Positions 1 to 64,000 of a stretch of 64,000 nt of DNA are shown here, piece by piece (position 1 is the first letter of the stretch; the number at the start of each line of letters is the position of its first letter). The position numbers and the translations under genes were made by a program. Origin of the DNA: Reichenbachiella sp. 5M10 (GTDB taxonomy: Bacteria > Bacteroidota > Bacteroidia > Cytophagales > Cyclobacteriaceae). The notes beneath the pieces are model-generated. The model was not told the origin of the DNA. It was given only the letters and a program-made list of their open reading frames with translations, and searched no databases. Where the stretch lies: positions 810,501 to 874,500 of the forward strand of contig NZ_MDGR01000007.1 of the NCBI RefSeq assembly GCF_002742335.1, in the 5' to 3' direction.

Positions 1-145
1 TGTGACCAAACCTTCTGACCTGGATAGAGTATAACGATAAGGAGTGATACCTGTATTGCCACTGGTGGAAAAGTGGTTTGACCTAGTGTCCAAATGCGAT
101 ATCATTGCGACCTGCACGATGAGAGAGACGAACAACAATCCCTAT

Positions 146-159
146 GGTCTGTACAGACC
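146..159. promoter_or_regulatory. perfect 14-bp palindrome upstream of the MFS gene
   Basis: The sequence GGTCTGTACAGACC is a perfect palindrome ending 22 bases before the start codon of the MFS transporter. A dimeric repressor such as a TetR-type protein could bind here, but no regulator gene is visible next to it. It also lies inside a short open frame (44-166) that may be the end of an unseen gene, so it could be coincidental. Confidence 0.25.
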
Positions 160-181
160 GATTTGAACCCGTCGAATAAGA

Positions 182-1396
182 ATGAGAAGTTGGAAAATAC
201 CTAAGGAGTCATTCCTGATTACGATTTTGTTGGCCAGTCTGGTGACACTATCGCCGTTTGCTATAGATACTTACCTAGCCGCTATGCCGATGATGGCAGA
301 GGTGTTTGGCGTGCATCTCAGCGTCATTGAGCTTACGATTACGTTGTATTTTCTAGGGTTTGCCATCGGGAACTTTATAGGAGGGCCGCTGTCTGATTCG
401 TTTGGGCGCAAGACCGTGGCTCTGCTAGGAATAGGGCTGTATGGGCTTTCGTCTTTGTTGATCTCTGTCAGTACTTCGATTGAGGTGATCTTGGTGCTGC
501 GGGTCTTGCAGGCATTTGGTGGAGGTTTTGCCACGGTCACCTCCAATGTCTTCATCAGTGACTGGTACGAAGGCAAGCATGTCGCTCGGTTGGTGACCAT
601 CACCAGTATGATGATGATGCTTGCACCGTTGATTGCTCCTGTGTTAGGCGCTGTTTTGATCAGTCATTTTGGTTGGGAGTCGGTCTTTTACTTTCTGTTT
701 GGTTTTTCATGTGTGCTGTTTCTGGTCTTCTCGGTTTTTGTATCCGAATCTAGGGATCAAGCCTTGATCACGCGGAGACTCACGACACGGCAGTTGTTTG
801 ACAAGTACAAGACCTTCTTTGAAGACCGCCAATCGATTATATTCTTGTTCTCGATTAGCCTGTCCATGTCTGGAATGTATGTTTTCATCACCAGTGCATC
901 CTTTATCTATTTGGATTTCTTCGCGGTTGATCCGTATTACTTTCCGTATTTGTTTGCCGCCAACATCATTTTGAATGTCATGTTGTCCTTCGTCAATACG
1001 CAGTTGCTCAAATACTATCGTCCGAGATACATTCTGCGTGCGGGGATGCTGTTGCAGTTGGTGGCGGGCGTGATTCTATTCGTGTCTGTCCGCCTGGACG
1101 AACCTTCGTTTTGGGGAGTGTTCGGAGGTGTCGTGCTCTTTATCGGTAGTCTGGGGTTGGTGTTTGGCAATGGCACAGCGGTCATCTTGAATCACAACCC
1201 CAAGGTGAGTTCATCTGCCAATGCTGCGATAGGGATTTCTAGGTTTGTTTTGGGGTTTCTGGTAGGTAGTGTTATCGCACTGTTCCACGCCGATGACTTG
1301 GTGCCAGTCGGTACGGCGATGTTTCTCTGTACCCTTGCGGGGAATGTGATGTACAACATCGGGATGCGCTACAAAGGGCACAGGGCAGTCAGCTGA
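182..1396 (+). CDS. Bcr/CflA-type MFS drug-efflux transporter
   Basis: This 404-residue inner-membrane protein is very hydrophobic with about twelve membrane segments, the usual size for a proton-coupled drug exporter of the Bcr/CflA branch of the major facilitator superfamily. The loop between segments 2 and 3 carries the MFS motif A as GPLSDSFGRK at about residues 68-77, and the first segment has the SPFAIDTYLAAMP pattern typical of Bcr/CflA members. The start is an ATG with no clear ribosome-binding site. It stands alone, followed by about 215 bases without a convincing gene. The substrate cannot be read from the sequence. Confidence 0.85.
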   Translation: MRSWKIPKESFLITILLASLVTLSPFAIDTYLAAMPMMAEVFGVHLSVIELTITLYFLGFAIGNFIGGPLSDSFGRKTVALLGIGLYGLSSLLISVSTSIEVILVLRVLQAFGGGFATVTSNVFISDWYEGKHVARLVTITSMMMMLAPLIAPVLGAVLISHFGWESVFYFLFGFSCVLFLVFSVFVSESRDQALITRRLTTRQLFDKYKTFFEDRQSIIFLFSISLSMSGMYVFITSASFIYLDFFAVDPYYFPYLFAANIILNVMLSFVNTQLLKYYRPRYILRAGMLLQLVAGVILFVSVRLDEPSFWGVFGGVVLFIGSLGLVFGNGTAVILNHNPKVSSSANAAIGISRFVLGFLVGSVIALFHADDLVPVGTAMFLCTLAGNVMYNIGMRYKGHRAVS

Positions 1397-1611
1397 TGCT
1401 GGGTGTCATAGATCAGCGGTCTACTAGATAAGTGGCAGAGGCCAGTCTCTGTGTTTGGTCCTGTGCTCAGGAGGTAAAATGTATGAAACACGATTCCGGT
1501 TCATTCAGTTTCTTTCACAGTTCATTCTCAAAATCCTACAACTCACCCATTTCCATTATGTAATCATTGCCTGTCATTCGATGTTTGAGCTATCAAAATC
1601 AAACAAACCGA

Positions 1612-3768
1612 ATGAAAAATTCAATTCTAACCGCACTATTTAATCTACTCTGTATTCCCATCCTTTTGGGACAGATCACGGGACAGGTACATGACACGGA
1701 TGGCGAGCCATTGCCGGGCGTGAGTGTCTACATCATGGGGAGCTATGATGGCACTACCACGGATATAGAGGGCCGGTTCTCGTTTCGCACACATGAGGTA
1801 GGCGAGCAGACTTTGGTCGCTAGTTTCATCGGGTACAAGACCCACGAGGAGGTACTGACGATGGGCGAGTCACATCGCTTAGACATTCGTCTCAAAGAGG
1901 AAGTCAACCGCCTCTCAGGTGTCACCATCACGGCAGGGAGTTTTGAGGCGAGTGATGAGCAAAAGGCTACCGTACTCAAACCGCTGGATATTGCGATGAC
2001 TGCTGGTGCGGGGGCGGATGTTTCGGGCGCACTCAATATGCTGCCCGGGACGACTACCAATGGGGAGACGGGACGTCTCTTTGTCCGAGGAGGTACAGCC
2101 AACGAGACGCAGGCCTTTGTCGATGGGATCTGGGTGAGCAACTTCTACACCACCACACCGAGCAACGTCCCTAGCCGGGGGCGATTCGATCCGTTTTTAT
2201 TCAAAGGGACATTCTTCAGTACTGGGGGCTACTCTGCGGAGTATGGACAGGCGCTGTCTTCTGTGCTTTCACTCAATTCGCTGGATCTGGCCGATGAGAC
2301 GATTACCGATATCAGTCTGATGTCGGTAGGAGGAGCTGTAGCCCATACGCAGCGTTGGGATCAGGGGTCGGTGTATGCCAAGATAGAATACATGAACCTG
2401 GACCCCTACATGAACCTCGTCAAGCAGACGTACGATTGGAAGGATGGTTTCACGTCAGCCAATGGCACGTTTATGCTTCGACAGAAGATCAACAAACAAG
2501 ACATGCTGAAGGTCTATGCCAACTATGACCGCAGTGGATTTCATGCCATCATCCCCAGCATCAACAACCCCGCGGGAGACGATACCAAAGTCCAAAACGA
2601 CAACACTTATCTCAATGCGACTTACAAGAAAGGTCTTGGGGATGCAGGCATGGCTTACTTTGGGGTATCCTATGGTCTATACCACCAAGATACCGACTAC
2701 AATGCCATCCGGGTAGAGGGGCAAAATAAGGCAGTGCATGCCAAGAGCTACTATACCACGGACATCGGGAGTTTGTCCCTCAAAGCAGGAGGGGAGATGA
2801 TCCGCGCGGACGAAAAGGAGGATACCCGATTGGCGGACAACTCAGCGTTTGATCGTGCCTATGACAATACACAACTGGCGGGGTTTGTAGAAGGGGACTA
2901 TTTCCTGACACAGGCACTGACGCTGCGTGCAGGCCTTCGCTATGCGCACTATTCGGTGTTTGAGGAGGGACAGTGGTCACCACGTGTCTCGATGGCTTAC
3001 AAGACAGGTGAATACTCGCAGGTCTCCGCAGCTTTTGGGCAGTTTCATCAGTTGCCGCAGCGTGACCTGATGCTCGCCGCGCAGGATTACATCTTGCCAG
3101 AGCAGGCGGATCACTACATCCTCAGCTACCAGCGTATCAAAGAAGGTTTCACCTTCCGCGGGGAGCTGTACTACAAGACCTATGAGGATTTGGTGAAGTA
3201 CGATGCGGATGATATGTACAACCCGACGACCTACATCAATTCAGGGGAGGGCTATGCGCGCGGGATCGACTTATTCTTTAGGGATGCCAAAACGATCAAG
3301 AATGCAGACTACTGGATATCGTACTCCTTCATAGACAGCAAGCGGGACTACCGCAACTATCCTCAGCAAGTGCGACCGGAGTTTGCGGCGATGCACAATG
3401 TGTCGGTGGTGTACAAGCATTTCATTCCTGTGATCCGTACGCAGATTGGTGCGACGTGGGACTTCAACAGTGGTCGCCCGTACAACGACCCCAACGAGGA
3501 TGAATTCAACAATCAGAAAACGAAGTACTATGCCAATTTGAGTTTCAACTTTGCCTTTTTGTACCGACCCCATGTCATCCTCTATGCATCTGCGACCAAT
3601 CTGCTCGGCAGAGACAATGTCTTCGGCTATGACTATGCCGACATGCCAGATGCTAGCGGAGTGTACGATTCGCAAGCGATAGGCCAGCAGGCCAAGCGCT
3701 TCTTCTTCGTGGGCGTGTTTATCTCCCTGACCAAAGACAAGAAAACCAACCAACTAGAATATTTATAA
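1612..3768 (+). CDS. TonB-dependent outer-membrane receptor
   Basis: A 718-residue outer-membrane protein. The ATG at 1612 gives a clean signal peptide ending near LLGQ; the frame is open upstream from a TTG at 1567 but that would bury the signal. Residues about 20-100 form a carboxypeptidase-regulatory-like domain (ITGQVHDTDGEPLPGVSVY), followed by a plug containing the LFVRGGTANE segment and a beta-barrel with many aromatic strands. Such receptors import metal chelates, cobalamin or other ligands using TonB energy; the ligand is not identifiable here. The next two genes encode small secreted proteins, and a LytS/LytTR pair follows, an arrangement suggesting one regulated uptake locus. Confidence 0.88.
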   Translation: MKNSILTALFNLLCIPILLGQITGQVHDTDGEPLPGVSVYIMGSYDGTTTDIEGRFSFRTHEVGEQTLVASFIGYKTHEEVLTMGESHRLDIRLKEEVNRLSGVTITAGSFEASDEQKATVLKPLDIAMTAGAGADVSGALNMLPGTTTNGETGRLFVRGGTANETQAFVDGIWVSNFYTTTPSNVPSRGRFDPFLFKGTFFSTGGYSAEYGQALSSVLSLNSLDLADETITDISLMSVGGAVAHTQRWDQGSVYAKIEYMNLDPYMNLVKQTYDWKDGFTSANGTFMLRQKINKQDMLKVYANYDRSGFHAIIPSINNPAGDDTKVQNDNTYLNATYKKGLGDAGMAYFGVSYGLYHQDTDYNAIRVEGQNKAVHAKSYYTTDIGSLSLKAGGEMIRADEKEDTRLADNSAFDRAYDNTQLAGFVEGDYFLTQALTLRAGLRYAHYSVFEEGQWSPRVSMAYKTGEYSQVSAAFGQFHQLPQRDLMLAAQDYILPEQADHYILSYQRIKEGFTFRGELYYKTYEDLVKYDADDMYNPTTYINSGEGYARGIDLFFRDAKTIKNADYWISYSFIDSKRDYRNYPQQVRPEFAAMHNVSVVYKHFIPVIRTQIGATWDFNSGRPYNDPNEDEFNNQKTKYYANLSFNFAFLYRPHVILYASATNLLGRDNVFGYDYADMPDASGVYDSQAIGQQAKRFFFVGVFISLTKDKKTNQLEYL

Positions 3769-3790
3769 ATCAACTTAAATCTTACAAATC

Positions 3791-4207
3791 ATGAAAAAAC
3801 TATTCCTTATCGCCATGTGTTTGTTGACCTGGACTGCTCAGGCAGGAGGCAACAAACACCAAGTGACCGTAGTGGTCAAAAATATCAAAGCCAATACGGG
3901 TGAGATCAGAGCAGGCCTGTATGTCAGCGAATCGAGTTTCCTCAAACAAGGAGTCTACGTCTCTCAAAAGGTAACGGGAAACGATGAACTGACACTGGTC
4001 TTTGACCCTGTAGAAGCTGGCGTCTATGCGGTCAGCATCTACCATGACGAAAATGCCAACGGCGAACTGGACACTTGGGTGTTTGGGATCCCTGCCGAAC
4101 CCTATGGTTTCTCCAATGACGCCAAGGGCTCTTATGGCCCTCCGAGTTTCGCAGATGCGCAATTCGAGGTAGCGACTGATCAAAATATTACGATCACACT
4201 TCATTAA
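3791..4207 (+). CDS. DUF2141 secreted protein
   Basis: A 138-residue protein with a signal peptide (cleavage likely near TAQAGG) and a single DUF2141 domain, recognisable by the pattern GEIRAGLY, then YAVSIYHDENANGELDTWVFGIPAEPYG. The DENANGELD stretch resembles a calcium-binding loop. The biochemical role of DUF2141 is not established. It starts 22 bases after the TonB receptor and is followed 20 bases later by another secreted protein, so the three genes are probably one transcript. Proteins of this type are often found beside TonB receptors and LytTR systems in Bacteroidota. Confidence 0.85.
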   Translation: MKKLFLIAMCLLTWTAQAGGNKHQVTVVVKNIKANTGEIRAGLYVSESSFLKQGVYVSQKVTGNDELTLVFDPVEAGVYAVSIYHDENANGELDTWVFGIPAEPYGFSNDAKGSYGPPSFADAQFEVATDQNITITLH

Positions 4208-4227
4208 AAACTAAAACATTCGAAATC

Positions 4228-4872
4228 ATGAAAACGATATTCACACTATTACTCGCAATTTGTTCCCTCGCAGTATCAGCTGACAATGGAAAGTACGAAA
4301 AAGCCATGCTGGACAATATCCAGTCCATCTACACCGCAGCGTCTACAGCAGACCTAGACCGACTTACGAATACTTTTTCCCGGATAGGGGATGCCGAAAA
4401 GGACAAATGGGAGCCCTACTACTATGCGTCTTTGTCGCAGGTGTTCAAGGCATTTCGCATCAAGGATGCACAGGTGCAGGACAAGGTACTGGACGAGGCA
4501 TTGGTGAGTTTGTCCAAGGCGGATGATCTCAGTGCGAACAATTCGGAGATCAAGGCCATGGAGGGATTCATCTACATGATCAAAATAGGCGTGGACCCTG
4601 GTACGAGAGGGCAGACACTGTCTCCGAAGATTTACGGCTTGTTTACCAAAGCCATGCAATTGGATCCTAACAACCCAAGGGCGGTACTGTTTATGGGGCA
4701 GATGCAAATGGGTACAGCGGAGTTTTTTGGACAGCCATTGGATCAATCCTGTCAGTTGATCATGAAGTCACTGGAGATGTTTGATACGCAAGCGTCAAGC
4801 AATCCACTCGCGCCGACCTGGGGCAGCTATGGGCTCGAAGAGTGGACCAGTAAGTGCAACGGAGCAGAATAA
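4228..4872 (+). CDS. secreted TPR-like protein of unknown function
   Basis: A 214-residue protein with a signal peptide cleaved probably after AVSA. The mature part is helical, with repeats of the kind DEALVSLSKADDLSANNSEI and FTKAMQLDPNNPRAVLFMGQ that resemble tetratricopeptide units, and ends in a Gly-rich tail. It probably sits in the periplasm. It is the third gene of the TonB receptor-DUF2141 unit. I do not recognise a named family; a structural role or scaffold for the receptor locus is only a guess. Confidence 0.7.
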   Translation: MKTIFTLLLAICSLAVSADNGKYEKAMLDNIQSIYTAASTADLDRLTNTFSRIGDAEKDKWEPYYYASLSQVFKAFRIKDAQVQDKVLDEALVSLSKADDLSANNSEIKAMEGFIYMIKIGVDPGTRGQTLSPKIYGLFTKAMQLDPNNPRAVLFMGQMQMGTAEFFGQPLDQSCQLIMKSLEMFDTQASSNPLAPTWGSYGLEEWTSKCNGAE

Positions 4873-4893
4873 CCTTTGTTAGCGATTGGTATT

Positions 4894-4988
4894 TAGACCT
4901 TAGATTTTAGACAAAAACGGGGAAGCCTGTTCGGTCTAAGGTCTAGCGTCTAGTGGTCTCAAGCCTTGATTCTTAACTCTTGATTCTT
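4894..4988. repeat. intergenic inverted and direct repeats
   Basis: An 11-bp inverted repeat has arms TAGACCTTAGA (4894-4904) and TCTAAGGTCTA (4935-4945), followed by GTCTAG-rich sequence. A 10-bp direct repeat CTTGATTCTT occurs at 4965-4974 and 4979-4988. The hairpin could end the receptor transcript, although it lacks a good T tract. Similar GTCTAG-rich palindromic sequence occurs at 17493-17514, suggesting a dispersed intergenic repeat family. Confidence 0.45.
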
Positions 4989-5031
4989 GGTACTTGTTAT
5001 CTAAAGAGATTGATGATTAGATTTGTTTGAT

Positions 5032-6114
5032 ATGACGAATGAAAATGGCGGATGTGTCTCCCGCAGAGACAAATGGAAGAGACAGGTACGAATGCTTGTG
5101 GTGATTCCGATCATCGGGAGTTTGGTAATCTCCTACTTTTTTTGTCCGCAGTGCATCAGTGAGGGGGACTATGGTCAGTTTGCTCTTTCGGTATTGGTGT
5201 CGTACCTCTATTGGATCGCACTCTCGGTAGGCAACAGCTTGTTGGTAGATGGTCTGGGACGATACCTTGATTGGTTGCACAAACCTGTCGAGCGAACCAT
5301 CGCCTCGTTGATCCTGATGATTCTCTATACGGTGTTTGTCGTTTTTGTGATGAACTATGTCATCGTAGCGTACTTGATGCACAAGGACTTTTGGGAGATG
5401 CTGTACGGTGGACACCTCAAGGGAAGCATCATTACGACGGTTTCTATTGCCTTGTTTATCTCGATGTTCTTTCATGCGCGTGGTTTTTTCGTGTCGTGGC
5501 GAGATGCAGCGGTGCAAAACGAGAAACTGAATACGGAAAACGCTACCTCCAAACTAGAAACCCTCAAGAGCCAGGTCAATCCGCACTTCCTGTTCAACAG
5601 TCTCAATGCCCTGACTTCATTGGTCTACGATGACCAGCAAAAGGCGGTGGACTTCATCCATAAGCTGTCGGATGTCTACCGCTATGTACTCCAAAGCCAA
5701 AATCAGGAATTGGTGCCGCTCTCGGACGAACTGGCGTTCACCCAGTCGTTTGTCTATCTCAACGAGATCCGCTTTGGGAAGAACTTTGCCGTGACCATTA
5801 CCGGTATGGATCAAATGGCTGGCCAAGATCATGTGCCTCCTCTGGCGCTACAGATGCTTGTAGAGAACTGTATCAAGCACAACGAGATCTCCAAAGAAAG
5901 ACCCTTGTCGATACAGATAGACTATCGCTCAGACTCTGTCCTCGTGTCCAATAACCTGAACCCGATACAGCAAGAAAAGCCCGATTCGACGGGACTAGGA
6001 CTAAAAAACATCACTTCGCGCTACAGCTATCTCAGCGACCGTGAAGTCAAAGTCACGACCGATCAAAGCCAGTTCACCGTCGAGGTACCCATCATCAAAC
6101 TAGAGACCTCATGA
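5032..6114 (+). CDS. LytS-type membrane sensor histidine kinase
   Basis: About 360 residues from the ATG at 5032; a TTG three codons upstream is also possible. The N-terminal half has four predicted membrane segments. The C-terminal half is a His_kinase (PF06580) module with the signature SQVNPHFLFNSLNALTSLV, where the histidine is the phosphorylation site, then an ATP-binding region with VENCIKHNEIS and a GLGLKNI glycine loop. Its stop codon overlaps the start of the LytTR regulator by four bases (ATGA), so the two form a cognate two-component pair. The signal sensed is unknown; the upstream TonB locus is a plausible target. Confidence 0.9.
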   Translation: MTNENGGCVSRRDKWKRQVRMLVVIPIIGSLVISYFFCPQCISEGDYGQFALSVLVSYLYWIALSVGNSLLVDGLGRYLDWLHKPVERTIASLILMILYTVFVVFVMNYVIVAYLMHKDFWEMLYGGHLKGSIITTVSIALFISMFFHARGFFVSWRDAAVQNEKLNTENATSKLETLKSQVNPHFLFNSLNALTSLVYDDQQKAVDFIHKLSDVYRYVLQSQNQELVPLSDELAFTQSFVYLNEIRFGKNFAVTITGMDQMAGQDHVPPLALQMLVENCIKHNEISKERPLSIQIDYRSDSVLVSNNLNPIQQEKPDSTGLGLKNITSRYSYLSDREVKVTTDQSQFTVEVPIIKLETS

Positions 6115-6869
6115 ATGTACTCATCGTAGAAGACGAGGGGATCGCTGCGGACCGTTTGGCGAGACTGCTCGGAGAGCTCCAGCCCGACCTCAGGGTATTG
6201 GACGTGCTGGATACCGTCAAGTCTGCTGTGGCTTGGTTGCGATCCAACCAGAGCCCTGATTTACTGTTCTTTGATATTCATCTGGCTGATGGGTCTAGCT
6301 TCGAGATCTTCGAACAGGTGAGTGTTGATTGCCCGGTGATTTTCACCACTGCCTATGACCAGTATGCCATCAAGGCCTTTGAGGTCAACAGCATCGACTA
6401 TCTGCTCAAGCCCATTGTCTTGGAGAAACTGGAGCGGGCCCTGGACAAGTTTGAGCACCTCAGCAAAGCCGCCAATCCGATGATCGATGTGTCACAGCTC
6501 CAGCAGATGCTGGGAGCACCAGCCAAGTCCTACAAGGAGCGCTTTGTCGTCAAGGTCGGAGAGCACATCAAGACGATCCCGACGGATGCCATCGCCTGCC
6601 TCTACAGTGAGGAGGGGAGTACCTATTTGCAGCACGAGGAGGGGAAAAAATTCATCATTGACTTCACACTGGATCAACTGACCGAGCTACTTGATCCAAG
6701 TGTTTTCTTTCGAGTCAATCGCAAATTCATCGTACAGATGAAAGCCATTCGAGACATCGTCTCCTACTCGAACAGTCGGCTCAAGATCGTCTTGCCTCAC
6801 TGGGATGACAATGAACTCATCGTGTCTCGCGAGCGCGTCGCAGCATTCAAAGCATGGCTGGATGGCTAA
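6111..6869 (+). CDS. LytTR-family response regulator
   Basis: A 252-residue cytoplasmic transcription factor. An N-terminal receiver domain carries the acidic pair ED at residues 7-8, the phospho-acceptor D55 (LLFFDIHLADG) and the conserved lysine in YLLKPI. The C-terminal LytTR DNA-binding domain (about residues 145-250) ends with the typical FFRVNRKFIVQMKAI segment. Its ATG overlaps the kinase stop codon, indicating translational coupling. It very likely receives phosphate from the preceding kinase and binds paired LytTR sites, which I did not locate. Confidence 0.92.
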   Translation: MNVLIVEDEGIAADRLARLLGELQPDLRVLDVLDTVKSAVAWLRSNQSPDLLFFDIHLADGSSFEIFEQVSVDCPVIFTTAYDQYAIKAFEVNSIDYLLKPIVLEKLERALDKFEHLSKAANPMIDVSQLQQMLGAPAKSYKERFVVKVGEHIKTIPTDAIACLYSEEGSTYLQHEEGKKFIIDFTLDQLTELLDPSVFFRVNRKFIVQMKAIRDIVSYSNSRLKIVLPHWDDNELIVSRERVAAFKAWLDG

Positions 6870-7022
6870 GCGAAAGTATGCCCAAAAGCAGGAATATACT
6901 CCTAAACGAATGCTCCCCAGCCAACCAAAAATTCTTTAGATTTGGATAAAGCATAGCGGGTATAGAGCGTATGGTGTACCCAACTGTGCGGGGTTTCATG
7001 ATCACATCTAATCAAACGTAGA

Positions 7023-7442
7023 ATGGTAGAATTATCTTTAGAGTACTGGAATAAACTTTCAAGTCAATTCATCCTAATGTCAGTGTTCCTCGGTGGCTTT
7101 TCGATAGCCTTGACGGCAAACTTGCTGATAAGTGAATCGAAAACTAGGCTTTCCAATATCATTTTAAAGCTGGCTACAACATCTTCTGGTGGATTTCTCA
7201 CTACAGTATTTGCCATGACCAACATCCTAATGGCTACTACCGAGGGCTACCCTAGTGTAGTCACCCAAAGTGGACTGAATACACCAAGAATAATTGGCTT
7301 TTTGGGATATTTAGTTGGGGTTTTTTCACTGTTGACGATTATAGGATTGTCGGGCTGGACCAAGTCTAAAGGAACGGGGATTTTCACGACTGTAGTTAGT
7401 GTGATTACATTGATTCTCTTTTTTATTTCTGCAATTTCATGA
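7023..7442 (+). CDS. small four-helix membrane protein, unknown
   Basis: A 139-residue protein with about four hydrophobic segments (around residues 14-32, 47-70, 88-107 and 117-136). No cysteine pairs, charged transport motifs or recognisable domains are visible. The composition fits an inner-membrane protein. The stop codon overlaps, as ATGA, an ATG that starts a 38-codon frame, which is the first part of a probable frameshifted downstream gene, so this protein may once have had a coupled partner. I do not recognise the family. Confidence 0.6.
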   Translation: MVELSLEYWNKLSSQFILMSVFLGGFSIALTANLLISESKTRLSNIILKLATTSSGGFLTTVFAMTNILMATTEGYPSVVTQSGLNTPRIIGFLGYLVGVFSLLTIIGLSGWTKSKGTGIFTTVVSVITLILFFISAIS

Positions 7443-7784
7443 AGAGCGAAGGCCCGCTAGAAAGAGCTTGTGACTCGTGTGTCTCCACCGATGAAAATAT
7501 AATACAGCGTATCATTTACCATATCAATTGGAAGATAAGTTTCAGTTTAGAATAGATAAACGGAGGCATAAAGGCATGCTGGATGTTCGCTTCAGCGGTA
7601 CTTTTTCTGAATCAGTCGTGAAATCATCGGAAAGATCAAATCCATTGGAGACGTTGATCCGTATGTAGAGGATCTGCTCCCGGTCGTCTGGTCAGATGAA
7701 GGAGACCAAGCACCTATCGTCGTATTGCGCGCGGGTTGGGGAATTAAAAGTACGGAGGGAGGGTTATGGATGAGTAAGGTTTAA
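7439..7784 (+). pseudogene. probable frameshifted gene remnant
   Basis: This 350-base gap holds three overlapping open frames that chain in one direction. The first starts at the ATGA overlap (7439-7555, begins MKSEGPLERACDS). The second spans 7495-7668 and includes QFRIDKRRHKGMLDVRFSG. The third spans 7611-7784 and includes GDVDPYVEDLLPVVWSDEGD and ends KSTEGGLWMSKV. Each step moves the frame by the same amount, as two single-base deletions would cause, and together they would give a protein of roughly 110 residues. The codon use looks gene-like, but I cannot name a family. Sequencing error is an alternative. Confidence 0.4.
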
Positions 7785-7794
7785 AAGTAAAGAC

Positions 7795-8397
7795 ATGAAG
7801 GTATTAGTTTTTTTATCAATAATTATCGGTGCAATTTTGCCGAATAAACAATTAGAAGCCAAAGAAATGGATGTAGCAACGTTTGGGAATGGATGTTTCT
7901 GGTGTACAGAAGCTATTTTTCAGGATTTGAAGGGAGTGAGTAAAGTGGAGTCGGGCTACTCTGGCGGACAGACGCTAGACCCTACTTACAAAGAAGTATG
8001 TACGGGTACGACTGGCCATGCGGAGGTGCTGCAGATCACTTATGATCCAGCAGTGATTTCGTTCGACGAGTTGCTAGAGGTGTTTTGGAAGACGCATGAC
8101 CCCACGACGCTCAATCGCCAAGGCAATGATGTCGGGACCCAGTACCGTTCGGTGGTGTTCTATCACAATGACGAACAAAAGGTATTGGCTGAGAAGTACA
8201 AGAAGGAACTCAACGCCTCTGGCGCGTTCAACGACCCGATCGTGACAGAGATCACGGCTTTTGACAAGTTCTACGTAGCAGAGGACTACCACCAGAACTA
8301 TTACAACCTTAACGGCTCACAGCCCTATTGCAACTTCGTGATCAAGCCAAAAGTGGAGAAGTTTAGAAAGGTATTCAAGGACAAACTCAAAGACTAA
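7795..8397 (+). CDS. msrA: peptide-methionine (S)-S-oxide reductase
   Basis: A 200-residue MsrA enzyme that reduces methionine-S-sulfoxide in proteins. The catalytic motif GNGCFWCTEA places the nucleophilic cysteine at residue 34, and a further cysteine near the C-terminus (SQPYCNF) can act as the resolving residue. The VESGYSGG and TGHAEVLQI segments are diagnostic. The first 22 residues are hydrophobic and look like a signal peptide, so this copy probably works in the periplasm, unlike most cytosolic MsrA enzymes. The next gene follows without any gap. Confidence 0.95.
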   Translation: MKVLVFLSIIIGAILPNKQLEAKEMDVATFGNGCFWCTEAIFQDLKGVSKVESGYSGGQTLDPTYKEVCTGTTGHAEVLQITYDPAVISFDELLEVFWKTHDPTTLNRQGNDVGTQYRSVVFYHNDEQKVLAEKYKKELNASGAFNDPIVTEITAFDKFYVAEDYHQNYYNLNGSQPYCNFVIKPKVEKFRKVFKDKLKD

Positions 8398-8631
8398 GTG
8401 AAGAAAGTAAAGATGATCTGGGACATGCGTGGGGGAGATGCCAAAGGGATGGCAGAGCACCACGCCATCCATCTCAAAGAGTATGCAGCCAAGTGGAACA
8501 TGACGCTACACGAAGCAGGGACAGAAGTCGTCAATGATGCCTATGTAGTGGCCTACATGATCATCGACGAGAGCGACATGATCACCGTGAGAGACAACCT
8601 GAGACCGCATCGCGCGGAGTATGCGGAGTAG
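8398..8631 (+). CDS. small conserved-looking protein after msrA
   Basis: A 77-residue protein whose GTG start directly follows the msrA stop codon, so it is probably translated from the msrA message. It has no signal peptide or membrane segment. Visible features are GGDAKGMAEHHAIHLKEYA and a mixed alpha/beta pattern ending in RDNLRPHRAEYAE, which recalls small ferredoxin-fold dimeric proteins. I do not recognise the family. The histidine pair could bind metal, but that is a guess. Confidence 0.6.
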   Translation: MKKVKMIWDMRGGDAKGMAEHHAIHLKEYAAKWNMTLHEAGTEVVNDAYVVAYMIIDESDMITVRDNLRPHRAEYAE

Positions 8632-9020
8632 AGCAATTGAAAGTAAAAAGGGTGGCGATGAAATTCAAATAAGGTATGAGTGGATTCGTTCGTGTTTTGT
8701 ATGAAAGCGAATTCACTCGTTGTTCAAAATTCTATAGTTCAAAACCTGTCTGAAACGGTAGACAGGTTGGGTATTGTTCTGTACGAAAGACTATCGGTAT
8801 AAGTCTGTGATTTAATATTGGAATGCTGACTATCGAACACCCAATGTCGAATGTTGAAATCTGATCTGGACTGTCTGGTATAGGAGGTCTTGTTCGATCC
8901 TGATTTGACCTATGTCTTAGTGAGACAATGCGCTGCTGCTTTAAGATTCTTTTTCCGTCAAAGATTCGTTCTTTTCTACTATTTTCGAGGTGACAACAAA
9001 CCCGAGATTAACAGAGATCA
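8632..9020. other. 389-base gene-free interval with a hairpin
   Basis: No convincing gene is present. A 9-bp perfect hairpin has arms AACCTGTCT (8743-8751) and AGACAGGTT (8760-8768) with an 8-base loop; it lacks a T tract, so it may be a stable 3' end of the msrA transcript rather than a classical terminator. The segment at about 8834-8860 repeats TCGAA-containing words and resembles simple dispersed intergenic sequence. The last 60 bases are T-rich and may hold the purU promoter, but no clear TAnnTTTG box is seen. Confidence 0.4.
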
Positions 9021-9890
9021 ATGTCTGAGAATAGAATTACATTTCTGATCCAGTGCGAGGATAGCAAAGGGATCATCGCCAAGGTCACTACATTTTTTTA
9101 CGACGAGGGATTCAACATCCTAACCTGTCAGCAGTTCACGGACAACATCGAGGATGCGTATTTCATGCGGGTGAGTCTGGATGCCAAAGACCTAGTGATG
9201 TCCAGAGAAGAGCTCTCCGAGAAGTTTCGCCAGATCGCCGAGCCCTTGAAGTTGGACTGGAGGGTGTATTACTCTGTAGACAAGGCCAACGTAGCGATTT
9301 TAGCTTCTAAGACCAGCCATTGCTTGTTTGACCTACTGGAAAAACACAGCGAGGGCAAACTGCATTGCAACATCCCCCTCATCATCAGCAACCACGAGAC
9401 GGTCAAGTACGTGGCGGATCAATTCAATATTCCTTTTCATCATTTGCCTGTCACAGCAGACAACTGGGTGATGCAGCAGGAAGAGATGAAAAAACTGCTC
9501 AAGGCACACAACACAGAGTTGGTGGTGATGGCGCGTTTCATGCGCATCTTGTCCTCTGACTTTATCAATTCATTCAAAGAGAAAATCATCAACATCCATC
9601 ATGCTTTTTTGCCGGCTTTCCAAGGAGCGAATCCTTATCGCCGTGCCTACGAGCGAGGCGTGAAGATGATCGGAGCGACGGCTCACTACGCGACAGATGA
9701 CCTAGACGAAGGCCCCATCATCGAGCAGGATGTAGAGCGTGTCTCTCATGCCAGTTCGCCCGCAGGGTTGACGCAGATTGGCTCGGAGATCGAACGAAAA
9801 GTGCTCTCCAAGGCCGTGAAGTTCCACCTAGACCACCGCATCATCGTGACGGGCAACCGTACCATCGTCTTTCCAGAGACGGAGGGGTAA
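9021..9890 (+). CDS. purU: formyltetrahydrofolate deformylase
   Basis: A 289-residue PurU enzyme that hydrolyses 10-formyltetrahydrofolate to formate and tetrahydrofolate, balancing one-carbon units and supplying formate for PurT. Residues 1-80 form an ACT regulatory domain (ITFLIQCEDSKGIIAKVTTF). Residues 85-289 are the formyltransferase fold with the substrate segment INIHHAFLPAFQGANPYRRA and the catalytic aspartate region DDLDEGPIIEQD. The length matches the family (about 280-290). It is a single gene separated from its neighbours by normal gaps. Confidence 0.95.
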   Translation: MSENRITFLIQCEDSKGIIAKVTTFFYDEGFNILTCQQFTDNIEDAYFMRVSLDAKDLVMSREELSEKFRQIAEPLKLDWRVYYSVDKANVAILASKTSHCLFDLLEKHSEGKLHCNIPLIISNHETVKYVADQFNIPFHHLPVTADNWVMQQEEMKKLLKAHNTELVVMARFMRILSSDFINSFKEKIINIHHAFLPAFQGANPYRRAYERGVKMIGATAHYATDDLDEGPIIEQDVERVSHASSPAGLTQIGSEIERKVLSKAVKFHLDHRIIVTGNRTIVFPETEG

Positions 9891-9922
9891 TTCAATCATG
9901 CTCATAATACCAACTAACCCTT

Positions 9923-10477
9923 ATGCACCGACTGACTGTGCTGCTGTTGCTCCTGTGGAGCAGTGCAGCGATTGCTCAAGACCAACTCCCAGCTATGACC
10001 GAAAAAGCCTGGCGAGTTAATTTCATCAACCCTGGTGTCGAACTGGAAATCCCAACGGGTCAGCGTTCGACGCTTTCCTATGGGGTGGGAGTAGGGTATA
10101 TCCCTGCGATCAAAGGGGTGACCTACGGTGGCCCATACGGGGAGCTACTCTATGATATTGCCCCTTTCTTTGATACGCAGTACAAGTTCTTTTATTCGCT
10201 CAACCGTCGGTATACCAACGGCAAATCGATTCGTGGCAATTCTGCCAATTACATATCGGGACGCTTGCTGATGGTAGGCAATTCTCTCGAATCCAATTTT
10301 TACAGGTATACCAATCTGTACTTTGGCTTGGGGCCGACATGGGGGATCCAACGGAGCATCGGCAAGGTGCATGTTCTCTTTGATGTGGGGCCACAGTTTG
10401 TCATTGATACCGAGGGCAATAGCGGTTGGTTTCCGCTGATGCTACAGCTCAACATAGGTCTAAATCTTCGGCAATGA
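9923..10477 (+). CDS. predicted outer-membrane beta-barrel protein
   Basis: A 184-residue protein with a signal peptide ending near AIAQD. The mature part alternates polar and aromatic residues (SYGVGVGYIPAIKGVTYGGP, FDVGPQFVI) and ends in LNIGLNLRQ, consistent with a small beta-barrel in the outer membrane. No specific family is recognised. Its stop codon overlaps the start of the next gene, a lipoprotein, by ATGA, so the two are translationally coupled and probably work together in the envelope. Confidence 0.65.
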   Translation: MHRLTVLLLLLWSSAAIAQDQLPAMTEKAWRVNFINPGVELEIPTGQRSTLSYGVGVGYIPAIKGVTYGGPYGELLYDIAPFFDTQYKFFYSLNRRYTNGKSIRGNSANYISGRLLMVGNSLESNFYRYTNLYFGLGPTWGIQRSIGKVHVLFDVGPQFVIDTEGNSGWFPLMLQLNIGLNLRQ

Positions 10478-11088
10478 GTCGTGTCCTAGCAGTAGTCCTA
10501 TCAACAGTGCTTTTGGGGAGCTGTACGGTGGCCAAAGTGTCGAAAATCACTGGCTGGACTCATTTGGTGGAGTATGAGGATATTTTGGTCGCTGAAATCG
10601 AACCTGTTGACGAGTGGACTTCTTGGCAGCTGTATGAGCGTGTGGAGGAGGGACTGAAGGAGGATTTTGGAACGCTGAGTTATCTGCCACAGGTGGAGTA
10701 TGACCTGAAAGCTCAGGGTGTGACAACTGAGGAGCTTGCACAGATCGGCTATGACGTGGCGGTCAGTGAGCGAGTGGCAGAGATTCTAGGGGTGACGTAT
10801 TTTTTGCGCATCACCTACGAGTCGGGAGCGTATCAGTTGCTACGAGACACAGATGTACCCAACGAAGGTACCTACGTGACTTTTCGAATCGATGCAGTAG
10901 ATCTAAAGGATTTGACTGTTTCTTCTTCGTTTTACAGCACGGCACAGCATATACCATTGCCTTTGGGACGAGACATGTTTCTCGATGTGACCTCCGTCAA
11001 TGCCTTGATGTACAAAGCCATTCGGCGTGCCTGTCGACAAATACGAAAGGAAAAAGTACACCGCGATTCCAAATGGTCGATAGAATGA
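10474..11088 (+). CDS. putative lipoprotein, unknown function
   Basis: The ATG at 10474 overlaps the stop of the preceding barrel gene and yields a lipoprotein signal with the lipobox LLGSC (cysteine at about residue 17). An in-frame GTG 48 bases upstream would hide this signal and is less likely. The 204-residue product has a predicted acidic mature domain with a repeated alpha/beta pattern (VAEILGVTYFLRITYESG), reminiscent of small envelope-assembly lipoproteins. No named family is recognised. The 3' end faces the thioesterase gene with a gap of only seven bases. Confidence 0.65.
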   Translation: MSRVLAVVLSTVLLGSCTVAKVSKITGWTHLVEYEDILVAEIEPVDEWTSWQLYERVEEGLKEDFGTLSYLPQVEYDLKAQGVTTEELAQIGYDVAVSERVAEILGVTYFLRITYESGAYQLLRDTDVPNEGTYVTFRIDAVDLKDLTVSSSFYSTAQHIPLPLGRDMFLDVTSVNALMYKAIRRACRQIRKEKVHRDSKWSIE

Positions 11089-11095
11089 TAAGGAG

Positions 11096-11665
11096 CTACA
11101 GCGAGAACTTTTTCAGTTCGAGATGACATCTTTCGTTTTCCAAAGCGTCCTCATGTGTGGCATCCATGATAGAAGCAGAGACCTCCTTGATTTTGTTTCT
11201 AAAGTCCTTTTTGAGCTCTTTGCGTTTGATAGCCTCCATGAATAAACGGACTTCTTCGTGTGATTCTAAGATCAGTTCTGGGACTTGTGTAGGTTTGTCA
11301 TCGTCTCCTTTGGCCACCATGGTGACGTAGGAGTTGTTGGTTTTTTTGACGGAGCCTTCCTTGACGTTTTCGGCGATCACGTTGATGCCAACGACGAGCG
11401 ATGAGTTGCCTACATGAACTACAGAAGCCTTGAGATGTACGAGATCACCGACCTCTACAGGTTCCAAAAAGTCGACATTGTCTACCGATACCGTGACGCA
11501 ATAGTTGCCGGCATGCTTGCTGGCACAGGCGTAGGCGACTTTGTCAATCAAAGAGAGCAAAATCCCTCCGTGGATTTTTCCTCCAAAATTGGCATAAGAA
11601 GGAATCATCAATTCGGTGATTGTGGTCTTCGAAAAACTGACGGTCTTGGCTTTTGGTATACTCAT
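11096..11665 (-). CDS. hotdog-fold acyl-CoA thioesterase
   Basis: A 189-residue cytoplasmic hydrolase from the ATG at 11665. The frame stays open 42 bases further upstream, but the family pattern begins at MSIPKAKTVSFSKT. A hotdog domain fills residues 10-130, with the YANFGGKIHGGILLSLIDKV segment of the acyl-CoA thioesterase (YciA/BFIT-like) group, where the central helix and its aspartate contribute to catalysis. It hydrolyses fatty acyl-CoA to free acid and CoA. The C-terminal 50 residues are charged and helical. A palindrome CCGCTAGCGG (11714-11723) lies in the divergent promoter region shared with the radical SAM gene. Confidence 0.88.
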   Translation of the reverse strand: MSIPKAKTVSFSKTTITELMIPSYANFGGKIHGGILLSLIDKVAYACASKHAGNYCVTVSVDNVDFLEPVEVGDLVHLKASVVHVGNSSLVVGINVIAENVKEGSVKKTNNSYVTMVAKGDDDKPTQVPELILESHEEVRLFMEAIKRKELKKDFRNKIKEVSASIMDATHEDALENERCHLELKKFSL

Positions 11666-11776
11666 GATTATTGCTTTGTATTCACTAGAAGTAGCGAAAA
11701 TAAGCACATTAGACCGCTAGCGGAACATTCACCAACCATTTTTTGATTTAATCCCCAAACAAGTAGAGATTTGCAG

Positions 11777-13972
11777 ATGTCAAATCCCAAGGTGCTTCTT
11801 ATTACCCCTCCTTTCACCCAGCTCAATACACCCTATCCAGGCACCTGCTATCTCAAAGGCTATCTCAATACCTTGGGAGTCGCATCGTATCAGGTTGATC
11901 TTGGGATCGAGGTGATACAGCGCTTGTTTAGCCGTGCAGGACTGATGGATTTGTTTGCGGTGCAGGCCGAAGGTCATCTCAGCCCCAATGCCCAACGTAT
12001 CTTCCATCTGCGAGAAGACTACATCGCGACTGTGGATGCGGTGATTCGGTTTTTGCAACACAAGAACCCCACGCTGGCCTATTCGATTGCTGAACGGGAG
12101 TTTTTGCCAGAAGCGAGTCGTTTTGATCAGTTGACGGATCTAGAGTGGGCGTTTGGGAGTCTCGGTGTACAAGACAAAGCACGACACTTGGCGACTCTGT
12201 ATCTAGAGGACTTGGCGGACTATATCAAGGAGGCGGTTGACCCCCATTTTGGATTCAGTAGATATGCCGAGCGATTGGGAATGTCAGCCTCGTCTTTCGA
12301 CGAAATGAATGAGGCGCTACAAGCACCGCTTTCGCATATTGATGAGATCCTGCTCAGCGTACTCGAAGAAATCATCACGAAGCAACAACCCAATATGCTG
12401 TGCCTCTCGGTGCCTTTTCCTGGCAACCTCTATGGAGCGTTTCGCTGTGGCCAATATATCAAAGCAAAGTATCCTCACATGGCTGTCGTGATGGGTGGGG
12501 GATACCCCAATACCGAACTGCGATCTATCTCTGATTCACGGGTTTTTCGCTACATCGATTACATCACATTGGACGATGGTGAGCGACCGATTCAGCACCT
12601 TTTGGAGCATGTGTTTGGAGACAGAGTATTGGAAAACCTCAAACGAACCTTTGCTTTGGTGGAGGGAGTGGTGGTCTATCTCGATGGGTCAAAGGATCGT
12701 GATGTGCCATTTTCGCAGACTGGGACACCAGATTATGAGGATCTGGCTTTGGACCGTTATCTGTCTGTACTCGAAGTAGCCAATCCCATGCATCGACTCT
12801 GGAGTGATGGTCGCTGGAACAAGCTGACCATGGCACATGGGTGCTATTGGAAGAAATGTAGCTTCTGTGATATATCACTTGATTATATCAAAAATTATGA
12901 GCCAGTCAGTGCCACTATTCTATGCAACCGGATGGAGGAGCAAATGGCACAGACAGGCGAAACGGGCTTTCACTTCGTCGATGAGGCAGCTCCCCCTGCG
13001 CTGATGCGGGAGTTGGCACTCGAGATACTGCGCAGAAAACTCGTGGTGACCTGGTGGACGAACATTCGCTTTGAGAGCCGTTTTAGCCCTGACCTCTGTC
13101 GATTGCTCAAGGCGTCGGGGTGCATCGCAGTATCGGGTGGGCTCGAGGTAGCCTCTGATCGCCTGTTGGAGAAAATGAAGAAAGGGGTCACGGTTGAGCA
13201 AGTTGCTCAGGTTACTCAGAATTTCACAGAGTCGGGCATCATGGTGCATGCTTATTTGATGTATGGATTTCCGACACAGACAGACCAGGAGACGATCGAT
13301 TCATTGGAGATGGTGCGGCAGTTGTTTATGCATGGAGTGATTCAATCGGGGTTTTGGCACCAGTTTGCGATGACCGCTCATGCACCTGCAGGACTAGAGC
13401 CTGAGTCTTTTGGGGTGGAGCGTGTGGGGCCGGTATTCGAGGGGTTTGCAAACAACGACTTGCAGCATCTGGATGCTTCGGGAGCGGATCATATCCGCTA
13501 CAGCGAGGGGCTGAAAAAGTCGCTGTTCAACTACATGCATGGCTTGTGCTTTGACTATACCCTACAGGAGTGGTTTGATTTTAACGTGCCCGAGACAAGT
13601 ATCCCTAGTCATTTCATCGAGCAGGCTTTGGCCACCAACGAGGGCACATACATCAATGACTCGTCGCGCTTGGTATGGTTGGGCGCAGTACCAACCTTGA
13701 GCTATTATGAAAAGCGAAAAAAAGGGAAGGTCACACAGCGAGTACGGTTATCGGTGGAGATGAAATCCTATGTGGTAGAGGTGACGGCTCCTCTAGAGGA
13801 AGGCGAGTGGTTGCGCAATCGCTTGGCTGAGATGGCGATTTCAGCTAAGGAGAAGACGATTTTTTCCGCCTTGCGAACGAGCTACGAGGAGGAGTTTGGG
13901 CAGCCTGTCGAGCGGCTCTTTCAGAGTCAGGCCTGGAACGACCTGCGCAACGCAGGTTTATTGATCGTATGA
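11777..13972 (+). CDS. B12-binding radical SAM protein
   Basis: A 731-residue protein; the ATG at 11777 is preferred over an in-frame TTG two codons earlier. The N-terminal region (LLITPPFTQLNTPYPGTCYL to about residue 260) is a cobalamin-binding-like domain with the PNMLCLSVPFPGNLYGAF and MGGGYPNTELR stretches. The radical SAM core begins around residue 350 with HGCYWKKCSFCD, in which the first two cluster cysteines are four residues apart rather than the classical three. A further glycine-rich SAM segment is VSGGLEVAS. Such enzymes do methyl transfers or rearrangements. No pathway partners lie beside it, so the substrate is unknown. Confidence 0.85.
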   Translation: MSNPKVLLITPPFTQLNTPYPGTCYLKGYLNTLGVASYQVDLGIEVIQRLFSRAGLMDLFAVQAEGHLSPNAQRIFHLREDYIATVDAVIRFLQHKNPTLAYSIAEREFLPEASRFDQLTDLEWAFGSLGVQDKARHLATLYLEDLADYIKEAVDPHFGFSRYAERLGMSASSFDEMNEALQAPLSHIDEILLSVLEEIITKQQPNMLCLSVPFPGNLYGAFRCGQYIKAKYPHMAVVMGGGYPNTELRSISDSRVFRYIDYITLDDGERPIQHLLEHVFGDRVLENLKRTFALVEGVVVYLDGSKDRDVPFSQTGTPDYEDLALDRYLSVLEVANPMHRLWSDGRWNKLTMAHGCYWKKCSFCDISLDYIKNYEPVSATILCNRMEEQMAQTGETGFHFVDEAAPPALMRELALEILRRKLVVTWWTNIRFESRFSPDLCRLLKASGCIAVSGGLEVASDRLLEKMKKGVTVEQVAQVTQNFTESGIMVHAYLMYGFPTQTDQETIDSLEMVRQLFMHGVIQSGFWHQFAMTAHAPAGLEPESFGVERVGPVFEGFANNDLQHLDASGADHIRYSEGLKKSLFNYMHGLCFDYTLQEWFDFNVPETSIPSHFIEQALATNEGTYINDSSRLVWLGAVPTLSYYEKRKKGKVTQRVRLSVEMKSYVVEVTAPLEEGEWLRNRLAEMAISAKEKTIFSALRTSYEEEFGQPVERLFQSQAWNDLRNAGLLIV

Positions 13973-14018
13973 GGAGGATGTTTTTCTGATTAGTGAAATT
14001 ATGAGCAACTTTATAACC

Positions 14019-15170
14019 ATGAAATCGAGACTGAATATAGTAGTGCTGGCTGTCGTATGGATGGCGTGTATGTATGGATGTGGGTCGGCCCAAAAGTTAT
14101 ATGAGCAAGGAGACTACTACCAAGCGGTGCTCAAATCTGCAGACAAGCTGCGTAAAAACCCAGATCATGCCAAGACCCAAGATGCGCTGAGACGTGCCTA
14201 TCCTATGGCTGTGGAGGCGTTGCTGTCTCAAGTGGACCGAGCCAAGGTTGCCAATCCACAGTTTCAAAATACAGAAGAGGTTTACCTATACGAGAAGCTC
14301 AACAGGATGTATGATGAGATCAAGCGATCTCCAGGTGCTTTGCGCGTGATACCAGAGCCGATGAGTTATCATCAGCAGTTGGCAGACGCTAAGCTTGGAG
14401 CAGCTGAGGAGCAATATACAGAAGGGATGAGAGAGCTCTCCTACGGGCAGCGATCCCATGCCAAAATAGCCTACGGGTATTTTCAGATGGCCAACAAGTA
14501 CGTGCCGGGTTACAGGGATGTGGTACGTAGAATCGAAGAAGCCTACAACATGTCTATATTGACGGTGTTGTATGTATTGCAACCGGTGCAGTCAGAGGCG
14601 TATCAGCTCAGTGGTGATTTCTTTTACGACCAAGTGGTCAAAGTTTTTCGACAGATCGAAAGCAACGAATTTATACGGTTTTATAATGCAACAGAGGCAG
14701 AGCGGGTCAATTTGGGGCAGCCGCATCATCTGTTGAAAGTCAATTTTGTGGATTTTCGAGTGGGTGATACACACACTCTGGAGCGTGTAGAGCAGGTCCA
14801 GCGCGACAGTGTGATCGTAGGTTCGGTCACGCTTGATGATGGCACCACCAAGGATGTGTACAATACCGTGTCAGCCAAACTGTCTATCCGTCGTATGGAG
14901 GTCAGGTCCAGCGGGAGGTTGCGACTCGAAGTACAGGATGAGTATACGAATGTGACACTGGACAAGGAGGATTTCAACGGGGAGTTTGTATGGTACAACG
15001 AGTGGGGGAGTTTCAACGGGGACGAGCGAGCACTTAGCCAGGAGCAGTTGAACATCTGCAACCACAAGATGATCATGCCCCCACCGGCTCAGGATCTCTT
15101 TGTAGAGTTTACCAAACCGATCTACGATCAGTTACGTACTCGCCTCGTGCGCTTCTATGATGACTACTGA
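14019..15170 (+). CDS. putative lipoprotein with N-terminal helical repeats
   Basis: From the ATG at 14019 the product has 383 residues and a lipoprotein signal with the lipobox MYGC; an ATG six codons upstream is possible but lengthens the signal. After the cysteine come TPR-like helices (LYEQGDYYQAVLKSADKLRK), then a beta-rich C-terminal half with a conserved-looking WYNEWGSFNGDERALS segment. It is probably anchored at the outer membrane facing the periplasm. I do not recognise a family. The 3' end overlaps the convergent glycosyltransferase gene by seven bases. Confidence 0.7.
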   Translation: MKSRLNIVVLAVVWMACMYGCGSAQKLYEQGDYYQAVLKSADKLRKNPDHAKTQDALRRAYPMAVEALLSQVDRAKVANPQFQNTEEVYLYEKLNRMYDEIKRSPGALRVIPEPMSYHQQLADAKLGAAEEQYTEGMRELSYGQRSHAKIAYGYFQMANKYVPGYRDVVRRIEEAYNMSILTVLYVLQPVQSEAYQLSGDFFYDQVVKVFRQIESNEFIRFYNATEAERVNLGQPHHLLKVNFVDFRVGDTHTLERVEQVQRDSVIVGSVTLDDGTTKDVYNTVSAKLSIRRMEVRSSGRLRLEVQDEYTNVTLDKEDFNGEFVWYNEWGSFNGDERALSQEQLNICNHKMIMPPPAQDLFVEFTKPIYDQLRTRLVRFYDDY

Positions 15171-16426
15171 CGGGAGTCTTCTCTGATTATTTCTTTATAG
15201 AGTCTCTCTGTGAGGTCCTCGTGATTCATTTGGTAGGCGATCTGCTCTGCCTTTTTCTTGTAATTTGGATTGGAGAGGAGTTCGATGAGTTTGGGCTCCA
15301 GGTTTTGGATTGATAAGTTGTTGATTTTGATGCCGAGTGGGCCTGCACCAAGCTGATGCACTATTTTGTTCCAAAGGAACTGGTCAATGATATGAGGTAC
15401 GATCATGCTGGCACAGCCGTGTTTGAGTGCCATATGTGTCGTGCCAGATCCTCCATGATGCACGATGGCGTAGACCTGACCGAATATCCAGTCGTAGGGG
15501 ATGTCGTGTACGAAGTGGATGAAGTCTGTGTTGTATCTAGTGGGCTCTGCCAGTCCGCCTGCGGCGGTGTTGATGATGGCGGGGATGCGGTTGCGCTCGA
15601 GGATATCCAGTATGATTTGGGTTTTTTCGACAGGTTGAGGGTTGGTCATGCTTCCAAAAGTCACAAACAGCAATTTGCCGTGTCGCTGAATAAACTTCGT
15701 GAGTTCGCTGCTAGGCGTCCAGTCGACGGTTTTGTCTCGCTCGTGGTAGCCGAGTATTTGTAGGTTTTGCTTCCAATCTTTGGGCCTAGGAAAAAGAGTC
15801 GGGGAGAGGGTGTAGATGACTTTGTGCTCATTGAGAGCTTGCTTGATTTGGCGTTTGGATACATCGGTGATCTGCAGTGTTTTGAGTGCAGTGACTATGG
15901 TTTTGATCAGTCCCCAATCGGCCAGTCGGTAGGTCAGTTTGTTGAAGAAGGAGCCGTAGTTGCTGTGAAACGCTAGGTGAGTATGGCCTTTGACGTAGTG
16001 AAGGTATGGGACAGGGCTGATCATGATCGATTGGCCAGGATGCTGTGTCTCCCATATGACTGGGTAGATGACTTTGCCGCTGTGGACGATTCGGTCTGGT
16101 TCTTCGTTATGGATCAGCTCATGTTGTTTTCGGATCATAGCTTTGTTGATTCTCATCTGATGCTTGGCGAGTTTGGCGTAGGAGATGATTTTTTTCCATG
16201 TCGAGCTGCTACCCCCGAGGGCGGTTTTGCCTAGTTCGCTTTGGAGCATTTTCATGAACTCTGGACCTAAGGATTCGAAACGAGCACCTGGATGATCTAC
16301 AAGTGTTTTGAACTGCTCTGGAAACAGGTAAATGACCTCATGCCCTTTTTGTTGTAGCAATTTGCCAATAGCAAGAAAAGGTTCCATGTCGCCACGCGTA
16401 CCGATAGAGGAAAGGAGGATTTTCAT
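15164..16426 (-). CDS. GT1 family glycosyltransferase (MGT type)
   Basis: A 420-residue nucleotide-sugar transferase with the two-Rossmann GT-B fold. The N-terminus ILLSSIGTRGDMEPFLAIGK is typical of sterol and antibiotic glucosyltransferases, and the C-terminal domain has the sugar-nucleotide pattern VHHGGSGTTHMALKHGC followed by DQFLWNKIVHQLGAGPLG. It would move a sugar from a UDP or dTDP donor to a lipid or small molecule in the cytoplasm or at the inner face of the membrane. No biosynthetic partners are adjacent, so the acceptor is unknown. It is the only gene on its transcript as far as visible. Confidence 0.88.
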   Translation of the reverse strand: MKILLSSIGTRGDMEPFLAIGKLLQQKGHEVIYLFPEQFKTLVDHPGARFESLGPEFMKMLQSELGKTALGGSSSTWKKIISYAKLAKHQMRINKAMIRKQHELIHNEEPDRIVHSGKVIYPVIWETQHPGQSIMISPVPYLHYVKGHTHLAFHSNYGSFFNKLTYRLADWGLIKTIVTALKTLQITDVSKRQIKQALNEHKVIYTLSPTLFPRPKDWKQNLQILGYHERDKTVDWTPSSELTKFIQRHGKLLFVTFGSMTNPQPVEKTQIILDILERNRIPAIINTAAGGLAEPTRYNTDFIHFVHDIPYDWIFGQVYAIVHHGGSGTTHMALKHGCASMIVPHIIDQFLWNKIVHQLGAGPLGIKINNLSIQNLEPKLIELLSNPNYKKKAEQIAYQMNHEDLTERLYKEIIREDSRQ

Positions 16427-16449
16427 AGGGGTGGATTATTTAATTGAAT

Positions 16450-16479
16450 AGAAATGTAGCTTCTCAAAGCTACATTTCT
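16450..16479 (-). terminator. strong hairpin after the barrel gene
   Basis: A perfect 13-bp stem has arms 16450-16462 and 16467-16479 around a four-base loop. It lies between the end of the beta-barrel gene (16515) and the start of the glycosyltransferase gene, both on the minus strand. The stem itself includes a T-rich stretch, but the T tract after it is weak. It most likely separates the two transcripts. Confidence 0.6.
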
Positions 16480-16514
16480 TTCTCCTAATGAAATATCCAA
16501 TAGAGAAAAAAGGA

Positions 16515-17105
16515 CTAGTTAGCGATCTTGAGCAGTACGAAGAACTGTAGATAACTATTGTAGAGGTCTTTGCGGTTTAGAATCGCATCGTATTGGGAGA
16601 CAGTGGTGAAGGATCGGTTGTAGCGAACCCCCAAATCTAGGAAGTAAAGGACCGATACACTCGCGCCTATTGTCCCAGAGACTTCAAATCGTTGATCATA
16701 GGTATTCAAAAGGTTTTGACTGGTGGAGTCGGTGGCATAGTTGGTGGCCCCTAACAGGTAACCAAATTCTGGCCCCACACTGATTTTGAGCCAGTCCAGA
16801 GGGTAGATATCAAGAAGGAGCGCTCCGGTGGCATAGTTGAACTTGTAGTCGAGAGTATCCTGGTTTACCTTGGTGCCTTTGCGTGTGTAGCCCAGTTCAG
16901 TAGAGAATCCGATGTAGTCAAATTGCTCTGCAAATACGCCACTGATGCTAAAGGCAGGACGTGTCGATAGACTAGGACTGGGATCATCCGACGAATGGAG
17001 TGAGGATAGGTTGTAACCTCCCTTGATGGCGAAATAGGAGTTTTGTGCTAAGCTGCCAAAGCCGATAAGGAGCAGCGGAAGGAATAGAAGTAGCTTCAGC
17101 TTCAT
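16515..17105 (-). CDS. PorT-like outer-membrane beta-barrel protein
   Basis: A 196-residue protein with a signal peptide (cleavage after GSLAQ). The mature sequence fits the outer-membrane beta-barrel family often labelled PorT-like (FAIKGGYNLSSLHSSDD, then repeated strands such as GFSTELGYTRKGT and ISVGPEFGYLLGATN). These small barrels are common in Bacteroidota and mostly of unknown function; the label does not imply a role in type IX secretion. The gene stands alone between a terminator-like hairpin and a 417-base gap. Confidence 0.78.
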   Translation of the reverse strand: MKLKLLLFLPLLLIGFGSLAQNSYFAIKGGYNLSSLHSSDDPSPSLSTRPAFSISGVFAEQFDYIGFSTELGYTRKGTKVNQDTLDYKFNYATGALLLDIYPLDWLKISVGPEFGYLLGATNYATDSTSQNLLNTYDQRFEVSGTIGASVSVLYFLDLGVRYNRSFTTVSQYDAILNRKDLYNSYLQFFVLLKIAN

Positions 17106-17446
17106 TTGATGATATGCTAACGGTCAATAATAATATTTGTCTTCAATACCTAGATAATATTTGTCGGTCTTATCCAGTGAGGCAATATTACAGTATAGCA
17201 AGCGAAGTGGGGAAGATTATATGGTGTTTTATGCTTTGCTCCATATTAAATTGGTGTGAACGGAAAGTGAATTTTTGAATGGAAGAGTGTTGCTCTTGCT
17301 CACAAATGACGGGAGCAACAATATGAGCCTGATTTATACAATGAAATGAATTCAGTAGTCTTTGAAGAAAAATCGGAAAACACCTAGTTATACAAGGTGG
17401 GGGAGGGTTTGCTTTTGTTCATTTCTCTCATGACAATGGAAAATAA
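17106..17446. other. gene-free interval between dnaK and a barrel gene
   Basis: No gene is supported here. A loose hairpin pairs GTTGCTC near 17288 with GAGCAAC near 17312. The AT-rich part next to 17105 presumably holds the promoter of the beta-barrel gene on the minus strand, but no convincing -33/-7 pair is seen. Confidence 0.35.
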
Positions 17447-17478
17447 AAAAGCCCTTCTGGTCTCCCAGAAAGGCTTTT
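17447..17478 (-). terminator. dnaK transcription terminator
   Basis: A stem of 13 pairs with one mismatch (arms 17447-17460 and 17465-17478, loop TCTC) is followed, reading the minus strand, by a run of T residues. It lies 45 bases after the dnaK stop codon and fits a rho-independent terminator. Confidence 0.85.
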
Positions 17479-17492
17479 GTCTATTCTCTCAA

Positions 17493-17514
17493 TACTAGAC
17501 TCTAATGTCTAGTA
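17493..17514. repeat. GTCTAG-type palindromic intergenic repeat
   Basis: An 8-bp hairpin, TACTAGAC (17493-17500) and GTCTAGTA (17507-17514) with a six-base loop, lies between the dnaK stop codon and its terminator. Its core word GTCTAG also occurs in the repeat at 4935-4956. Confidence 0.45.
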
Positions 17515-17522
17515 CCTAGGGT

Positions 17523-19445
17523 TTACTTTTTGTCGTCTACTTCTTCGAATTCTACGTCAGAGACATCAGAATCAGCGTTAGCATCTGCGCCAGCATCAGG
17601 GCCTGGTTGTGCACCGGCAGCACCTGCTGCACCACCTTGCGTATCCTGATACATCTCCTGAGAAGCTCCCTGCCATGCGGCGTTGATTTCCTCTAGGGCT
17701 GTATCGATGGCTGCTAGATCGCCACTTTTATGCGCTTCTTTGAGCTTTTCGAGTGCTGTGTTGATTTTGGTTTTGTTGTCATCAGACAGCTTGTCGCCAA
17801 ATTCTTTCAACTGCTTCTCAGTTTGGAAGATCATCGAATCGGCAGCATTTACTTTTTCGATTTTCTCTTTTTCTGCTTTGTCAGACTCAGCGTTTGCTTC
17901 AGCCTCTTGTCTCATCTTTTCGATTTCTTCTTCTGTCAATCCAGACGAAGCCTCGATACGGATGCTTTGCTCTTTGTTAGATCCTTTGTCTTTAGAAGTC
18001 ACGTGCATGATCCCGTTGGCATCTATGTCGAAGGTTACTTCGATTTGTGGGATGCCTCTTTGTGCTGGAGGAATACCGTCCAAGTGGAATCTACCTAGGC
18101 TTCTGTTGTCTTTGGCCATTGGACGCTCCCCTTGTAGTACGTGGATTTCCACAGATGGCTGGTTGTCAGCTGCTGTAGAGAATACCTCGGACTTTTTGGT
18201 AGGGATTGTCGTGTTTGCCTCGATCAATTTGGTGAATACACCGCCCATGGTTTCGATACCTAGAGACAATGGCGTCACATCGAGTAGCAATACATCTTTG
18301 ACCTCACCTGTCAAGACACCACCTTGGATCGCAGCACCGATGGCTACTACTTCGTCAGGGTTTACACCTTTAGATGGCTTTTTGCCAAAGAATTTTTCTA
18401 CTTCCTCCTGGATGATCGGAATACGAGTCGATCCACCGACCAAGATCACTTCGTCGATATCAGAGAGAGAGAGGCCAGAGTCTTTCAACGCTTGTTTGAC
18501 AGGCTCCATTGATCTTTTGACCAAAGAGTCAGCCAACTGCTCGAACTTCGATCTTGTCAAAGTTCTCACCAAGTGCTTCGGCACACCGTCTACGGGCATG
18601 ATGTATGGCAAGTTGATCTCCGTAGAGTTGCCGCTTGACAATTCGATTTTAGCTTTTTCAGCAGCTTCTTTCAGACGCTGTAGGGCCATTGGATCTTTTT
18701 TCAAGTCCAGACCTTCGTCGTTTTTGAACTCAGCAGCCAACCAGTCGATGATCACTGTATCAAAGTTGTCTCCACCGAGGTGTACGTCACCGTTGGTAGA
18801 CTTCACTTCGAATACTCCGTCACCGAGCTCTAGGATAGAGATATCGAATGTACCCCCTCCAAGGTCAAACACTGCGATTTTCATGTCAGCGTTTTTCTTG
18901 TCGAGACCATAAGCCAATGCCGCAGCAGTAGGCTCGTTGATGATTCTCTTGACGTCTAGACCAGCGATAGCGCCAGCTTCTTTGGTTGCTTGACGCTCTG
19001 CGTCGTTGAAGTAAGCAGGTACGGTGATCACCGCCTCTTTCACTTCAGTGCCCAAGTAATCTTCGGCAGTAGACTTCATTTTCTGAAGGATCACTGCAGA
19101 TAGCTCTTGAGCGGTATATTTTCTGTCACCGATCGCTACTCTGATCGTGTCATTGTTGCCACTTTCTAGTTTGTAAGATACCGTTTTGGCTTCCTCAGAG
19201 ATTTCACCAAACTTCTTACCCATGAATCTTTTGACTGAGCTGATGGTGTTCTCAGGGTTTGTGATGGCCTGTCTTTTGGCAGGATCACCTACTTTTCTTT
19301 CGCCTTTTCCACCGTCCAAAAATGCAACGATAGAAGGAGTTGTTCTCTTTCCTTCACTGTTAGGGATGACAACTGGCTCGTTACCTTCCATTACAGCGAC
19401 ACAAGAGTTGGTAGTTCCTAAATCGATTCCGATTATTTTTCCCAT
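17523..19445 (-). CDS. dnaK: molecular chaperone DnaK (Hsp70)
   Basis: A 640-residue Hsp70. The nucleotide-binding domain starts [20 protein letters not shown], has the phosphate signature [10 protein letters not shown]-like segment [19 protein letters not shown] and the [14 protein letters not shown] signature. The substrate domain contains the linker [18 protein letters not shown], and the tail is Gly/Ala/Asp-rich ending [10 protein letters not shown]. It binds exposed hydrophobic peptides in an ATP cycle with DnaJ and GrpE, which are not in this window. It is transcribed alone, with a terminator after it and a sigma54-like promoter plus palindromes in front. Confidence 0.98.
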
Positions 19446-19501
19446 GATCTAATTTTAATTTATCGCTTCTAAATTCTTTTTCTAATTGATACTCTGCTTT
19501 T

Positions 19502-19552
19502 AACAACAGCTGTGCCAATTCAAGTTTGACTGACAGAAGTGACACATTGTCA
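19502..19552 (-). promoter_or_regulatory. sigma54-like dnaK promoter with palindrome
   Basis: Reading the minus strand, TTGGCACAGCTGTTGTT (19518-19502) matches the -24/-12 layout of an RpoN promoter: GG, ten bases, then GT in place of the usual GC. It ends 57 bases before the dnaK start. Just upstream lies the palindrome TGACA-N3-TGTCA (19540-19552), a plausible activator site. A further GTGAC-N9-GTCAC repeat is at 19615-19633. Sigma54 control of dnaK here is an inference from this pattern. Confidence 0.5.
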
Positions 19553-19704
19553 TAAATGTGACCCAAGAAATAAGAAGATGTCTGCCGAATTGTAAACTTA
19601 GGTGGCTGAAAAGTGTGACAACATGTGAGTCACCGATAAAGAAATCTCGAAACAGGAAAAATTGCAGTATATACTTTTAGTGTATTTGAATAAAGAACAT
19701 CGAC

Positions 19705-20292
19705 ATGAAAAACTTATCACTCAAACTGAACGAAAGTATATTTTTGGAGACCGAGGAGATTCTTTCCCAAATCAATAAGAAAAGAAACAAGTACATCAAC
19801 GAGGTCCTAAAGTTTTACAATCAGTTCCAAAAACGCCGATTGATGCGGCAGGATTTGCAGGCGGTATATGCGAGCTCTGCTGAGGTGTTGCGCGAGTTAG
19901 AGGGTTGGAGAATGATGGTTTCTTGTTGGGTTGAGGATGTCGAGACGTTTCAATTTGAAAGTAGTGCTGGACTTAGATTGGTGACCTGTCCAGCACGATT
20001 AAGCTATTCGTTGTTGTTCAAACCTCCCAATATTGAGTTGATCAATGAGAGTATTAAGCTGAATAAAAAGGACCACCAAAAGCCATCTACCGTGAACCCA
20101 GGTACAAGCGCACTGACGAGCATGATCATGAGTGTATTGATGACGAGCAGGAAGAGCCCTAGTGTCAGAATCGTGACAGGAATGGTCAAAATCACCAAAA
20201 TTGGTTTGAAAAGGATGTTGACGACAGCTAGCACGCCAGCTACCACGAGTGCAGTCCAAAAACCATCGACATGGGCGCCAGGCAAGATGTAG
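19705..20292 (+). CDS. orphan ribbon-helix-helix antitoxin-like protein
   Basis: Residues 1-65 (MKNLSLKLNESIFLETEEIL, then RNKYINEVLKFYNQFQKRR) resemble the ribbon-helix-helix antitoxins that pair with PemK/MazF toxins in Bacteroidota, which are usually about 75-80 residues. Here the frame does not stop at that length but runs on to 195 residues, the last 95 of which lie antisense to the holin-like gene and look like non-coding translation. A one-base shift near 19900-19904 would give a stop at 19932, so the gene may be frameshifted. No toxin gene follows. The N-terminal domain is likely real; the long tail probably is not. Confidence 0.45.
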   Translation: MKNLSLKLNESIFLETEEILSQINKKRNKYINEVLKFYNQFQKRRLMRQDLQAVYASSAEVLRELEGWRMMVSCWVEDVETFQFESSAGLRLVTCPARLSYSLLFKPPNIELINESIKLNKKDHQKPSTVNPGTSALTSMIMSVLMTSRKSPSVRIVTGMVKITKIGLKRMLTTASTPATTSAVQKPSTWAPGKM

Positions 20293-20348
20293 GCACATAT
20301 CAGTACGGCAATTGCTGAGAGTATTAGTCGAATCAAAGTATTGAGCAT
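20004..20348 (-). CDS. phage holin family membrane protein
   Basis: A 114-residue inner-membrane protein from the ATG at 20348; the frame stays open 48 bases upstream but those codons lack membrane character. It has four hydrophobic helices and the repeated pattern GAHVDGFWTALVVAGVLAVV and GFTVDGFWWSFLFSLILSLI typical of the phage holin 4_2 (PF04020, YvlD-like) family. Despite the name, these are chromosomal proteins linked to envelope stress rather than lysis. No prophage genes are nearby. Confidence 0.85.
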   Translation of the reverse strand: MLNTLIRLILSAIAVLICAYILPGAHVDGFWTALVVAGVLAVVNILFKPILVILTIPVTILTLGLFLLVINTLMIMLVSALVPGFTVDGFWWSFLFSLILSLINSILGGLNNNE

Positions 20349-20462
20349 AGGTTTGTGTGTCTTGTTAGTAGGGGCAAAATAAGGATTATAATACAATCAT
20401 TAGAGGCTTTCGGCTAAGAATTTGATTCGTGAATGATCAAATTGTAGGTAGTTGTCAACATC

Positions 20463-20495
20463 CTTTCACAACTAAAAAATGCCATACTATCTTTG
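20463..20495 (+). promoter_or_regulatory. prfC promoter
   Basis: A TATCTTTG box at 20488-20495 matches the Bacteroidota -7 consensus TAnnTTTG, with a TTTC element at 20463-20466, 21 bases upstream, near the TTTG -33 position. The box ends 22 bases before the prfC start codon. Confidence 0.6.
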
Positions 20496-20517
20496 CGCCT
20501 CATTTTGAAGTGAATCC

Positions 20518-22101
20518 ATGACAATACAGGAAGAAATAAAGAAGAGACGGACATTTGGTATCATCAGTCACCCTGATGCAGGCAAGACTACCTTGACGGA
20601 AAAGCTATTGCTCTTTGGGGGAGCGATCAAAACAGCAGGGGCTGTCAAGTCCAACAAGATTGATCGACATGCTACTTCAGATTTTATGGAGATAGAGAAA
20701 CAGAGAGGGATTTCTGTAGCGACTTCTGTGATGGGGTTTGAGTACAAGGGCCGAAAGATCAATCTGCTAGATACACCCGGTCACCAGGATTTTGCGGAGG
20801 ACACCTATCGTACGCTTACCGCGGTGGATAGTGTGGTACTCGTCGTGGATTGTGTCAAGGGAGTTGAAATCCAGACAGAGAAACTTATGGAAGTTTGCCG
20901 TATGCGAAACACGCCTGTCATGGTGTTTATCAATAAATTGGACCGTGAGGGGCAGGATCCTTATGATCTCCTAGATGAGATCGAAGAAAAACTAAATATC
21001 AAGGTGAGGCCACTCAGTTGGCCGATCAGTATGGGTAAGACCTTCAAAGGGGTCTACAGTTTGTATGAGAAGAAACTAAAATTATTTACGGCAAGTAAGC
21101 AAAAACTCGATACGGAGAATGACATCAGTATCACAGATATCAATGACCCTAAATTGGATGAATTGATCGGGGAGAACTATGCCAAGACGCTACGTGAGGA
21201 TGTGGAGTTGGTAGATGGTGGGTATCCAGAGTTTGAAATCGATACTTACCGTAGTGGTGAGGTTGCCCCTGTGTTCTTTGGCAGTGCGGTCAATAATTTT
21301 GGGGTACAAGAACTTTTGGATTGCTTCATCGATATCGCACCCAACCCGATGAAACGGGAAACAGACGAGCGTGTGATTGAGCCAGAGGAGTCGAAGTTTT
21401 CAGGGTTTATCTTTAAGATTCACGCCAACATGGATCCCAAGCACAGAAACCGTATTGCGTTTGTACGGGTATGTGCGGGGACTTTTCAGCGAGGCAGTAC
21501 TTATTATCATACGCGGTTGGACAAGAAGTTTAGGTTCTCGAATGCGACGGCCTTTATGGCGCAGAGCAAGGAAATCATCGATGAGGCATGGCCTGGTGAT
21601 ATCGTCGGGCTCTACGATACTGGCAACCTCAAGATAGGTGATACACTGAGCGAAGGAGAAAAGGGGATGTATAAGGGAATACCGAGTTTCTCTCCAGAGA
21701 TATTCAGAGAGGTGATCAATACCGATGCGATGAAGACCAAGCAGCTGGAAAAGGGCTTGAATCAGCTCATGGATGAGGGAGTAGCACAGCTGTTTACCTA
21801 CGAGATGGGGTCTAGAAAAGCCGTCGGTACGGTCGGGGCTTTGCAGTTTGAGGTGATTCAGCATAGGTTGCTACATGAGTATGGAGCATCTTGCCGGTTT
21901 GCTCCGATGAATCTCTTCAAGGCGTGTTGGTTTACAAGTAAAGACAAGAAAAAATTGGATGAGTTCATCAAGTCAAAGTATAGGCATGTGGCCAAGGACA
22001 AAGACGGTAAATTGGTGTTCATGGCCGAGTCCAAAGCGTGGTTGCAAATGGTGCAGGACAATTTTCCAGACATTGAGTTTCACTTTACAAGTGAGTTTTA
22101 A
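20518..22101 (+). CDS. prfC: peptide chain release factor 3
   Basis: A 527-residue translational GTPase that removes RF1 or RF2 from the ribosome after termination. The G1 loop is [15 protein letters not shown]3 is DTPGHQDF, and G4 is NKLD. The domain order (GTPase, EF-Tu domain 2-like, RF3 C-terminal domain with [20 protein letters not shown]) and length match RF3 rather than EF-G or LepA. It is followed 33 bases later by a pseudouridine synthase, and both may be on one transcript. Confidence 0.97.
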
Positions 22102-22134
22102 AAGAATCGTTTGTTCATAGATTAACTTACAGCC

Positions 22135-22872
22135 ATGCGACAGCCATTTATTTCCGTATATGAGGACAATCATTTATTGATTGTAGATAAGAAACCCGGT
22201 ATACTCGTGCAGGGGGACAAGACAGGCGATAAGCCCCTCTTGGATCATTGCAAGGATTACATCAAAGAGAAATACAACAAACCCGGAGCGGTGTTTTTGG
22301 GTACGGTGCACAGATTGGATCGCCCGGTTAGTGGTTTGGTGGTGTTTGCTCGTACTTCCAAGAGTTTGGAACGGATGAATAAACTTTTCAAAGACAGGAA
22401 AATCAAGAAGGTTTATTGGGCAGTAGTCAAAAATAGACCTCCGAAGAAAGAAGATAAACTGGTGCATTGGCTCAAAAAGGATTCGTCGAAAAACAAGACG
22501 GAAGCATTTGACAAAGAGGTAGATGGGGCGCAGCGTGCCGAACTCAAGTACAAGGTACTCGGCAATCTCAACGATCATTATCTGCTTGAAGTGCAGCCAA
22601 CGACAGGTAGACCGCATCAGATTAGGGTGCAGTTGGCAAGTATGGGGTGTCCGATTCGTGGAGATGTCAAGTATGGTTTTGTGAGACCCAATCCAGAAGG
22701 GAGTATCAACCTACATGCAAGGTCATTGGACTTTATTCATCCTGTGAGCAAAGAGCCTGTCAAGGTTTTTGCAGGAGTGCCAGTTAATGATTTTTGGGAG
22801 CAGTTTCTCGTTTTGGACAAGAAGTCCCCTAAAATCAAGAGCAAGGACAAGTATATGGATAAACTGCAGTAA
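22135..22872 (+). CDS. RluA-family pseudouridine synthase
   Basis: A 245-residue enzyme that isomerises uridine to pseudouridine in rRNA or tRNA. The catalytic aspartate lies in GTVHRLDRPVSGLVVFARTS, and the C-terminal substrate segment is TGRPHQIRVQLASMGCPIRGD. There is no N-terminal S4 domain, which agrees with the short members of the RluA/RluC group; the target base cannot be assigned. Its stop codon abuts the next start codon, so the following membrane protein is cotranscribed. Confidence 0.92.
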   Translation: MRQPFISVYEDNHLLIVDKKPGILVQGDKTGDKPLLDHCKDYIKEKYNKPGAVFLGTVHRLDRPVSGLVVFARTSKSLERMNKLFKDRKIKKVYWAVVKNRPPKKEDKLVHWLKKDSSKNKTEAFDKEVDGAQRAELKYKVLGNLNDHYLLEVQPTTGRPHQIRVQLASMGCPIRGDVKYGFVRPNPEGSINLHARSLDFIHPVSKEPVKVFAGVPVNDFWEQFLVLDKKSPKIKSKDKYMDKLQ

Positions 22873-23187
22873 ATGGATTTTTTGGATAAGTTGCAAGCGA
22901 GGTGGAAGCTGAAAAATGTTTGGCAAGTAGTAGCGGTACTTCTAGTTTTTGCTTGTACGGGGTTTTCTGTGATGTTTTTGAGAAAACCCATTATGGGCAT
23001 GATCACGGATACAGACCAATATGAGTTTCTGTTTACTATTTTTTACTACATTTTTATCCTTCCTGTTTACTTGGGTATCCTTCTTTTTTATGGTTTTTTG
23101 TTTGGCCAATTTGCGTTTTTTTGGGGCTTTGTCAAAAGGACGTGGTACCGGATGACCCGTCAAAAATCAAAACTCGATGCGCAGTAA
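22873..23187 (+). CDS. DUF6787-type small membrane protein
   Basis: A 104-residue protein with two or three membrane segments: about residues 18-35 and a long hydrophobic stretch around 50-80 rich in phenylalanine and tyrosine. It resembles small Bacteroidota membrane proteins annotated as DUF6787; function is unknown. Its ATG directly follows the pseudouridine synthase stop codon and its 3' end overlaps pabB by 11 bases, so it sits inside a tight operon (rluA-like, this gene, pabB, pabC). Confidence 0.7.
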   Translation: MDFLDKLQARWKLKNVWQVVAVLLVFACTGFSVMFLRKPIMGMITDTDQYEFLFTIFYYIFILPVYLGILLFYGFLFGQFAFFWGFVKRTWYRMTRQKSKLDAQ

Positions 23188-24151
23188 AACCGAGGCAATC
23201 GCTCGGATCAATGAATTGGCATCTGCGCGTACTCCATTCTTGTTTATTTCTGACTTCAAAGGGCAGAATAATCTAGTACTGACCACAGAAGAGATCGATC
23301 CGACACAGATCATGTATCAGATCAACGACCATGGCAATGCGCAGGGGAGTGATCGCAGAGATGTGTCTACGCAGCTAGAGAGGAGGCCGATGTCTTTCGC
23401 AGCATATGAGGAAAAATACAACCGAGTCCATCACGAACTGACACAAGGTAATAGTTACCTACTCAATTTGACTTGCCCTACGCCTGTGCAGGGAGATTGT
23501 AGTTTACAAGATGTGTTTTTTCGTAGCAATGCCCGCTATCGACTGTGGTGTCGCGATGAGTTTGTGGTTTTTTCGCCTGAGATATTTGTACAGATTTACG
23601 AGGGACAAATTTCTTCCTTTCCTATGAAAGGGACGATTGATGCAGATTTGCCACATGCCCGAGATACTTTGCTGAATAGCAAGAAAGAGCTGGCTGAGCA
23701 CGCTACGATTGTTGACCTCATTCGCAACGACATGAGTATTCATGCATCGAACGTGCGGGTGGAGCAGTTTCGTTATCTAGATGAGATCAGGACCAATCAT
23801 AAGCATCTTTTGCAGGCAAGTTCTAAGATTACAGGTCAGTTGCCCACGGATTATTTGGAGCGAATGGGAGAGATTATTTTTTCACTTTTGCCCGCGGGAT
23901 CGATCAGCGGAGCACCTAAAGCCAGAACGTTGGAAATCATAGAAGAGGTGGAAGGGTACGACAGAGGCTTTTATACAGGGGTAATGGGGTATTTTGACGG
24001 ACAGCATTTTGATAGTGGTGTGATGATTCGTTTCATTCAGAATCAACGAGGAAAGTGGATATACAAGAGTGGCGGAGGAATACACTCCTTGAGTGATGCC
24101 GCCTCAGAATATCAAGAAATGATCGACAAAGTCTATGTGCCAGTATATTGA
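23177..24151 (+). CDS. pabB: aminodeoxychorismate synthase component I
   Basis: A 324-residue chorismate-binding enzyme that aminates chorismate to 4-amino-4-deoxychorismate, the first dedicated step to p-aminobenzoate and folate. The diagnostic segment SLLPAGSISGAPKARTLEII and the later GFYTGVMGYFDG identify the anthranilate synthase/PabB family. It is shorter than the E. coli enzyme (about 450) because the N-terminal tryptophan-binding part is reduced, as usual in Bacteroidota. The 3' end overlaps pabC by 17 bases, so the two steps are encoded together; no glutamine amidotransferase (pabA) is in the window. Confidence 0.92.
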   Translation: MRSKTEAIARINELASARTPFLFISDFKGQNNLVLTTEEIDPTQIMYQINDHGNAQGSDRRDVSTQLERRPMSFAAYEEKYNRVHHELTQGNSYLLNLTCPTPVQGDCSLQDVFFRSNARYRLWCRDEFVVFSPEIFVQIYEGQISSFPMKGTIDADLPHARDTLLNSKKELAEHATIVDLIRNDMSIHASNVRVEQFRYLDEIRTNHKHLLQASSKITGQLPTDYLERMGEIIFSLLPAGSISGAPKARTLEIIEEVEGYDRGFYTGVMGYFDGQHFDSGVMIRFIQNQRGKWIYKSGGGIHSLSDAASEYQEMIDKVYVPVY

Positions 24152-24728
24152 GAGTATTTGCTACCGAGGAGGTAGGCCAGAGTCATTGGCACTGCATCAG
24201 TCGCGTATGAATCGTACTTTTGCGGTCTGTTATCCAGGTGTTGAACCTCATGATTTGACTGTTTTGTTGCCAGAGATTCCTGATCATCAGCGCTTCAAGT
24301 GTCGAGTGCTGTATGATGCTAGTGAGATATACGTTGAGTTTATCGAGTATTTTGTGCCCCAGATCAGTACTTTGCGAGTAGTACATTCAGATGATATTGT
24401 GTATTCGTTGAAAGCGATAGAGCGTGGCGGCCTTACCCGAGCATATGATCAACGTGGGGAGGCTGATGATGTGCTCATTGTCCGAGATGGGTATGTGACA
24501 GATAGTTATTTTGCCAATTTGGCATTCTACGACGGGGAGAAATGGGTCACGCCAGATACGTGTCTATTGGAGGGGGTAAAGAGAAGCTCACTGCTCGAGC
24601 AAGGGATGGTCGAGGTGCAACCCATCAGACTCTCAGAGGTGATGCAATTTGAAAAGGTATCGCTGATCAATGCAATGCTGAATCTCGGCGAAGTAGAAAT
24701 TAATGTTAATGGTATTATTTTAAACTGA
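24135..24728 (+). CDS. pabC: aminodeoxychorismate lyase-like class IV aminotransferase
   Basis: A 197-residue PLP enzyme of fold type IV. The PLP lysine is probably the K in VYSLKAIERG, and the DSYFANLAFYDGEKWVTPDT and LLEGVKRSSLL segments match the PLP phosphate-binding and active-site parts. It is shorter than typical PabC (about 270) at the N-terminus. Given its overlap with pabB, it most likely converts aminodeoxychorismate to p-aminobenzoate and pyruvate for folate synthesis. A branched-chain or D-amino-acid aminotransferase role is less likely. Confidence 0.85.
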   Translation: MCQYIESICYRGGRPESLALHQSRMNRTFAVCYPGVEPHDLTVLLPEIPDHQRFKCRVLYDASEIYVEFIEYFVPQISTLRVVHSDDIVYSLKAIERGGLTRAYDQRGEADDVLIVRDGYVTDSYFANLAFYDGEKWVTPDTCLLEGVKRSSLLEQGMVEVQPIRLSEVMQFEKVSLINAMLNLGEVEINVNGIILN

Positions 24729-24752
24729 AATGGATTTATTTTAATATTGAGG

Positions 24753-24760
24753 TAGATTTG
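24753..24760 (+). promoter_or_regulatory. -7 box of a possible siaB promoter
   Basis: TAGATTTG matches the TAnnTTTG consensus 20 bases before the siaB start codon. No good TTTG element is seen at the -33 position, so the call is weak. It would let siaB be transcribed separately from pabB-pabC. Confidence 0.35.
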
Positions 24761-24779
24761 GTAACCCGACCGATAAGTG

Positions 24780-25403
24780 ATGAGAAAATCAAGAAACAGA
24801 AGTAAGCAAACCAACCAGCTCAATCACCTGAAAAACATCATTGCGTTTAGCGAATTGATGCAGGAGTCAGATGCAAACATCGTGTACTTGGGTAAAGTGA
24901 CCCAATCGACCATCGATGGGATCACCGACATGATGGAGGAAAGTATGATCGAACGTCAAGAGAGTCGACAGACAACCAAGCGTGTGTATCATGTGATGAT
25001 AGAGGCACTCCAAAATATATGTAAACACGCTGATAGTACTGCAGATTATGCTTCCAACAGCCTAGAACAGGGATTGGCCAAGGACGGAATCTTTTTGATT
25101 GGCCACAATGAGGAAGAATACTACGTCACCACCGGAAACCAAATCACTACCGAAAACACGATTCGTCTTAGAGATACTCTGGACAAAATCAATGCTCTGG
25201 ACAAAGACGGCTTGCGTGAAATGCATAAACAGGCCATGGCCGGTGGAGAGATTTCTGAAGTAGGAGGTGCTGGTCTAGGGTTTATCGATATCAAGAAGAA
25301 AACAGGTACAGAGTATGAGTATTATTTTGACCCAGTCAGTGCGGACCACTGCTTTTTTATATTGACCATACGAATATTGAAAGAGTCTGTCAAAGACTTT
25401 TAA
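24780..25403 (+). CDS. siaB: SiaB family protein kinase
   Basis: A 207-residue cytoplasmic GHKL-type protein (ATG at 24780; a GTG one codon earlier is possible). It matches the SiaB family (DUF6272) through FSELMQESDANIVYLGKVTQ, an N-box-like MIEALQNICKHADS near residue 80 and a glycine segment EVGGAGLGFIDIKKKTG. In Pseudomonas SiaB phosphorylates SiaC on a threonine, opposed by the PP2C-type phosphatase SiaA. Here siaC follows after 170 bases, with its own likely promoter. No histidine phosphorylation domain is present, as expected for this serine/threonine kinase group. Confidence 0.85.
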   Translation: MRKSRNRSKQTNQLNHLKNIIAFSELMQESDANIVYLGKVTQSTIDGITDMMEESMIERQESRQTTKRVYHVMIEALQNICKHADSTADYASNSLEQGLAKDGIFLIGHNEEEYYVTTGNQITTENTIRLRDTLDKINALDKDGLREMHKQAMAGGEISEVGGAGLGFIDIKKKTGTEYEYYFDPVSADHCFFILTIRILKESVKDF

Positions 25404-25481
25404 CCCTTTTCTGACAGGTGTAAAACTGATCTATTTCAGCTTTACGAGAATCTCCTATTCCCAAAATAGGTAGAATAGCCA

Positions 25482-25513
25482 GTTGTATGCAGGGTATTAG
25501 TTCTCTACATTTG
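25482..25513 (+). promoter_or_regulatory. promoter of the siaC-chemosensory operon
   Basis: TACATTTG at 25506-25513 matches the -7 consensus TAnnTTTG, with GTTG at 25482-25485, 20 bases upstream, as a -33 element. It lies 60 bases before siaC. A small hairpin, AGGAC/GTCCT near 25540-25560, lies in the leader. No other good promoter is seen before the terminator at 39.2 kb. Confidence 0.5.
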
Positions 25514-25573
25514 TGCTAGCAGTAGAATAAATGTTTCACCGTAGGACAGGCCGTCCTGCAAACCTCAAATGCT

Positions 25574-25978
25574 ATGGATGGATATTTCATTAGAGCAACA
25601 GGGTCCACACCGTCGATTGAGTTTAGTCCTTCCAAAGGACTCTTGGAGATCACCGGGGTATCGACTCCTGACGATCCTTTGAGTTTTTATGGTCATATTT
25701 TTAGCCTTTTGCACGAATTCGAAAGTTCAAACAACAAAGAAATCGTGGTGAATTTTGGCTTAAAAAATATGACTGGATCCACTACCTATATTTACATCCT
25801 TGTCAAAAAATTGATTTCTCTGACGAATGACAACCGAAAGGTTACATTCAACTGGTACTATGAGAAAAACAATGAAAAAATACTAGAAACCGGCAAGGAG
25901 ATCAGCCAGCATTACCAGCATCCGTTCAATTACATAGGTGTTTTCAAAATAAAACAATCCTTGAGGCAGGCTAGCTAA
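25574..25978 (+). CDS. siaC: SiaC family regulatory phosphoprotein
   Basis: A 134-residue protein of the SiaC family (DUF1987), which adopts an anti-sigma-factor-antagonist-like fold. Family marks are ATGSTPSIEFSPSKGLLEIT and the NFGLKNMTGSTTYIYILVKK segment, whose Ser/Thr cluster at residues 67-71 matches the site phosphorylated by SiaB in Pseudomonas. In that system unphosphorylated SiaC binds and activates the diguanylate cyclase SiaD. No GGDEF protein is present here, so its partner must be something else, possibly the receiver-pseudophosphatase two genes downstream. It heads a run of twelve closely spaced genes. Confidence 0.87.
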   Translation: MDGYFIRATGSTPSIEFSPSKGLLEITGVSTPDDPLSFYGHIFSLLHEFESSNNKEIVVNFGLKNMTGSTTYIYILVKKLISLTNDNRKVTFNWYYEKNNEKILETGKEISQHYQHPFNYIGVFKIKQSLRQAS

Positions 25979-26043
25979 AAGTTTGTTCCTGTTTTGGTGA
26001 ATATTTTTCTTTCTACTGCTACATTTAAGAAAAGAAAAGTATT

Positions 26044-27333
26044 GTGAAGAGTAAGAAGTTCCCGTTTATTTTATTGATGTCCCTTCTAGTTGCTACAGAG
26101 GGGATATCCCAGACCGCCTCTCCTGAGACTGCTCAGGCATCGTCATCGACGTTGTACATGGTCATATCCATTATCTTGTTCATAGCTTTGGTCATTGGCG
26201 CTGTGATAGCCATTGGCAAGCTGAAGCATATCAAATTTCTGGAAGCCGAAAATCAGAAGATCGAAGGGCGATTTAGAAAACAATTGGATCAGCTCAACGA
26301 TGAATTGAAGGAATCGAGAGTTCAAGGACAAGGCCTCTATCAGAAGCTTCAGGGCCTCAATAGCAAGAACAAAGAGATTAAGCAGGTCTTCAAGGAGGCA
26401 TATGACAAAGTCATCGCTCAAAATACCGAGCTCAAGGGCCGTCTAGGAGTCAATCAAAAAGGAGGAAACCAGACAGAAATCGAAAAGATATACGACAAGC
26501 TTGAAGATGCGCAGGCTATGGTCCTCCATTCGGAGAAAATGGCTTCTCTTGGTCAGCTGACGGCTGGTATTGCACATGAGATCAACAATCCGGTAAACTT
26601 CGTGTCCAACGGGGTGAATTCGATCAAAGAGAACTTTGAGAAATATCAGCTATTCATAGAAAATTACCGCACGATCTGTGAGCAAGAGACGATAGAAGAA
26701 GTCAAGAAGCTATACAAATCCATTCGTGACGATGACAAGGAATACCAGGAGCTTCGCACCTTGACTGAAGAGTCTATTGATGATGTGAGTTATGGAACAA
26801 GTCGTATTACAGAAATTGTCAATGGTTTGAGAATATTTTCTCGTCAGGATGAGCATGAAGTCAAAGAAGCAGAAATCGGGACTATCATTGACAATGCCTT
26901 GTTGATTCTCAAACCGAAGTATAAGAAAAAGGCCAAGATCCTCAAGGACTTTGATCATAATCTCAAGGCTATAAAATGTCTGCCGGGACAGTTGAATCAG
27001 GCATTGGTCAATCTCATTGGGAATGCTGCAGATGCGATTGACTTCAAAGGTACGATTACCATCCGTACCGTAGACAAGGACGCCGACAATATCCAGATTC
27101 AAGTTCAGGATGACGGGAAGGGTATCCCGGAAGAAGTGCGGAAAAAGATTTTTGACCCATTTTATACCACAAAACCTGTGGGGAAAGGTACAGGGCTTGG
27201 GCTCTCGATCACCTATAGCATCATTGATAAACACGGTGGTACTATAGTCGTGGACAGTACTGAAGGCAAAGGAACTGTGTTTACCGTGACTATCCCTAAA
27301 AAAATCAAACTCAAGAAAAGCAGAAACGCGTAA
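26044..27333 (+). CDS. membrane-anchored sensor histidine kinase
   Basis: A 429-residue protein with a GTG start. It has a signal-like N-terminus, one more membrane helix (about residues 38-60), then a long coiled coil (residues 65-150), so it has essentially no periplasmic sensor domain. The dimerisation domain has H178 in TAGIAHEINNPVNFV. The ATPase domain has the N-box LVNLIGNAADAI, G1 DDGKGIPEEV and the F/G2 boxes FDPFYTTKP and GTGLGLSI. The next gene, 21 bases on, starts with a receiver domain and is its likely phosphorylation target. Confidence 0.9.
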   Translation: MKSKKFPFILLMSLLVATEGISQTASPETAQASSSTLYMVISIILFIALVIGAVIAIGKLKHIKFLEAENQKIEGRFRKQLDQLNDELKESRVQGQGLYQKLQGLNSKNKEIKQVFKEAYDKVIAQNTELKGRLGVNQKGGNQTEIEKIYDKLEDAQAMVLHSEKMASLGQLTAGIAHEINNPVNFVSNGVNSIKENFEKYQLFIENYRTICEQETIEEVKKLYKSIRDDDKEYQELRTLTEESIDDVSYGTSRITEIVNGLRIFSRQDEHEVKEAEIGTIIDNALLILKPKYKKKAKILKDFDHNLKAIKCLPGQLNQALVNLIGNAADAIDFKGTITIRTVDKDADNIQIQVQDDGKGIPEEVRKKIFDPFYTTKPVGKGTGLGLSITYSIIDKHGGTIVVDSTEGKGTVFTVTIPKKIKLKKSRNA

Positions 27334-27354
27334 CCTACAAACACCGAATAAACT

Positions 27355-28641
27355 GTGGAAAACCTACTCAATCGCTCATATAAGACAGAAATAGAAAAGA
27401 AGTATACGGTTTTGTATGTAGATGATGAAGAGGTCAATTTGCGTGTATTCAATCGGAATTTCAGCAAGTACTATCACGTACTGACTGCAATAGATGCTTT
27501 TGAAGCGCAAAATGTATTGGCAGCCAATAAGGTGGATTTGATCATGACGGATCAATGTATGCCTCGAATGAACGGCTCGGAACTACTGATCAAAATTGTG
27601 CCTCAGTATCCAGATATTATTCGAATGATCATGACGGGGTTCAGTGACGAGCAGGACATTAGTGATGTGGAAGAGAAGGTGGGATTGCACCGGTTTTTGA
27701 AGAAACCGTGGGACCCGAACCAACTGCGAGCGGAGTTTGATAGTGCGCTCGAATTGCGAGAGGAGGGACTCGTAGAGAAGCAACCCACACCTCGAAAGAA
27801 AAGCGCGCCCGCTGCTACAAAGAAAGACACGAGTATTGATTTGTTGGAGTCGACTATGTCGCTGATCGAGACCAACGAGACACGTCAACTCAAAAAGGAT
27901 ATCAACAATCTGGTCAAAGAATCAAAAACAAAGCGTTCGGAATTCATGGATGGAGGAATCAATTACCTCATGAATCTAAAGGATGCCATGTTGCCGATTC
28001 AACAGGAGCTGAAACTCTACACGGATGATTCATTTGTCGTGTATGACAAAAATGGAATGAACCAAAACGGGTATTGGTTTGGCGAACAGGATGATTGTTT
28101 GGTGATCGCTTCGTATCATTCCAATACGCATACTCGAGAGTCATTGGCACTCAATTCTTTTGTCAGCGCGATGCTGACCGAGATTGTTTACAAAGAGGAA
28201 TGTATTCAGCCTGATGAGATAATCAAGAGGCTGTCGACACGTATACAAGTGCGGTTTTTGGACAAAAACAATGAGCATTCCTGTCCGCTGGACATAGCAG
28301 TATTGGTGTATGACAAGGACAGAGAAAAAGTGACACATTCGGGGGCGTACCATGACGTGTATTTGCTCAATGACCGCAATGAGTTCAAGGTGTTGAAGGG
28401 TAATCAGGAAGTATTGGTGCCAGGTAAAGAGACCGTATATGACGTGAATAGTCTGAGTGCTGAGCAAATCAATGCGATTTATATTGTGCCATTCAATATC
28501 ATCGAGGCAACAAATGATAACAAAAACGATGCAGGAGCGCTAAAAATGCTTTTGAGCGAAGTACATAAATTCCCGTTTGGTATGCAGGCCAAGATGTTTG
28601 TGGATTATGGATACCGAAGCGTCATAGGAATAAAAATGTAA
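27355..28641 (+). CDS. receiver domain fused to a degenerate PP2C-like domain
   Basis: A 428-residue fusion (GTG start). Residues 15-130 are an intact receiver: acidic pair D23/D24, phospho-acceptor D66 in LIMTDQCMPRMNG, T94 and K117. A Lys/Ala-rich linker follows. Residues 195-428 keep the framework of SpoIIE/SiaA-type PP2C phosphatases: AMLPIQQELK, YW at 240-241, PLDIAVLVYD at 311-320, HSGAYHDVYLL and a C-terminal VIGIKM. Every metal-ligand position appears lost: the GDFYW aspartate is N238, the D of DCTGHG is S253 with GHG gone, and the late SDG and DD sites are missing. It is probably a phospho-regulated pseudophosphatase that binds SiaC. Confidence 0.75.
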   Translation: MENLLNRSYKTEIEKKYTVLYVDDEEVNLRVFNRNFSKYYHVLTAIDAFEAQNVLAANKVDLIMTDQCMPRMNGSELLIKIVPQYPDIIRMIMTGFSDEQDISDVEEKVGLHRFLKKPWDPNQLRAEFDSALELREEGLVEKQPTPRKKSAPAATKKDTSIDLLESTMSLIETNETRQLKKDINNLVKESKTKRSEFMDGGINYLMNLKDAMLPIQQELKLYTDDSFVVYDKNGMNQNGYWFGEQDDCLVIASYHSNTHTRESLALNSFVSAMLTEIVYKEECIQPDEIIKRLSTRIQVRFLDKNNEHSCPLDIAVLVYDKDREKVTHSGAYHDVYLLNDRNEFKVLKGNQEVLVPGKETVYDVNSLSAEQINAIYIVPFNIIEATNDNKNDAGALKMLLSEVHKFPFGMQAKMFVDYGYRSVIGIKM

Positions 28642-28662
28642 TGGACCGACAGAATAGATAAA

Positions 28663-29259
28663 ATGGAAAAGGAACTCGTGGCAAAACAAGATATGAATAC
28701 TGGTAAATCAGGCTTGTCTGATGCTGAGAAATTGAAATTGATCAATGACACGGCCAGCGCCGTGAAGGAGATCAATTCGCTCGACTCGGAGAGTAGATTG
28801 AAAGATGAGCATGAGGAGACGGTAATGTTGGTGGCATTTAGTGTAGGGAATGAAGAGTATGCTTTGACGATAGATCAGATCAAAGAAGTAGTCTCTTGTC
28901 CTCCGATTGCACCAGTGCCTCAAGTGCCGAGTTTTGTAAAGGGTGTGGCCAATGTACGAGGCAATGTTCTTGCAATCATTGATTTGTCGATCAAATTTGG
29001 ATTAGATCAGCAAGGAGAACAAGGCAAGTTTGTACTGGTGATGAAAAGTGAAGAATTGAAGTTTGCAATCAGTGTCAATGCTGTGCCCAATACGATGATG
29101 GTCAAGAGAAGTGAAATCTCTCAAGCGACGAACATCATCAACCAAACAACACTCGGGTTGAACTATGTCAAAGGAATAGTGAGAAGGGATCAAAGGATAG
29201 TGGTCTGGGTGGACATCATTGACATCATGGAAAATGAAGAATTAGGCGATAATAAATAA
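28663..29259 (+). CDS. cheW: CheW-type coupling protein (first copy)
   Basis: A 198-residue protein in which residues about 50-195 form a CheW domain ([51 protein letters not shown]). The first 45 residues are a charged helical extension. It would bridge the chemoreceptor encoded next to the CheA kinase encoded 6 kb downstream. It lies 21 bases after the pseudophosphatase gene and eight bases before the receptor gene. Confidence 0.93.
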
Positions 29260-29267
29260 CAACAAAA

Positions 29268-32200
29268 ATGCTAAATGACATGAACATTAGGAGAAAGATG
29301 ATCTTTCTCGTTCTAGGTGTGACGCTAGGTATCTATGCCGTCACACTGACCTATGTTGGCTACAACATGAGGGAAAAGTCTATTCAGGATGCTGAGAAAT
29401 TGGTCAACTCCGTAGCTATCCAAAAATCCAATGAAGTCAAGGCTAGCTTAGATGATGTCATGTCTTCGGCGAGAGCGATGGCTGTGATTGTTCGCGATTA
29501 TGCTGATTTGCCTCGCGGACAGAGGGTCCAGTTGCAGGACAACCTCTTGTTCAATGTCTTGGAAGAGTACCCTATCTATGAATCCACATGGATGAGTTGG
29601 GAGCTGAGTGCGATAGATACGGCTTGGACCAAAACTTACGGTAGGGAGCGTACCACTTGTTATTTAGAAAATGGAGTTAGAAAAAAGGTGGTGACCCAAC
29701 TCAACTTAGATGGTGACGATGAAGGGAGCCTCTATCTTGATACCAAGATCAAACTGAAAGAAACGATCTCTCCGCCTTATACATACGAAGATTACGACCT
29801 CAATTCTGACAAAGTGATTCTTGGGATTTCTCCGATTGTACCCATTATCTCCAAAGAAGGAGAGTATATGGGGCAAATAGGAACGGATATGTCACTCGAC
29901 CAGTACAAACAGATGACTGCCTTTGATGGTTTTGATCAGGGGTATACCTTTTTGACTGCTTATGATGGGACGATTGTTTCTCACCCCAACGAAGCATTGA
30001 TCAATACCAATATCCAAGAATTGGAGATCAATCAATCTCTAGGTTTTAATCTTCTAGATAAAATCCATGAAGCCGAATTCACAAGTTTTACGGTAGATGA
30101 TAAAGTCTTGGGTGACAAAGTCTATATGGCGCTTTCGCCTCTCAATATGGGAAGGGTAGAGAGGCCATGGATGATTGCGACGGTGGTTCCCTATGATGAG
30201 ATCACCAATTCTTTTGTTCAGACGCTTCGGATTACGATTCTCGTAGGGGTTTTAGGGCTGATTCTATTGACGTTTATTGTTTATAGATACTCGAACCAAA
30301 TCACGGTAGCGATCGAACGGACTCACCGCGTGCTGCAGTTGTTGTCGTTGGGGCAGTTGGATTCCAGTGAGTTGGAAATTGATAACAGAAATAACGAGCT
30401 GAGTCAAATGCAGTCTCTGATGAACAAACTCATCGTTGATCTCAAAGAAAAGACGGCTTTTGCTCAATCGATAGGGCAGGGAGAACTCGACAGGGAGTTT
30501 AGTGCCTCGAGTGAAAGCGACGAATTAGGGATGGCATTGCTGCAGATGCGTGACAACCTCAACGCTACTTTGGTAGATACCCAGGCAGTCATCGTAGATG
30601 CTGGAGAGTATGGTAAACTGTCTTCACGAATCAATATCGAAGGAAAAACAGGGGCTTGGTCTGATTTGGGTGAGTCGATCAACACGCTCTTAGAGTCGTT
30701 TTATAGACCTCTGATGCGATTTAGTCGTATTCTCAACGCCATGTCTACCGGAGATTTGACTATGAGATATGCGGACAATGCCAAAGGCGATATCAAATCC
30801 ATGGCTGACAACCTCAACCTTGCACTCAGTAATCTTGATGGTTTGATACATCAGATATCTCAAAGTGCCATGTTTGTAGATGAGTCGTCTATAGAGATGA
30901 AGTCTTCGAGCGAAGAGATGAGTACCAATACCCGGGAGATTGCCTCGGCGATTTCTCAGATGAGTCATGGTGCTCAGACTCAGGTGTCCAAAGTGGATGA
31001 GTCTTCCAACCTCATCGAAGAAATTTTGGCTTCATCTACTCAAATGGGAGAGAAGGCAGAAACAATCAATGAAGCGGCAAAAGCTGGTTTGGAGAGTAGT
31101 GAAAAGGGAATGGAGATGGTCAAAAAGGTCGTTTTCAATATGGGGGATATTTCAGCCTTTTCAAACCAAACCAACGATTCGATCAAGGTGTTGGCCGAAC
31201 GTTCCAAAGAAATTGCTCGCGTATTGGGGGTCATTACCGATATTGCTTCTCAGACTAATTTGCTGGCCCTGAATGCGGCGATCGAAGCAGCACAGGCAGG
31301 AGACGCAGGACGTGGATTTGCAGTGGTTGCAGAGGAGATTAGGAAGCTCGCAGAAGATTCTAGAAAGTCGGCTCAGGAAATTGAGAAGTTGGTCACGGAC
31401 GTACAATCCGATACCATGAGTGCTACCAAAGTGATTGAGATCATGATGAGTAGTGTAGAGAGTGGAGAGAAGACTTCCAAAGAAGCTGCACAGGTTTTTG
31501 AGCGAATACTCAATGCATCCAACGAGACGTTGAGCTACTCTGAGGAAATATTGAATTCTGCCAAAGGGCAAACTGAAGGAATCAACAATGTGGTGACTAT
31601 CATCGAGGGAGTAGTAGTGATAGCAGAGCAAACCGCTGCTGGGACCGAGGAGGTTGCTAGTTCGGCGACTGAACTGTCCTCTGGTATGGATACATACAAT
31701 GAAAAATCTCAAAAGCTGGCAGAGATTGCTGAGACGCTGAAAGAGGGGATTAGTATGGTGAAACTCTCAGGTACGGCGTCTGAAAATACAGCGATCTTTA
31801 AAATGAAGGAGGCTTATGAGAAAGAAAAGTATCTGTTGGATGCATTGCTCAATCACATGCCAGACAAGATCTATTTCAAGGATCTAGAGAGTAAATTTAT
31901 TAGAAATAGTGTCTCTCATGCGAAGCAATTTGGACTGGAGAGTCCAGCTGAGCTCGTAGGGAAGAGTGATTTTGACTTTTTTGGCGACCATGCCAAAATT
32001 GCTTACGAGGAAGAGCAAGAGATTATCCGTACCAGAGTGCCGGTATTGAATAAGGTGCAGAAGGAGGATATGGCAAATGGCAAGGTAGGGTATGGGTCTT
32101 CTACCAAAATACCACTGATAGATCTGGACGGCAATGTAGTAGGGACATTTGGAATCACTCGTGATGTGACGGACATGAAGGAGTCTGAGTTGCGAGCGGC

Positions 32201-32618
32201 AGGACAGACACAGGAACTCAAAGAAAAGGAAGAAGCATATCTAAAGGAGAAGTCACTATTGGATGCATTGTTGAATTACATGCCTGATGCCATATATTTC
32301 AAAGACTTGAATAGTAAATTCATTCGAGCGAGTAAATCAGTGGCGCAGTACTTTGGCAAGAATGATCCTAAGGATATCATAGGTAAGTCAGATTTAGACT
32401 TCTCTGAGGATGCACGTGAAGCCTTCGAAGGTGAACAAGAAATCATTCGTACAGGAAAACCAAGCCTCAATGTCATCTCGAAAGAGAAAAACCCTGATGG
32501 TAGCTACAGATACGTGTCGAATAATAAAATGGTATTGAAGGACGTGGATGGAAAAGTCATCGGTACGATGGGTATTTCGAGAGATGTGACGGACACTATA
32601 GACGAAAGTAAAAAATAA
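29268..32618 (+). CDS. mcp: chemoreceptor with dCache, HAMPs and C-terminal tandem PAS
   Basis: A 1116-residue methyl-accepting chemotaxis protein. Order: membrane helix (about 11-32), periplasmic dCache-type sensor (35-320), second helix (324-344), two or more HAMP units (345-580), signalling coiled coil with the tip [20 protein letters not shown] and [17 protein letters not shown] (about 655-690). After this come two PAS domains (about 850-980 and 990-1110) that repeat [15 protein letters not shown] and [18 protein letters not shown] domains after the signalling domain are unusual, since sensors normally precede it. The Cache domain probably binds a small ligand; the PAS domains could sense a cytoplasmic cue. 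Confidence 0.92.
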
Positions 32619-32623
32619 GGCCA

Positions 32624-33373
32624 ATGATCATCACAGTAATTAATCAAAAAGGAGGAACGGGCAAAACGACTACATCAGTCAATTTGGGGTGTGCTTTGGC
32701 ATATGCCAAAAAGAAGGTGCTGTTGGTGGATCTCGATCCCCAGGGCAACCTGAGCTATTGGTTGGGAATCAGTGATCCAGCGCATACCATGGCCGAAGTG
32801 ATGATGGAAGAGATTGCTCTTGAGGACATCTTGCACGAGAGAGAAGGATTGAAGGTGGCTCCATCGGACATGCATCTCGCAGATGTAGAGATCAATATCG
32901 CTAGTGTAGAGAATCGAGAGTCTGTTTTGAAAAGGGCATTGATACCTCTAGCGGATCAGTATGATTATGTCATCATTGATTGTCCCCCTTCGTTGTCTCT
33001 GCTGACTGTCAACGCTCTATCAGCTACAGACAAAGTCATCGTGCCCTTACAGATGGAGGTGCTGAGTTTGCAAGGCTTGGATCAAATAGTCAACAGTATA
33101 GACCGGATCAAAGGAGTACTGAATGACAAGATAGAGATTTTGGGTCTGCTGCCTGTGATGGTAGATAGTAGAAGAAAATTGAGTAGGGAGATACATGAAT
33201 ACATTGACGAAAACTACGATTTGAAAATATTCAAAAGCAAGATTCGTAGCAATGTCCGTGTGAGTGAAGCTCCTTCTTTTGGGGAAAGTGTGTTGAGCTA
33301 TTCTCCATCTTCCAATGGAGCAGAGGATTACAAAGCCTTTGCCAAAGAAATTATTCGTTTAACGAAGAACTAA
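32624..33373 (+). CDS. parA: ParA-family ATPase of the chemosensory cluster
   Basis: A 249-residue MinD/ParA-type ATPase with the deviant Walker A motif NQKGGTGKTTTSVNLG, Walker A' LLVDLDPQGN and Walker B YVIIDCPPSL. It lacks the N-terminal DNA-binding domain of plasmid ParA proteins. Its place between the chemoreceptor and a CheW gene recalls ParC of Vibrio and PpfA of Rhodobacter, which position chemosensory arrays in dividing cells. Spacing to both neighbours is under six bases. No parB or parS is present, so chromosome segregation is unlikely. Confidence 0.9.
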   Translation: MIITVINQKGGTGKTTTSVNLGCALAYAKKKVLLVDLDPQGNLSYWLGISDPAHTMAEVMMEEIALEDILHEREGLKVAPSDMHLADVEINIASVENRESVLKRALIPLADQYDYVIIDCPPSLSLLTVNALSATDKVIVPLQMEVLSLQGLDQIVNSIDRIKGVLNDKIEILGLLPVMVDSRRKLSREIHEYIDENYDLKIFKSKIRSNVRVSEAPSFGESVLSYSPSSNGAEDYKAFAKEIIRLTKN

Positions 33374-33377
33374 AGTT

Positions 33378-34421
33378 ATGCCACTAGGAAAAAACTTGAA
33401 GAAAGACACCTTGATTCCTTCAGAAAAGAAGGAGGAGAAGCAAGAGGCTGTGGCGCATACGACCTCTAGTCCGAAGGCTAAGAAACGGGGGGATTCTAAA
33501 GCTGCCAAAAAAGCTACCCCGAAAGCCAAGGCAAAAAAGGCCAGTCCACCTAAGAAAAAGACTGCCAAGGAGAGTGCAAAAAAGAAAGTGGAAGACAAGT
33601 CTATACAGAAAGCAGTTGTGTCGGAAGAAGAGAAGTTGACACCGGGGCAATTGGCTGCTTTGGTTTTAGAGGAGGAGGATAAAAAAAGAGCACAAGAAGA
33701 ATCGGAAAAGGCTGCAGTCAAAGAAAAGGAGGTGGCTGAGCCAGTTGTGACCAAAGAAGATTCGGTATCCGTGGATGTGGATATTGTGCCCGCTGTAGCA
33801 CCTATGCATCGCAAGCAAGAGTCTCCACAGCAGTCGCAGACTCGTGAGCTCGTTCGTCAGAAAATTGGAACGGTCAAGTACCTCACCGAAGAGGAGTACC
33901 AAGAGAAGAAACGACTCAAGGATAAGTTTGATGAAGAAATCAAAGGCTACTCAGGTAAGGATGTCCAGCTTATTGTCTTCAAGATGGGAGGGGAGAGATA
34001 CGCCATTGAGATTGATAGGATCAAAGAAGTCGTACATACACCACGTATATCTAAAATACCTCATGCGCCCGACTTCATCAAAGGGGTAGGAAACGTACGA
34101 GGATCAGTGATGGTCGTGCTGGATCTTGGGTTGAAATTCGGGATAGACGAAAGTACAGAGACCAAGCAGTTTATCTTGGTCATCCACAATGATGAATTCA
34201 AAGCGGGTATACTGGTGGATGAGGTGCCATTGGCAATGAAAGTGCCAGGAGACAACATCGTGAGTTCATCAGGACTGTTGAGAAATACCTCACTAGACGA
34301 GACCTACATCAAAGGAATAATCAAAACCGAGCAGGATATGATTATATTCATAGATATAGCAGAGCTTGTGCAAGAGGATGAAGTAAGTATAATTTCCCAA
34401 TCATTGCTTGGGACAGCCTAA
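33378..34421 (+). CDS. cheW: CheW coupling protein with lysine-rich N-terminal tail
   Basis: A 347-residue protein. Residues 1-75 are highly basic and disordered, with histone-like stretches such as KKATPKAKAKKASPPKKK, then an acidic region to about residue 145. The CheW domain fills about 190-340 (VFKMGGERYAIEIDRIKEVV, VRGSVMVVLDLGLKFG, TYIKGIIKTEQ). ParA partners often carry a short basic N-terminal tail that stimulates its ATPase, and this gene lies four bases after parA, so the tail may link the array to ParA. Binding of DNA or polyanions is another option. Confidence 0.9.
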   Translation: MPLGKNLKKDTLIPSEKKEEKQEAVAHTTSSPKAKKRGDSKAAKKATPKAKAKKASPPKKKTAKESAKKKVEDKSIQKAVVSEEEKLTPGQLAALVLEEEDKKRAQEESEKAAVKEKEVAEPVVTKEDSVSVDVDIVPAVAPMHRKQESPQQSQTRELVRQKIGTVKYLTEEEYQEKKRLKDKFDEEIKGYSGKDVQLIVFKMGGERYAIEIDRIKEVVHTPRISKIPHAPDFIKGVGNVRGSVMVVLDLGLKFGIDESTETKQFILVIHNDEFKAGILVDEVPLAMKVPGDNIVSSSGLLRNTSLDETYIKGIIKTEQDMIIFIDIAELVQEDEVSIISQSLLGTA

Positions 34422-34432
34422 AGGATAAGGAA

Positions 34433-35467
34433 TTGAATAAAATTCGAGTAGTAGTAGCAGATGATTCAGGGTTTATGAGATTATTGATCTCTGACATATT
34501 GACTGAGAGCGGGAGTGTTGAGGTGGTAGGTACCGCCATCGATGGCAAAGATGCTGCCCTTAAGGTAGCAGAGCTTCAGCCTGATGTATTGCTGCTTGAT
34601 ATGAATATGGGGGAGTTTGATGGCTTGTATGCTGTCAAACGTATCATGGAAGAGACTCCTCTACCTATTGTGATTTTGAGTTCGATTGGCAATACCAATC
34701 TGCAGCCGATCTTTGACGCATTGGACTTAGGTGCCGTGGATTATTTGAATAAGCCACAAAAGGGCAATTCAAAGCTCAGAAATATAGAGATGGAGCTCAT
34801 CCAAAAGATCAAGAATGCCAAGCGTGCCAATGCCAAGGCCATTCCAGATCCTCGAGCAAAGGTCAACACCTTTGAGCACACGTTTGCTGAGAAAAGTAAA
34901 TACGATATCATCGTGATAGGGGCGTCTACTGGGGGGCCGAGTGCGATCGAAAAAGTAATCAATTCCTTGCCTGGAAACTTGAATGTACCCGTACTCATCT
35001 GCCAGCATATGCCTCCTAATTTTATCAGTTCGTTTGTCAAGCGTCTCAATGGCATGACTCCACTGCAAATCGAAGTAGGCAGAGAGAATATGAGACCTCA
35101 GGCAGGCAAAATCATCGTAGCGCCAGGTGAATCCAACATGGTAGTGAAGAAGAAAAGAAGCGGGAGCGTGACCATTGGGTTTACGGACGAAGTATTCCCA
35201 GAGTACAACAATCCTTCCATCAATGCATTGATGCTATCTGTAGCGGAGGCTTACAAAGACCGCAGTATTGGGGTGATACTGACAGGGATGGGTAAAGACG
35301 GGATGTTGGGGATGAAGGAAATCAAAAGGCAAGGTGGTTTTACCGTAGCGCAAAGTGAAAAGTCCTGTGTGATCTATGGAATGCCTAAGGCAGCTGTGGA
35401 ACAAAGAGCAGTAGATCGATCCGTCGATATCAAAGAAATAGGAGGATTTTTAGTTAACAGTTTATAA
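34433..35467 (+). CDS. cheB: chemotaxis methylesterase/deamidase CheB
   Basis: A 344-residue protein with a TTG start preceded by an AAGGATAAGG ribosome-binding site. The N-terminal receiver has the acidic pair D10/D11 and phospho-acceptor D56 (VLLLDMNMGEFDG). The C-terminal methylesterase has the catalytic serine in IGASTGGPSAIEKV, the histidine in CQHMPPNF and the aspartate in TGMGKDGMLGM. It removes methyl groups from receptor glutamates when phosphorylated by CheA and opposes CheR, giving adaptation. Confidence 0.95.
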   Translation: MNKIRVVVADDSGFMRLLISDILTESGSVEVVGTAIDGKDAALKVAELQPDVLLLDMNMGEFDGLYAVKRIMEETPLPIVILSSIGNTNLQPIFDALDLGAVDYLNKPQKGNSKLRNIEMELIQKIKNAKRANAKAIPDPRAKVNTFEHTFAEKSKYDIIVIGASTGGPSAIEKVINSLPGNLNVPVLICQHMPPNFISSFVKRLNGMTPLQIEVGRENMRPQAGKIIVAPGESNMVVKKKRSGSVTIGFTDEVFPEYNNPSINALMLSVAEAYKDRSIGVILTGMGKDGMLGMKEIKRQGGFTVAQSEKSCVIYGMPKAAVEQRAVDRSVDIKEIGGFLVNSL

Positions 35468-35477
35468 TACAAAAGAC

Positions 35478-37253
35478 TTGGACTCTAAAGAAGAACAATA
35501 CCGAGATTTATTCCATCAGGAAGCCATTGAGAGCTTTGAGGAACTCAATAGGTTATTTACAGACCTAGAGAAGGATCATAGCAACCAAAGTGCGATCGAT
35601 TCTATATTTAGGATTACTCATACGATCAAAGGCAATGCCATGGGGATGGGGTTTGATGATATTGCGAAACTGTCGCATATCATGGAAGACATCATGGGGG
35701 CAATCAAAAGTGGTGACCTCCAACTCAACAACGAGATATTCGAAGGGTTATTCAAAGCCAATGATAAACTCGGAGACCTTATCGCTGCGCTCAAGTCAGG
35801 AGCGAAAGTGAGTTATCTTGGTATCAAAACGAAATTAGGAGTGGTGTTGAAAAACATCGCTCAGCCCGTAGAGGGACAAGGCAATCAGGAAGAAAAGAAG
35901 GCTCCAGATCCAGTGAAACATTCTACTGCACAAGAATCTGGGTCTACGGAGTCTTCTCCTTCTTCTGATGACGATAAAGATAGCGAAAATGATGAAAGTA
36001 GCTCTCAAACAGAAGAGCAACCTACAATAACATTTACGGATGTCATCCAGATCCCTGTCAAGAAGATGGACGAGCTCATGAATCTCGTGGGCCAGCTCAT
36101 GATCGAACGTGACCGTTTGATCAGTATGAATGGCCAAGCAGGGCGCTCATCAGAGTTCGAAGGGCTACAAAGGATTTCTTCGGATCTCCAGTACAGCGTG
36201 ATGAATGCACGGATGGTGCAGGTAGGGTTCTTGTTCAACAAGTTTCACCGAATTGTACGGGACGTTGCGCATATCGAGAAGAAACATGTCGATCTAGTGA
36301 TCAAAGGTACGGATGTAGAAATCGATCGAAATATCCTCAAAATCATGAGTGATTCGATGATTCACCTAGTCAGGAATGCAGTGAGTCATGGTATCGAGAC
36401 AGAGGACAAGCGTGTCTCCCGAGGCAAGAAGAAGTCAGGGACAGTGACGCTCAATGCACGCTATGAACGTGACAATGTAGTCATAGAAGTATCGGATGAT
36501 GGGAATGGGATCGATGCTCAGGTCATCAAGAAAAAGGCCATCGAAAAGGGACTCTTGAGAGCGGAGGTTGCAGACCAATTGTCTGAAAATGAGCTGATCA
36601 TGTATATCTTCGAACCTGGGTTTTCTAATGCCGAGACGATTACAGAGATCTCTGGTCGGGGAGTTGGGATGGATGTAGTGAAGCGGGCCACCGAATCGAT
36701 AGGAGGACAGATTTCTGTATCGACGGATGTAGGCAAGGGTTCCACAGTCAATTTGATCTTGCCTTCGTCAATGGCTCTCAAAGGGGCTTTACTCTTTGAG
36801 GTAGATGCACACGAGTATGCTGTACCACTGACCTATACTGAAGCAGTAGTCTCTTTGCCAAAAAGTGAGATACACAAAATAGGAGACGGTTTGATGGCCA
36901 ATTATTTGGAGGATACGATCTCTATTGTGTTTTTGAGGGACTTTTTAGAAGCAGATAAATTGACAGATTTGGCAGAAACAGGTGCGTTGCACCGCAGTTT
37001 TGACCAAATAGAAAATCAAGACTTAGATGTGATTGTTGTGTCTTATATGGGTAAATTAGTAGGCCTTGTAGTGGACAAACTATTGCAGCAAAAGGAAATA
37101 TTAGAGAAATCATTGGCTCGACCACTGGATCAAGTGAGATTGTTGAGCGGATCTACCATTTTAGGTAATGGTAAGGTCTGTTTGATCGTGGATGTGGCGG
37201 CCATCACCGAGTTGTTGTTCAAGACGATGACTCAAAATGCTACAATGAAATAA
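35478..37253 (+). CDS. cheA: chemotaxis histidine kinase CheA
   Basis: A 591-residue kinase with a TTG start. P1 carries the phosphorylated H48 in ITHTIKGNAMGMG. A 100-residue acidic Ser/Gln-rich linker replaces the P2 regulator-binding domain. P3 dimerisation, P4 ATPase (HLVRNAVSHGIE, DDGNGID, GRGVGMDVV) and P5 CheW-like domains follow. Lack of P2 suggests direct phosphotransfer from P1 to CheB, CheY or other receivers. Spacing of ten bases from cheB supports cotranscription. Confidence 0.95.
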   Translation: MDSKEEQYRDLFHQEAIESFEELNRLFTDLEKDHSNQSAIDSIFRITHTIKGNAMGMGFDDIAKLSHIMEDIMGAIKSGDLQLNNEIFEGLFKANDKLGDLIAALKSGAKVSYLGIKTKLGVVLKNIAQPVEGQGNQEEKKAPDPVKHSTAQESGSTESSPSSDDDKDSENDESSSQTEEQPTITFTDVIQIPVKKMDELMNLVGQLMIERDRLISMNGQAGRSSEFEGLQRISSDLQYSVMNARMVQVGFLFNKFHRIVRDVAHIEKKHVDLVIKGTDVEIDRNILKIMSDSMIHLVRNAVSHGIETEDKRVSRGKKKSGTVTLNARYERDNVVIEVSDDGNGIDAQVIKKKAIEKGLLRAEVADQLSENELIMYIFEPGFSNAETITEISGRGVGMDVVKRATESIGGQISVSTDVGKGSTVNLILPSSMALKGALLFEVDAHEYAVPLTYTEAVVSLPKSEIHKIGDGLMANYLEDTISIVFLRDFLEADKLTDLAETGALHRSFDQIENQDLDVIVVSYMGKLVGLVVDKLLQQKEILEKSLARPLDQVRLLSGSTILGNGKVCLIVDVAAITELLFKTMTQNATMK

Positions 37254-37277
37254 TGTTTTACAAAAACCATAAACGGT

Positions 37278-37913
37278 ATGTTTAGCGATTTGACTGAAAA
37301 TGAAAAAGGCATAGCAGAAAGGCTGATGAAGTTTGGGCTTGCCAAGGGCGCGCTGTCCTTAGAAATGATGGTCGGCTCTCCCGTGGTGATGAAAAATGTG
37401 GAATTGGGGTTGCCTAGTGTAAAGGGCGTACACCAATATACCAACAAAGAGGATCAAAAACTCTATCTGCTCAAAACTGAGCTGGTGGGAGACCTCAAGG
37501 GATTTTGTCACCTCATCTTTTCTGAGGAGGATGTCCACAAGGTTCAAACCAAATGCTTGCCTCCAGATATCATGGAAGGCAACAATTCTCAAAGTAGATT
37601 GATGAAGCTGGAGTTCATGACAGAGATAGACAACATGGTCGCGGGCTCTGTCGTTACGCAGTTGGCTAATTATCTCAATCTTGAAGTATACGGGAATGTG
37701 CCTATTTTGACGACCATGCAAGCAGCTGAGGCCAATAGCCACATCGATGCTGAGTCTGTGGATCACAATTCGACTCATCTAGTCAAAACAGTATATCACG
37801 TTCCTGAATTGAATATTTTTGCGGAATTTGTGTGGCTGTTTCAAGACAGATTTATCGAGCTGATCTCGGAGTTTGCTTCCAGCGAAAAGGCGAAAGAATT
37901 TGTTGCTATATAA
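37278..37913 (+). CDS. CheC/CheX-like phosphatase
   Basis: A 211-residue protein whose middle resembles the CheC/CheX/FliY fold: EIDNMVAGSVVTQLANYLNL followed by VYGNVPIL. The phosphatase motif S/D-x3-E-x2-N is present in part, with E116 and N119, but a glutamate stands at the S/D position. Such proteins dephosphorylate CheY-P. Only one of the two repeats seen in CheC is clear, so it is closer to CheX. It lies between cheA and cheR and probably terminates the CheY signal in place of CheZ. Confidence 0.65.
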   Translation: MFSDLTENEKGIAERLMKFGLAKGALSLEMMVGSPVVMKNVELGLPSVKGVHQYTNKEDQKLYLLKTELVGDLKGFCHLIFSEEDVHKVQTKCLPPDIMEGNNSQSRLMKLEFMTEIDNMVAGSVVTQLANYLNLEVYGNVPILTTMQAAEANSHIDAESVDHNSTHLVKTVYHVPELNIFAEFVWLFQDRFIELISEFASSEKAKEFVAI

Positions 37914-37952
37914 GTGGTCTATTGGTTCAAACTATAATCTAACTGTAATCGC

Positions 37953-38780
37953 GTGGTAGAAAGTATATCAGATGAAGAGTTGAATGCTTTGATGCAGGCG
38001 ATGAAAAATAGGTATGGGTTGGACTTTACCAATTACGAGAAAAAGTCCTTCAAGAGAAGTATCGTCAGATTGATGATGAAGCACAAAATCGGGTCGATGC
38101 TCGAGTTGTGGTCTAGGATTTTGAAGGATAAGCAGTTTTTCTTGGATGGTATCGACGACTTATTGGTCAACTTGACCGAATTGTTTCGAAACCCCGATGC
38201 ATGGATAATGATTCGAGACCAGATTTTGGACAAGTTCAAAAACAAGTCTCAACTGAAAATCTGGCATGCGGGATGTTCGACTGGAGAGGAAGTATTTACC
38301 ATGAGTATGGTATTGGATGACAAAGGGATGCTTTATAAAACCAAATCGCTAGCTACTGATTTGAGTGATGCAGCTCTGAGCAAAGCAAAAAATGGAGTGT
38401 ATTCGCTCATGATAATGAAGCAATATCTAAGACCATTTTTGGAATACTATCCTAATAGGAAAATGGATGACTTTTTTGAATTTAAAGAGAAGGATGCCGT
38501 CATCAAGGATACGTACAAAAAGCACGTGACCTTTAAAAAGCATAATTTGGTTCAAGATCAAGTCCATGAGAAATTTGATATAATCTTTTGTCGAAATGTT
38601 ATGATATATTTTGACGAAACTTTGAAATTAAAAGTGCTAAACTTGTTCAATGATTGTTTGAACGAGGGAGGCTATTTGGTAATAGGGTATTATGATATCA
38701 TGCCGGATGGAGGAAAGCAGATATTTGATACTTATGATGTTAAAACAAGAATTTACAAAAAGAAAATAATTAAATATTGA
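37953..38780 (+). CDS. cheR: chemoreceptor methyltransferase CheR
   Basis: A 275-residue SAM-dependent methyltransferase with a GTG start. The N-terminal helical domain precedes a Rossmann domain with the SAM motif IWHAGCSTGEEVFTMSMVLD and the IIFCRNVMIYFDE segment typical of CheR. There is no tetratricopeptide extension. It methylates glutamates on the chemoreceptor, countered by CheB. It follows the phosphatase gene by 39 bases and precedes cheY by four. Confidence 0.95.
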   Translation: MVESISDEELNALMQAMKNRYGLDFTNYEKKSFKRSIVRLMMKHKIGSMLELWSRILKDKQFFLDGIDDLLVNLTELFRNPDAWIMIRDQILDKFKNKSQLKIWHAGCSTGEEVFTMSMVLDDKGMLYKTKSLATDLSDAALSKAKNGVYSLMIMKQYLRPFLEYYPNRKMDDFFEFKEKDAVIKDTYKKHVTFKKHNLVQDQVHEKFDIIFCRNVMIYFDETLKLKVLNLFNDCLNEGGYLVIGYYDIMPDGGKQIFDTYDVKTRIYKKKIIKY

Positions 38781-38784
38781 GCTT

Positions 38785-39144
38785 ATGAGCAAGAGAATAT
38801 TAGTAGTAGACGACTCTATGTACATGCGCACGTTGATCAAGGATGCACTATCCAATGAGGGATTCGAAATAGTAGGAGAAGCTCCGAATGGAGAAACTGC
38901 TATTGACCTAGCGATGGAGCTGAAGCCAGATCTAATCACTCTTGACAACATCCTGCCGGACATGATCGGTACGGACATCTTGAGAGTGTTGATGGACGAA
39001 GGATTGGAGTCCAAAGTTATCATGGTAAGTGCTGTGGGACAACAGTCTGTGATCAATGAAGGAATTGAACTAGGAGCATCAGATTATATTGTTAAGCCGT
39101 TTACGGCGGACGATTTGGTCGATGTAGTCAAGAAGCATATATAG
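38785..39144 (+). CDS. cheY: CheY-type response regulator
   Basis: A 119-residue single receiver domain. The acidic pair is D9/D10, the phospho-acceptor aspartate lies in LITLDNILPD, and the switch residues are serine in MVSAVGQ and the lysine in IVKPF. It would carry the CheA signal to an unidentified output. With no flagellar motor genes in sight, the target could be the gliding machinery or another regulator. It is the last gene before a strong terminator. Confidence 0.93.
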   Translation: MSKRILVVDDSMYMRTLIKDALSNEGFEIVGEAPNGETAIDLAMELKPDLITLDNILPDMIGTDILRVLMDEGLESKVIMVSAVGQQSVINEGIELGASDYIVKPFTADDLVDVVKKHI

Positions 39145-39189
39145 TCTCAGAGCATCGATCCACTGGATCGTGTGTGGAAATACTGGCAA

Positions 39190-39217
39190 TCACCTCCGAT
39201 AGCGATCGGTGAGGTGA
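39190..39217 (+). other. imperfect hairpin after cheY
   Basis: TCACCT-CCGAT pairs with ATCGG-TG-AGGTGA around the loop AGCG, leaving a two-base bulge. It stands 14 bases before a true terminator and may act as a 3'-end stabiliser or a protein-binding RNA element. Confidence 0.45.
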
Positions 39218-39230
39218 TTTGTCGTATCAA

Positions 39231-39262
39231 AAACCTTGTCAGTCAACTGGCAAGGTTTTTTT
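39231..39262 (+). terminator. terminator of the chemosensory operon
   Basis: A 12-pair stem (arms 39231-39242 and 39247-39258, one G-T pair) with a TCAA tetraloop is followed by a run of T residues. It is a good rho-independent terminator for the siaC-to-cheY transcript. Confidence 0.88.
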
Positions 39263-39342
39263 GTAGGAGCGAGGTTGGAGACCTGTGAAATTGCTTTTTT
39301 TAAATGTAAAAGGGAGTAAATCAGAAGGATGGGACAGGGGAC

Positions 39343-39372
39343 AAAAAAAAGCTACGCTGTAGCGTAGCTTTT
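39343..39372 (-). terminator. ferredoxin gene terminator
   Basis: GCTACGC and GCGTAGC form a perfect stem with loop TGTA, flanked by eight A residues on the left and four T on the right. Read on the minus strand it ends in eight T residues and sits about ten bases after the ferredoxin stop codon. Confidence 0.88.
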
Positions 39373-39382
39373 GAAAGTAATA

Positions 39383-39730
39383 TTATTCGTTGTGAAGCCA
39401 AGCTTTCTTTGCCAGTAGCTCGTCTTCATCTTCTACATAGTCTGGATCATCGACACAGCAATCTACCGGACAGACAGCCGCACACTGAGGTTCCTCGTGA
39501 AATCCATTACACTCGGTACACTTACCAGGAACGATATAGTACAAATCTTCAGACACAGGCTCTTGTGCATCATTGGCATCTACCTGAGTCCCGTCTTCTA
39601 GCTCAACTTCCGTGAGGCTTGTGCCTCCGGCCCAATCCCATTCTACACCACCTTCATAGATGGCTGTATTTGGGCATTCCGGCTCACATGCTCCGCAGTT
39701 GATGCATTCATCGGTAATAATAATTGCCAT
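39383..39730 (-). CDS. 2[4Fe-4S] ferredoxin
   Basis: A 115-residue electron carrier. The first cluster motif is [15 protein letters not shown]. The second uses [13 protein letters not shown] followed by AAVCPVDC, with eight residues between the second and third cysteines, as in Allochromatium-type ferredoxins. A 30-residue acidic insert lies between the motifs. It is transcribed alone from a clear promoter, divergent from the acyl-CoA reductase gene; whether it feeds electrons to that enzyme is unknown. Confidence 0.93.
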
Positions 39731-39766
39731 TTTAGTTTACTTTAATTATCCTAAAAATTAAGTGTG

Positions 39767-39796
39767 CAAAAATAAAGATTAATTTTGCCTGCCAAA
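39767..39796 (-). promoter_or_regulatory. ferredoxin promoter
   Basis: On the minus strand TATTTTTG (39774-39767) matches TAnnTTTG, with TTTG (39796-39793) 18 bases upstream as the -33 element. The box lies 37 bases before the ferredoxin start. On the plus strand TAATTTTG at 39780-39787 could be the -7 box for the divergent acyl-CoA reductase, without a clear -33 partner. Confidence 0.6.
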
Positions 39797-39837
39797 GATA
39801 TTATGGCATTAGTTTAAGTATACGATTTCCAAAAGAT

Positions 39838-40833
39838 ATGTTTATTGAAGAGAGGATAAAGTTATTTGTAGCACTGGGTCAGCGGTTGGAAACACTATCT
39901 GCGGAGGAATTGGAGGAAGTGGCTGTGTCAGCTCATAATCACAATAGTTGGTTTACACAGCAGAGTGTGGAGTTTGCTTTGGGAGGGATACGATCGTTTC
40001 TTGATCAAGCTGTACTCGAAGATTGGGTCAATGGATACGATTTGAGAGCCGTTGCCCCTCAAAAAATTGGTGTTATTGCTGCTGGAAATATCCCTTTGGT
40101 GGGATTTCATGACATACTTTCGGTATTGATTTCAGGACATAAATTACTGATTAAGCCTAGTTCGGATGATAGTTATTTGACGCGATGGATTCTCAACGAA
40201 CTGGTGCAAATAGATGATCGGATTGCATCAAGTTTTATGCTTGTGGATCGACTCAATGATGCAGATGCTTTCATCGCAACGGGTAGTGACAATACGGCTA
40301 GGTATTTCAAATATTACTTCAAAGACAAACCAAGTATCATTCGAGCCAATAGGAGCTCGGTGTCTGTACTGACAGGTGAGGAGTCCAAGGAAGAGCTGGC
40401 TGCCCTCGGACAGGATATTTTTCAATATTATGGGCTAGGATGTAGGAATGTTTCTAAAATACTGGTACCGGAGGGGTTTGATTTGACGACCCTGTTGGAT
40501 GCGCTGCAACCCTACGAATGGGTCATCGATCACCACAAGTATCGCAACAATTACGATTACAATAAATCAATCTATTTGGTCAATCGAGAGCCTCATCTTG
40601 ACAATGAGTTTTTGCTCGTGAGAGAGAGTGAAGATTTGGTCTCTCCTATTTCTGTGCTTTACTACCAGACATATGAGAGTGAGGCAGTATTGAAGCACTA
40701 CTTGACTAGGTATGAGACGAAGATTCAGTGTATAGTAGGGAGGGATTATATTCCTTTTGGGCAGGCTCAAACGCCTACTATTGATGACTATGCCGATGGA
40801 ATCGACACCTTGGGTTTTTTGAGTAGCCTATGA
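39838..40833 (+). CDS. LuxC-family acyl-CoA reductase
   Basis: A 331-residue NAD(P)H-dependent reductase resembling the LuxC acyl-CoA/acyl reductase family, an offshoot of aldehyde dehydrogenases. Visible marks are IGVIAAGNIPLVGFHDIL near residue 76, KLLIKPSSDDSYLTRW, FIATGSDNTARYFKYYF and the likely catalytic cysteine in YYGLGCRNVSKILVPEG. It is shorter than LuxC (about 480). It would reduce fatty acyl thioesters to aldehydes; no luciferase genes are near, so bioluminescence is not implied. Confidence 0.82.
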   Translation: MFIEERIKLFVALGQRLETLSAEELEEVAVSAHNHNSWFTQQSVEFALGGIRSFLDQAVLEDWVNGYDLRAVAPQKIGVIAAGNIPLVGFHDILSVLISGHKLLIKPSSDDSYLTRWILNELVQIDDRIASSFMLVDRLNDADAFIATGSDNTARYFKYYFKDKPSIIRANRSSVSVLTGEESKEELAALGQDIFQYYGLGCRNVSKILVPEGFDLTTLLDALQPYEWVIDHHKYRNNYDYNKSIYLVNREPHLDNEFLLVRESEDLVSPISVLYYQTYESEAVLKHYLTRYETKIQCIVGRDYIPFGQAQTPTIDDYADGIDTLGFLSSL

Positions 40834-40837
40834 CGAT

Positions 40838-41722
40838 TTAGCGATGAGGGTCTATGGTCGTATAGCATTCGTTCGCAAGCTCTAGTTCGATGGTTGCATG
40901 ATGTATCGTCTGTTCTTCCAAAATTTGCCGTGCATGTTGTTTGATCTCTTTGCGGCGAACAAAGGAGTCTTCTTCGGCTAGTACCAAGTGTAATGTGACG
41001 ATATGGTACTCTCCATCCATGCTCCAAGTGTGTAGGTCATGGATGTCAGTAACTTCAGGTATATCTAAGAGTTTCGTTTTGAGTTCATCTACATTGACAT
41101 TGGATGGAGTACCTTGTAGGATGATTTTGAAACTTGCATTTAGGTTTTTGAAGACATTGATGAGTATGTATGCCGTAATTAATATCGAAAGGATTGGATC
41201 CAAAATCGGTACGTCAAAAAATGTCATGACTAGACTTCCGATCAATACGGCGATCCAACCGAGTACATCTTCCATGAGGTGAAGGGAGACGACGCGTTCG
41301 TTCATGGATTTTCCTTTTCTGGTTTTGACTACCGCTGCGCCATTGACCAATACGCCTAAAACTGCCAACCATATCATTCCAGTAGTGTCTGGTTGTTCGG
41401 GGTGTAGGAGTCTTGGGATGGTTTTGGAGAGGATGAAAACCGAACCGATCAGCAGCACGGTAGAATTGATGATGGCGCTCAGTACCGAAAAGCGTTTGTA
41501 GCCGTATGAGTATCTTTTGGTGCGGCCCTTGTGAGATAGTTTTTGAAAGTACCAAGACGATAGCAGACTGATGGAGTCCCCTAGATCATGAATGGCATCC
41601 GATATGATGGCTACACTGTTGACATAGTAGCCTCCTATGAATTCAATGATTGTGAATGCCAGGTTGAGAAAAAAAGCTGTTTTGATGTTTTGTACATCAT
41701 CATGAGGGGGGTGATCGTGCAT
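40838..41722 (-). CDS. cation diffusion facilitator (zinc exporter type)
   Basis: A 294-residue inner-membrane exporter with six membrane segments and a cytoplasmic C-terminal ferredoxin-fold domain. Metal ligands appear in SVAIISDAIHDLGDS (segment 2) and HLMEDVLGWIAVLIG (segment 5), giving the HD-HD pattern found in zinc transporters of this family. The N-terminus has a short His-rich MHDHPPHDD stretch. It ends five bases from the convergent acyl-CoA reductase. Confidence 0.92.
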   Translation of the reverse strand: MHDHPPHDDVQNIKTAFFLNLAFTIIEFIGGYYVNSVAIISDAIHDLGDSISLLSSWYFQKLSHKGRTKRYSYGYKRFSVLSAIINSTVLLIGSVFILSKTIPRLLHPEQPDTTGMIWLAVLGVLVNGAAVVKTRKGKSMNERVVSLHLMEDVLGWIAVLIGSLVMTFFDVPILDPILSILITAYILINVFKNLNASFKIILQGTPSNVNVDELKTKLLDIPEVTDIHDLHTWSMDGEYHIVTLHLVLAEEDSFVRRKEIKQHARQILEEQTIHHATIELELANECYTTIDPHR

Positions 41723-41756
41723 TGGGTATTAGCGTCTAAAGCGAGTTACTAAAATA

Positions 41757-42851
41757 GTGAAAGTCAGTAGTTCAATTTTAGAAAAATATATTTTTAGTAT
41801 GTATATTGGCTACCTAGCAACATTAGGAAAGTCAGATTGGCTATGGAGTGTGTTTGAGAAAAGGGAGAGTGAAGCATATGTTTTTGCTCACGTTTTGATT
41901 CCTCATATAGTCTTATCCGATCCTCTACTACCCCCAAATAGAGAGAATTATTTTTGGACCAAGCCAATTAAGCAGTTGATGATTGATGTCAAACAGTACT
42001 CCTTAGAAAGAAGTGTACTTGTGGTGATTTGTCTCGCATGCCTGATCAAGGTGTTGCATGGGATGATGGTGATCTATTCTTCGGAGTTGAGTACCACGAT
42101 GGGCTTGCTTTACCTCGTGTTGAGTGGCGTGCTTTGCTTTACATTGGTCTGTACGTTTGTCGTGGAACGGATCAACTATATCAGTGTTCCCCTGAGTGTT
42201 TTTTTGTTGGTGGTGATGTCAATGCTTTGGATTTATACGGGAGGATTGGTGGCGATCTCTGAGTTTAGTTTTATGGCTGTGATGGTCATCATTGGGATGA
42301 TCAACCGAGGGATATGGGTGATCGTTTTGACGGGCCTGGCTTGTATGGCTCAGCTGGTACTCGTGTATGTATGGTACTTCCAATTTGATCTTATTTCTGA
42401 GATGGTCTTGCCTTACATTTACAATGTTCGATTTTTTCAAGTGACGCTATTTGTCGTAGCGACAAGTTTCATTTACATGACCTACAGGTATGGTATAGAA
42501 ACCGAAAAACAGCTGCAGCGTGAAGAGGAATTGTCCCAAGGTATTGAAGATCTAGAGATCGAAAATGTGCGCCTAGAAGAGCAAGAGCAGGAATTGTCAC
42601 GCATGAATAAACTCCTCGAGAGAAAGGTGTCTGATCGTAGTAGCGAACTGAGTGGTAGCAATCAATCCATTCGTGACTATCTAGAGGTGAGCAGTCATGA
42701 AATCACACCAGGTGTACAAAGGTTGACTAGATTGATCGATGAGATGAATTCGGAGCATGAGCTGTATGGATTGCTACAGCAGTCTGTGGTGGAGTTGTCT
42801 CGTGCTGTCCAATCCAATAAGGTGAAGAAAGGGAAAACCAAGTCGAAGTGA
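41757..42851 (+). CDS. membrane protein ending in a kinase-type DHp helix, no ATPase
   Basis: A 364-residue protein with a GTG start (an ATG 14 codons later is possible). About five to six membrane segments lie between residues 80 and 245, followed by a coiled coil (EEELSQGIEDLEIENVRLEE) and a short region like a histidine-kinase dimerisation helix, DYLEVSSHEITPGVQRL, with H314 kept. The protein ends soon after with a basic tail, so there is no ATP-binding domain. It overlaps the next, similarly built gene by four bases (GTGA). It cannot autophosphorylate; it may be a phosphorelay partner or signal-input subunit. Confidence 0.65.
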   Translation: MKVSSSILEKYIFSMYIGYLATLGKSDWLWSVFEKRESEAYVFAHVLIPHIVLSDPLLPPNRENYFWTKPIKQLMIDVKQYSLERSVLVVICLACLIKVLHGMMVIYSSELSTTMGLLYLVLSGVLCFTLVCTFVVERINYISVPLSVFLLVVMSMLWIYTGGLVAISEFSFMAVMVIIGMINRGIWVIVLTGLACMAQLVLVYVWYFQFDLISEMVLPYIYNVRFFQVTLFVVATSFIYMTYRYGIETEKQLQREEELSQGIEDLEIENVRLEEQEQELSRMNKLLERKVSDRSSELSGSNQSIRDYLEVSSHEITPGVQRLTRLIDEMNSEHELYGLLQQSVVELSRAVQSNKVKKGKTKSK

Positions 42852-43717
42852 AGGATTTTTTCAATTCTAAATATCGAATCCCTTATGATGATACATACTA
42901 TGGCTTTCTGTTGTGGGGGAGTGTGTTGTTTTTTTTGATACGATCCATTTGGTCCATTGTCGAAGGGGAGTCGATCGATGTGATGATGGTGTACTCCGTG
43001 GTTTTTATGGTCTCGACGATTTCGTTGATGATGTATTACTCGAGAGTGCTCAAGGTCTATTCTTATCATTTGTATGCAGGGATGTCGTTGGTGGCTTTTG
43101 GTTTGCTTTGGCAATTGCATGATGGGGTCAATGGAGCCTATTCTTATTTGTTTTTCACGTTGATTGCAATTTATGCCGTGATTTTGCCGGGGAAATCTAA
43201 GATGATCTACGGTGTAGTGTTGTCGTTGGAATGTTTGGTGCTTAGTGAATTTTCTGTTCCTACTCCTGAACAAGTGGACGAAGGAGTGGTCATCAGTTAT
43301 GTGATCAATATGGTTTTGATTGCAGTGACTGTCATCTATCTCAAGAGGTTTTATGACCAACGAAGAACCCTTTATTACCAACACAATTCGGAGCTCGATC
43401 AGGTCAATGAGACGGTACTTGCACGGAGGATGAAACTCCTCCATCAAAGAAATGAAATAGAAGTCATCAAGCGTGATCTTCAGCAAACGGTCGAAAAGAA
43501 TACGGTCGATCTCAAGCGAAAAAATGCAGAATTGTCAAGAATCGCGTACAGCAACGCACATCATCTCAGAGCCCCTTTGACGAATATATTGGCTATCGTG
43601 GATTTGATGAGTCAAGAGACAGAGAAAGGAGAGGAGGCTCAACAATTGGCTAAGATTGCGCGGGAATCGACTATACTGGATCAATCCTTAAGGAAAGTAA
43701 ATGAATTGCTGGATTAG
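42848..43717 (+). CDS. membrane protein ending in a HisKA (DHp) domain, no ATPase
   Basis: A 289-residue protein with a GTG start overlapping the previous stop. It has five to six membrane segments (about residues 17-160), a coiled coil to about residue 225, then a complete two-helix dimerisation domain beginning SRIAYSNAHHLRAPLTNILA, with H238 as the phospho-site, and stops at VNELLD. The HATPase domain is absent, and no such frame follows: porU2 converges two bases later. With its upstream neighbour it forms a pair of membrane proteins with kinase-type dimerisation domains but no kinase. Confidence 0.7.
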   Translation: MKDFFNSKYRIPYDDTYYGFLLWGSVLFFLIRSIWSIVEGESIDVMMVYSVVFMVSTISLMMYYSRVLKVYSYHLYAGMSLVAFGLLWQLHDGVNGAYSYLFFTLIAIYAVILPGKSKMIYGVVLSLECLVLSEFSVPTPEQVDEGVVISYVINMVLIAVTVIYLKRFYDQRRTLYYQHNSELDQVNETVLARRMKLLHQRNEIEVIKRDLQQTVEKNTVDLKRKNAELSRIAYSNAHHLRAPLTNILAIVDLMSQETEKGEEAQQLAKIARESTILDQSLRKVNELLD

Positions 43718-43719
43718 AC

Positions 43720-46700
43720 CTATCTCAAAATATACATTTTGCCAAAGCCGTTTTTGAAGCCTTTGTCGCCAGCTGTTTTTCTATGTTTGAAATCTTCCCC
43801 AGGGTTTTTGATGAGGATGCGATAGAGATATACTCCGTTGGCCAATAGGTCTCCGTAATTGTCCCGGCCATCCCACGCGTAGTTGGAGAGGTTGTTGCCA
43901 ATATTGATCGGACCGAGCTCATCCATGAATATCTCTTTGACTACTCTCCCTGTCACGGTCATGATTTGAATTTTGAGATCCTCCGGGTAAGTATCTCCTG
44001 TGAGCGTGAAAACAAAGCGTGTTTGCAAAGAGAAAGGGTTCGGATAGGGATAAAAATTGGTAATGGTCGATTCGTTGATGACTTCAAAGTTGATTTCGTA
44101 GGGGTGAACGCCTGACGCATTGCCCGAGGCGTCGGATGCTTGTACTCGTAGACCATAGAGACCATCACTCATTTTGTCAGGACTGTAGTCAATGATGAAA
44201 TCCTGATCATCCGTCGCAGGTTGCCAATTGACTGCAGCACTGCTGAAAGGAACTCGCACATAATCACAGCCTTCGCAGGGAGATTTGACATAGAAGTTGA
44301 TCCCCAATGTGTCTTCTTTGTGGAGGTATTGGTTTTCATCAGTCATCGATATTTGGATTTTGGGATTGGGGGAGACGATGTCTCCGTCCATGATTTTTAT
44401 TCCATCAAATAGCACGTCGAGTGTGGGGTTGTACTCATCTCCACTCACGTCCATGTAGTCTGCGATGCGGAGGGTGTTGTTGGCGGTATAGATTTCGTAT
44501 TGGTCTGTGGTGTTGACTTCTACCACTAGATCACTTTTTCCAGTATTGTTAAGGGTTTGTAGTTCTAGCTCAAATTGAGCGGAATCGCCTCCTTCCAAAG
44601 CAGCTATGAGTACCGAGTCTTCGGTGGATTTAGATAGTGTGCTATTGAGCAATTTGAACCGCACCTTGATCGAATCGGAAAACGTCTTGTTGGAGATGTT
44701 CCAAAAGGTATAAGAGGCTGTGTGCTCTTCTCCTTCATCTAAGGCTAAATTGGATTCCTGAGTGTGTGTGAGGAGGACTCCTTCGGGAGAGCTCTCGTAG
44801 TTGACCATCCATCCTTTCAATTGTGGGGGGGAGAAATCTACCTTGTCACTCAGCTCTAGGTCGAGACGTAGGTAGGGGTATAGACTTGCATTGATACTGC
44901 TCAAGTCATAGCTGAGATCGACGGAGTTGCCAGCTAGTAGTGTTTCATTGCCAGTAGGTGTTATGCCGTAGATCCGTAGGGTATGTATGTCATCTGCAGG
45001 GTTGCTAGAATCTTCGAGATTTAGACTCACGGAATTCCATGTTTTGGCAGGTCCAATCTTGTTGGTAGAGATGTCTCCTGTGTCGTAGCTACCAATGACA
45101 TCATCTGGCATCACGAGTGTCGCTTGATTGGCAGGTGTAGTAGTGGCCAATATTTCTATGGCAGGCTGACCTGTATTCTTTGATCCCAAAAAGATAAAGG
45201 GATCATCTGTAGTCAGGTTGTCCAGGGTAGTTCGTGGTATACCCAGTGATTCTAGTGCGGTCTTGAATGCATCCGTCCACAGTGAATAGTCCAAAGTGCC
45301 TAATGAAAACACGAGTGCTTTGTCCCCATCAGAGAGGGCATTGATGTAGTCTATGGGGGTGACCGCTCCAGTATAATTGGATTCTTTGAAGTTGAAAATA
45401 TACTCGGGCAGTACACCACAGATGAGTGGGTTTAGTTCTGGTGCAGTAGTGAATGTGATGGGGCTAAAGGGGGCTGAGGATTGCCGTTGGAATGCCAAGA
45501 AATTGATGGTGTTGTTTTCGCAATGGGCATAGGTGTGTGTGGAATTGGTGGTGAAGTAATTGCGGCCTTCGAGTAGGACTTTGGTGTCACTGAATGTATT
45601 GGTGGGGTTTTGTGAACCGTAGGTTTCTACATAAAGATCAAGTTGGGTAGTGACAAAATCCCAAACGTCGTTTTGTAAGGTGAGTCCTGTGAGGTTGGAC
45701 TGTGAGAGTTGTCCGTCACTGACCTGAGCCCAGCCTTCACTTGCTCCTGGTTGATAACTAAACGAACTAGTGACCCATTCGTCATTCTCGTCTGGTAGTG
45801 GGTCAGAGAACCGTGTGCGCCAATAAAATACCGTTTCGTTGGGGATGGCTCCTTTGGAATTTAGGTCAACGGATATTTGTCCGACTACTTTGGCACTCAT
45901 CGACTGTGTGCTGAAGTAGGGGCTGTTGAAAGTACTGACTGTGTCGATTTGGAAATCAAAAGATCGCTCTGTAGAGAAGATGTCGCTCGTTTGGAAAAAG
46001 AAGGTGATCGTGGGGTCCGTCTGAATGCTAAAGTCGGTCGGTAGAAGGTTGAGTGTGCTTCCTTTGGTGAGGAATAGATCAATAGAGGCAGTATTGTTGG
46101 TCTCGTTGAGTTCGTCTACTTCTCCAAAAGGATCAACTTCAACGCGCAGGGTGTTTTGGCCCGCCGCGTTGGTGATCTGGTTGTCGATCGTGAAAGCAAG
46201 TGTGTCTTGGCGCAAGGTTGGGTTATATACGATGGGGCCATAGGTCAAGCTTGTACCGTCAGCGAGTGTTCGGATGACTTGTAGGGTCATCGGTGTGTCA
46301 TCATAGATGCCGAAGTTTTTGATGTTGAATTCGATTTGGAATGAATCAATGGTGGCGAGGAGCTGTTCGTTGTTGAAGGTCTTGATGCTGATCAGGTTGT
46401 CATCGAGAGCATAGTCAGCCTTGTTTGCACCGAAGACTTTGGCGGCAGGATCTCCTTGTAGGTTGGTGAGTTGCACTTGTGCTAGATTGGCTTCACTGGT
46501 GCCGTAATCGGCGAGATAACGCTTGCCTGTTTCTGCTTTGATTTGGCCTACGCCAAGACTAGAAAATTCAGAGTGATTGAAGGCGAGGGTGTAAAACTCG
46601 TCGGTGAAACGCTTGAGGTTGCTAGGAAAGGCGAGGTAGCTGTTGGCCATGAAAGCTGATGCACCTAGGTCTGGAGTCAATATCCAATCTACTCCAAAGG

Positions 46701-48747
46701 ACTCGTTTTCACTGAAAAAATCTCCTGCAAAACAGCCGTTGACCAAAAAGGTAGGGTACTTCCCCTTGTTGTCATAGCCAAACGATGGGTCGGATACTAG
46801 TCCAATTTCGATATCTGTGACAAAGCCACTGGAGTGCCCAAAAAACGTAACCATCATGGCTCCATCGTTGATTTCATCAGAAATATTGATCAGCTCAACA
46901 CTGCTATTATTGTTTTTGGAGATTTGTGCGGTTTCTCCTCCAAGGATGGTGTCTGCGGCGATTTGAGCAAACCCGTTGATGTAGGTTTTGAAGGTCTTGA
47001 GTTCCTGTTCGGAGTTTCCTCCACTTAGGTGGATGAGGTTTTTCTTTCGGAGGTTGTCGTAGGGGAGGCTTTCTTCTTCTATCATCTTGTCGAGATAGGC
47101 TTGGACATGATCTGGCTCTGTAGCGTTGATGCGCCCCGTGGCGATGGTTTCGTACCCTGCGCCACCGTCTAGCCCAGTCGAAAATTCGGCATCACCTCCT
47201 GGGTAGCCAAAGGTAGGTACGAGATGTCGTACGGTTGCAGTATTGGGGTCTTGTCGGTAGTAACTTGCTTGGACATTCGAGCTTTTTCCGATAAGGAAAA
47301 GAAACTCTGGAGCCCCTTGGTCATACATGTACTCACAAAATCGTCGGATGGCGAGGGGAGAAGGTAATCCGTAATTGAATTGATCAAATACCATGTCTAT
47401 GTCGAGGGCAAGTACTTGGTGTCCTCCACCTGCCAAGGTTTCACGATAGCTGCTATAGGCAGCAATCTGATCAGGTTGTCCGTCTGAGGTGTTGGCGTGG
47501 AGGTTGGAATGAGAAATGATCAAGTAGTTGTATTGGCTGGGGTCAAAGTTGCGGAAGGAGGTCGCCTGAATCTGCCCCACTGTTTTGTAACCCGACTGGG
47601 CGTATAGTGAACGATCGATGTCTGTATTGGGTATGATGGCATTGAACTCCGACACGAATTCATTGAGGCCGATTTGTACGGGATCGGATGGAGTAGTGAT
47701 GTCATAGAGGAGGATGTTGGTGAGTGAATTTTGTACTTCGATGTAGGACTTGCCTTGGGTGCTTGTAGGGAGGAGTAGGTGGTGCTCAGAGCTGTTGTTG
47801 AAATCAAAGCCTTTGCTGTATAAGACTTTGGTATACGCCATGGCTACTCGATCTCCTGCGCCATTGACGCCTTTGATACTGGCTTGGATGTAGAGGTCTC
47901 CTGCTGCCGAGATATCAGTCCATTGTAGCGGTTGATTGATTAGATAGTTCTCGTCTTTGTTGAAGCTGGCTGTCTCGATGAGGCGTAGACTGGTGGAGTT
48001 GGGGCCTACGTAGACATCAACTTCATGTGCATTGTTGTTGCCGCCGGAGAGTAGCATCTCTATACTTGGCGTATAGCCCCCCTGCACCACAGGGGTCAAT
48101 CCTGTCAATGTGTGAGTGATGGATTGATTTTGACGGTAGAAAGTACCCGTCCATCCTTCGTAAAAGTCATAACTACCTAGAATCGTTTCGTTCGTGAACC
48201 CATAGCTCTGTCCTTCGTAATAGGTGTTGGAAAACACGTTGCGCTTTTCTTCGATGTAGTAGCTTTCGGTAGGTAATCCGTCGATATTATTTTCTGAGAA
48301 TTCGGTAATTCGCTTGCCAAAATTCAAGTCCAATCGATAGGTCAGGAAGTATGCCGAAGAGTCTGAGAAGAGGTTGTAATACGTGTGAGGTTGCGCACTG
48401 GGATCGACATAGAGAGGGGTGTCCGTGGTGCCGTCATTTTTTTGTCCATAGAAGGCAATGTAATCTCCAGAGTTGAAAACCCCGTCTTGTTGACCTTCGA
48501 CCCATAGGGCTATTTCTTGGCCCAAGTGATACATTTGGAACTTACGAGGATCGATACTGCCTACAGGGATGCCTGCCGCTGCGAGTTGGGCGCGCGTGAG
48601 TTGATAGATGCCGTCTTCGGCGATTGTTATTTTGAAGTAGCTCTGGTTGTGGTTGATCCATTCATTGCCATAGGGTTGTGCTAGCACAGAGTGACAGGTC
48701 AGTGCTACGGCCAGCAATATCAGTAGGTGTAGCTTATTTTTTGTCAT
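43720..48747 (-). CDS. porU2: type IX secretion sortase-like protein PorU2
   Basis: A 1675-residue secreted protein with a signal peptide ending SVLAQ. The central C25 (gingipain-type) peptidase has a catalytic histidine in VTFFGHSSGFV (about residue 635) and cysteine in FLVNGCFAGDF (about 671). CARDB-like beta domains follow, and the end is a type IX-like C-terminal module (YPYPNPFSLQTR, WDGRDNYGDLLANGVYLYRI). PorU removes the C-terminal signal of type IX cargo and attaches it to the surface; PorU2 is a longer Cytophagales relative. It overlaps porV2 by 14 bases and follows it on the transcript. Confidence 0.85.
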   Translation of the reverse strand: MTKNKLHLLILLAVALTCHSVLAQPYGNEWINHNQSYFKITIAEDGIYQLTRAQLAAAGIPVGSIDPRKFQMYHLGQEIALWVEGQQDGVFNSGDYIAFYGQKNDGTTDTPLYVDPSAQPHTYYNLFSDSSAYFLTYRLDLNFGKRITEFSENNIDGLPTESYYIEEKRNVFSNTYYEGQSYGFTNETILGSYDFYEGWTGTFYRQNQSITHTLTGLTPVVQGGYTPSIEMLLSGGNNNAHEVDVYVGPNSTSLRLIETASFNKDENYLINQPLQWTDISAAGDLYIQASIKGVNGAGDRVAMAYTKVLYSKGFDFNNSSEHHLLLPTSTQGKSYIEVQNSLTNILLYDITTPSDPVQIGLNEFVSEFNAIIPNTDIDRSLYAQSGYKTVGQIQATSFRNFDPSQYNYLIISHSNLHANTSDGQPDQIAAYSSYRETLAGGGHQVLALDIDMVFDQFNYGLPSPLAIRRFCEYMYDQGAPEFLFLIGKSSNVQASYYRQDPNTATVRHLVPTFGYPGGDAEFSTGLDGGAGYETIATGRINATEPDHVQAYLDKMIEEESLPYDNLRKKNLIHLSGGNSEQELKTFKTYINGFAQIAADTILGGETAQISKNNNSSVELINISDEINDGAMMVTFFGHSSGFVTDIEIGLVSDPSFGYDNKGKYPTFLVNGCFAGDFFSENESFGVDWILTPDLGASAFMANSYLAFPSNLKRFTDEFYTLAFNHSEFSSLGVGQIKAETGKRYLADYGTSEANLAQVQLTNLQGDPAAKVFGANKADYALDDNLISIKTFNNEQLLATIDSFQIEFNIKNFGIYDDTPMTLQVIRTLADGTSLTYGPIVYNPTLRQDTLAFTIDNQITNAAGQNTLRVEVDPFGEVDELNETNNTASIDLFLTKGSTLNLLPTDFSIQTDPTITFFFQTSDIFSTERSFDFQIDTVSTFNSPYFSTQSMSAKVVGQISVDLNSKGAIPNETVFYWRTRFSDPLPDENDEWVTSSFSYQPGASEGWAQVSDGQLSQSNLTGLTLQNDVWDFVTTQLDLYVETYGSQNPTNTFSDTKVLLEGRNYFTTNSTHTYAHCENNTINFLAFQRQSSAPFSPITFTTAPELNPLICGVLPEYIFNFKESNYTGAVTPIDYINALSDGDKALVFSLGTLDYSLWTDAFKTALESLGIPRTTLDNLTTDDPFIFLGSKNTGQPAIEILATTTPANQATLVMPDDVIGSYDTGDISTNKIGPAKTWNSVSLNLEDSSNPADDIHTLRIYGITPTGNETLLAGNSVDLSYDLSSINASLYPYLRLDLELSDKVDFSPPQLKGWMVNYESSPEGVLLTHTQESNLALDEGEEHTASYTFWNISNKTFSDSIKVRFKLLNSTLSKSTEDSVLIAALEGGDSAQFELELQTLNNTGKSDLVVEVNTTDQYEIYTANNTLRIADYMDVSGDEYNPTLDVLFDGIKIMDGDIVSPNPKIQISMTDENQYLHKEDTLGINFYVKSPCEGCDYVRVPFSSAAVNWQPATDDQDFIIDYSPDKMSDGLYGLRVQASDASGNASGVHPYEINFEVINESTITNFYPYPNPFSLQTRFVFTLTGDTYPEDLKIQIMTVTGRVVKEIFMDELGPINIGNNLSNYAWDGRDNYGDLLANGVYLYRILIKNPGEDFKHRKTAGDKGFKNGFGKMYILR

Positions 48748-49810
48748 TGAACCTGGCTTTTAATGATAATACATGTGAATAGGGGGACTCTGCTTGATCT
48801 CCAATGTCTGTCAGTGCATAGTCGATGCTGAAACTGGTCAATTGCACTCCTACTCCAAAATTGGGTTGGAAGATGGTCGTGTACGAACGGTCAAAGTTTT
48901 GAATTTCTTGAAACTGTCCGACTCCAAAACGAACGAAGAAGCGGTCGACATAAGCGATTTCTATCCCCGCTCTTGGGTCAAGTGATAAGCTTTCGGATTT
49001 GATGACGGTATTGCGTTTGCCATCTAGGGTCATCTCTAGATCGAGAGACCATAGTATACTGAATCGCTCTTTGATGTCTAGCAGATAGCTGGCACCCAAT
49101 AGAGCTCGAGGCAAGGTGATTTCGATGGAGTTTTCGGGAATGGTGTTGCCTGTCTGCGTGTAGATGTCTGCAATCATCGAAGTGTTGTGGCTCCAGGTGT
49201 TATATGTACCTGTGATATCCTTGAGCATGAGTCCTAGGTGGACGTTTTTGAGTTTTTTTTGAAAACCTACATCGAGACCGTAACCCCATGCCGAAGCAAA
49301 ACTACCTGCACTGCGATAGATGATTTTGGCATTGACTCCAGCTTGCAAACCGCCGAGTACCTTGAGTTTTCTTGCGTAGGAGAACAAAAAGGCATAGTCA
49401 GCGGACGAAAAAAACTTGATGTTGTCGTAGTTGAGTGCGCCGTTGGCATCATAAAGGTAGCGGGTGTCGGGGATGTCATCGATTCCGAGTCGGATAGCTG
49501 ATAGACCGAGTGTGCTGAGGCTGTCGATGCGTGTTGAGAAGGCGGCATAATCGTAGTTGGCAATCCCTGCGAAATACTGTGCATGCATGAGAGAGGCGTT
49601 GTACTGATCTACTTGACGGTTGAGTCCAGCGGGATTCCAGTAACCAGCGGTGACGTCATCTGACACTGAGGTATAGGCACCACTCATTGCGAGGGCTCTA
49701 GCATCTACTCCGATGGCCAAAAATTCATTGCTGTATTTGGGAGTATTGGTCTGTGCCAGCACCTCCAGTGTAGCCCACCAAAACACAAAAAACAGTAGCG
49801 TATATTTCAA
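48734..49810 (-). CDS. porV2: PorV-like outer-membrane shuttle protein PorV2
   Basis: A 358-residue outer-membrane beta-barrel with signal peptide ending EVLAQ, and the family pattern FLAIGVDARALAMSGAYTSV followed by GYWNPAGLN. PorV carries type IX cargo from the translocon to the PorU sortase. The overlap with porU2 suggests they form a complex, as PorV and PorU do in Porphyromonas. A Bacteroidota promoter lies 26 bases upstream. Confidence 0.85.
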   Translation of the reverse strand: MKYTLLFFVFWWATLEVLAQTNTPKYSNEFLAIGVDARALAMSGAYTSVSDDVTAGYWNPAGLNRQVDQYNASLMHAQYFAGIANYDYAAFSTRIDSLSTLGLSAIRLGIDDIPDTRYLYDANGALNYDNIKFFSSADYAFLFSYARKLKVLGGLQAGVNAKIIYRSAGSFASAWGYGLDVGFQKKLKNVHLGLMLKDITGTYNTWSHNTSMIADIYTQTGNTIPENSIEITLPRALLGASYLLDIKERFSILWSLDLEMTLDGKRNTVIKSESLSLDPRAGIEIAYVDRFFVRFGVGQFQEIQNFDRSYTTIFQPNFGVGVQLTSFSIDYALTDIGDQAESPYSHVLSLKARFNDKK

Positions 49811-49835
49811 ATTGAAACGTTAAGAGTAACCCTAG

Positions 49836-49867
49836 CAAAGGTAGATACATTGTGCTGATTGGTCAAT
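49836..49867 (-). promoter_or_regulatory. porV2-porU2 promoter
   Basis: On the minus strand TACCTTTG (49843-49836) matches TAnnTTTG, with ATTG (49867-49864) 20 bases upstream at the -33 position. It lies 26 bases before the porV2 start codon. Confidence 0.55.
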
Positions 49868-49981
49868 ACAAAGTGTATATCAAGATGGGACATGTAATGG
49901 CAATTCATGATTTTTTATTGATTTATTCCGAGTTTTTATTTGATTATTTCAAGTAATGTAAGAAAAAGTGAAGTTTTCTCA

Positions 49982-50121
49982 CCCAGTACTGGGCTATGCA
50001 AGGTACTTTTCCGTACAGAATAATATCCAATGAAAAAAATGCCAGACTGGCAAGACGAACTTGAATTCTAAAACTATGATTTCATTATTAATTATTCTGT
50101 TGGTATTCTTGGTGTATACAC
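49982..50121. promoter_or_regulatory. three palindromes in the gap before padR
   Basis: Perfect palindromes occur at 49982-49993 (CCCAGTACTGGG), 50040-50052 (TGCCAG-A-CTGGCA) and 50112-50121 (GTGTATACAC). PadR repressors bind short inverted repeats next to their own gene, so the last one, which lies 34 bases before the preferred padR start, is the best operator candidate. The rest of the 345-base gap shows no larger gene. Confidence 0.4.
50030..50071 (+). CDS. possible 13-residue micro-ORF upstream of padR
   Basis: ATG at 50030 opens a 13-codon frame, MKKMPDWQDELEF, that stops at 50071, four bases before the ATG of a second tiny frame. Nothing but position and a reasonable amino-acid mix supports translation. 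It could be a leader peptide or the frameshifted start of a small membrane protein. Confidence 0.2.
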   Translation: MKKMPDWQDELEF

Positions 50122-50129
50122 TGGGGTGA
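50076..50129 (+). CDS. possible 17-residue hydrophobic micro-ORF
   Basis: ATG at 50076 opens MISLLIILLVFLVYTLG, a single membrane helix, ending in TGA at 50127-50129. That stop overlaps, as GTGA, a GTG that is in frame with padR, so translation could be coupled. The GTGTATACAC palindrome lies inside it. Support is composition and overlap only. Confidence 0.28.
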   Translation: MISLLIILLVFLVYTLG

Positions 50130-50155
50130 TAGCAATGGAGCAAAAGAGAAAGAGT

Positions 50156-50491
50156 ATGAAGATAGAGAATACACAAGTCCAAATGAGAAAGGGTATCCTC
50201 GAGTACTGTGTTTTGAAAATCATATCACGAGGCGAGGTATACGCATCAGATATGATCGAGGAGTTGACCTCCGCCAAAATCATGGTGGTGGAAGGTACGC
50301 TCTATCCTTTGTTGACACGATTGAGAAAAGCGGGGCTTGTAGACTACAAATGGGTGGAGTCAAATTCGGGACCGCCGCGTAAGTATTACACGATTACCTC
50401 GGAGGGGGTAGAGTTTCTCGGACACTTGGACGAGACATGGAAGCAGTTGGTTGCTTCTACAAAGAAAATATCGACCAACAAGGCTTCGTGA
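50156..50491 (+). CDS. PadR-family transcriptional regulator
   Basis: A 111-residue winged-helix repressor; the ATG at 50156 gives the family start MKIENTQVQMRKGILEYCVL, though an ATG at 50135 or GTG at 50126 is in frame. Later marks are EGTLYPLLTRLRKAGLVDYKW and SGPPRKYYTITSEG. It has the short single-domain form common in Bacteroidota. It precedes a PspC/DUF2807 gene by 55 bases and probably represses that pair in response to envelope conditions. Confidence 0.9.
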   Translation: MKIENTQVQMRKGILEYCVLKIISRGEVYASDMIEELTSAKIMVVEGTLYPLLTRLRKAGLVDYKWVESNSGPPRKYYTITSEGVEFLGHLDETWKQLVASTKKISTNKAS

Positions 50492-50546
50492 TGAAGCGGA
50501 TCAGCGATGGATACAGTCATAACCAGTCGAACAAAATGAAAGGACA

Positions 50547-53087
50547 ATGAAAAAGAATATCAGTATAAATATAAGTGGAATCATATTTCACATCGAGGAG
50601 GATGGATATTCCAGCCTCAAATCCTATCTCGAAACAATCAATCGATACTTCTCCAGTTATGAAGATAGTCTTGAGATTATCTCAGACATAGAGAGCCGTA
50701 TTGCCGAGATTTTTTTGACCAAACTCAGTGATGGCAAGCAAGTCATTACGCTTGAGGATGTAGAAGCTCTCATCCAAACAATGGGGACTATTGCAGATTT
50801 TGATGCGATCGAATCTGACGATGACTCTGCTTCTAATACGAGTCAGCGTACCTCTACCGAAGATGAGTCAGCATACGAAGCAGACGAAAGATCAAAAGAA
50901 CAAAGTGGGGGAGCCGATGATTTGGGAAAGAAACGCCTGTTTAGAGACGAGCGTCGCAAAGTCCTCGGAGGAGTGGCAGCAGGGGTAGCTTATTTTTTCT
51001 CCATTGACCCACTTTGGGTTCGTTTGCTGATGGTTGCGCTACTGATCAATTTATTCAATTTTGGGTTTAGCGGGGGTGTTTTCTTGACTTACCTTGTGCT
51101 TTGGATTGTCATTCCTGTGTCGTCTACATTGGGTGATGAAGAGAGTGTCAAGAAGATGTTTCGGAACCCAGAAAACCAAGTGGTTGGCGGGATCGCATCA
51201 GGGATTGCAGCGTATTTCGGTATAGATGTCACGGTCGTACGCTTGCTTTTTGTCTTGTCAATCTTTTTGGGTGGTTCGGGGGTCATATTGTACATCATCC
51301 TCTGGATGATCACTCCAGTCGCCAAGACGATCACCGAAAAGATGCAGATGCAAGGAGAGCCTGTGACGCTTTCCAATATACAAAACACAGTGACGCGTAG
51401 TTTAAAGAACAAAGAGGGGGAAGAAAGTGCTTTCGCTAAGGTTTTATTATTCCCGTTTCGTGTTGTGTCGGAACTGTTTCGAGTCCTAGCCAAACTGATA
51501 GGCCCTTTGTCCAAGTTGATTGTCAATATAGTGCGAGTTTTTGTAGGTATTGTGATCGTATTGCTAGGGTTGGTGTCGATGGTAGGTTTGCTGGCTGCTG
51601 CGGGCGTTTTCATTGGTCTGTTTGCTGGGAGTTCGGATATATTGACCATGGATGTGTTGCCATTGGAAATTCTGCCACAGAGTTTTTCTCCTTGGGCCTA
51701 CGTGGCAGTGTTGATCGTGTCTTTCATGCCCGTATTGATGGTGACTCTGCTAGGCGTTTCATTGCTGGCCAAGCGTCTAGTGATCAGTGCGGCGATCGGC
51801 TGGGCTGTTTTGGGGGTGTGGTTGATCGGGGTAGTCATGGCGCTATTTACTATACCCAATGTTATCTATAGCTTCAAAGAAGAAGGCGAGTACAAGGAGG
51901 AGTTGGTATTTGAAATCAACCCCGAAGAGCCGTTGATTTTACTGCTTTCGGAAGAACAGGTCAGTTATTTGCGAGCCCCGAGCCTCTTTCTGAAAGAGAG
52001 TAGAGATACGCTGGTCCACTTGCGAATGACCAAAGTAGGACGGGGCAAATCCAGAGCGGAAGCTATTCAAAACTCAAAAATGATAACTTATGGCGTGAGC
52101 CAAGATGGAAATGAACTGACTTTTGATTCGCGTTTTATGTTTGCCAAAGAGGCCAAGTTTAGGGGACAGAAAATCGAGATGACACTCTATGTTCCCTATG
52201 GAAAGGTGTTTGTGATGGATGATGAAATGAGGGAAGTATTGAACTGGAGTTTCCTTCGCTCAGGGTTCAACTACTATGATGTCAATGAAAGCAACGAATG
52301 GGTATTTGTGGAAGACGGATTGAAGTGTGTCACGTGTGAGGCAGATGACCAAGAGGAACGTGAAAATGCAATCGAAAAGGGAGTACATGATGAGAAGGAG
52401 ATCGAACGAAAAGTCGAGTCAGAGCTCCATCGTCAAGGGGATGAGAATTCGATGGTTTTTGATTTGGAAGGCTTTGATAGGGTAGAGGTGCATGGTGTGT
52501 ATCGAGTGTTTATCGAGCAGAGTGATGCCTATCATGTCATGGTGCGTGGTAGTGACGAGATGAAGCGCAACGTAGTGGTCAAGCAATATGATCGTATTCT
52601 TGAAGTCAATATGATTGACAAAAAATGGGGTTTGCTAAAGGATGTAAACATGGAGGATAAACCAGAGCTCTACATCACGATGCCTGCGCTCAAGGGGATC
52701 GAATCATCGGGGTTATGTGAGATCAGTGTAGATCGCTATGATGTAGACGAGTTTGAGGTCGACTTGTCTGGTGCTGCAATATGTACCCTGCACTTGGATG
52801 CTCAGGAGCTGGATGTGGAGCTATCCGGAGCTGCGGTGCTGGAGCTAGGAGGCAGAGCAGATTATATGAGTGTAGACCTGTCTGGAGCTTCGACACTCAA
52901 GGGGTACGATATGGAAGCCAAGTCCTTGGATGTGTCTGCCAAAGGAGCTTCTGCAGGCAAAGTCCGAGCGATAGAGAGATTGGAGGTTGAGGTTTCTGGT
53001 ATCAGTAATGTTCGTTACCAGGGAGATCCCAAAAACAAAAGATTTGACGAAAGCGGCATGGGACATGTCAAGCGGTCTTTCGACTAA
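50547..53087 (+). CDS. PspC-domain membrane protein with DUF2807 C-terminus
   Basis: An 846-residue protein. Residues 1-90 are a Bacteroidota-specific N-terminal region (INISGIIFHIEEDGYSSLKS) with an acidic linker. Two PspC domains follow: RKVLGGVAAGVAYFFSIDPLW near 135 and NQVVGGIASGIAAYFGIDVTV near 208. Four to five further membrane helices extend to about 445, then a large extracytoplasmic part that ends in a beta-helical DUF2807 repeat (VDLSGAAICTLHL, VELSGAAVLELGG, VDLSGASTLKGYD). It is likely an envelope-stress sensor or effector regulated by the upstream PadR protein. Confidence 0.9.
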   Translation: MKKNISINISGIIFHIEEDGYSSLKSYLETINRYFSSYEDSLEIISDIESRIAEIFLTKLSDGKQVITLEDVEALIQTMGTIADFDAIESDDDSASNTSQRTSTEDESAYEADERSKEQSGGADDLGKKRLFRDERRKVLGGVAAGVAYFFSIDPLWVRLLMVALLINLFNFGFSGGVFLTYLVLWIVIPVSSTLGDEESVKKMFRNPENQVVGGIASGIAAYFGIDVTVVRLLFVLSIFLGGSGVILYIILWMITPVAKTITEKMQMQGEPVTLSNIQNTVTRSLKNKEGEESAFAKVLLFPFRVVSELFRVLAKLIGPLSKLIVNIVRVFVGIVIVLLGLVSMVGLLAAAGVFIGLFAGSSDILTMDVLPLEILPQSFSPWAYVAVLIVSFMPVLMVTLLGVSLLAKRLVISAAIGWAVLGVWLIGVVMALFTIPNVIYSFKEEGEYKEELVFEINPEEPLILLLSEEQVSYLRAPSLFLKESRDTLVHLRMTKVGRGKSRAEAIQNSKMITYGVSQDGNELTFDSRFMFAKEAKFRGQKIEMTLYVPYGKVFVMDDEMREVLNWSFLRSGFNYYDVNESNEWVFVEDGLKCVTCEADDQEERENAIEKGVHDEKEIERKVESELHRQGDENSMVFDLEGFDRVEVHGVYRVFIEQSDAYHVMVRGSDEMKRNVVVKQYDRILEVNMIDKKWGLLKDVNMEDKPELYITMPALKGIESSGLCEISVDRYDVDEFEVDLSGAAICTLHLDAQELDVELSGAAVLELGGRADYMSVDLSGASTLKGYDMEAKSLDVSAKGASAGKVRAIERLEVEVSGISNVRYQGDPKNKRFDESGMGHVKRSFD

Positions 53088-53108
53088 AGGTTAGAATTCA
53101 AGTGAGTG

Positions 53109-53138
53109 ACCCGAGCCAAAACGTTGGTTCGGGTTTTT
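53109..53138 (+). terminator. terminator after the PspC gene
   Basis: A nine-pair stem, ACCCGAGCC (53109-53117) and GGTTCGGGT (53126-53134) with one G-T pair and an eight-base loop, runs into five T residues. It ends the padR-pspC transcript. Confidence 0.85.
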
Positions 53139-53264
53139 GTGTTCTTAGGAGTTGTAGATTTCTAACTAATTTTCAAATCATGATGCAACCCTTGGGTGAG
53201 AATCTCCATCTTGCTTATGAAGATATCCGAAATCAGGAATAAAATATACAGAACCAACGGAACC

Positions 53265-53849
53265 ATGACTGCTGATCAACAAATCACATATACCGAAGCA
53301 CAGCTTGTTGCTCTTTGCAAGAAGAACGATAAGAGAGCCCAGAGGTTGATGTTTGAGCAAGAATCAAAGATCATGCTGACGGTCTGTCGTCGATACATCG
53401 GAGATGATCATACCGCAGAGGAATTGATGCTGATTGGCTTCATGAAGGTGTTTGATAAGATGCACCAATTCAAGTCTGAGGGGAGTTTGCAGGGGTGGAT
53501 TCGAAGGGTGATGGTGACGACATGCCTTGAGTGGATTCGAAAGAATAAGGCACTCTACATGGAAGTAGAACTCGAAAATGTCGAATCTGAGATAGATGCT
53601 ATACAAGCAGCCAATACGTTGGAGTCCGCGGATTTACTAGCTATGGTGATGGAGTTGCCTCAGGGATATCGGACGATATTCAATATGTATGCCATCGAGG
53701 GTTATTCGCACCCAGAGATTGCGGCGCAATTGGGGATTTCGATCAATACCTCCAAGTCGCAGCTCAGTAGAGCAAGAAAACTGCTACAAGACAAGATATC
53801 TAAGAGTGAAAAATATGTAACGCAAAACAGAATGGATCATGGGAGCTGA
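53265..53849 (+). CDS. ECF-type RNA polymerase sigma factor
   Basis: About 194 residues from the ATG at 53265; in-frame ATGs at 53217 and a start at 53196 would add up to 23 residues lacking family similarity. Region 2 contains YIGDDHTAEELMLIGFMKVF and FKSEGSLQGWIRRVMVTTCL; region 4 contains LPQGYRTIFNMYAIEGYSHP and AAQLGISINTSKSQLSRARK. It overlaps the next gene by 11 bases, whose product has a membrane anchor and may be its anti-sigma factor. Confidence 0.92.
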   Translation: MTADQQITYTEAQLVALCKKNDKRAQRLMFEQESKIMLTVCRRYIGDDHTAEELMLIGFMKVFDKMHQFKSEGSLQGWIRRVMVTTCLEWIRKNKALYMEVELENVESEIDAIQAANTLESADLLAMVMELPQGYRTIFNMYAIEGYSHPEIAAQLGISINTSKSQLSRARKLLQDKISKSEKYVTQNRMDHGS

Positions 53850-54480
53850 TAGAATAGATGAGGTATTCAAATCTGGATTGTCACAGATGTCGACAGAGGT
53901 ACAAGCCGATAGCTGGTCCAAGTTGGAAATGATGTTGGACAACCGGTCCGTTCGTCGTAGGCCTATAGTGATGTGGCAAGTGGCTGCTTCTCTGGTTGTG
54001 CTGTTGATATCTGCGGTGGTTTACTTCGCCGTGGTGACGGATGATCAACTGGCTTTTGAGCATGGATTAGAAGAGCTTCGGCCCAAAACTGTCGTATCAA
54101 GCCAGATAGTGCCTCTCCAACCAGCGCAAGTACGTTTGGTTCCTGTGGTGGTGAATCCACCCGTTGCACAGCAGGTAGTAGCAAGTGTCCCAAAGCGGGT
54201 ACAGATGGAGCCACAGCGGGTAGAGGCCAAATCGCTTGACACGCCGATGATCGAGGAATCAGAGACTGTAGCGAAGGTGCCTGTCAAGATAACTTACAAG
54301 CGCAGCGCAGACTCTACACCAGAGGATATGCCGATAGTGAGTAAAAGCAAGGTGAAAGAACTGATTCATCAGGCGCAAGAGCTAGAAGCGGGTAATGTAT
54401 GGGCGGATATACGTGAAGCCAAAAATAAAGCCCTTCAGAATCCTTTCGGTTTGCAAAAGGAACGTCAAAAACTAAAATAA
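53839..54480 (+). CDS. single-pass membrane protein, probable anti-sigma partner
   Basis: A 213-residue protein with a cytoplasmic N-terminal region of about 47 residues, one membrane helix (VAASLVVLLISAVVYFAVV) and a proline-rich, basic periplasmic part. It overlaps the sigma factor gene, the usual position of an anti-sigma factor, but no zinc-binding ZAS motif (HxxxCxxC) is seen. A role in holding the sigma factor at the membrane is inferred from context and topology only. Confidence 0.65.
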   Translation: MGADRIDEVFKSGLSQMSTEVQADSWSKLEMMLDNRSVRRRPIVMWQVAASLVVLLISAVVYFAVVTDDQLAFEHGLEELRPKTVVSSQIVPLQPAQVRLVPVVVNPPVAQQVVASVPKRVQMEPQRVEAKSLDTPMIEESETVAKVPVKITYKRSADSTPEDMPIVSKSKVKELIHQAQELEAGNVWADIREAKNKALQNPFGLQKERQKLK

Positions 54481-54486
54481 TCAATC

Positions 54487-55566
54487 ATGAAAAAGATCAA
54501 CACATTACTGTGCATGGGACTACTATGTCTTAGCATGACAGCTATGGCTAATGGACCACATAGCGCCAAGGAAGATACAGTCATCATAGAATTCGGAAAG
54601 AATAGCAGGGTAGTCATCATCACACAGACAGCGGAGGACATGAGGAAACTCGCAACATTGGACATCAATCAGATGATCAGTGACCTCAACTCTAGTTTGG
54701 ACAGTGGGCAAGTGGCACTGGAGATCATTATAGAGGATTCAACTGGTGCAGTGTATCAGCGGGACACTGTAGAGCGCCAAGAAGGGGGGCTAGTGTATTA
54801 TGGAGAGAGCAGTACCACAGATAGCAACTGGAAGGAAAGTGAATGGGAAGATCCAGATGAGGAGAGCGAGAAGGAGATCTCTTGGGAGGATTTTTGGGAT
54901 TCGGATGATGACGAGTACAAACGTACAAGAGGGGCCTTTGAGATCGAGATAGGGATGAATAATTGGCTAGAGAAAGGGAAGTTTCCGGACGCCAACGGGG
55001 AGCTGTATAGTATCAAGCCATGGGGGTCATGGTATTTTGGGTTGGGGCATACCAATCGTACGCATGTCACCGGACCACTGTTGATCAATTGGGGAGCTGG
55101 CGTGTCCTGGTATACTTGGAAACTAGAAAATACTAACGTACGCATCATCAAAGATCCAGATGCGACTGTCTTCGTTGAAGATCCTAATGTCAACGGGACC
55201 AAGAGTAAACTGTCCGCCACGTTCATCAATGCGACACTCGTGCCGATGTTGGATTTTGGTTACTCGAAAGAGGAAAATCAATATGGATCGTTTCGTAAGT
55301 ATAGCCAAAAAGGCTTCCGGATTGGACTCGGAGGATATATGGGGTACCGCATAGACAGTTGGACCAAGTTTGTTTATAAGGACAACGGGGACAAGCAGAA
55401 AGACAAAACGAAGAGCAATTATTTTATGAATGGCTTCCGCTATGGAGTTAGGGGACAGATGGGGTTCAGAGGGATGGACATGTTTGTCAACTACGACCTC
55501 AACAACGTGTTTGCCGAGGATCGAGGACCAGAGCTCAATGGGCTTAGCTTTGGGATTATTCTATGA
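54487..55566 (+). CDS. secreted, probable outer-membrane beta-barrel protein
   Basis: A 359-residue protein with a signal peptide ending TAMANG. The first 120 mature residues are polar and very acidic (WEDPDEESEKEISWEDFWDS), and the C-terminal 200 residues show alternating strands (GGYMGYRIDSWTKFVYKD, MFVNYDLNNVF) ending GLSFGIIL, as in outer-membrane barrels. It follows the anti-sigma-like gene by six bases, so it is likely in the same operon and possibly a target of the sigma factor. Confidence 0.72.
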   Translation: MKKINTLLCMGLLCLSMTAMANGPHSAKEDTVIIEFGKNSRVVIITQTAEDMRKLATLDINQMISDLNSSLDSGQVALEIIIEDSTGAVYQRDTVERQEGGLVYYGESSTTDSNWKESEWEDPDEESEKEISWEDFWDSDDDEYKRTRGAFEIEIGMNNWLEKGKFPDANGELYSIKPWGSWYFGLGHTNRTHVTGPLLINWGAGVSWYTWKLENTNVRIIKDPDATVFVEDPNVNGTKSKLSATFINATLVPMLDFGYSKEENQYGSFRKYSQKGFRIGLGGYMGYRIDSWTKFVYKDNGDKQKDKTKSNYFMNGFRYGVRGQMGFRGMDMFVNYDLNNVFAEDRGPELNGLSFGIIL

Positions 55567-55591
55567 CCCTGTTTTGCTGATGCCGAGGTAC

Positions 55592-55631
55592 AAAAAAAAT
55601 CCCTGCTTGGGTTGGTATCAAGCAGGGATTT
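55592..55631 (-). terminator. terminator shared by sod and the barrel gene
   Basis: A 13-pair perfect stem (55597-55609 and 55619-55631, nine-base loop) has eight A residues on its left side, giving a T run for minus-strand transcripts from the superoxide dismutase gene. It may also stop plus-strand transcripts. Confidence 0.87.
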
Positions 55632-55652
55632 GTCGTTTATGGCGCGTACTGT

Positions 55653-56255
55653 TTATTTAGCAGCAGCGAATCTTTTGTTTACTTCGTCCCAATTGATCAC
55701 GTTGAAAAACGCAGAGATGTAATCAGGTCTTCTGTTTTGGTAGTTCAAGTAGTAGGCGTGCTCCCATACATCCAATCCAAGGATAGGGGTACCGTCACAT
55801 CCAGCTACTGGCATCAATGGGTTGTCCTGATTAGCAGTCGAGCAAACTTCTAGTTTGCCGTCTTTGACGCACAACCATGCCCATCCTGATCCGAATCTTG
55901 TCGCTGCAGCAGCGGCAAATTTCTCCTTGAATGCATCGTATGAACCGAATGCAGCGTCGATTGCAGCAGCTACATCACCTGTAGGGTTGCCGCCACCGTT
56001 TGGGCTCATGATCGTCCAAAACAAAGTGTGGTTGAAGTGACCCCCACCATTGTTTCTTACAGCAGCATTGTCACTGTGGTTTTTGACCAATTCGTCGATG
56101 GATTTGCTTTCTAGCTCAGTGCCAGCGATCGCATCGTTGAGTTTGCTGATGTATGCCGCGTGGTGTTTGCCGTGATGGATCTCCATTGTCGCTTTGTCAA
56201 TGTTTGGTTCCAATGCGTCATGTGCGTATGGTAAAGATGGTAATTCGAAAGCCAT
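55653..56255 (-). CDS. sodA: Fe/Mn superoxide dismutase
   Basis: A 200-residue cytoplasmic enzyme that turns superoxide into peroxide and oxygen. Metal ligands are the first histidine in [16 protein letters not shown], the histidine in [14 protein letters not shown], and the aspartate and histidine in [18 protein letters not shown]. The [15 protein letters not shown] and [11 protein letters not shown] stretches are nearer manganese-type SodA, but metal preference cannot be fixed by eye. It stands alone. Confidence 0.95.
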
Positions 56256-56361
56256 GATTATTTCGTTTTATGTTTGAAAAATATTTACTCGTAAAAGTAG
56301 AATTTCTTTGACAGAAAATAAGGAAAATGTATCATTCTATTCTATGAATAGATTGTTGACG

Positions 56362-56811
56362 TCAATCTCTCAGTTTTGCAAAGAATGATGTAACCAAATC
56401 GCTGCACTCTTTTTCCATCACGCCACCTTTGATATTGGCTTTGGGGTGGAGGACTTGGCCTTGGAGTGTACTATATCCTCGCTTGGGATCGTGAGCACCG
56501 TAGATGATTTCATCTACTTGGGCCCAAAAGGTCGCCCCCGCGCACATCACGCAAGGTTCCATGGTGACATAAAGCTTGCAGTTAGTCAGATACTTGGCAC
56601 CCAAAAAATTGGCAGCCGAAGTAATGGCCAACATTTCGGCATGAGCCGTTACGTCCTGGAGCCGTTCGGTTTGGTTGTAGGCTCGTGCGATGATCTTGTT
56701 GTCACATACAACTACAGCACCGACAGGGACTTCCCCTTCCTCGTAGGCGTATTGCGCCTGCTTGAGTGCCTCCTTCATGTAAGCCTCATCACTATGCAAG
56801 CCAGGTATCAT
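56362..56811 (-). CDS. tadA: tRNA-adenosine/nucleoside deaminase
   Basis: A 149-residue zinc enzyme of the cytidine/deoxycytidylate deaminase fold. The zinc and proton-shuttle motif is HAEMLAITSA, and the PCVMCAGA motif supplies two cysteines. The VGAVVVCDNKIIARAYNQTE segment is typical of TadA, which converts adenosine to inosine at the tRNA-Arg wobble base; a guanine-deaminase-like role is less likely. Its start overlaps the stop of the upstream hypothetical gene by four bases. Confidence 0.92.
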   Translation of the reverse strand: MIPGLHSDEAYMKEALKQAQYAYEEGEVPVGAVVVCDNKIIARAYNQTERLQDVTAHAEMLAITSAANFLGAKYLTNCKLYVTMEPCVMCAGATFWAQVDEIIYGAHDPKRGYSTLQGQVLHPKANIKGGVMEKECSDLVTSFFAKLRD

Positions 56812-57365
56812 TTGAGTTTGCCTTTGATGTGGACACCTTGCATGATCTCATGAGCCGTAGATTGCCAGGTTTCTTTGAGTTCGATTGGCGCAGTGAAATT
56901 GAATACGAGGGTGCTTTGCCCTATGATCACATACTGCATGTAAGTGTATTTTTGGATGTTGCCCTCCTGTCTGAAGGAGTCTGCATCAGGTTTGACCGTC
57001 GAGATGAACTCTAAGTGAGCGAATTGCCTGCCATTGATTTCTTGGGTACCCTCTGACAACATCTGTATGTCGTCGTACAAGTTATAAATGTTGGATTTTT
57101 GAAAACTCACCATGATTTCTAGGTCCTTTGCAGCCCATTGGGTCACGGACTTGTTGACTCCTAGATCAATGGTCAAATCTGGATTGGTGTAAAGAACGAG
57201 TGGTTTGGTCGTAGTGAAGTACTTGCTTGCGATCTCATCGTCTGTCATGAGTCGAAACTCGCCAGGGATCGGCATGGTGATGTTTTCGGTGACCTGTGTT
57301 TTGACCAGATCTTGACCCGGTGTGGGATGAAATATCAGAAAGAATGAAAGGACGAATAGATGCAT
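56808..57365 (-). CDS. secreted protein of unknown function
   Basis: From the ATG at 57365 the product has 185 residues and a signal peptide (LFVLSFFLIFHPTPGQ). The frame stays open for 120 bases further upstream, but that stretch overlaps the divergent aspS start and lacks a signal. The mature domain has DDEIASKYFTTTKPLVLYTN and QYVIIGQSTLVFNFTAPIEL, and looks alpha/beta; no family is recognised. It probably acts in the periplasm and is translationally coupled to tadA. Confidence 0.62.
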   Translation of the reverse strand: MHLFVLSFFLIFHPTPGQDLVKTQVTENITMPIPGEFRLMTDDEIASKYFTTTKPLVLYTNPDLTIDLGVNKSVTQWAAKDLEIMVSFQKSNIYNLYDDIQMLSEGTQEINGRQFAHLEFISTVKPDADSFRQEGNIQKYTYMQYVIIGQSTLVFNFTAPIELKETWQSTAHEIMQGVHIKGKLK

Positions 57366-57442
57366 GTATGATGATTTATAGAGAATCTTTAAAAAGTCAA
57401 AATTAAAGTAGTTCGCTATGAAGCCCAATACCTTACAATGAT

Positions 57443-57450
57443 TAAATTTG
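57443..57450 (+). promoter_or_regulatory. -7 box of the aspS promoter
   Basis: TAAATTTG matches TAnnTTTG and lies 33 bases before the aspS start. It is followed by GCGCCTCGTTTT, almost the same bases as after the prfC -7 box (GCGCCTCATTTT). No clear TTTG is present at -33. Confidence 0.5.
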
Positions 57451-57483
57451 CGCCTCGTTTTTTTACAAACAAATACAATACGC

Positions 57484-59238
57484 ATGCTTAGAACTCATAC
57501 TTGTGGAGAATTAAGAGCCGGGGACACCGGAAGCCAGGCAACCCTATGTGGTTGGGTGCAAAAAGTAAGAGACAAAGGAGGAATGGTCTGGGTAGATCTC
57601 AGGGATAGATATGGGGTGACTCAGTTGATATTCGAAGAAGGGTCTACGGAGATGGCTGTTTTGGAGCAAGCCAAAACCCTCGGAAGAGAGTTTGTACTCA
57701 AAGCTACTGGAGAGGTAGTTGAGCGGTATGCTAAGAATGACAAGATGGCGACAGGCGATGTGGAAGTCAAAGTATCTTCGCTAGAGATACTCAATGCATC
57801 CAAAGTGCCGCCGTTCATCATTGACAATGATACAGATGGAGGTGAAGAGCTCCGTATGAAGTATAGATACCTCGACTTACGTCGAGGCGAAGTGAGAGAC
57901 AAACTTATGCTCCGACACAAGATGTTGCAAGCGACACGCAAGTACTTGTCCGATTCGGAGTTTATGGAAGTAGAGACACCTGTTTTGATCAAGTCGACTC
58001 CTGAGGGCGCTCGAGATTTTGTGGTGCCATCACGTGTCAATAAGGGCGAATTTTATGCCTTGCCACAGTCTCCTCAGACGTTCAAGCAGTTGCTGATGGT
58101 GTCTGGGTTTGACCGGTATTTTCAGATTGTCAAGTGTTTTAGAGACGAAGATTTGCGTGCGGATCGTCAGCCTGAGTTTACACAGATTGATTGTGAGATG
58201 TCGTTTGTGACGCAGCAAGATATATTGGATACATTCGAAGGACTGACTCGATTTTTGTTCAAGGAAGCGTTGGATGTAGAGGTGGGCGAATTTGTACACA
58301 TGCAGTACGATGATGCCATGCGACTGTATGGATCGGATAAGCCTGACGTACGTTTTGGAATGCAGTTTGTCGAACTCAATGACGTGGCACAGAACAAAGG
58401 GTTCAATGTGTTTGATCAAGCGGAGTTGGTAGTAGGTATCTGTGCAGAAGGCTGTGCAGAATGGACAAGAAAGCAACTGGATGCTCTGACGGACTTCGTC
58501 AAGCGACCACAGGTGGGAGCCAAAGGCCTCGTGCATGTCAAATGCAATGCGGACGGTACGTTCAAATCGTCAGTGGATAAATTTTACTCGCAAGAGGATT
58601 TGAAAGCATGGGCAGACAAAGCTGGAGCAAAGCCAGGAGATTTGATTCTTGTACTGTCGGGTGATACGCACAGCACGCGAAAGCAAATGAACGATTTGCG
58701 TTTGCACATGGGTGACTTGCTCGAGTTGAAAGATCCGATGAATTTTAAGCCGCTATGGGTGTTGGATTTCCCTTTGCTAGAGTGGGATGAAGAGACGAAG
58801 AGATACCATGCCATGCACCATCCATTTACCTCACCGAAGGCCGAGCAAATCCCTATGTTGGATACTGATCCAGGAGCGGTGAAAGCCAATGCCTATGATT
58901 TGGTAATCAACGGGGTGGAAATTGGAGGCGGGTCGATCCGGATTCACGATCAGCAGACACAAGCCTTGATGTTTAAGCATCTTGGGTTTAGTGAAGAAGA
59001 GGCTAAAGCACAATTTGGTTTCTTGATGGAAGCTTTCGAATATGGTGCTCCTCCACACGGTGGAATCGCCTTTGGATTTGATCGTTTGTGCTCAATGTTT
59101 GGAGGCTCTGATTCTATCCGTGACTTCATCGCGTTTCCAAAAAATACGTCAGCTAGAGACGTCATGATCGAGTCTCCTTCGCCGATTGCTAGTGCGCAAT
59201 TGAAAGAACTAGGCTTGGATGTACTTCCCAACGATTAG
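57484..59238 (+). CDS. aspS: aspartate-tRNA ligase
   Basis: A 584-residue class IIb synthetase from the ATG at 57484, where the family sequence [14 protein letters not shown] begins; an upstream in-frame ATG adds 12 unrelated residues. It has the OB-fold anticodon domain ([20 protein letters not shown]), motif 2 region [18 protein letters not shown], a bacterial GAD insert and motif 3 [16 protein letters not shown]. It charges tRNA-Asp and is essential. The next gene begins three bases after its stop codon. Confidence 0.97.
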
Positions 59239-59240
59239 AG

Positions 59241-60338
59241 GTGAGGTACTGTGGGTTAGTTGTCACTTTCTTGTTTTTGAGCCAAATTGCCTTTGGACAA
59301 GAAAGTGACAGCACACAGTACAAAAATACGAGCCTAGCAGTCTATCCCGTCTTTGCGTATACGCCAGAGACAAAGTTCAATTTTGGTGCGATTGCGTTTT
59401 TTGTCTTTGACCAGAATGTCAGAAAAAAGGACTCTCTTTATTATCGCCCCACATCCATTACGCCCTATTTGGTCTTCACGACCAATAAGCAAATTCAGTT
59501 CAAATCTGAGTTTGATTTTTTTCTGAAAAATGGAATCAATTTCAATCTCATCTCTCGGATCTACAAGTATCCCGACTATTACTATGGTATAGGCAATGAC
59601 ACAGACGTGGATGTCAGTGAGCGCTATGGGAACAATTACATTCAACTAGAGGGCAAAGTGCTAAAGCCCTACACCAAGCATTTGTTTTATGGTTTGACCT
59701 ACGACTTGCAGTACAACTACATCGACCCTATCCAAAACGGTATGCTCGCGACACAAGATCCTGTGGGGATTGAGGGAGGACGAAACATGGGGATTGGTCC
59801 GGCTTTTAGCTATGATACACGAAATAGCACTATCTATCCGACGCATGGCAAGTACATCAATACCTCTGTGAGCTTCTTTGGAGAAGCGCTGGGGGGAGAG
59901 TACAACTATGTGAAGTACTCTTTTGATTTTCGGCACTATTTCGAATTGCTAGGACCCAAAAATATTTTAACCTATCAATTTCGCGCAGACCTAACCTCTG
60001 GCAAGGATGTGCCGTTCTACAAATTGAACTTCATCGGTGGCGACAACCGCTTGAGAGGGTTCGATCATGGAAACTTATATGTTGACAATCAATCGGTTTA
60101 TTTCCAAGTAGAAGCTCGTCAAGAGTTGTTTTGGAGGCTGGGAGGAGTGATATTTGCGGGTGCGGGGCAGGTGTTTGATTCCTTTGCTCAGTATGATGTG
60201 GATGATATTCGCTTTGTATATGGATTGGGAGGTAGATTTCAAGCCATCAAGGACAAAAAACTCAACTTGCGTATGGATATCGGCTTCACTGACAATGGAC
60301 AGCACGCGATCTATCTCTCAGTAAGAGAGGCGTTTTGA
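59241..60338 (+). CDS. Omp85-type outer-membrane barrel without POTRA domains
   Basis: A 365-residue protein with a GTG start three bases after aspS and a signal peptide ending QIAFGQ. It resembles the C-terminal barrel of BamA/TamA-family proteins: the GPAFSYDTRNSTIYPTHGKY segment and the late LNFIGGDNRLRGFDHGNLYVD, with the RG.F-type motif of the conserved loop 6. No POTRA repeats precede the barrel, so it is the short surface-antigen form. It probably moves proteins or lipids across the outer membrane, or forms a pore. Confidence 0.85.
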   Translation: MRYCGLVVTFLFLSQIAFGQESDSTQYKNTSLAVYPVFAYTPETKFNFGAIAFFVFDQNVRKKDSLYYRPTSITPYLVFTTNKQIQFKSEFDFFLKNGINFNLISRIYKYPDYYYGIGNDTDVDVSERYGNNYIQLEGKVLKPYTKHLFYGLTYDLQYNYIDPIQNGMLATQDPVGIEGGRNMGIGPAFSYDTRNSTIYPTHGKYINTSVSFFGEALGGEYNYVKYSFDFRHYFELLGPKNILTYQFRADLTSGKDVPFYKLNFIGGDNRLRGFDHGNLYVDNQSVYFQVEARQELFWRLGGVIFAGAGQVFDSFAQYDVDDIRFVYGLGGRFQAIKDKKLNLRMDIGFTDNGQHAIYLSVREAF

Positions 60339-60395
60339 TTGTTGGATTTATTTACTACTTTGCGTTGGCACAGCTAGGAAAACGAGAATAATTAT

Positions 60396-60764
60396 ATGGC
60401 AGATAAAAAAAAGCTTCTGTATGTGGACGATGAGGTGGCCAATCTCAACGTTTTTAGAATAGCCTTCAAAAGAAGGTATGATGTGACTACTGCGGGTAGT
60501 GCAGAGGAGGGTATGGAGCTATTGGAAAGTGAGAAGTTTGATATCGTCGTATGTGACCATCGCATGCCTGGTATGACAGGGGTTGAAATGCTCGCTGTGG
60601 TCAGTGAGAAATTCCCTGACATGATCCGAATCATCATTTCTGAGTATATCAACGACGAGATCATCCGTCATGCTATCAAGTCATACAATCTCGACGGTAG
60701 TATGGGGAAACCATGGGATGCTACTGAACTCATCTCAATCATCGAAAACCACGCGAAAAGCTAG
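60396..60764 (+). CDS. single-domain response regulator
   Basis: A 122-residue receiver. It has the acidic pair in YVDDEV, the phospho-acceptor aspartate in IVVCDHRMPGMTG and the lysine in GSMGKPW. The switch threonine is replaced by serine (IIISEYIND) where T-G is usual. It is the same receiver subtype (YVDDE..NL.VF, PD.IRI) as the N-terminus of the pseudophosphatase protein at 27355. It has no output domain and no kinase beside it, so it may exchange phosphate with the chemosensory cluster or another kinase. Confidence 0.9.
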   Translation: MADKKKLLYVDDEVANLNVFRIAFKRRYDVTTAGSAEEGMELLESEKFDIVVCDHRMPGMTGVEMLAVVSEKFPDMIRIIISEYINDEIIRHAIKSYNLDGSMGKPWDATELISIIENHAKS

Positions 60765-60767
60765 TTT

Positions 60768-61169
60768 GTGCAGTTGGATATATCCACACCGGCCCTTCTT
60801 TTTCCAGCCATTACGTTGCTACTCTTGGCGTATACCAATCGTTTTTTAGGGATTGCATCGCTGATCCGAGGATTGCATAGTGAGTATCAAAAAAACAATG
60901 GACTCAAAGTGGTCGTGGATCAGATCAAGAACCTGAGAATACGGCTCAATATGATTCGCAAGATGCAATTTTTAGCGGTATTGAGTTTCTTGTTTACAGT
61001 GGGGTGCATGATCGCTCTTTTTGAGAGTAGCTTCGCACTAGCCAATATCCTATTTGCAGCGAGTCTGATTTCCTTGTTGCTGTCTTTGGTTTTTTCCTTG
61101 ATAGAAATCCAGATTTCTACGCGAGCACTCAATATCGAATTGAGTGATATGGAAGACGATATCAAATAA
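60768..61169 (+). CDS. DUF2721 membrane protein
   Basis: A 133-residue protein with a GTG start four bases after the response regulator stop. It has three membrane segments: an N-terminal one (STPALLFPAITLLLLAYTNR) and two after residue 60. The RFLGIASLIRGLHSEYQ segment and overall pattern fit DUF2721, a family of unknown function. Its place directly after the response regulator suggests cotranscription. It converges on the ABC transporter gene two bases later. Confidence 0.8.
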   Translation: MQLDISTPALLFPAITLLLLAYTNRFLGIASLIRGLHSEYQKNNGLKVVVDQIKNLRIRLNMIRKMQFLAVLSFLFTVGCMIALFESSFALANILFAASLISLLLSLVFSLIEIQISTRALNIELSDMEDDIK

Positions 61170-61171
61170 AT

Positions 61172-64000
61172 TTAATGTTTGCTGAGTTTTTTGGAAAACC
61201 ATCTGAGGACTTTTCGGAAGGTGTCGTAGTATAGCGTGACGTAGCCCATCGCAGTGATGATCCAAATCACGGCTAGGTTGAAATAAAATGTCTTGATCTG
61301 CCAATTGCCAAGTACTTTGACGGGTGCATAGAAGTGGGCATTGCCAAATTTGGAATCTGGAGTCATGTAGACAGGGTCCTTTTTACGGATCAATTCGTTT
61401 TCTCCTTCGTAGACCTTGTTTATTTTGTCTCGATTGAGAGCCAGCGAATACATCGCGTCGTTGTGATTGTCACGCTTTAGAGCATACAACCCATCTTTCC
61501 CGATTTTTTTGACGAGGGCTTGGTAGACTGAGTCACGCTCGGTGACCGCCTCGCTCTTGATTAGTTTGTATTTTTTCTTGAGTCCACGAAGGTAACCCAA
61601 GGCTTCTTCGTACAAGGTAGAGTCAAGTTGGTCAAACTGCAATTGATCCGCCTGTGCAAAGTAGGGATTGTCATCTAGCTGCCCGAGCTTATTGATTTCG
61701 TTTTTGCAGAGGTGGAGGTAGTATATGGCGAGTTGGCTATGGTTGTCCTGTTGTACTTCGGCATAGGCATTGTTGAGCTTGCCAGAGATGTCAGGTATCA
61801 AATAGGCAAACATGTAGCTTGCGTCACTCATTTTTTTGTCGTAGGCAGAGAAGTTGCGCTGGTAGAGATTGTCTGTGGCTTGCTCTACAGCGAGTGCTTC
61901 ATAAGCCCAACGTGAGACCATGAGATCCCCTATCCAAGGGACGTTCTTTTTGTCTCCAATGTCATAGTTGAGATCGTCGAATTTGATCATTGCACCGCCG
62001 AGTAGCAACTGGGGCACAAGGATCAGAGGGATCAAGATGTAGATTGTCACGATGGAGTTGAAGGCTGACGAAATATTGAGTCCCACCATGTTGGCAAAGC
62101 AAGCAGTAGAAAATAGAATCAACCAGTACTGTACATTGAGTCCTTTGATTTCTAGGAGATAGTTTCCAAAAAGGGTAAAGACGAGCACTTGCAAAGCAGA
62201 CAGCCCAAAGAGGTAGATGATCTTGGCATTGATGTAGCTGAATCGGCTCAAGTTTAGGAAAGATTCGCGCTCAAGAATCCTCCTGTCTTTGAATATCTCC
62301 TCGGCACTGACAGAGAGCCCTGTGAATAGCGACACGACGATGGTCATGAAGAGATAGATTGGAATGTTTCGGTTGTCGCTGAAGACATATTCACTCGTCT
62401 CAGAGTATTTGGCCAAGAAGCCCAAGATCAAGGCGAGGAGAGGTGGCTCTAGTACATTGATGAGGATGTATTGTATGTTGGACTTTTTGGAGAGCAAAAC
62501 CCGCTTGAGGTAAATGATAGATTGCTGAAAGCGGTTGGGGATCAAGAAATCCGAAGGGGGCAGGGAAGTCTCATAGCGTATCTTTTCGATTTTGTCGACG
62601 ATATTCTCTTTGAACATCTTGTACCATTCCCTTGGGGAAGTTTTGCGGTGCTTGGTCGAACTGCCTTTTTCATCGATCTCTTTGGTTTCGATGATGTGTA
62701 GGATTTGTTCTGGGATCACATTGCCACAAGTCCTACATTCACTTTCTGCGGCATTGACCTGGGTGTTCATGGTTTTGAAATAGACGATGGCATCTATCGG
62801 ATTGCCCGCATAGATGGGATAGCCTCCCTTGTCTAGAATCCATATTTTGTCAAAGAGCTTGTAGATCTCCGATGAGGGTTGGTGTATGATGATGACGACC
62901 AATTTGCCATTTCGGGTTTGCTCTTTGAGTAGGTGCATGACTTTCTCTGAGTCCATAGATGATAGGCCAGAGGTGGGTTCGTCGATAAAGAGTACCGAGG
63001 GTTCTCTCAGTAACTCTAGGGCGATGTTGAGCCGTTTGCGTTGTCCGCCACTGATGGTTTTGTTGAGTGGGTCACCGACTTTGAGGTCCTGAATGTCTTC
63101 AATGTCTAGGTCGTCGAGTATCTTGTTGACTTCACGCTGGATGCGTGCTTCTGGGAAATCTCCAAAGCAGAGTTTGGCATTGAAGTAGAGGTTTTCGTAG
63201 ACCGTCAGTTCTTCGAAGAGCAGGTCGTCTTGCGGGACGTATCCTATGACACCAGATTGGACGCTTTCGGGGATGCTATGTCCATTGATTTTAATGTCGC
63301 CTTGGACGGGTGTTAGTTTGCCATTGAGCAGGTTCATCAGTGTGGATTTCCCTGTTCCACTGCCCCCCATGATACCAATGAGCTGTCCGGATTCTTCACT
63401 GAAGCTAAAGGGCTTGATGCCATTGTCACTGTTTTTGAAGTTGTAGGCCATCTCATCCGCTTGCAGGATGAGTTTGGTTTTTTGGACGTCCATCAGAAAT
63501 TTCTTACTGATTTCGGACTCGTAGATGGGCTTGATAGTGCTGCCTTTGATGATGGCTCCCGGGTTGAAAATGTAAACTTTGCCGGGTTGTATTCTCTTTC
63601 CTTCCGCGAAGAGATTGAGCGGTCCCTTGTAGCGAAAGACAAAGTTGTGGACACTTTCTATGTGGAGGATGTAGATCGTGCCAAAGAGGTTTTCGACCTG
63701 TACATGTCGAAAATCTGTAATTCCAGGCTCGTTTTTTCGTTTCATCATCCAGGCGATCTCTTTGGGCCATTCGGTGACTTTGTTGTCGATGATCATCCCA
63801 TTGCCTTTGTGGACGTTTTTGATGTCTTCGTCTAGGATGAAAGAGCAGATGTCATCAATCTCTCGCTTGGGGAGGTTGAAGTTGAGTGCGACCAGCTGCA
63901 TGAAGTCATTTTCACGTGTGGATACTTTCTTGTCTGTATTGATGAGCTCGACGAGCTCAATGAATACCAGTACGCGCTCGTGCTGCAGCAGTTCTTTATT
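61172..64000 (-). CDS. ABCG-like ABC transporter, 5' end beyond the window
   Basis: The frame is open to the window end: 33 in-frame codons precede the ATG at 63901, starting NKELLQHERVLVFIELVELI, so the true start lies outside. Visible order: an N-terminal TerB/helical-like region, a beta domain (about 80-135), ATPase with Walker A GIMGGSGTGKSTLMNLLNG, signature ISGGQRKRLNIALE and Walker B VLFIDEPTSGLSSMD, then about six membrane helices. A 230-residue soluble loop (TERDSVYQALVKKIGKDGLY) lies before the last helix, an unusual size. It is a half-transporter that would dimerise; substrate unknown. Confidence 0.88.
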   Translation of the reverse strand, partial: NKELLQHERVLVFIELVELINTDKKVSTRENDFMQLVALNFNLPKREIDDICSFILDEDIKNVHKGNGMIIDNKVTEWPKEIAWMMKRKNEPGITDFRHVQVENLFGTIYILHIESVHNFVFRYKGPLNLFAEGKRIQPGKVYIFNPGAIIKGSTIKPIYESEISKKFLMDVQKTKLILQADEMAYNFKNSDNGIKPFSFSEESGQLIGIMGGSGTGKSTLMNLLNGKLTPVQGDIKINGHSIPESVQSGVIGYVPQDDLLFEELTVYENLYFNAKLCFGDFPEARIQREVNKILDDLDIEDIQDLKVGDPLNKTISGGQRKRLNIALELLREPSVLFIDEPTSGLSSMDSEKVMHLLKEQTRNGKLVVIIIHQPSSEIYKLFDKIWILDKGGYPIYAGNPIDAIVYFKTMNTQVNAAESECRTCGNVIPEQILHIIETKEIDEKGSSTKHRKTSPREWYKMFKENIVDKIEKIRYETSLPPSDFLIPNRFQQSIIYLKRVLLSKKSNIQYILINVLEPPLLALILGFLAKYSETSEYVFSDNRNIPIYLFMTIVVSLFTGLSVSAEEIFKDRRILERESFLNLSRFSYINAKIIYLFGLSALQVLVFTLFGNYLLEIKGLNVQYWLILFSTACFANMVGLNISSAFNSIVTIYILIPLILVPQLLLGGAMIKFDDLNYDIGDKKNVPWIGDLMVSRWAYEALAVEQATDNLYQRNFSAYDKKMSDASYMFAYLIPDISGKLNNAYAEVQQDNHSQLAIYYLHLCKNEINKLGQLDDNPYFAQADQLQFDQLDSTLYEEALGYLRGLKKKYKLIKSEAVTERDSVYQALVKKIGKDGLYALKRDNHNDAMYSLALNRDKINKVYEGENELIRKKDPVYMTPDSKFGNAHFYAPVKVLGNWQIKTFYFNLAVIWIITAMGYVTLYYDTFRKVLRWFSKKLSKH

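Follow-up and report, generated by a model that had tools for sequence, protein, structure and literature searches.

A chemosensory operon conserved in Reichenbachiella, with a possibly rewired Sia partner switch

The Sia switch is known from the control of biofilm formation in Pseudomonas. What, then, is it doing at the head of a chemosensory gene cluster in Reichenbachiella sp. 5M10, and does it still work there by phosphorylation? In the stretch of DNA analysed here (the window, 64,000 nucleotides), thirteen genes, all on the forward strand and all confirmed as open frames, line up as siaB, siaC and eleven tightly packed genes, as an earlier note on the sequence had described them. Neighbours among the eleven, from the histidine kinase gene starting at 26044 to the cheY ending at 39144, are separated by 4-39 bases; the gap between siaC and the kinase gene is 65 bases and that between siaB and siaC is 170.

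The chemosensory set is complete: receptor, CheA with HPt and HATPase domains, CheW, CheY, CheB and CheR are all present. The same note had claimed a full set together with a ParA and a CheC/CheX-like protein, and domains and motifs bear this out. Pfam and NCBIfam profile searches covered ten of the thirteen proteins (cheB, cheA and cheY were left out) and found CheW twice (the first copy, at 28663-29259, by PF01584), a ParA-type ATPase and CheR (37953-38780; PF01739, 156 bits). The chemoreceptor (29268-32618) has two transmembrane regions, HAMP, an MCP signalling domain and two C-terminal PAS domains; its dCache-like match lies under the cut-off. The ParA-type ATPase (32624-33373), with its Walker A motif intact, stands in a ParC-like position and adjoins a CheW-like protein (33378-34421) whose conserved, Lys/Ala-rich N-terminal extension of ~190 residues is ParP-like; judging from this resemblance to the ParC/ParP pair, the two likely position the receptor array. 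CheB (34433-35467; receiver and methylesterase) is named from its translation and GASTGGP motif, CheY (38785-39144; a single-domain receiver) from its translation and motifs, and CheA (35478-37253) from its open frame, CheW-like domain, alignment and motifs. The protein at 37278-37913 gives a CheC/CheX-like match under the Pfam cut-offs (E 0.0018) and carries an ExxN-x22-P motif; it is a probable CheY-P phosphatase. A second che cluster lies elsewhere in the genome, outside the window.

Conserved gene order, on which the earlier note had made its proposed linkage depend, is found throughout the genus as sampled. The order siaB-siaC-HK-Rec/PP2C-cheW-mcp(1-3)-parA-cheW-cheB-cheA-cheC/X-cheR-cheY recurs in all eight Reichenbachiella genomes examined, identity to the window proteins falling as low as 60% (SiaC) and 64% (CheA), and a genome-specific arrangement is thereby rejected.

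SiaB (24780-25403) is a SiaB-family GHKL-type Ser/Thr kinase. Its gene could start at 24777 (GTG) or 24780 (ATG); the congeners agree better with the latter. It scores 143.5 bits against the family model NF038262 (cut-off 85) and 60.8 bits against the narrower equivalog NF038264, not reaching the cut-off of 225, and a motif check of the alignment finds the N-box and G-box residues of its ATP site intact. SiaC (25574-25978) is a STAS-like switch protein, with 90.4 bits against PF09345 (cut-off 24.5) and 53 bits against the equivalog NF038265 (cut-off of 150 not reached); Foldseek matches its structure model to SiaC of Pseudomonas aeruginosa (6kko, TM 0.78). What the alignment of the che-linked SiaC does not contain, in any of the eight Reichenbachiella genomes, is the NT(S/A) phospho-acceptor motif of the T68 type. 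The motif is kept in 36 of the 36 other SiaCs aligned, and in all 16 SiaCs of the 14 sia loci that searches for che linkage turned up outside the genus. In its place three of the eight have Glu-Asp; under a gapped alignment, a Thr remains at the acceptor site in five of the eight. Next to the lost motif, S69 and T71 are invariant in the seven Reichenbachiella SiaCs aligned. With these residues so near, and Thr at the site itself in most of the genomes, SiaC phosphorylation may have moved rather than ceased; equally, the kept ATP site of SiaB argues that some substrate for it remains. Neither protein appears to be decaying: identities with the three closest congeners are 90-93% for SiaB and 92-94% for SiaC, as against 71-74% for the Rec/PP2C protein and 83-85% for CheA, which argues that both are constrained and puts them with the operon's best conserved proteins. 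A decaying Sia module is therefore rejected. An origin of the missing motifs in a frameshift or a faulty assembly is rejected too, the losses being identical in eight genomes.

The phosphatase side of the switch is altered as well. The gene after siaC encodes a histidine kinase (26044-27333; domain search and motifs) with one transmembrane region and no recognised sensor domain. It is followed by a protein (27355-28641) in which a receiver with an intact Asp site is fused to the cluster's only PP2C-like domain. The earlier note had called that domain degenerate, and rightly so: the domain search only just picks it up (SpoIIE, E 0.051), and its catalytic motifs are lost in all eight genomes, the second Asp of the GMD motif still being present in five. 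By comparison, all 11 PP2Cs taken from other che loci retain the motifs, and a Rec-PP2C paralogue with intact motifs is encoded in the same genome outside the window (C7:1465503-1466789, equivalent to L105:3503-4789). The motifs of SiaB, the histidine kinase, the receiver and the Che enzymes tested are retained with few misses. In a Foldseek search with a structure model of low confidence (mean pLDDT 64.5), RssB comes first and SiaA-PP2C next; the best solved-structure matches are RssB (3f7a, 3eq2, 6od1, 8t85), including its IraD- and IraM-bound forms. A receiver joined to a PP2C fold without catalytic motifs thus looks, on modelling, like the pseudo-phosphatase architecture of RssB.

The earlier note had tied a histidine kinase and a Ser/Thr switch to the chemosensory array. 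The tie to the array gains from linkage in eight of eight genomes; a working Ser/Thr phospho-switch is unsupported, because SiaC too has lost its known phospho-acceptor motif. The reading that we prefer, to which we give somewhat less than an even chance, is that of a chemosensory array operon, conserved in Reichenbachiella, with a Sia partner switch rewired to receiver-gated binding. The histidine kinase would phosphorylate the receiver of the Rec/pseudo-PP2C, and the phosphorylation state of that receiver would decide whether the pseudo-phosphatase holds or releases SiaC (or SiaB). Where the ordinary switch removes a Ser/Thr phosphate, this one would thus rely on binding gated by an Asp-phosphate, as in the RssB adaptor, and released SiaC, or SiaB free of SiaC, would act on the array or the motility machinery.

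Its strongest competitor, which we nonetheless hold to be unlikely, keeps the Ser/Thr switch running: SiaB would phosphorylate SiaC at S69 or T71, a PP2C from outside the operon, for instance the L105 paralogue, would reverse the modification, and the local pseudo-PP2C would only modulate. The intact ATP-site motifs of SiaB, the invariance of the two residues and the existence of the intact paralogue all speak for it. Against them stand the disappearance of a motif that every other aligned SiaC has, its replacement by Glu-Asp in three genomes, and the retention in the operon of a dead-looking PP2C, which this explanation does not account for.

Alternatively, siaB and siaC might constitute, with the HK/Rec pair, a separate pathway, merely co-expressed with the che genes; we consider that quite doubtful. 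The same kinds of parts do occur apart in two related genera, as a che core lacking sia genes (L112, L113) and as a stand-alone HK-Rec/PP2C adjoining siaB-siaC (L109, L110). Relatives commonly have a SiaC (57 of 79 genomes), and none of the 20 top-scoring SiaC loci, of which three stretches (L224, L234, L235) are cut by contig ends, has a che core gene nearby. (One of these loci, L233, holds receiver-like matches of 210 and 118 amino acids and another, L223, holds one.) Sia linkage is found in two of 50 type-1 che loci from outside the genus and in none of 30 type-2 che loci, and on these counts a general linkage of Sia to che genes in the order is rejected. The long siaB-siaC gap also contains a promoter-like element (TACATTTG at 25506, within 25480-25525 on the forward strand), matching TTG...TAnnTTTG, which we take to be the relevant consensus. 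It is present in five of the eight genomes (absent in L098, L101 and L119), so that no promoter signal shared by all eight was found, and none was found in the siaC-HK gap of any of them; by this distribution siaC, not siaB, may open the main transcript. A sigma-70 scan came out near chance (35 found, 30.2 expected). What weighs against mere co-expression is the tight packing from the histidine kinase to cheY, the conservation in eight of eight and the ancestry of SiaB, which together make shared expression alone unlikely. In the tree, SiaB groups with four che-linked SiaBs (support 96/94), in a clade often found near chemosensory genes elsewhere in the Bacteroidia, in other families; we found no published description of this association. 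Derivation of SiaB with the genome's own stand-alone module (L105) is rejected (AU test, p 0.009, with groups chosen after a first tree). SiaC groups with the genome's own solitary SiaCs L106 and L107 (support 97/88 and 95/93), and its arrival with SiaB from the che-linked clade is not favoured, though the test does not reject it (p 0.075). Least probable by far is that the Rec/pseudo-PP2C is an RssB-type adaptor that brings a protease its target, SiaC serving as anti-adaptor: the matches to IraD- and IraM-bound RssB suggest it, but they may reflect the Rec-plus-PP2C architecture alone, in a model of low confidence.

What would a receiver-gated switch control? The earlier note saw no cyclase, and a GGDEF search of the whole genome likewise finds none (one of the eleven genomes searched, G001, has a match); the Pseudomonas output is thus absent, a diguanylate cyclase output is not favoured and such an enzyme is an unlikely target. 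The machinery for gliding is there: GldL occurs in all 11 genomes searched. Gliding is reported for three isolates of Reichenbachiella in a paper whose introduction terms the genus non-motile (PMC10752948). The earlier note had suggested gliding or surface aggregation; gliding or surface behaviour is the likeliest output, plausible on this circumstantial evidence. The open-licence literature yielded no paper on a SiaC target, or on chemosensory arrays linked to gliding, in Bacteroidota, and a 2026 gliding review mentions neither CheY nor CheA. In its boldest form, which as a whole we think somewhat unlikely, our proposal is that the switch has abandoned Ser/Thr phosphorylation: kinase and receiver would control a pseudo-phosphatase holding back a SiaC that can no longer be phosphorylated, and through it a ParA-positioned array that steers gliding, and the operon would be one derived offshoot of a Sia-chemosensory pathway that is spread across the class Bacteroidia and has not been described. 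By joining Sia and chemosensory genes, the conserved operon provides a compact set of genes open to experiment in marine gliders that can be cultured. It is also a natural example of a phosphorylation switch that appears to have become a binding switch, and intact relatives exist with which to compare it.

Among known systems, RssB of E. coli is a pseudo-phosphatase with an adaptor role that works on sigma-S; the Rec/pseudo-PP2C shares its receiver and PP2C fold but has SiaB/SiaC and che genes as neighbours. Sigma-B is under the control of RsbY, a phosphatase that is active, in the RsbK-RsbM-RsbY system, which is not known to include array genes. In Bacillus cereus that system likewise feeds a partner switch from a histidine kinase, a Rec-PP2C and a methyltransferase (PMC4574943). 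With SiaABCD of P. aeruginosa (PMC7647112; PMC8457831), the cluster has in common a SiaB-family kinase adjoining a SiaC-fold protein, and a PP2C-fold partner; it differs in having neither a PP2C with catalytic motifs nor a T68-type SiaC motif, in a genome without a GGDEF match (hence no SiaD-like target), and in its attached full chemosensory operon. HptB-HsbR-HsbA of the same species likewise runs a phosphorelay into a partner switch, but there (PMC7647112) HsbA promotes a diguanylate cyclase, of which none was found in the Reichenbachiella genome, and the PP2C of the Reichenbachiella cluster lacks catalytic motifs. The Hmp locus of Nostoc punctiforme joins chemotaxis-like hmpA-F to a partner switch, hmpU-W, in which HmpV is a STAS protein thus far proposed to switch through phosphorylation, and its motility depends on type IV pili (PMC6495340, PMC8256260); unlike it, the Reichenbachiella cluster has a SiaC-family protein, a dead-looking phosphatase and a Bacteroidota host. 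ParC/ParP of Vibrio (PMC5706961) is likewise a ParA-type ATPase followed by an N-extended CheW-like protein within a che operon, but the Reichenbachiella N-terminus is Lys-rich, not proline-rich as in ParP. Another relevant arrangement is a cheR-cheB-X-PP2C-siaB-siaC block of other Bacteroidia, present in five of 13 chosen neighbourhoods. There too (L208, L210, L211, L212, L214, L241) siaB stands beside chemosensory modification enzymes, and the SiaBs of L208, L210-L212 and L214 belong in the tree to the same clade as that of Reichenbachiella. A protein of ~1020 amino acids follows most of these blocks, and an ABC transporter follows in L210. Unlike those of the Reichenbachiella operon, the PP2C and SiaC of the block retain their motifs.

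All thirteen genes that the earlier note named in the window, running siaB-siaC-HK-Rec/PP2C-cheW-mcp-parA-cheW-cheB-cheA-cheC/X-cheR-cheY (24780-39144), are present as open frames on its + strand, and the gene order whose conservation that note had asked about is, on reading the neighbourhoods, the same in all eight Reichenbachiella genomes examined, this one (4.64 Mb) included. Eleven of the genes, from the histidine kinase gene HK (26044-27333) to cheY (ending at 39144), are spaced by 4-39 bases; siaC is separated from HK by 65 bases and siaB from siaC by 170. Domain searches, which took in 10 of the 13 proteins, returned a SiaB-family kinase, SiaC, a histidine kinase, two CheW, a ParA-type ATPase, a CheC/CheX-like protein and CheR. 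The receptor has MCP, HAMP and two PAS matches (a dCache match lies below the cut-off), and the Rec/PP2C protein (27355-28641) is a receiver fused to a SpoIIE/PP2C domain that the search could hardly make out (E 0.051). CheB, cheA and cheY were named from their translations, the CheW search and motifs.

Among the 79 relatives searched, the seven other genomes assigned to the genus have Rec/PP2C and CheC/X genes ~9-15 kb apart. (One congener region ended before siaC and locus L119 was used for that genome; the sequence retrieved for L101 takes in only part of siaB.) The lowest identity to the window within the genus is 60% for SiaC, 46% for Rec/PP2C and 64% for CheA. Regular expressions for HK, receiver, ParA, CheA, CheB, CheC/X, CheR and CheY motifs match in the genus rows with few misses (the HK N-box in L099 and L119, which are one genome, and the CheA G1 box in L100). 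The SiaB motifs are retained, the first being missed in L101 with its cut gene. Receptors number one to three per operon, varying between species at the same place (L098, L099, L101). Two other genera of the family have the same che core without sia genes (L112, L113), and their HK-Rec/PP2C pair lies apart from it, beside siaB-siaC (L109, L110). Outside the window, which spans C7:810501-874500, the genome also holds a second, different che cluster (C7:1447575-1457909; L104:4575-14909) with receivers, a larger CheA, two CheW, a divergent receptor, CheR, HK, CheB, a CheC/X-like protein and a CheD-like protein called by eye.

The promoter-like sequence TTG-N-TAnnTTTG, of the Bacteroidota type, is found in the siaB-siaC gap in five of the eight genus genomes (not in L098, L101 or L119) and between siaC and HK in none of the eight; TAnnTTTG also lies upstream of siaB in the window, on whose + strand it occurs 27 times.

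SiaC of P. aeruginosa is phosphorylated at T68 (PMC7647112) and contacts the SiaD stalk through N67, T68 and S69 (PMC8457831). At that site NT(S/A)(S/T) is found in all 36 other SiaCs aligned (30 from the best-scoring loci of relatives, two from loci L106 and L107 of this genome, and those of G014, G042, G021 and P. aeruginosa). With NTTS allowed, the motif is also present in 16/16 SiaCs that the che-linked searches brought in from 14 sia loci of other genera (che genes are visible at 13 of these loci but not at L242), and in the 19/19 SiaCs found in the 20 top-scoring SiaC loci. All eight Reichenbachiella che-linked SiaCs are instead one residue shorter here and read TGSTT (5) or EDS(S/T)T (3). 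A gapped alignment leaves Thr at the site in five of the eight, and an ungapped one puts Gly there in the window SiaC; neither S69 nor T71 varies among the seven that were aligned. The protein is still predicted to fold as SiaC: all eight hits to its model (pLDDT 85.1) with E up to 0.001 are SiaC chains.

In all eight genomes the SGD, D..GHG, DG, SDG and C-terminal DD motifs of the PP2C domain are lost, the Asp of GMD being retained in five. (One Rec-only row of the motif table, window_60396, was disregarded.) These motifs are kept in 11/11 PP2Cs of che loci elsewhere, L184 having GG for DG. In this genome they are kept in the paralogue at L105, and the one at L108 is degenerate; L109 and L110 are partly so. 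L105:3503-7904, outside the window, is a stand-alone module encoding SiaB, a coiled-coil protein with a hydrophobic stretch, an HK and the Rec-PP2C with intact catalytic motifs, with no siaC adjoining. Several che-locus PP2Cs (L115:11209-12186, L123:16948-17910, L184:1765-3099, L206, L207) share an N-terminal TNxHLxxATxRER(E/D) before the phosphatase domain.

An ordinary partner switch requires a phosphatase and a phospho-acceptor. Here both motifs have been lost together, while the two-component pair that precedes them remains intact. Read most simply, receiver phosphorylation would now control binding, in place of phosphatase/phospho-acceptor switching.

In a SiaB tree of 37 rows (the L101 fragment dropped), the seven Reichenbachiella proteins group with che-linked L115, L208, L211 and L212 (support 96/94), and these with the other che-linked SiaBs form one side of a 93/91 branch, except for L128, which we chose to leave out of the che-linked group. 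Placing the Reichenbachiella SiaBs with L105/L109/L110 is rejected (p 0.009). In the SiaC tree (45 rows) the Reichenbachiella proteins group, on a long branch (2.09), with this genome's own solitary L106 (97/88) and L107 (95/93). Grouping them with che-linked SiaCs, from which we chose to omit L128, L233, L107 and one of the two in L208, is not rejected (p 0.075). The module may therefore be a chimera. The two solitary genes (L106:8592-9224, L107:8759-9289) have NTSS intact and no siaB adjoining, which is the sense of "solitary" here; that of L107 lies ~3 kb from an MCP-like gene.

Association of sia with che genes is recurrent, not general. Type-1 CheA occurs in 125/390 genomes; 2/50 loci fetched (40 + 10, several ending at contig ends) have siaB/siaC: in L123 the che operon ends cheR-PP2C-siaC, and L128 has siaB-siaC-cheR-cheB ~6 kb from cheA. 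None of 30 type-2 loci (22/390 genomes) has sia genes, and none of the 20 top-scoring SiaC loci has a che core gene nearby. At L115, a locus reached by way of its CheC/X gene, the last genes are cheB-cheC/X-PP2C-siaB-siaC. Searching with three PP2Cs of che loci, we chose 13 neighbourhoods, eight of which (L206-L212, L214) hold siaB, siaC and che genes together, five in the order cheR-cheB-X-PP2C-siaB-siaC (L208, L210, L211, L212, L214), X being a 200-300-aa protein; both of the X proteins tested resemble GAF domains, one of them with a score under the cut-off. L241 has this block of other Bacteroidia too, and across the six loci it is often followed by a ~1020-aa protein and by ~300- and ~150-aa proteins. 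Where the ~1020-aa protein after siaC was tested, at L206 and L210, it is an ABC transporter. Among the 20 best-scoring SiaB genomes outside our own, 13 have any CheR match and seven (G606, G079, G637, G125, G024, G569, G464) have SiaB within 10 kb of CheR, for a chance expectation, roughly estimated by hand, of well under 1. Two of the neighbourhoods read are G079, with cheR-cheB-X-PP2C-siaB-siaC, and G606, with an MCP-like gene, then PP2C-siaB-siaC, and CheRs nearby; a third, G577, was too short to judge. Some loci carry doubled SiaB: a 380-residue protein with two SiaB matches (L209:7847-8989, L210:10714-11856) or two adjacent siaB genes, the upstream copy without the GGAGLG box (L206:8353-9494, L207:8143-9290).

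GGDEF had no match in this genome; of the 11 genomes searched altogether, 10 had none. GldL is in 11/11. PMC10752948 reports gliding for three new Reichenbachiella isolates, gives a table row with + in six columns, not all identified, and in the introduction calls the genus non-motile.

The second CheW of the window has a long Lys-rich N-terminal extension, whose start, M(A/P)(L/I)GKN(L/V)KKD.LIP, is common to all eight genus genomes and nearly so to G014. This N-terminus (window 33378-33420 and congeners) may be a peptide that contacts ParA; a similar start is seen in some first CheWs.

Among the open-licence papers listed, we found no description of SiaB/SiaC with che genes in Bacteroidota. 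Parts of the system have precedents in Nostoc Hmp (PMC6495340 and PMC8256260) and RsbK-RsbM-RsbY (PMC4574943), and also in RssB. The predicted Rec/pseudo-PP2C model (mean pLDDT 64.5) has P. aeruginosa RssB as its top match, followed by further RssB entries and SiaA-PP2C. The operon's ParA and the adjoining second CheW with its N-terminal extension resemble the ParC/ParP pair.
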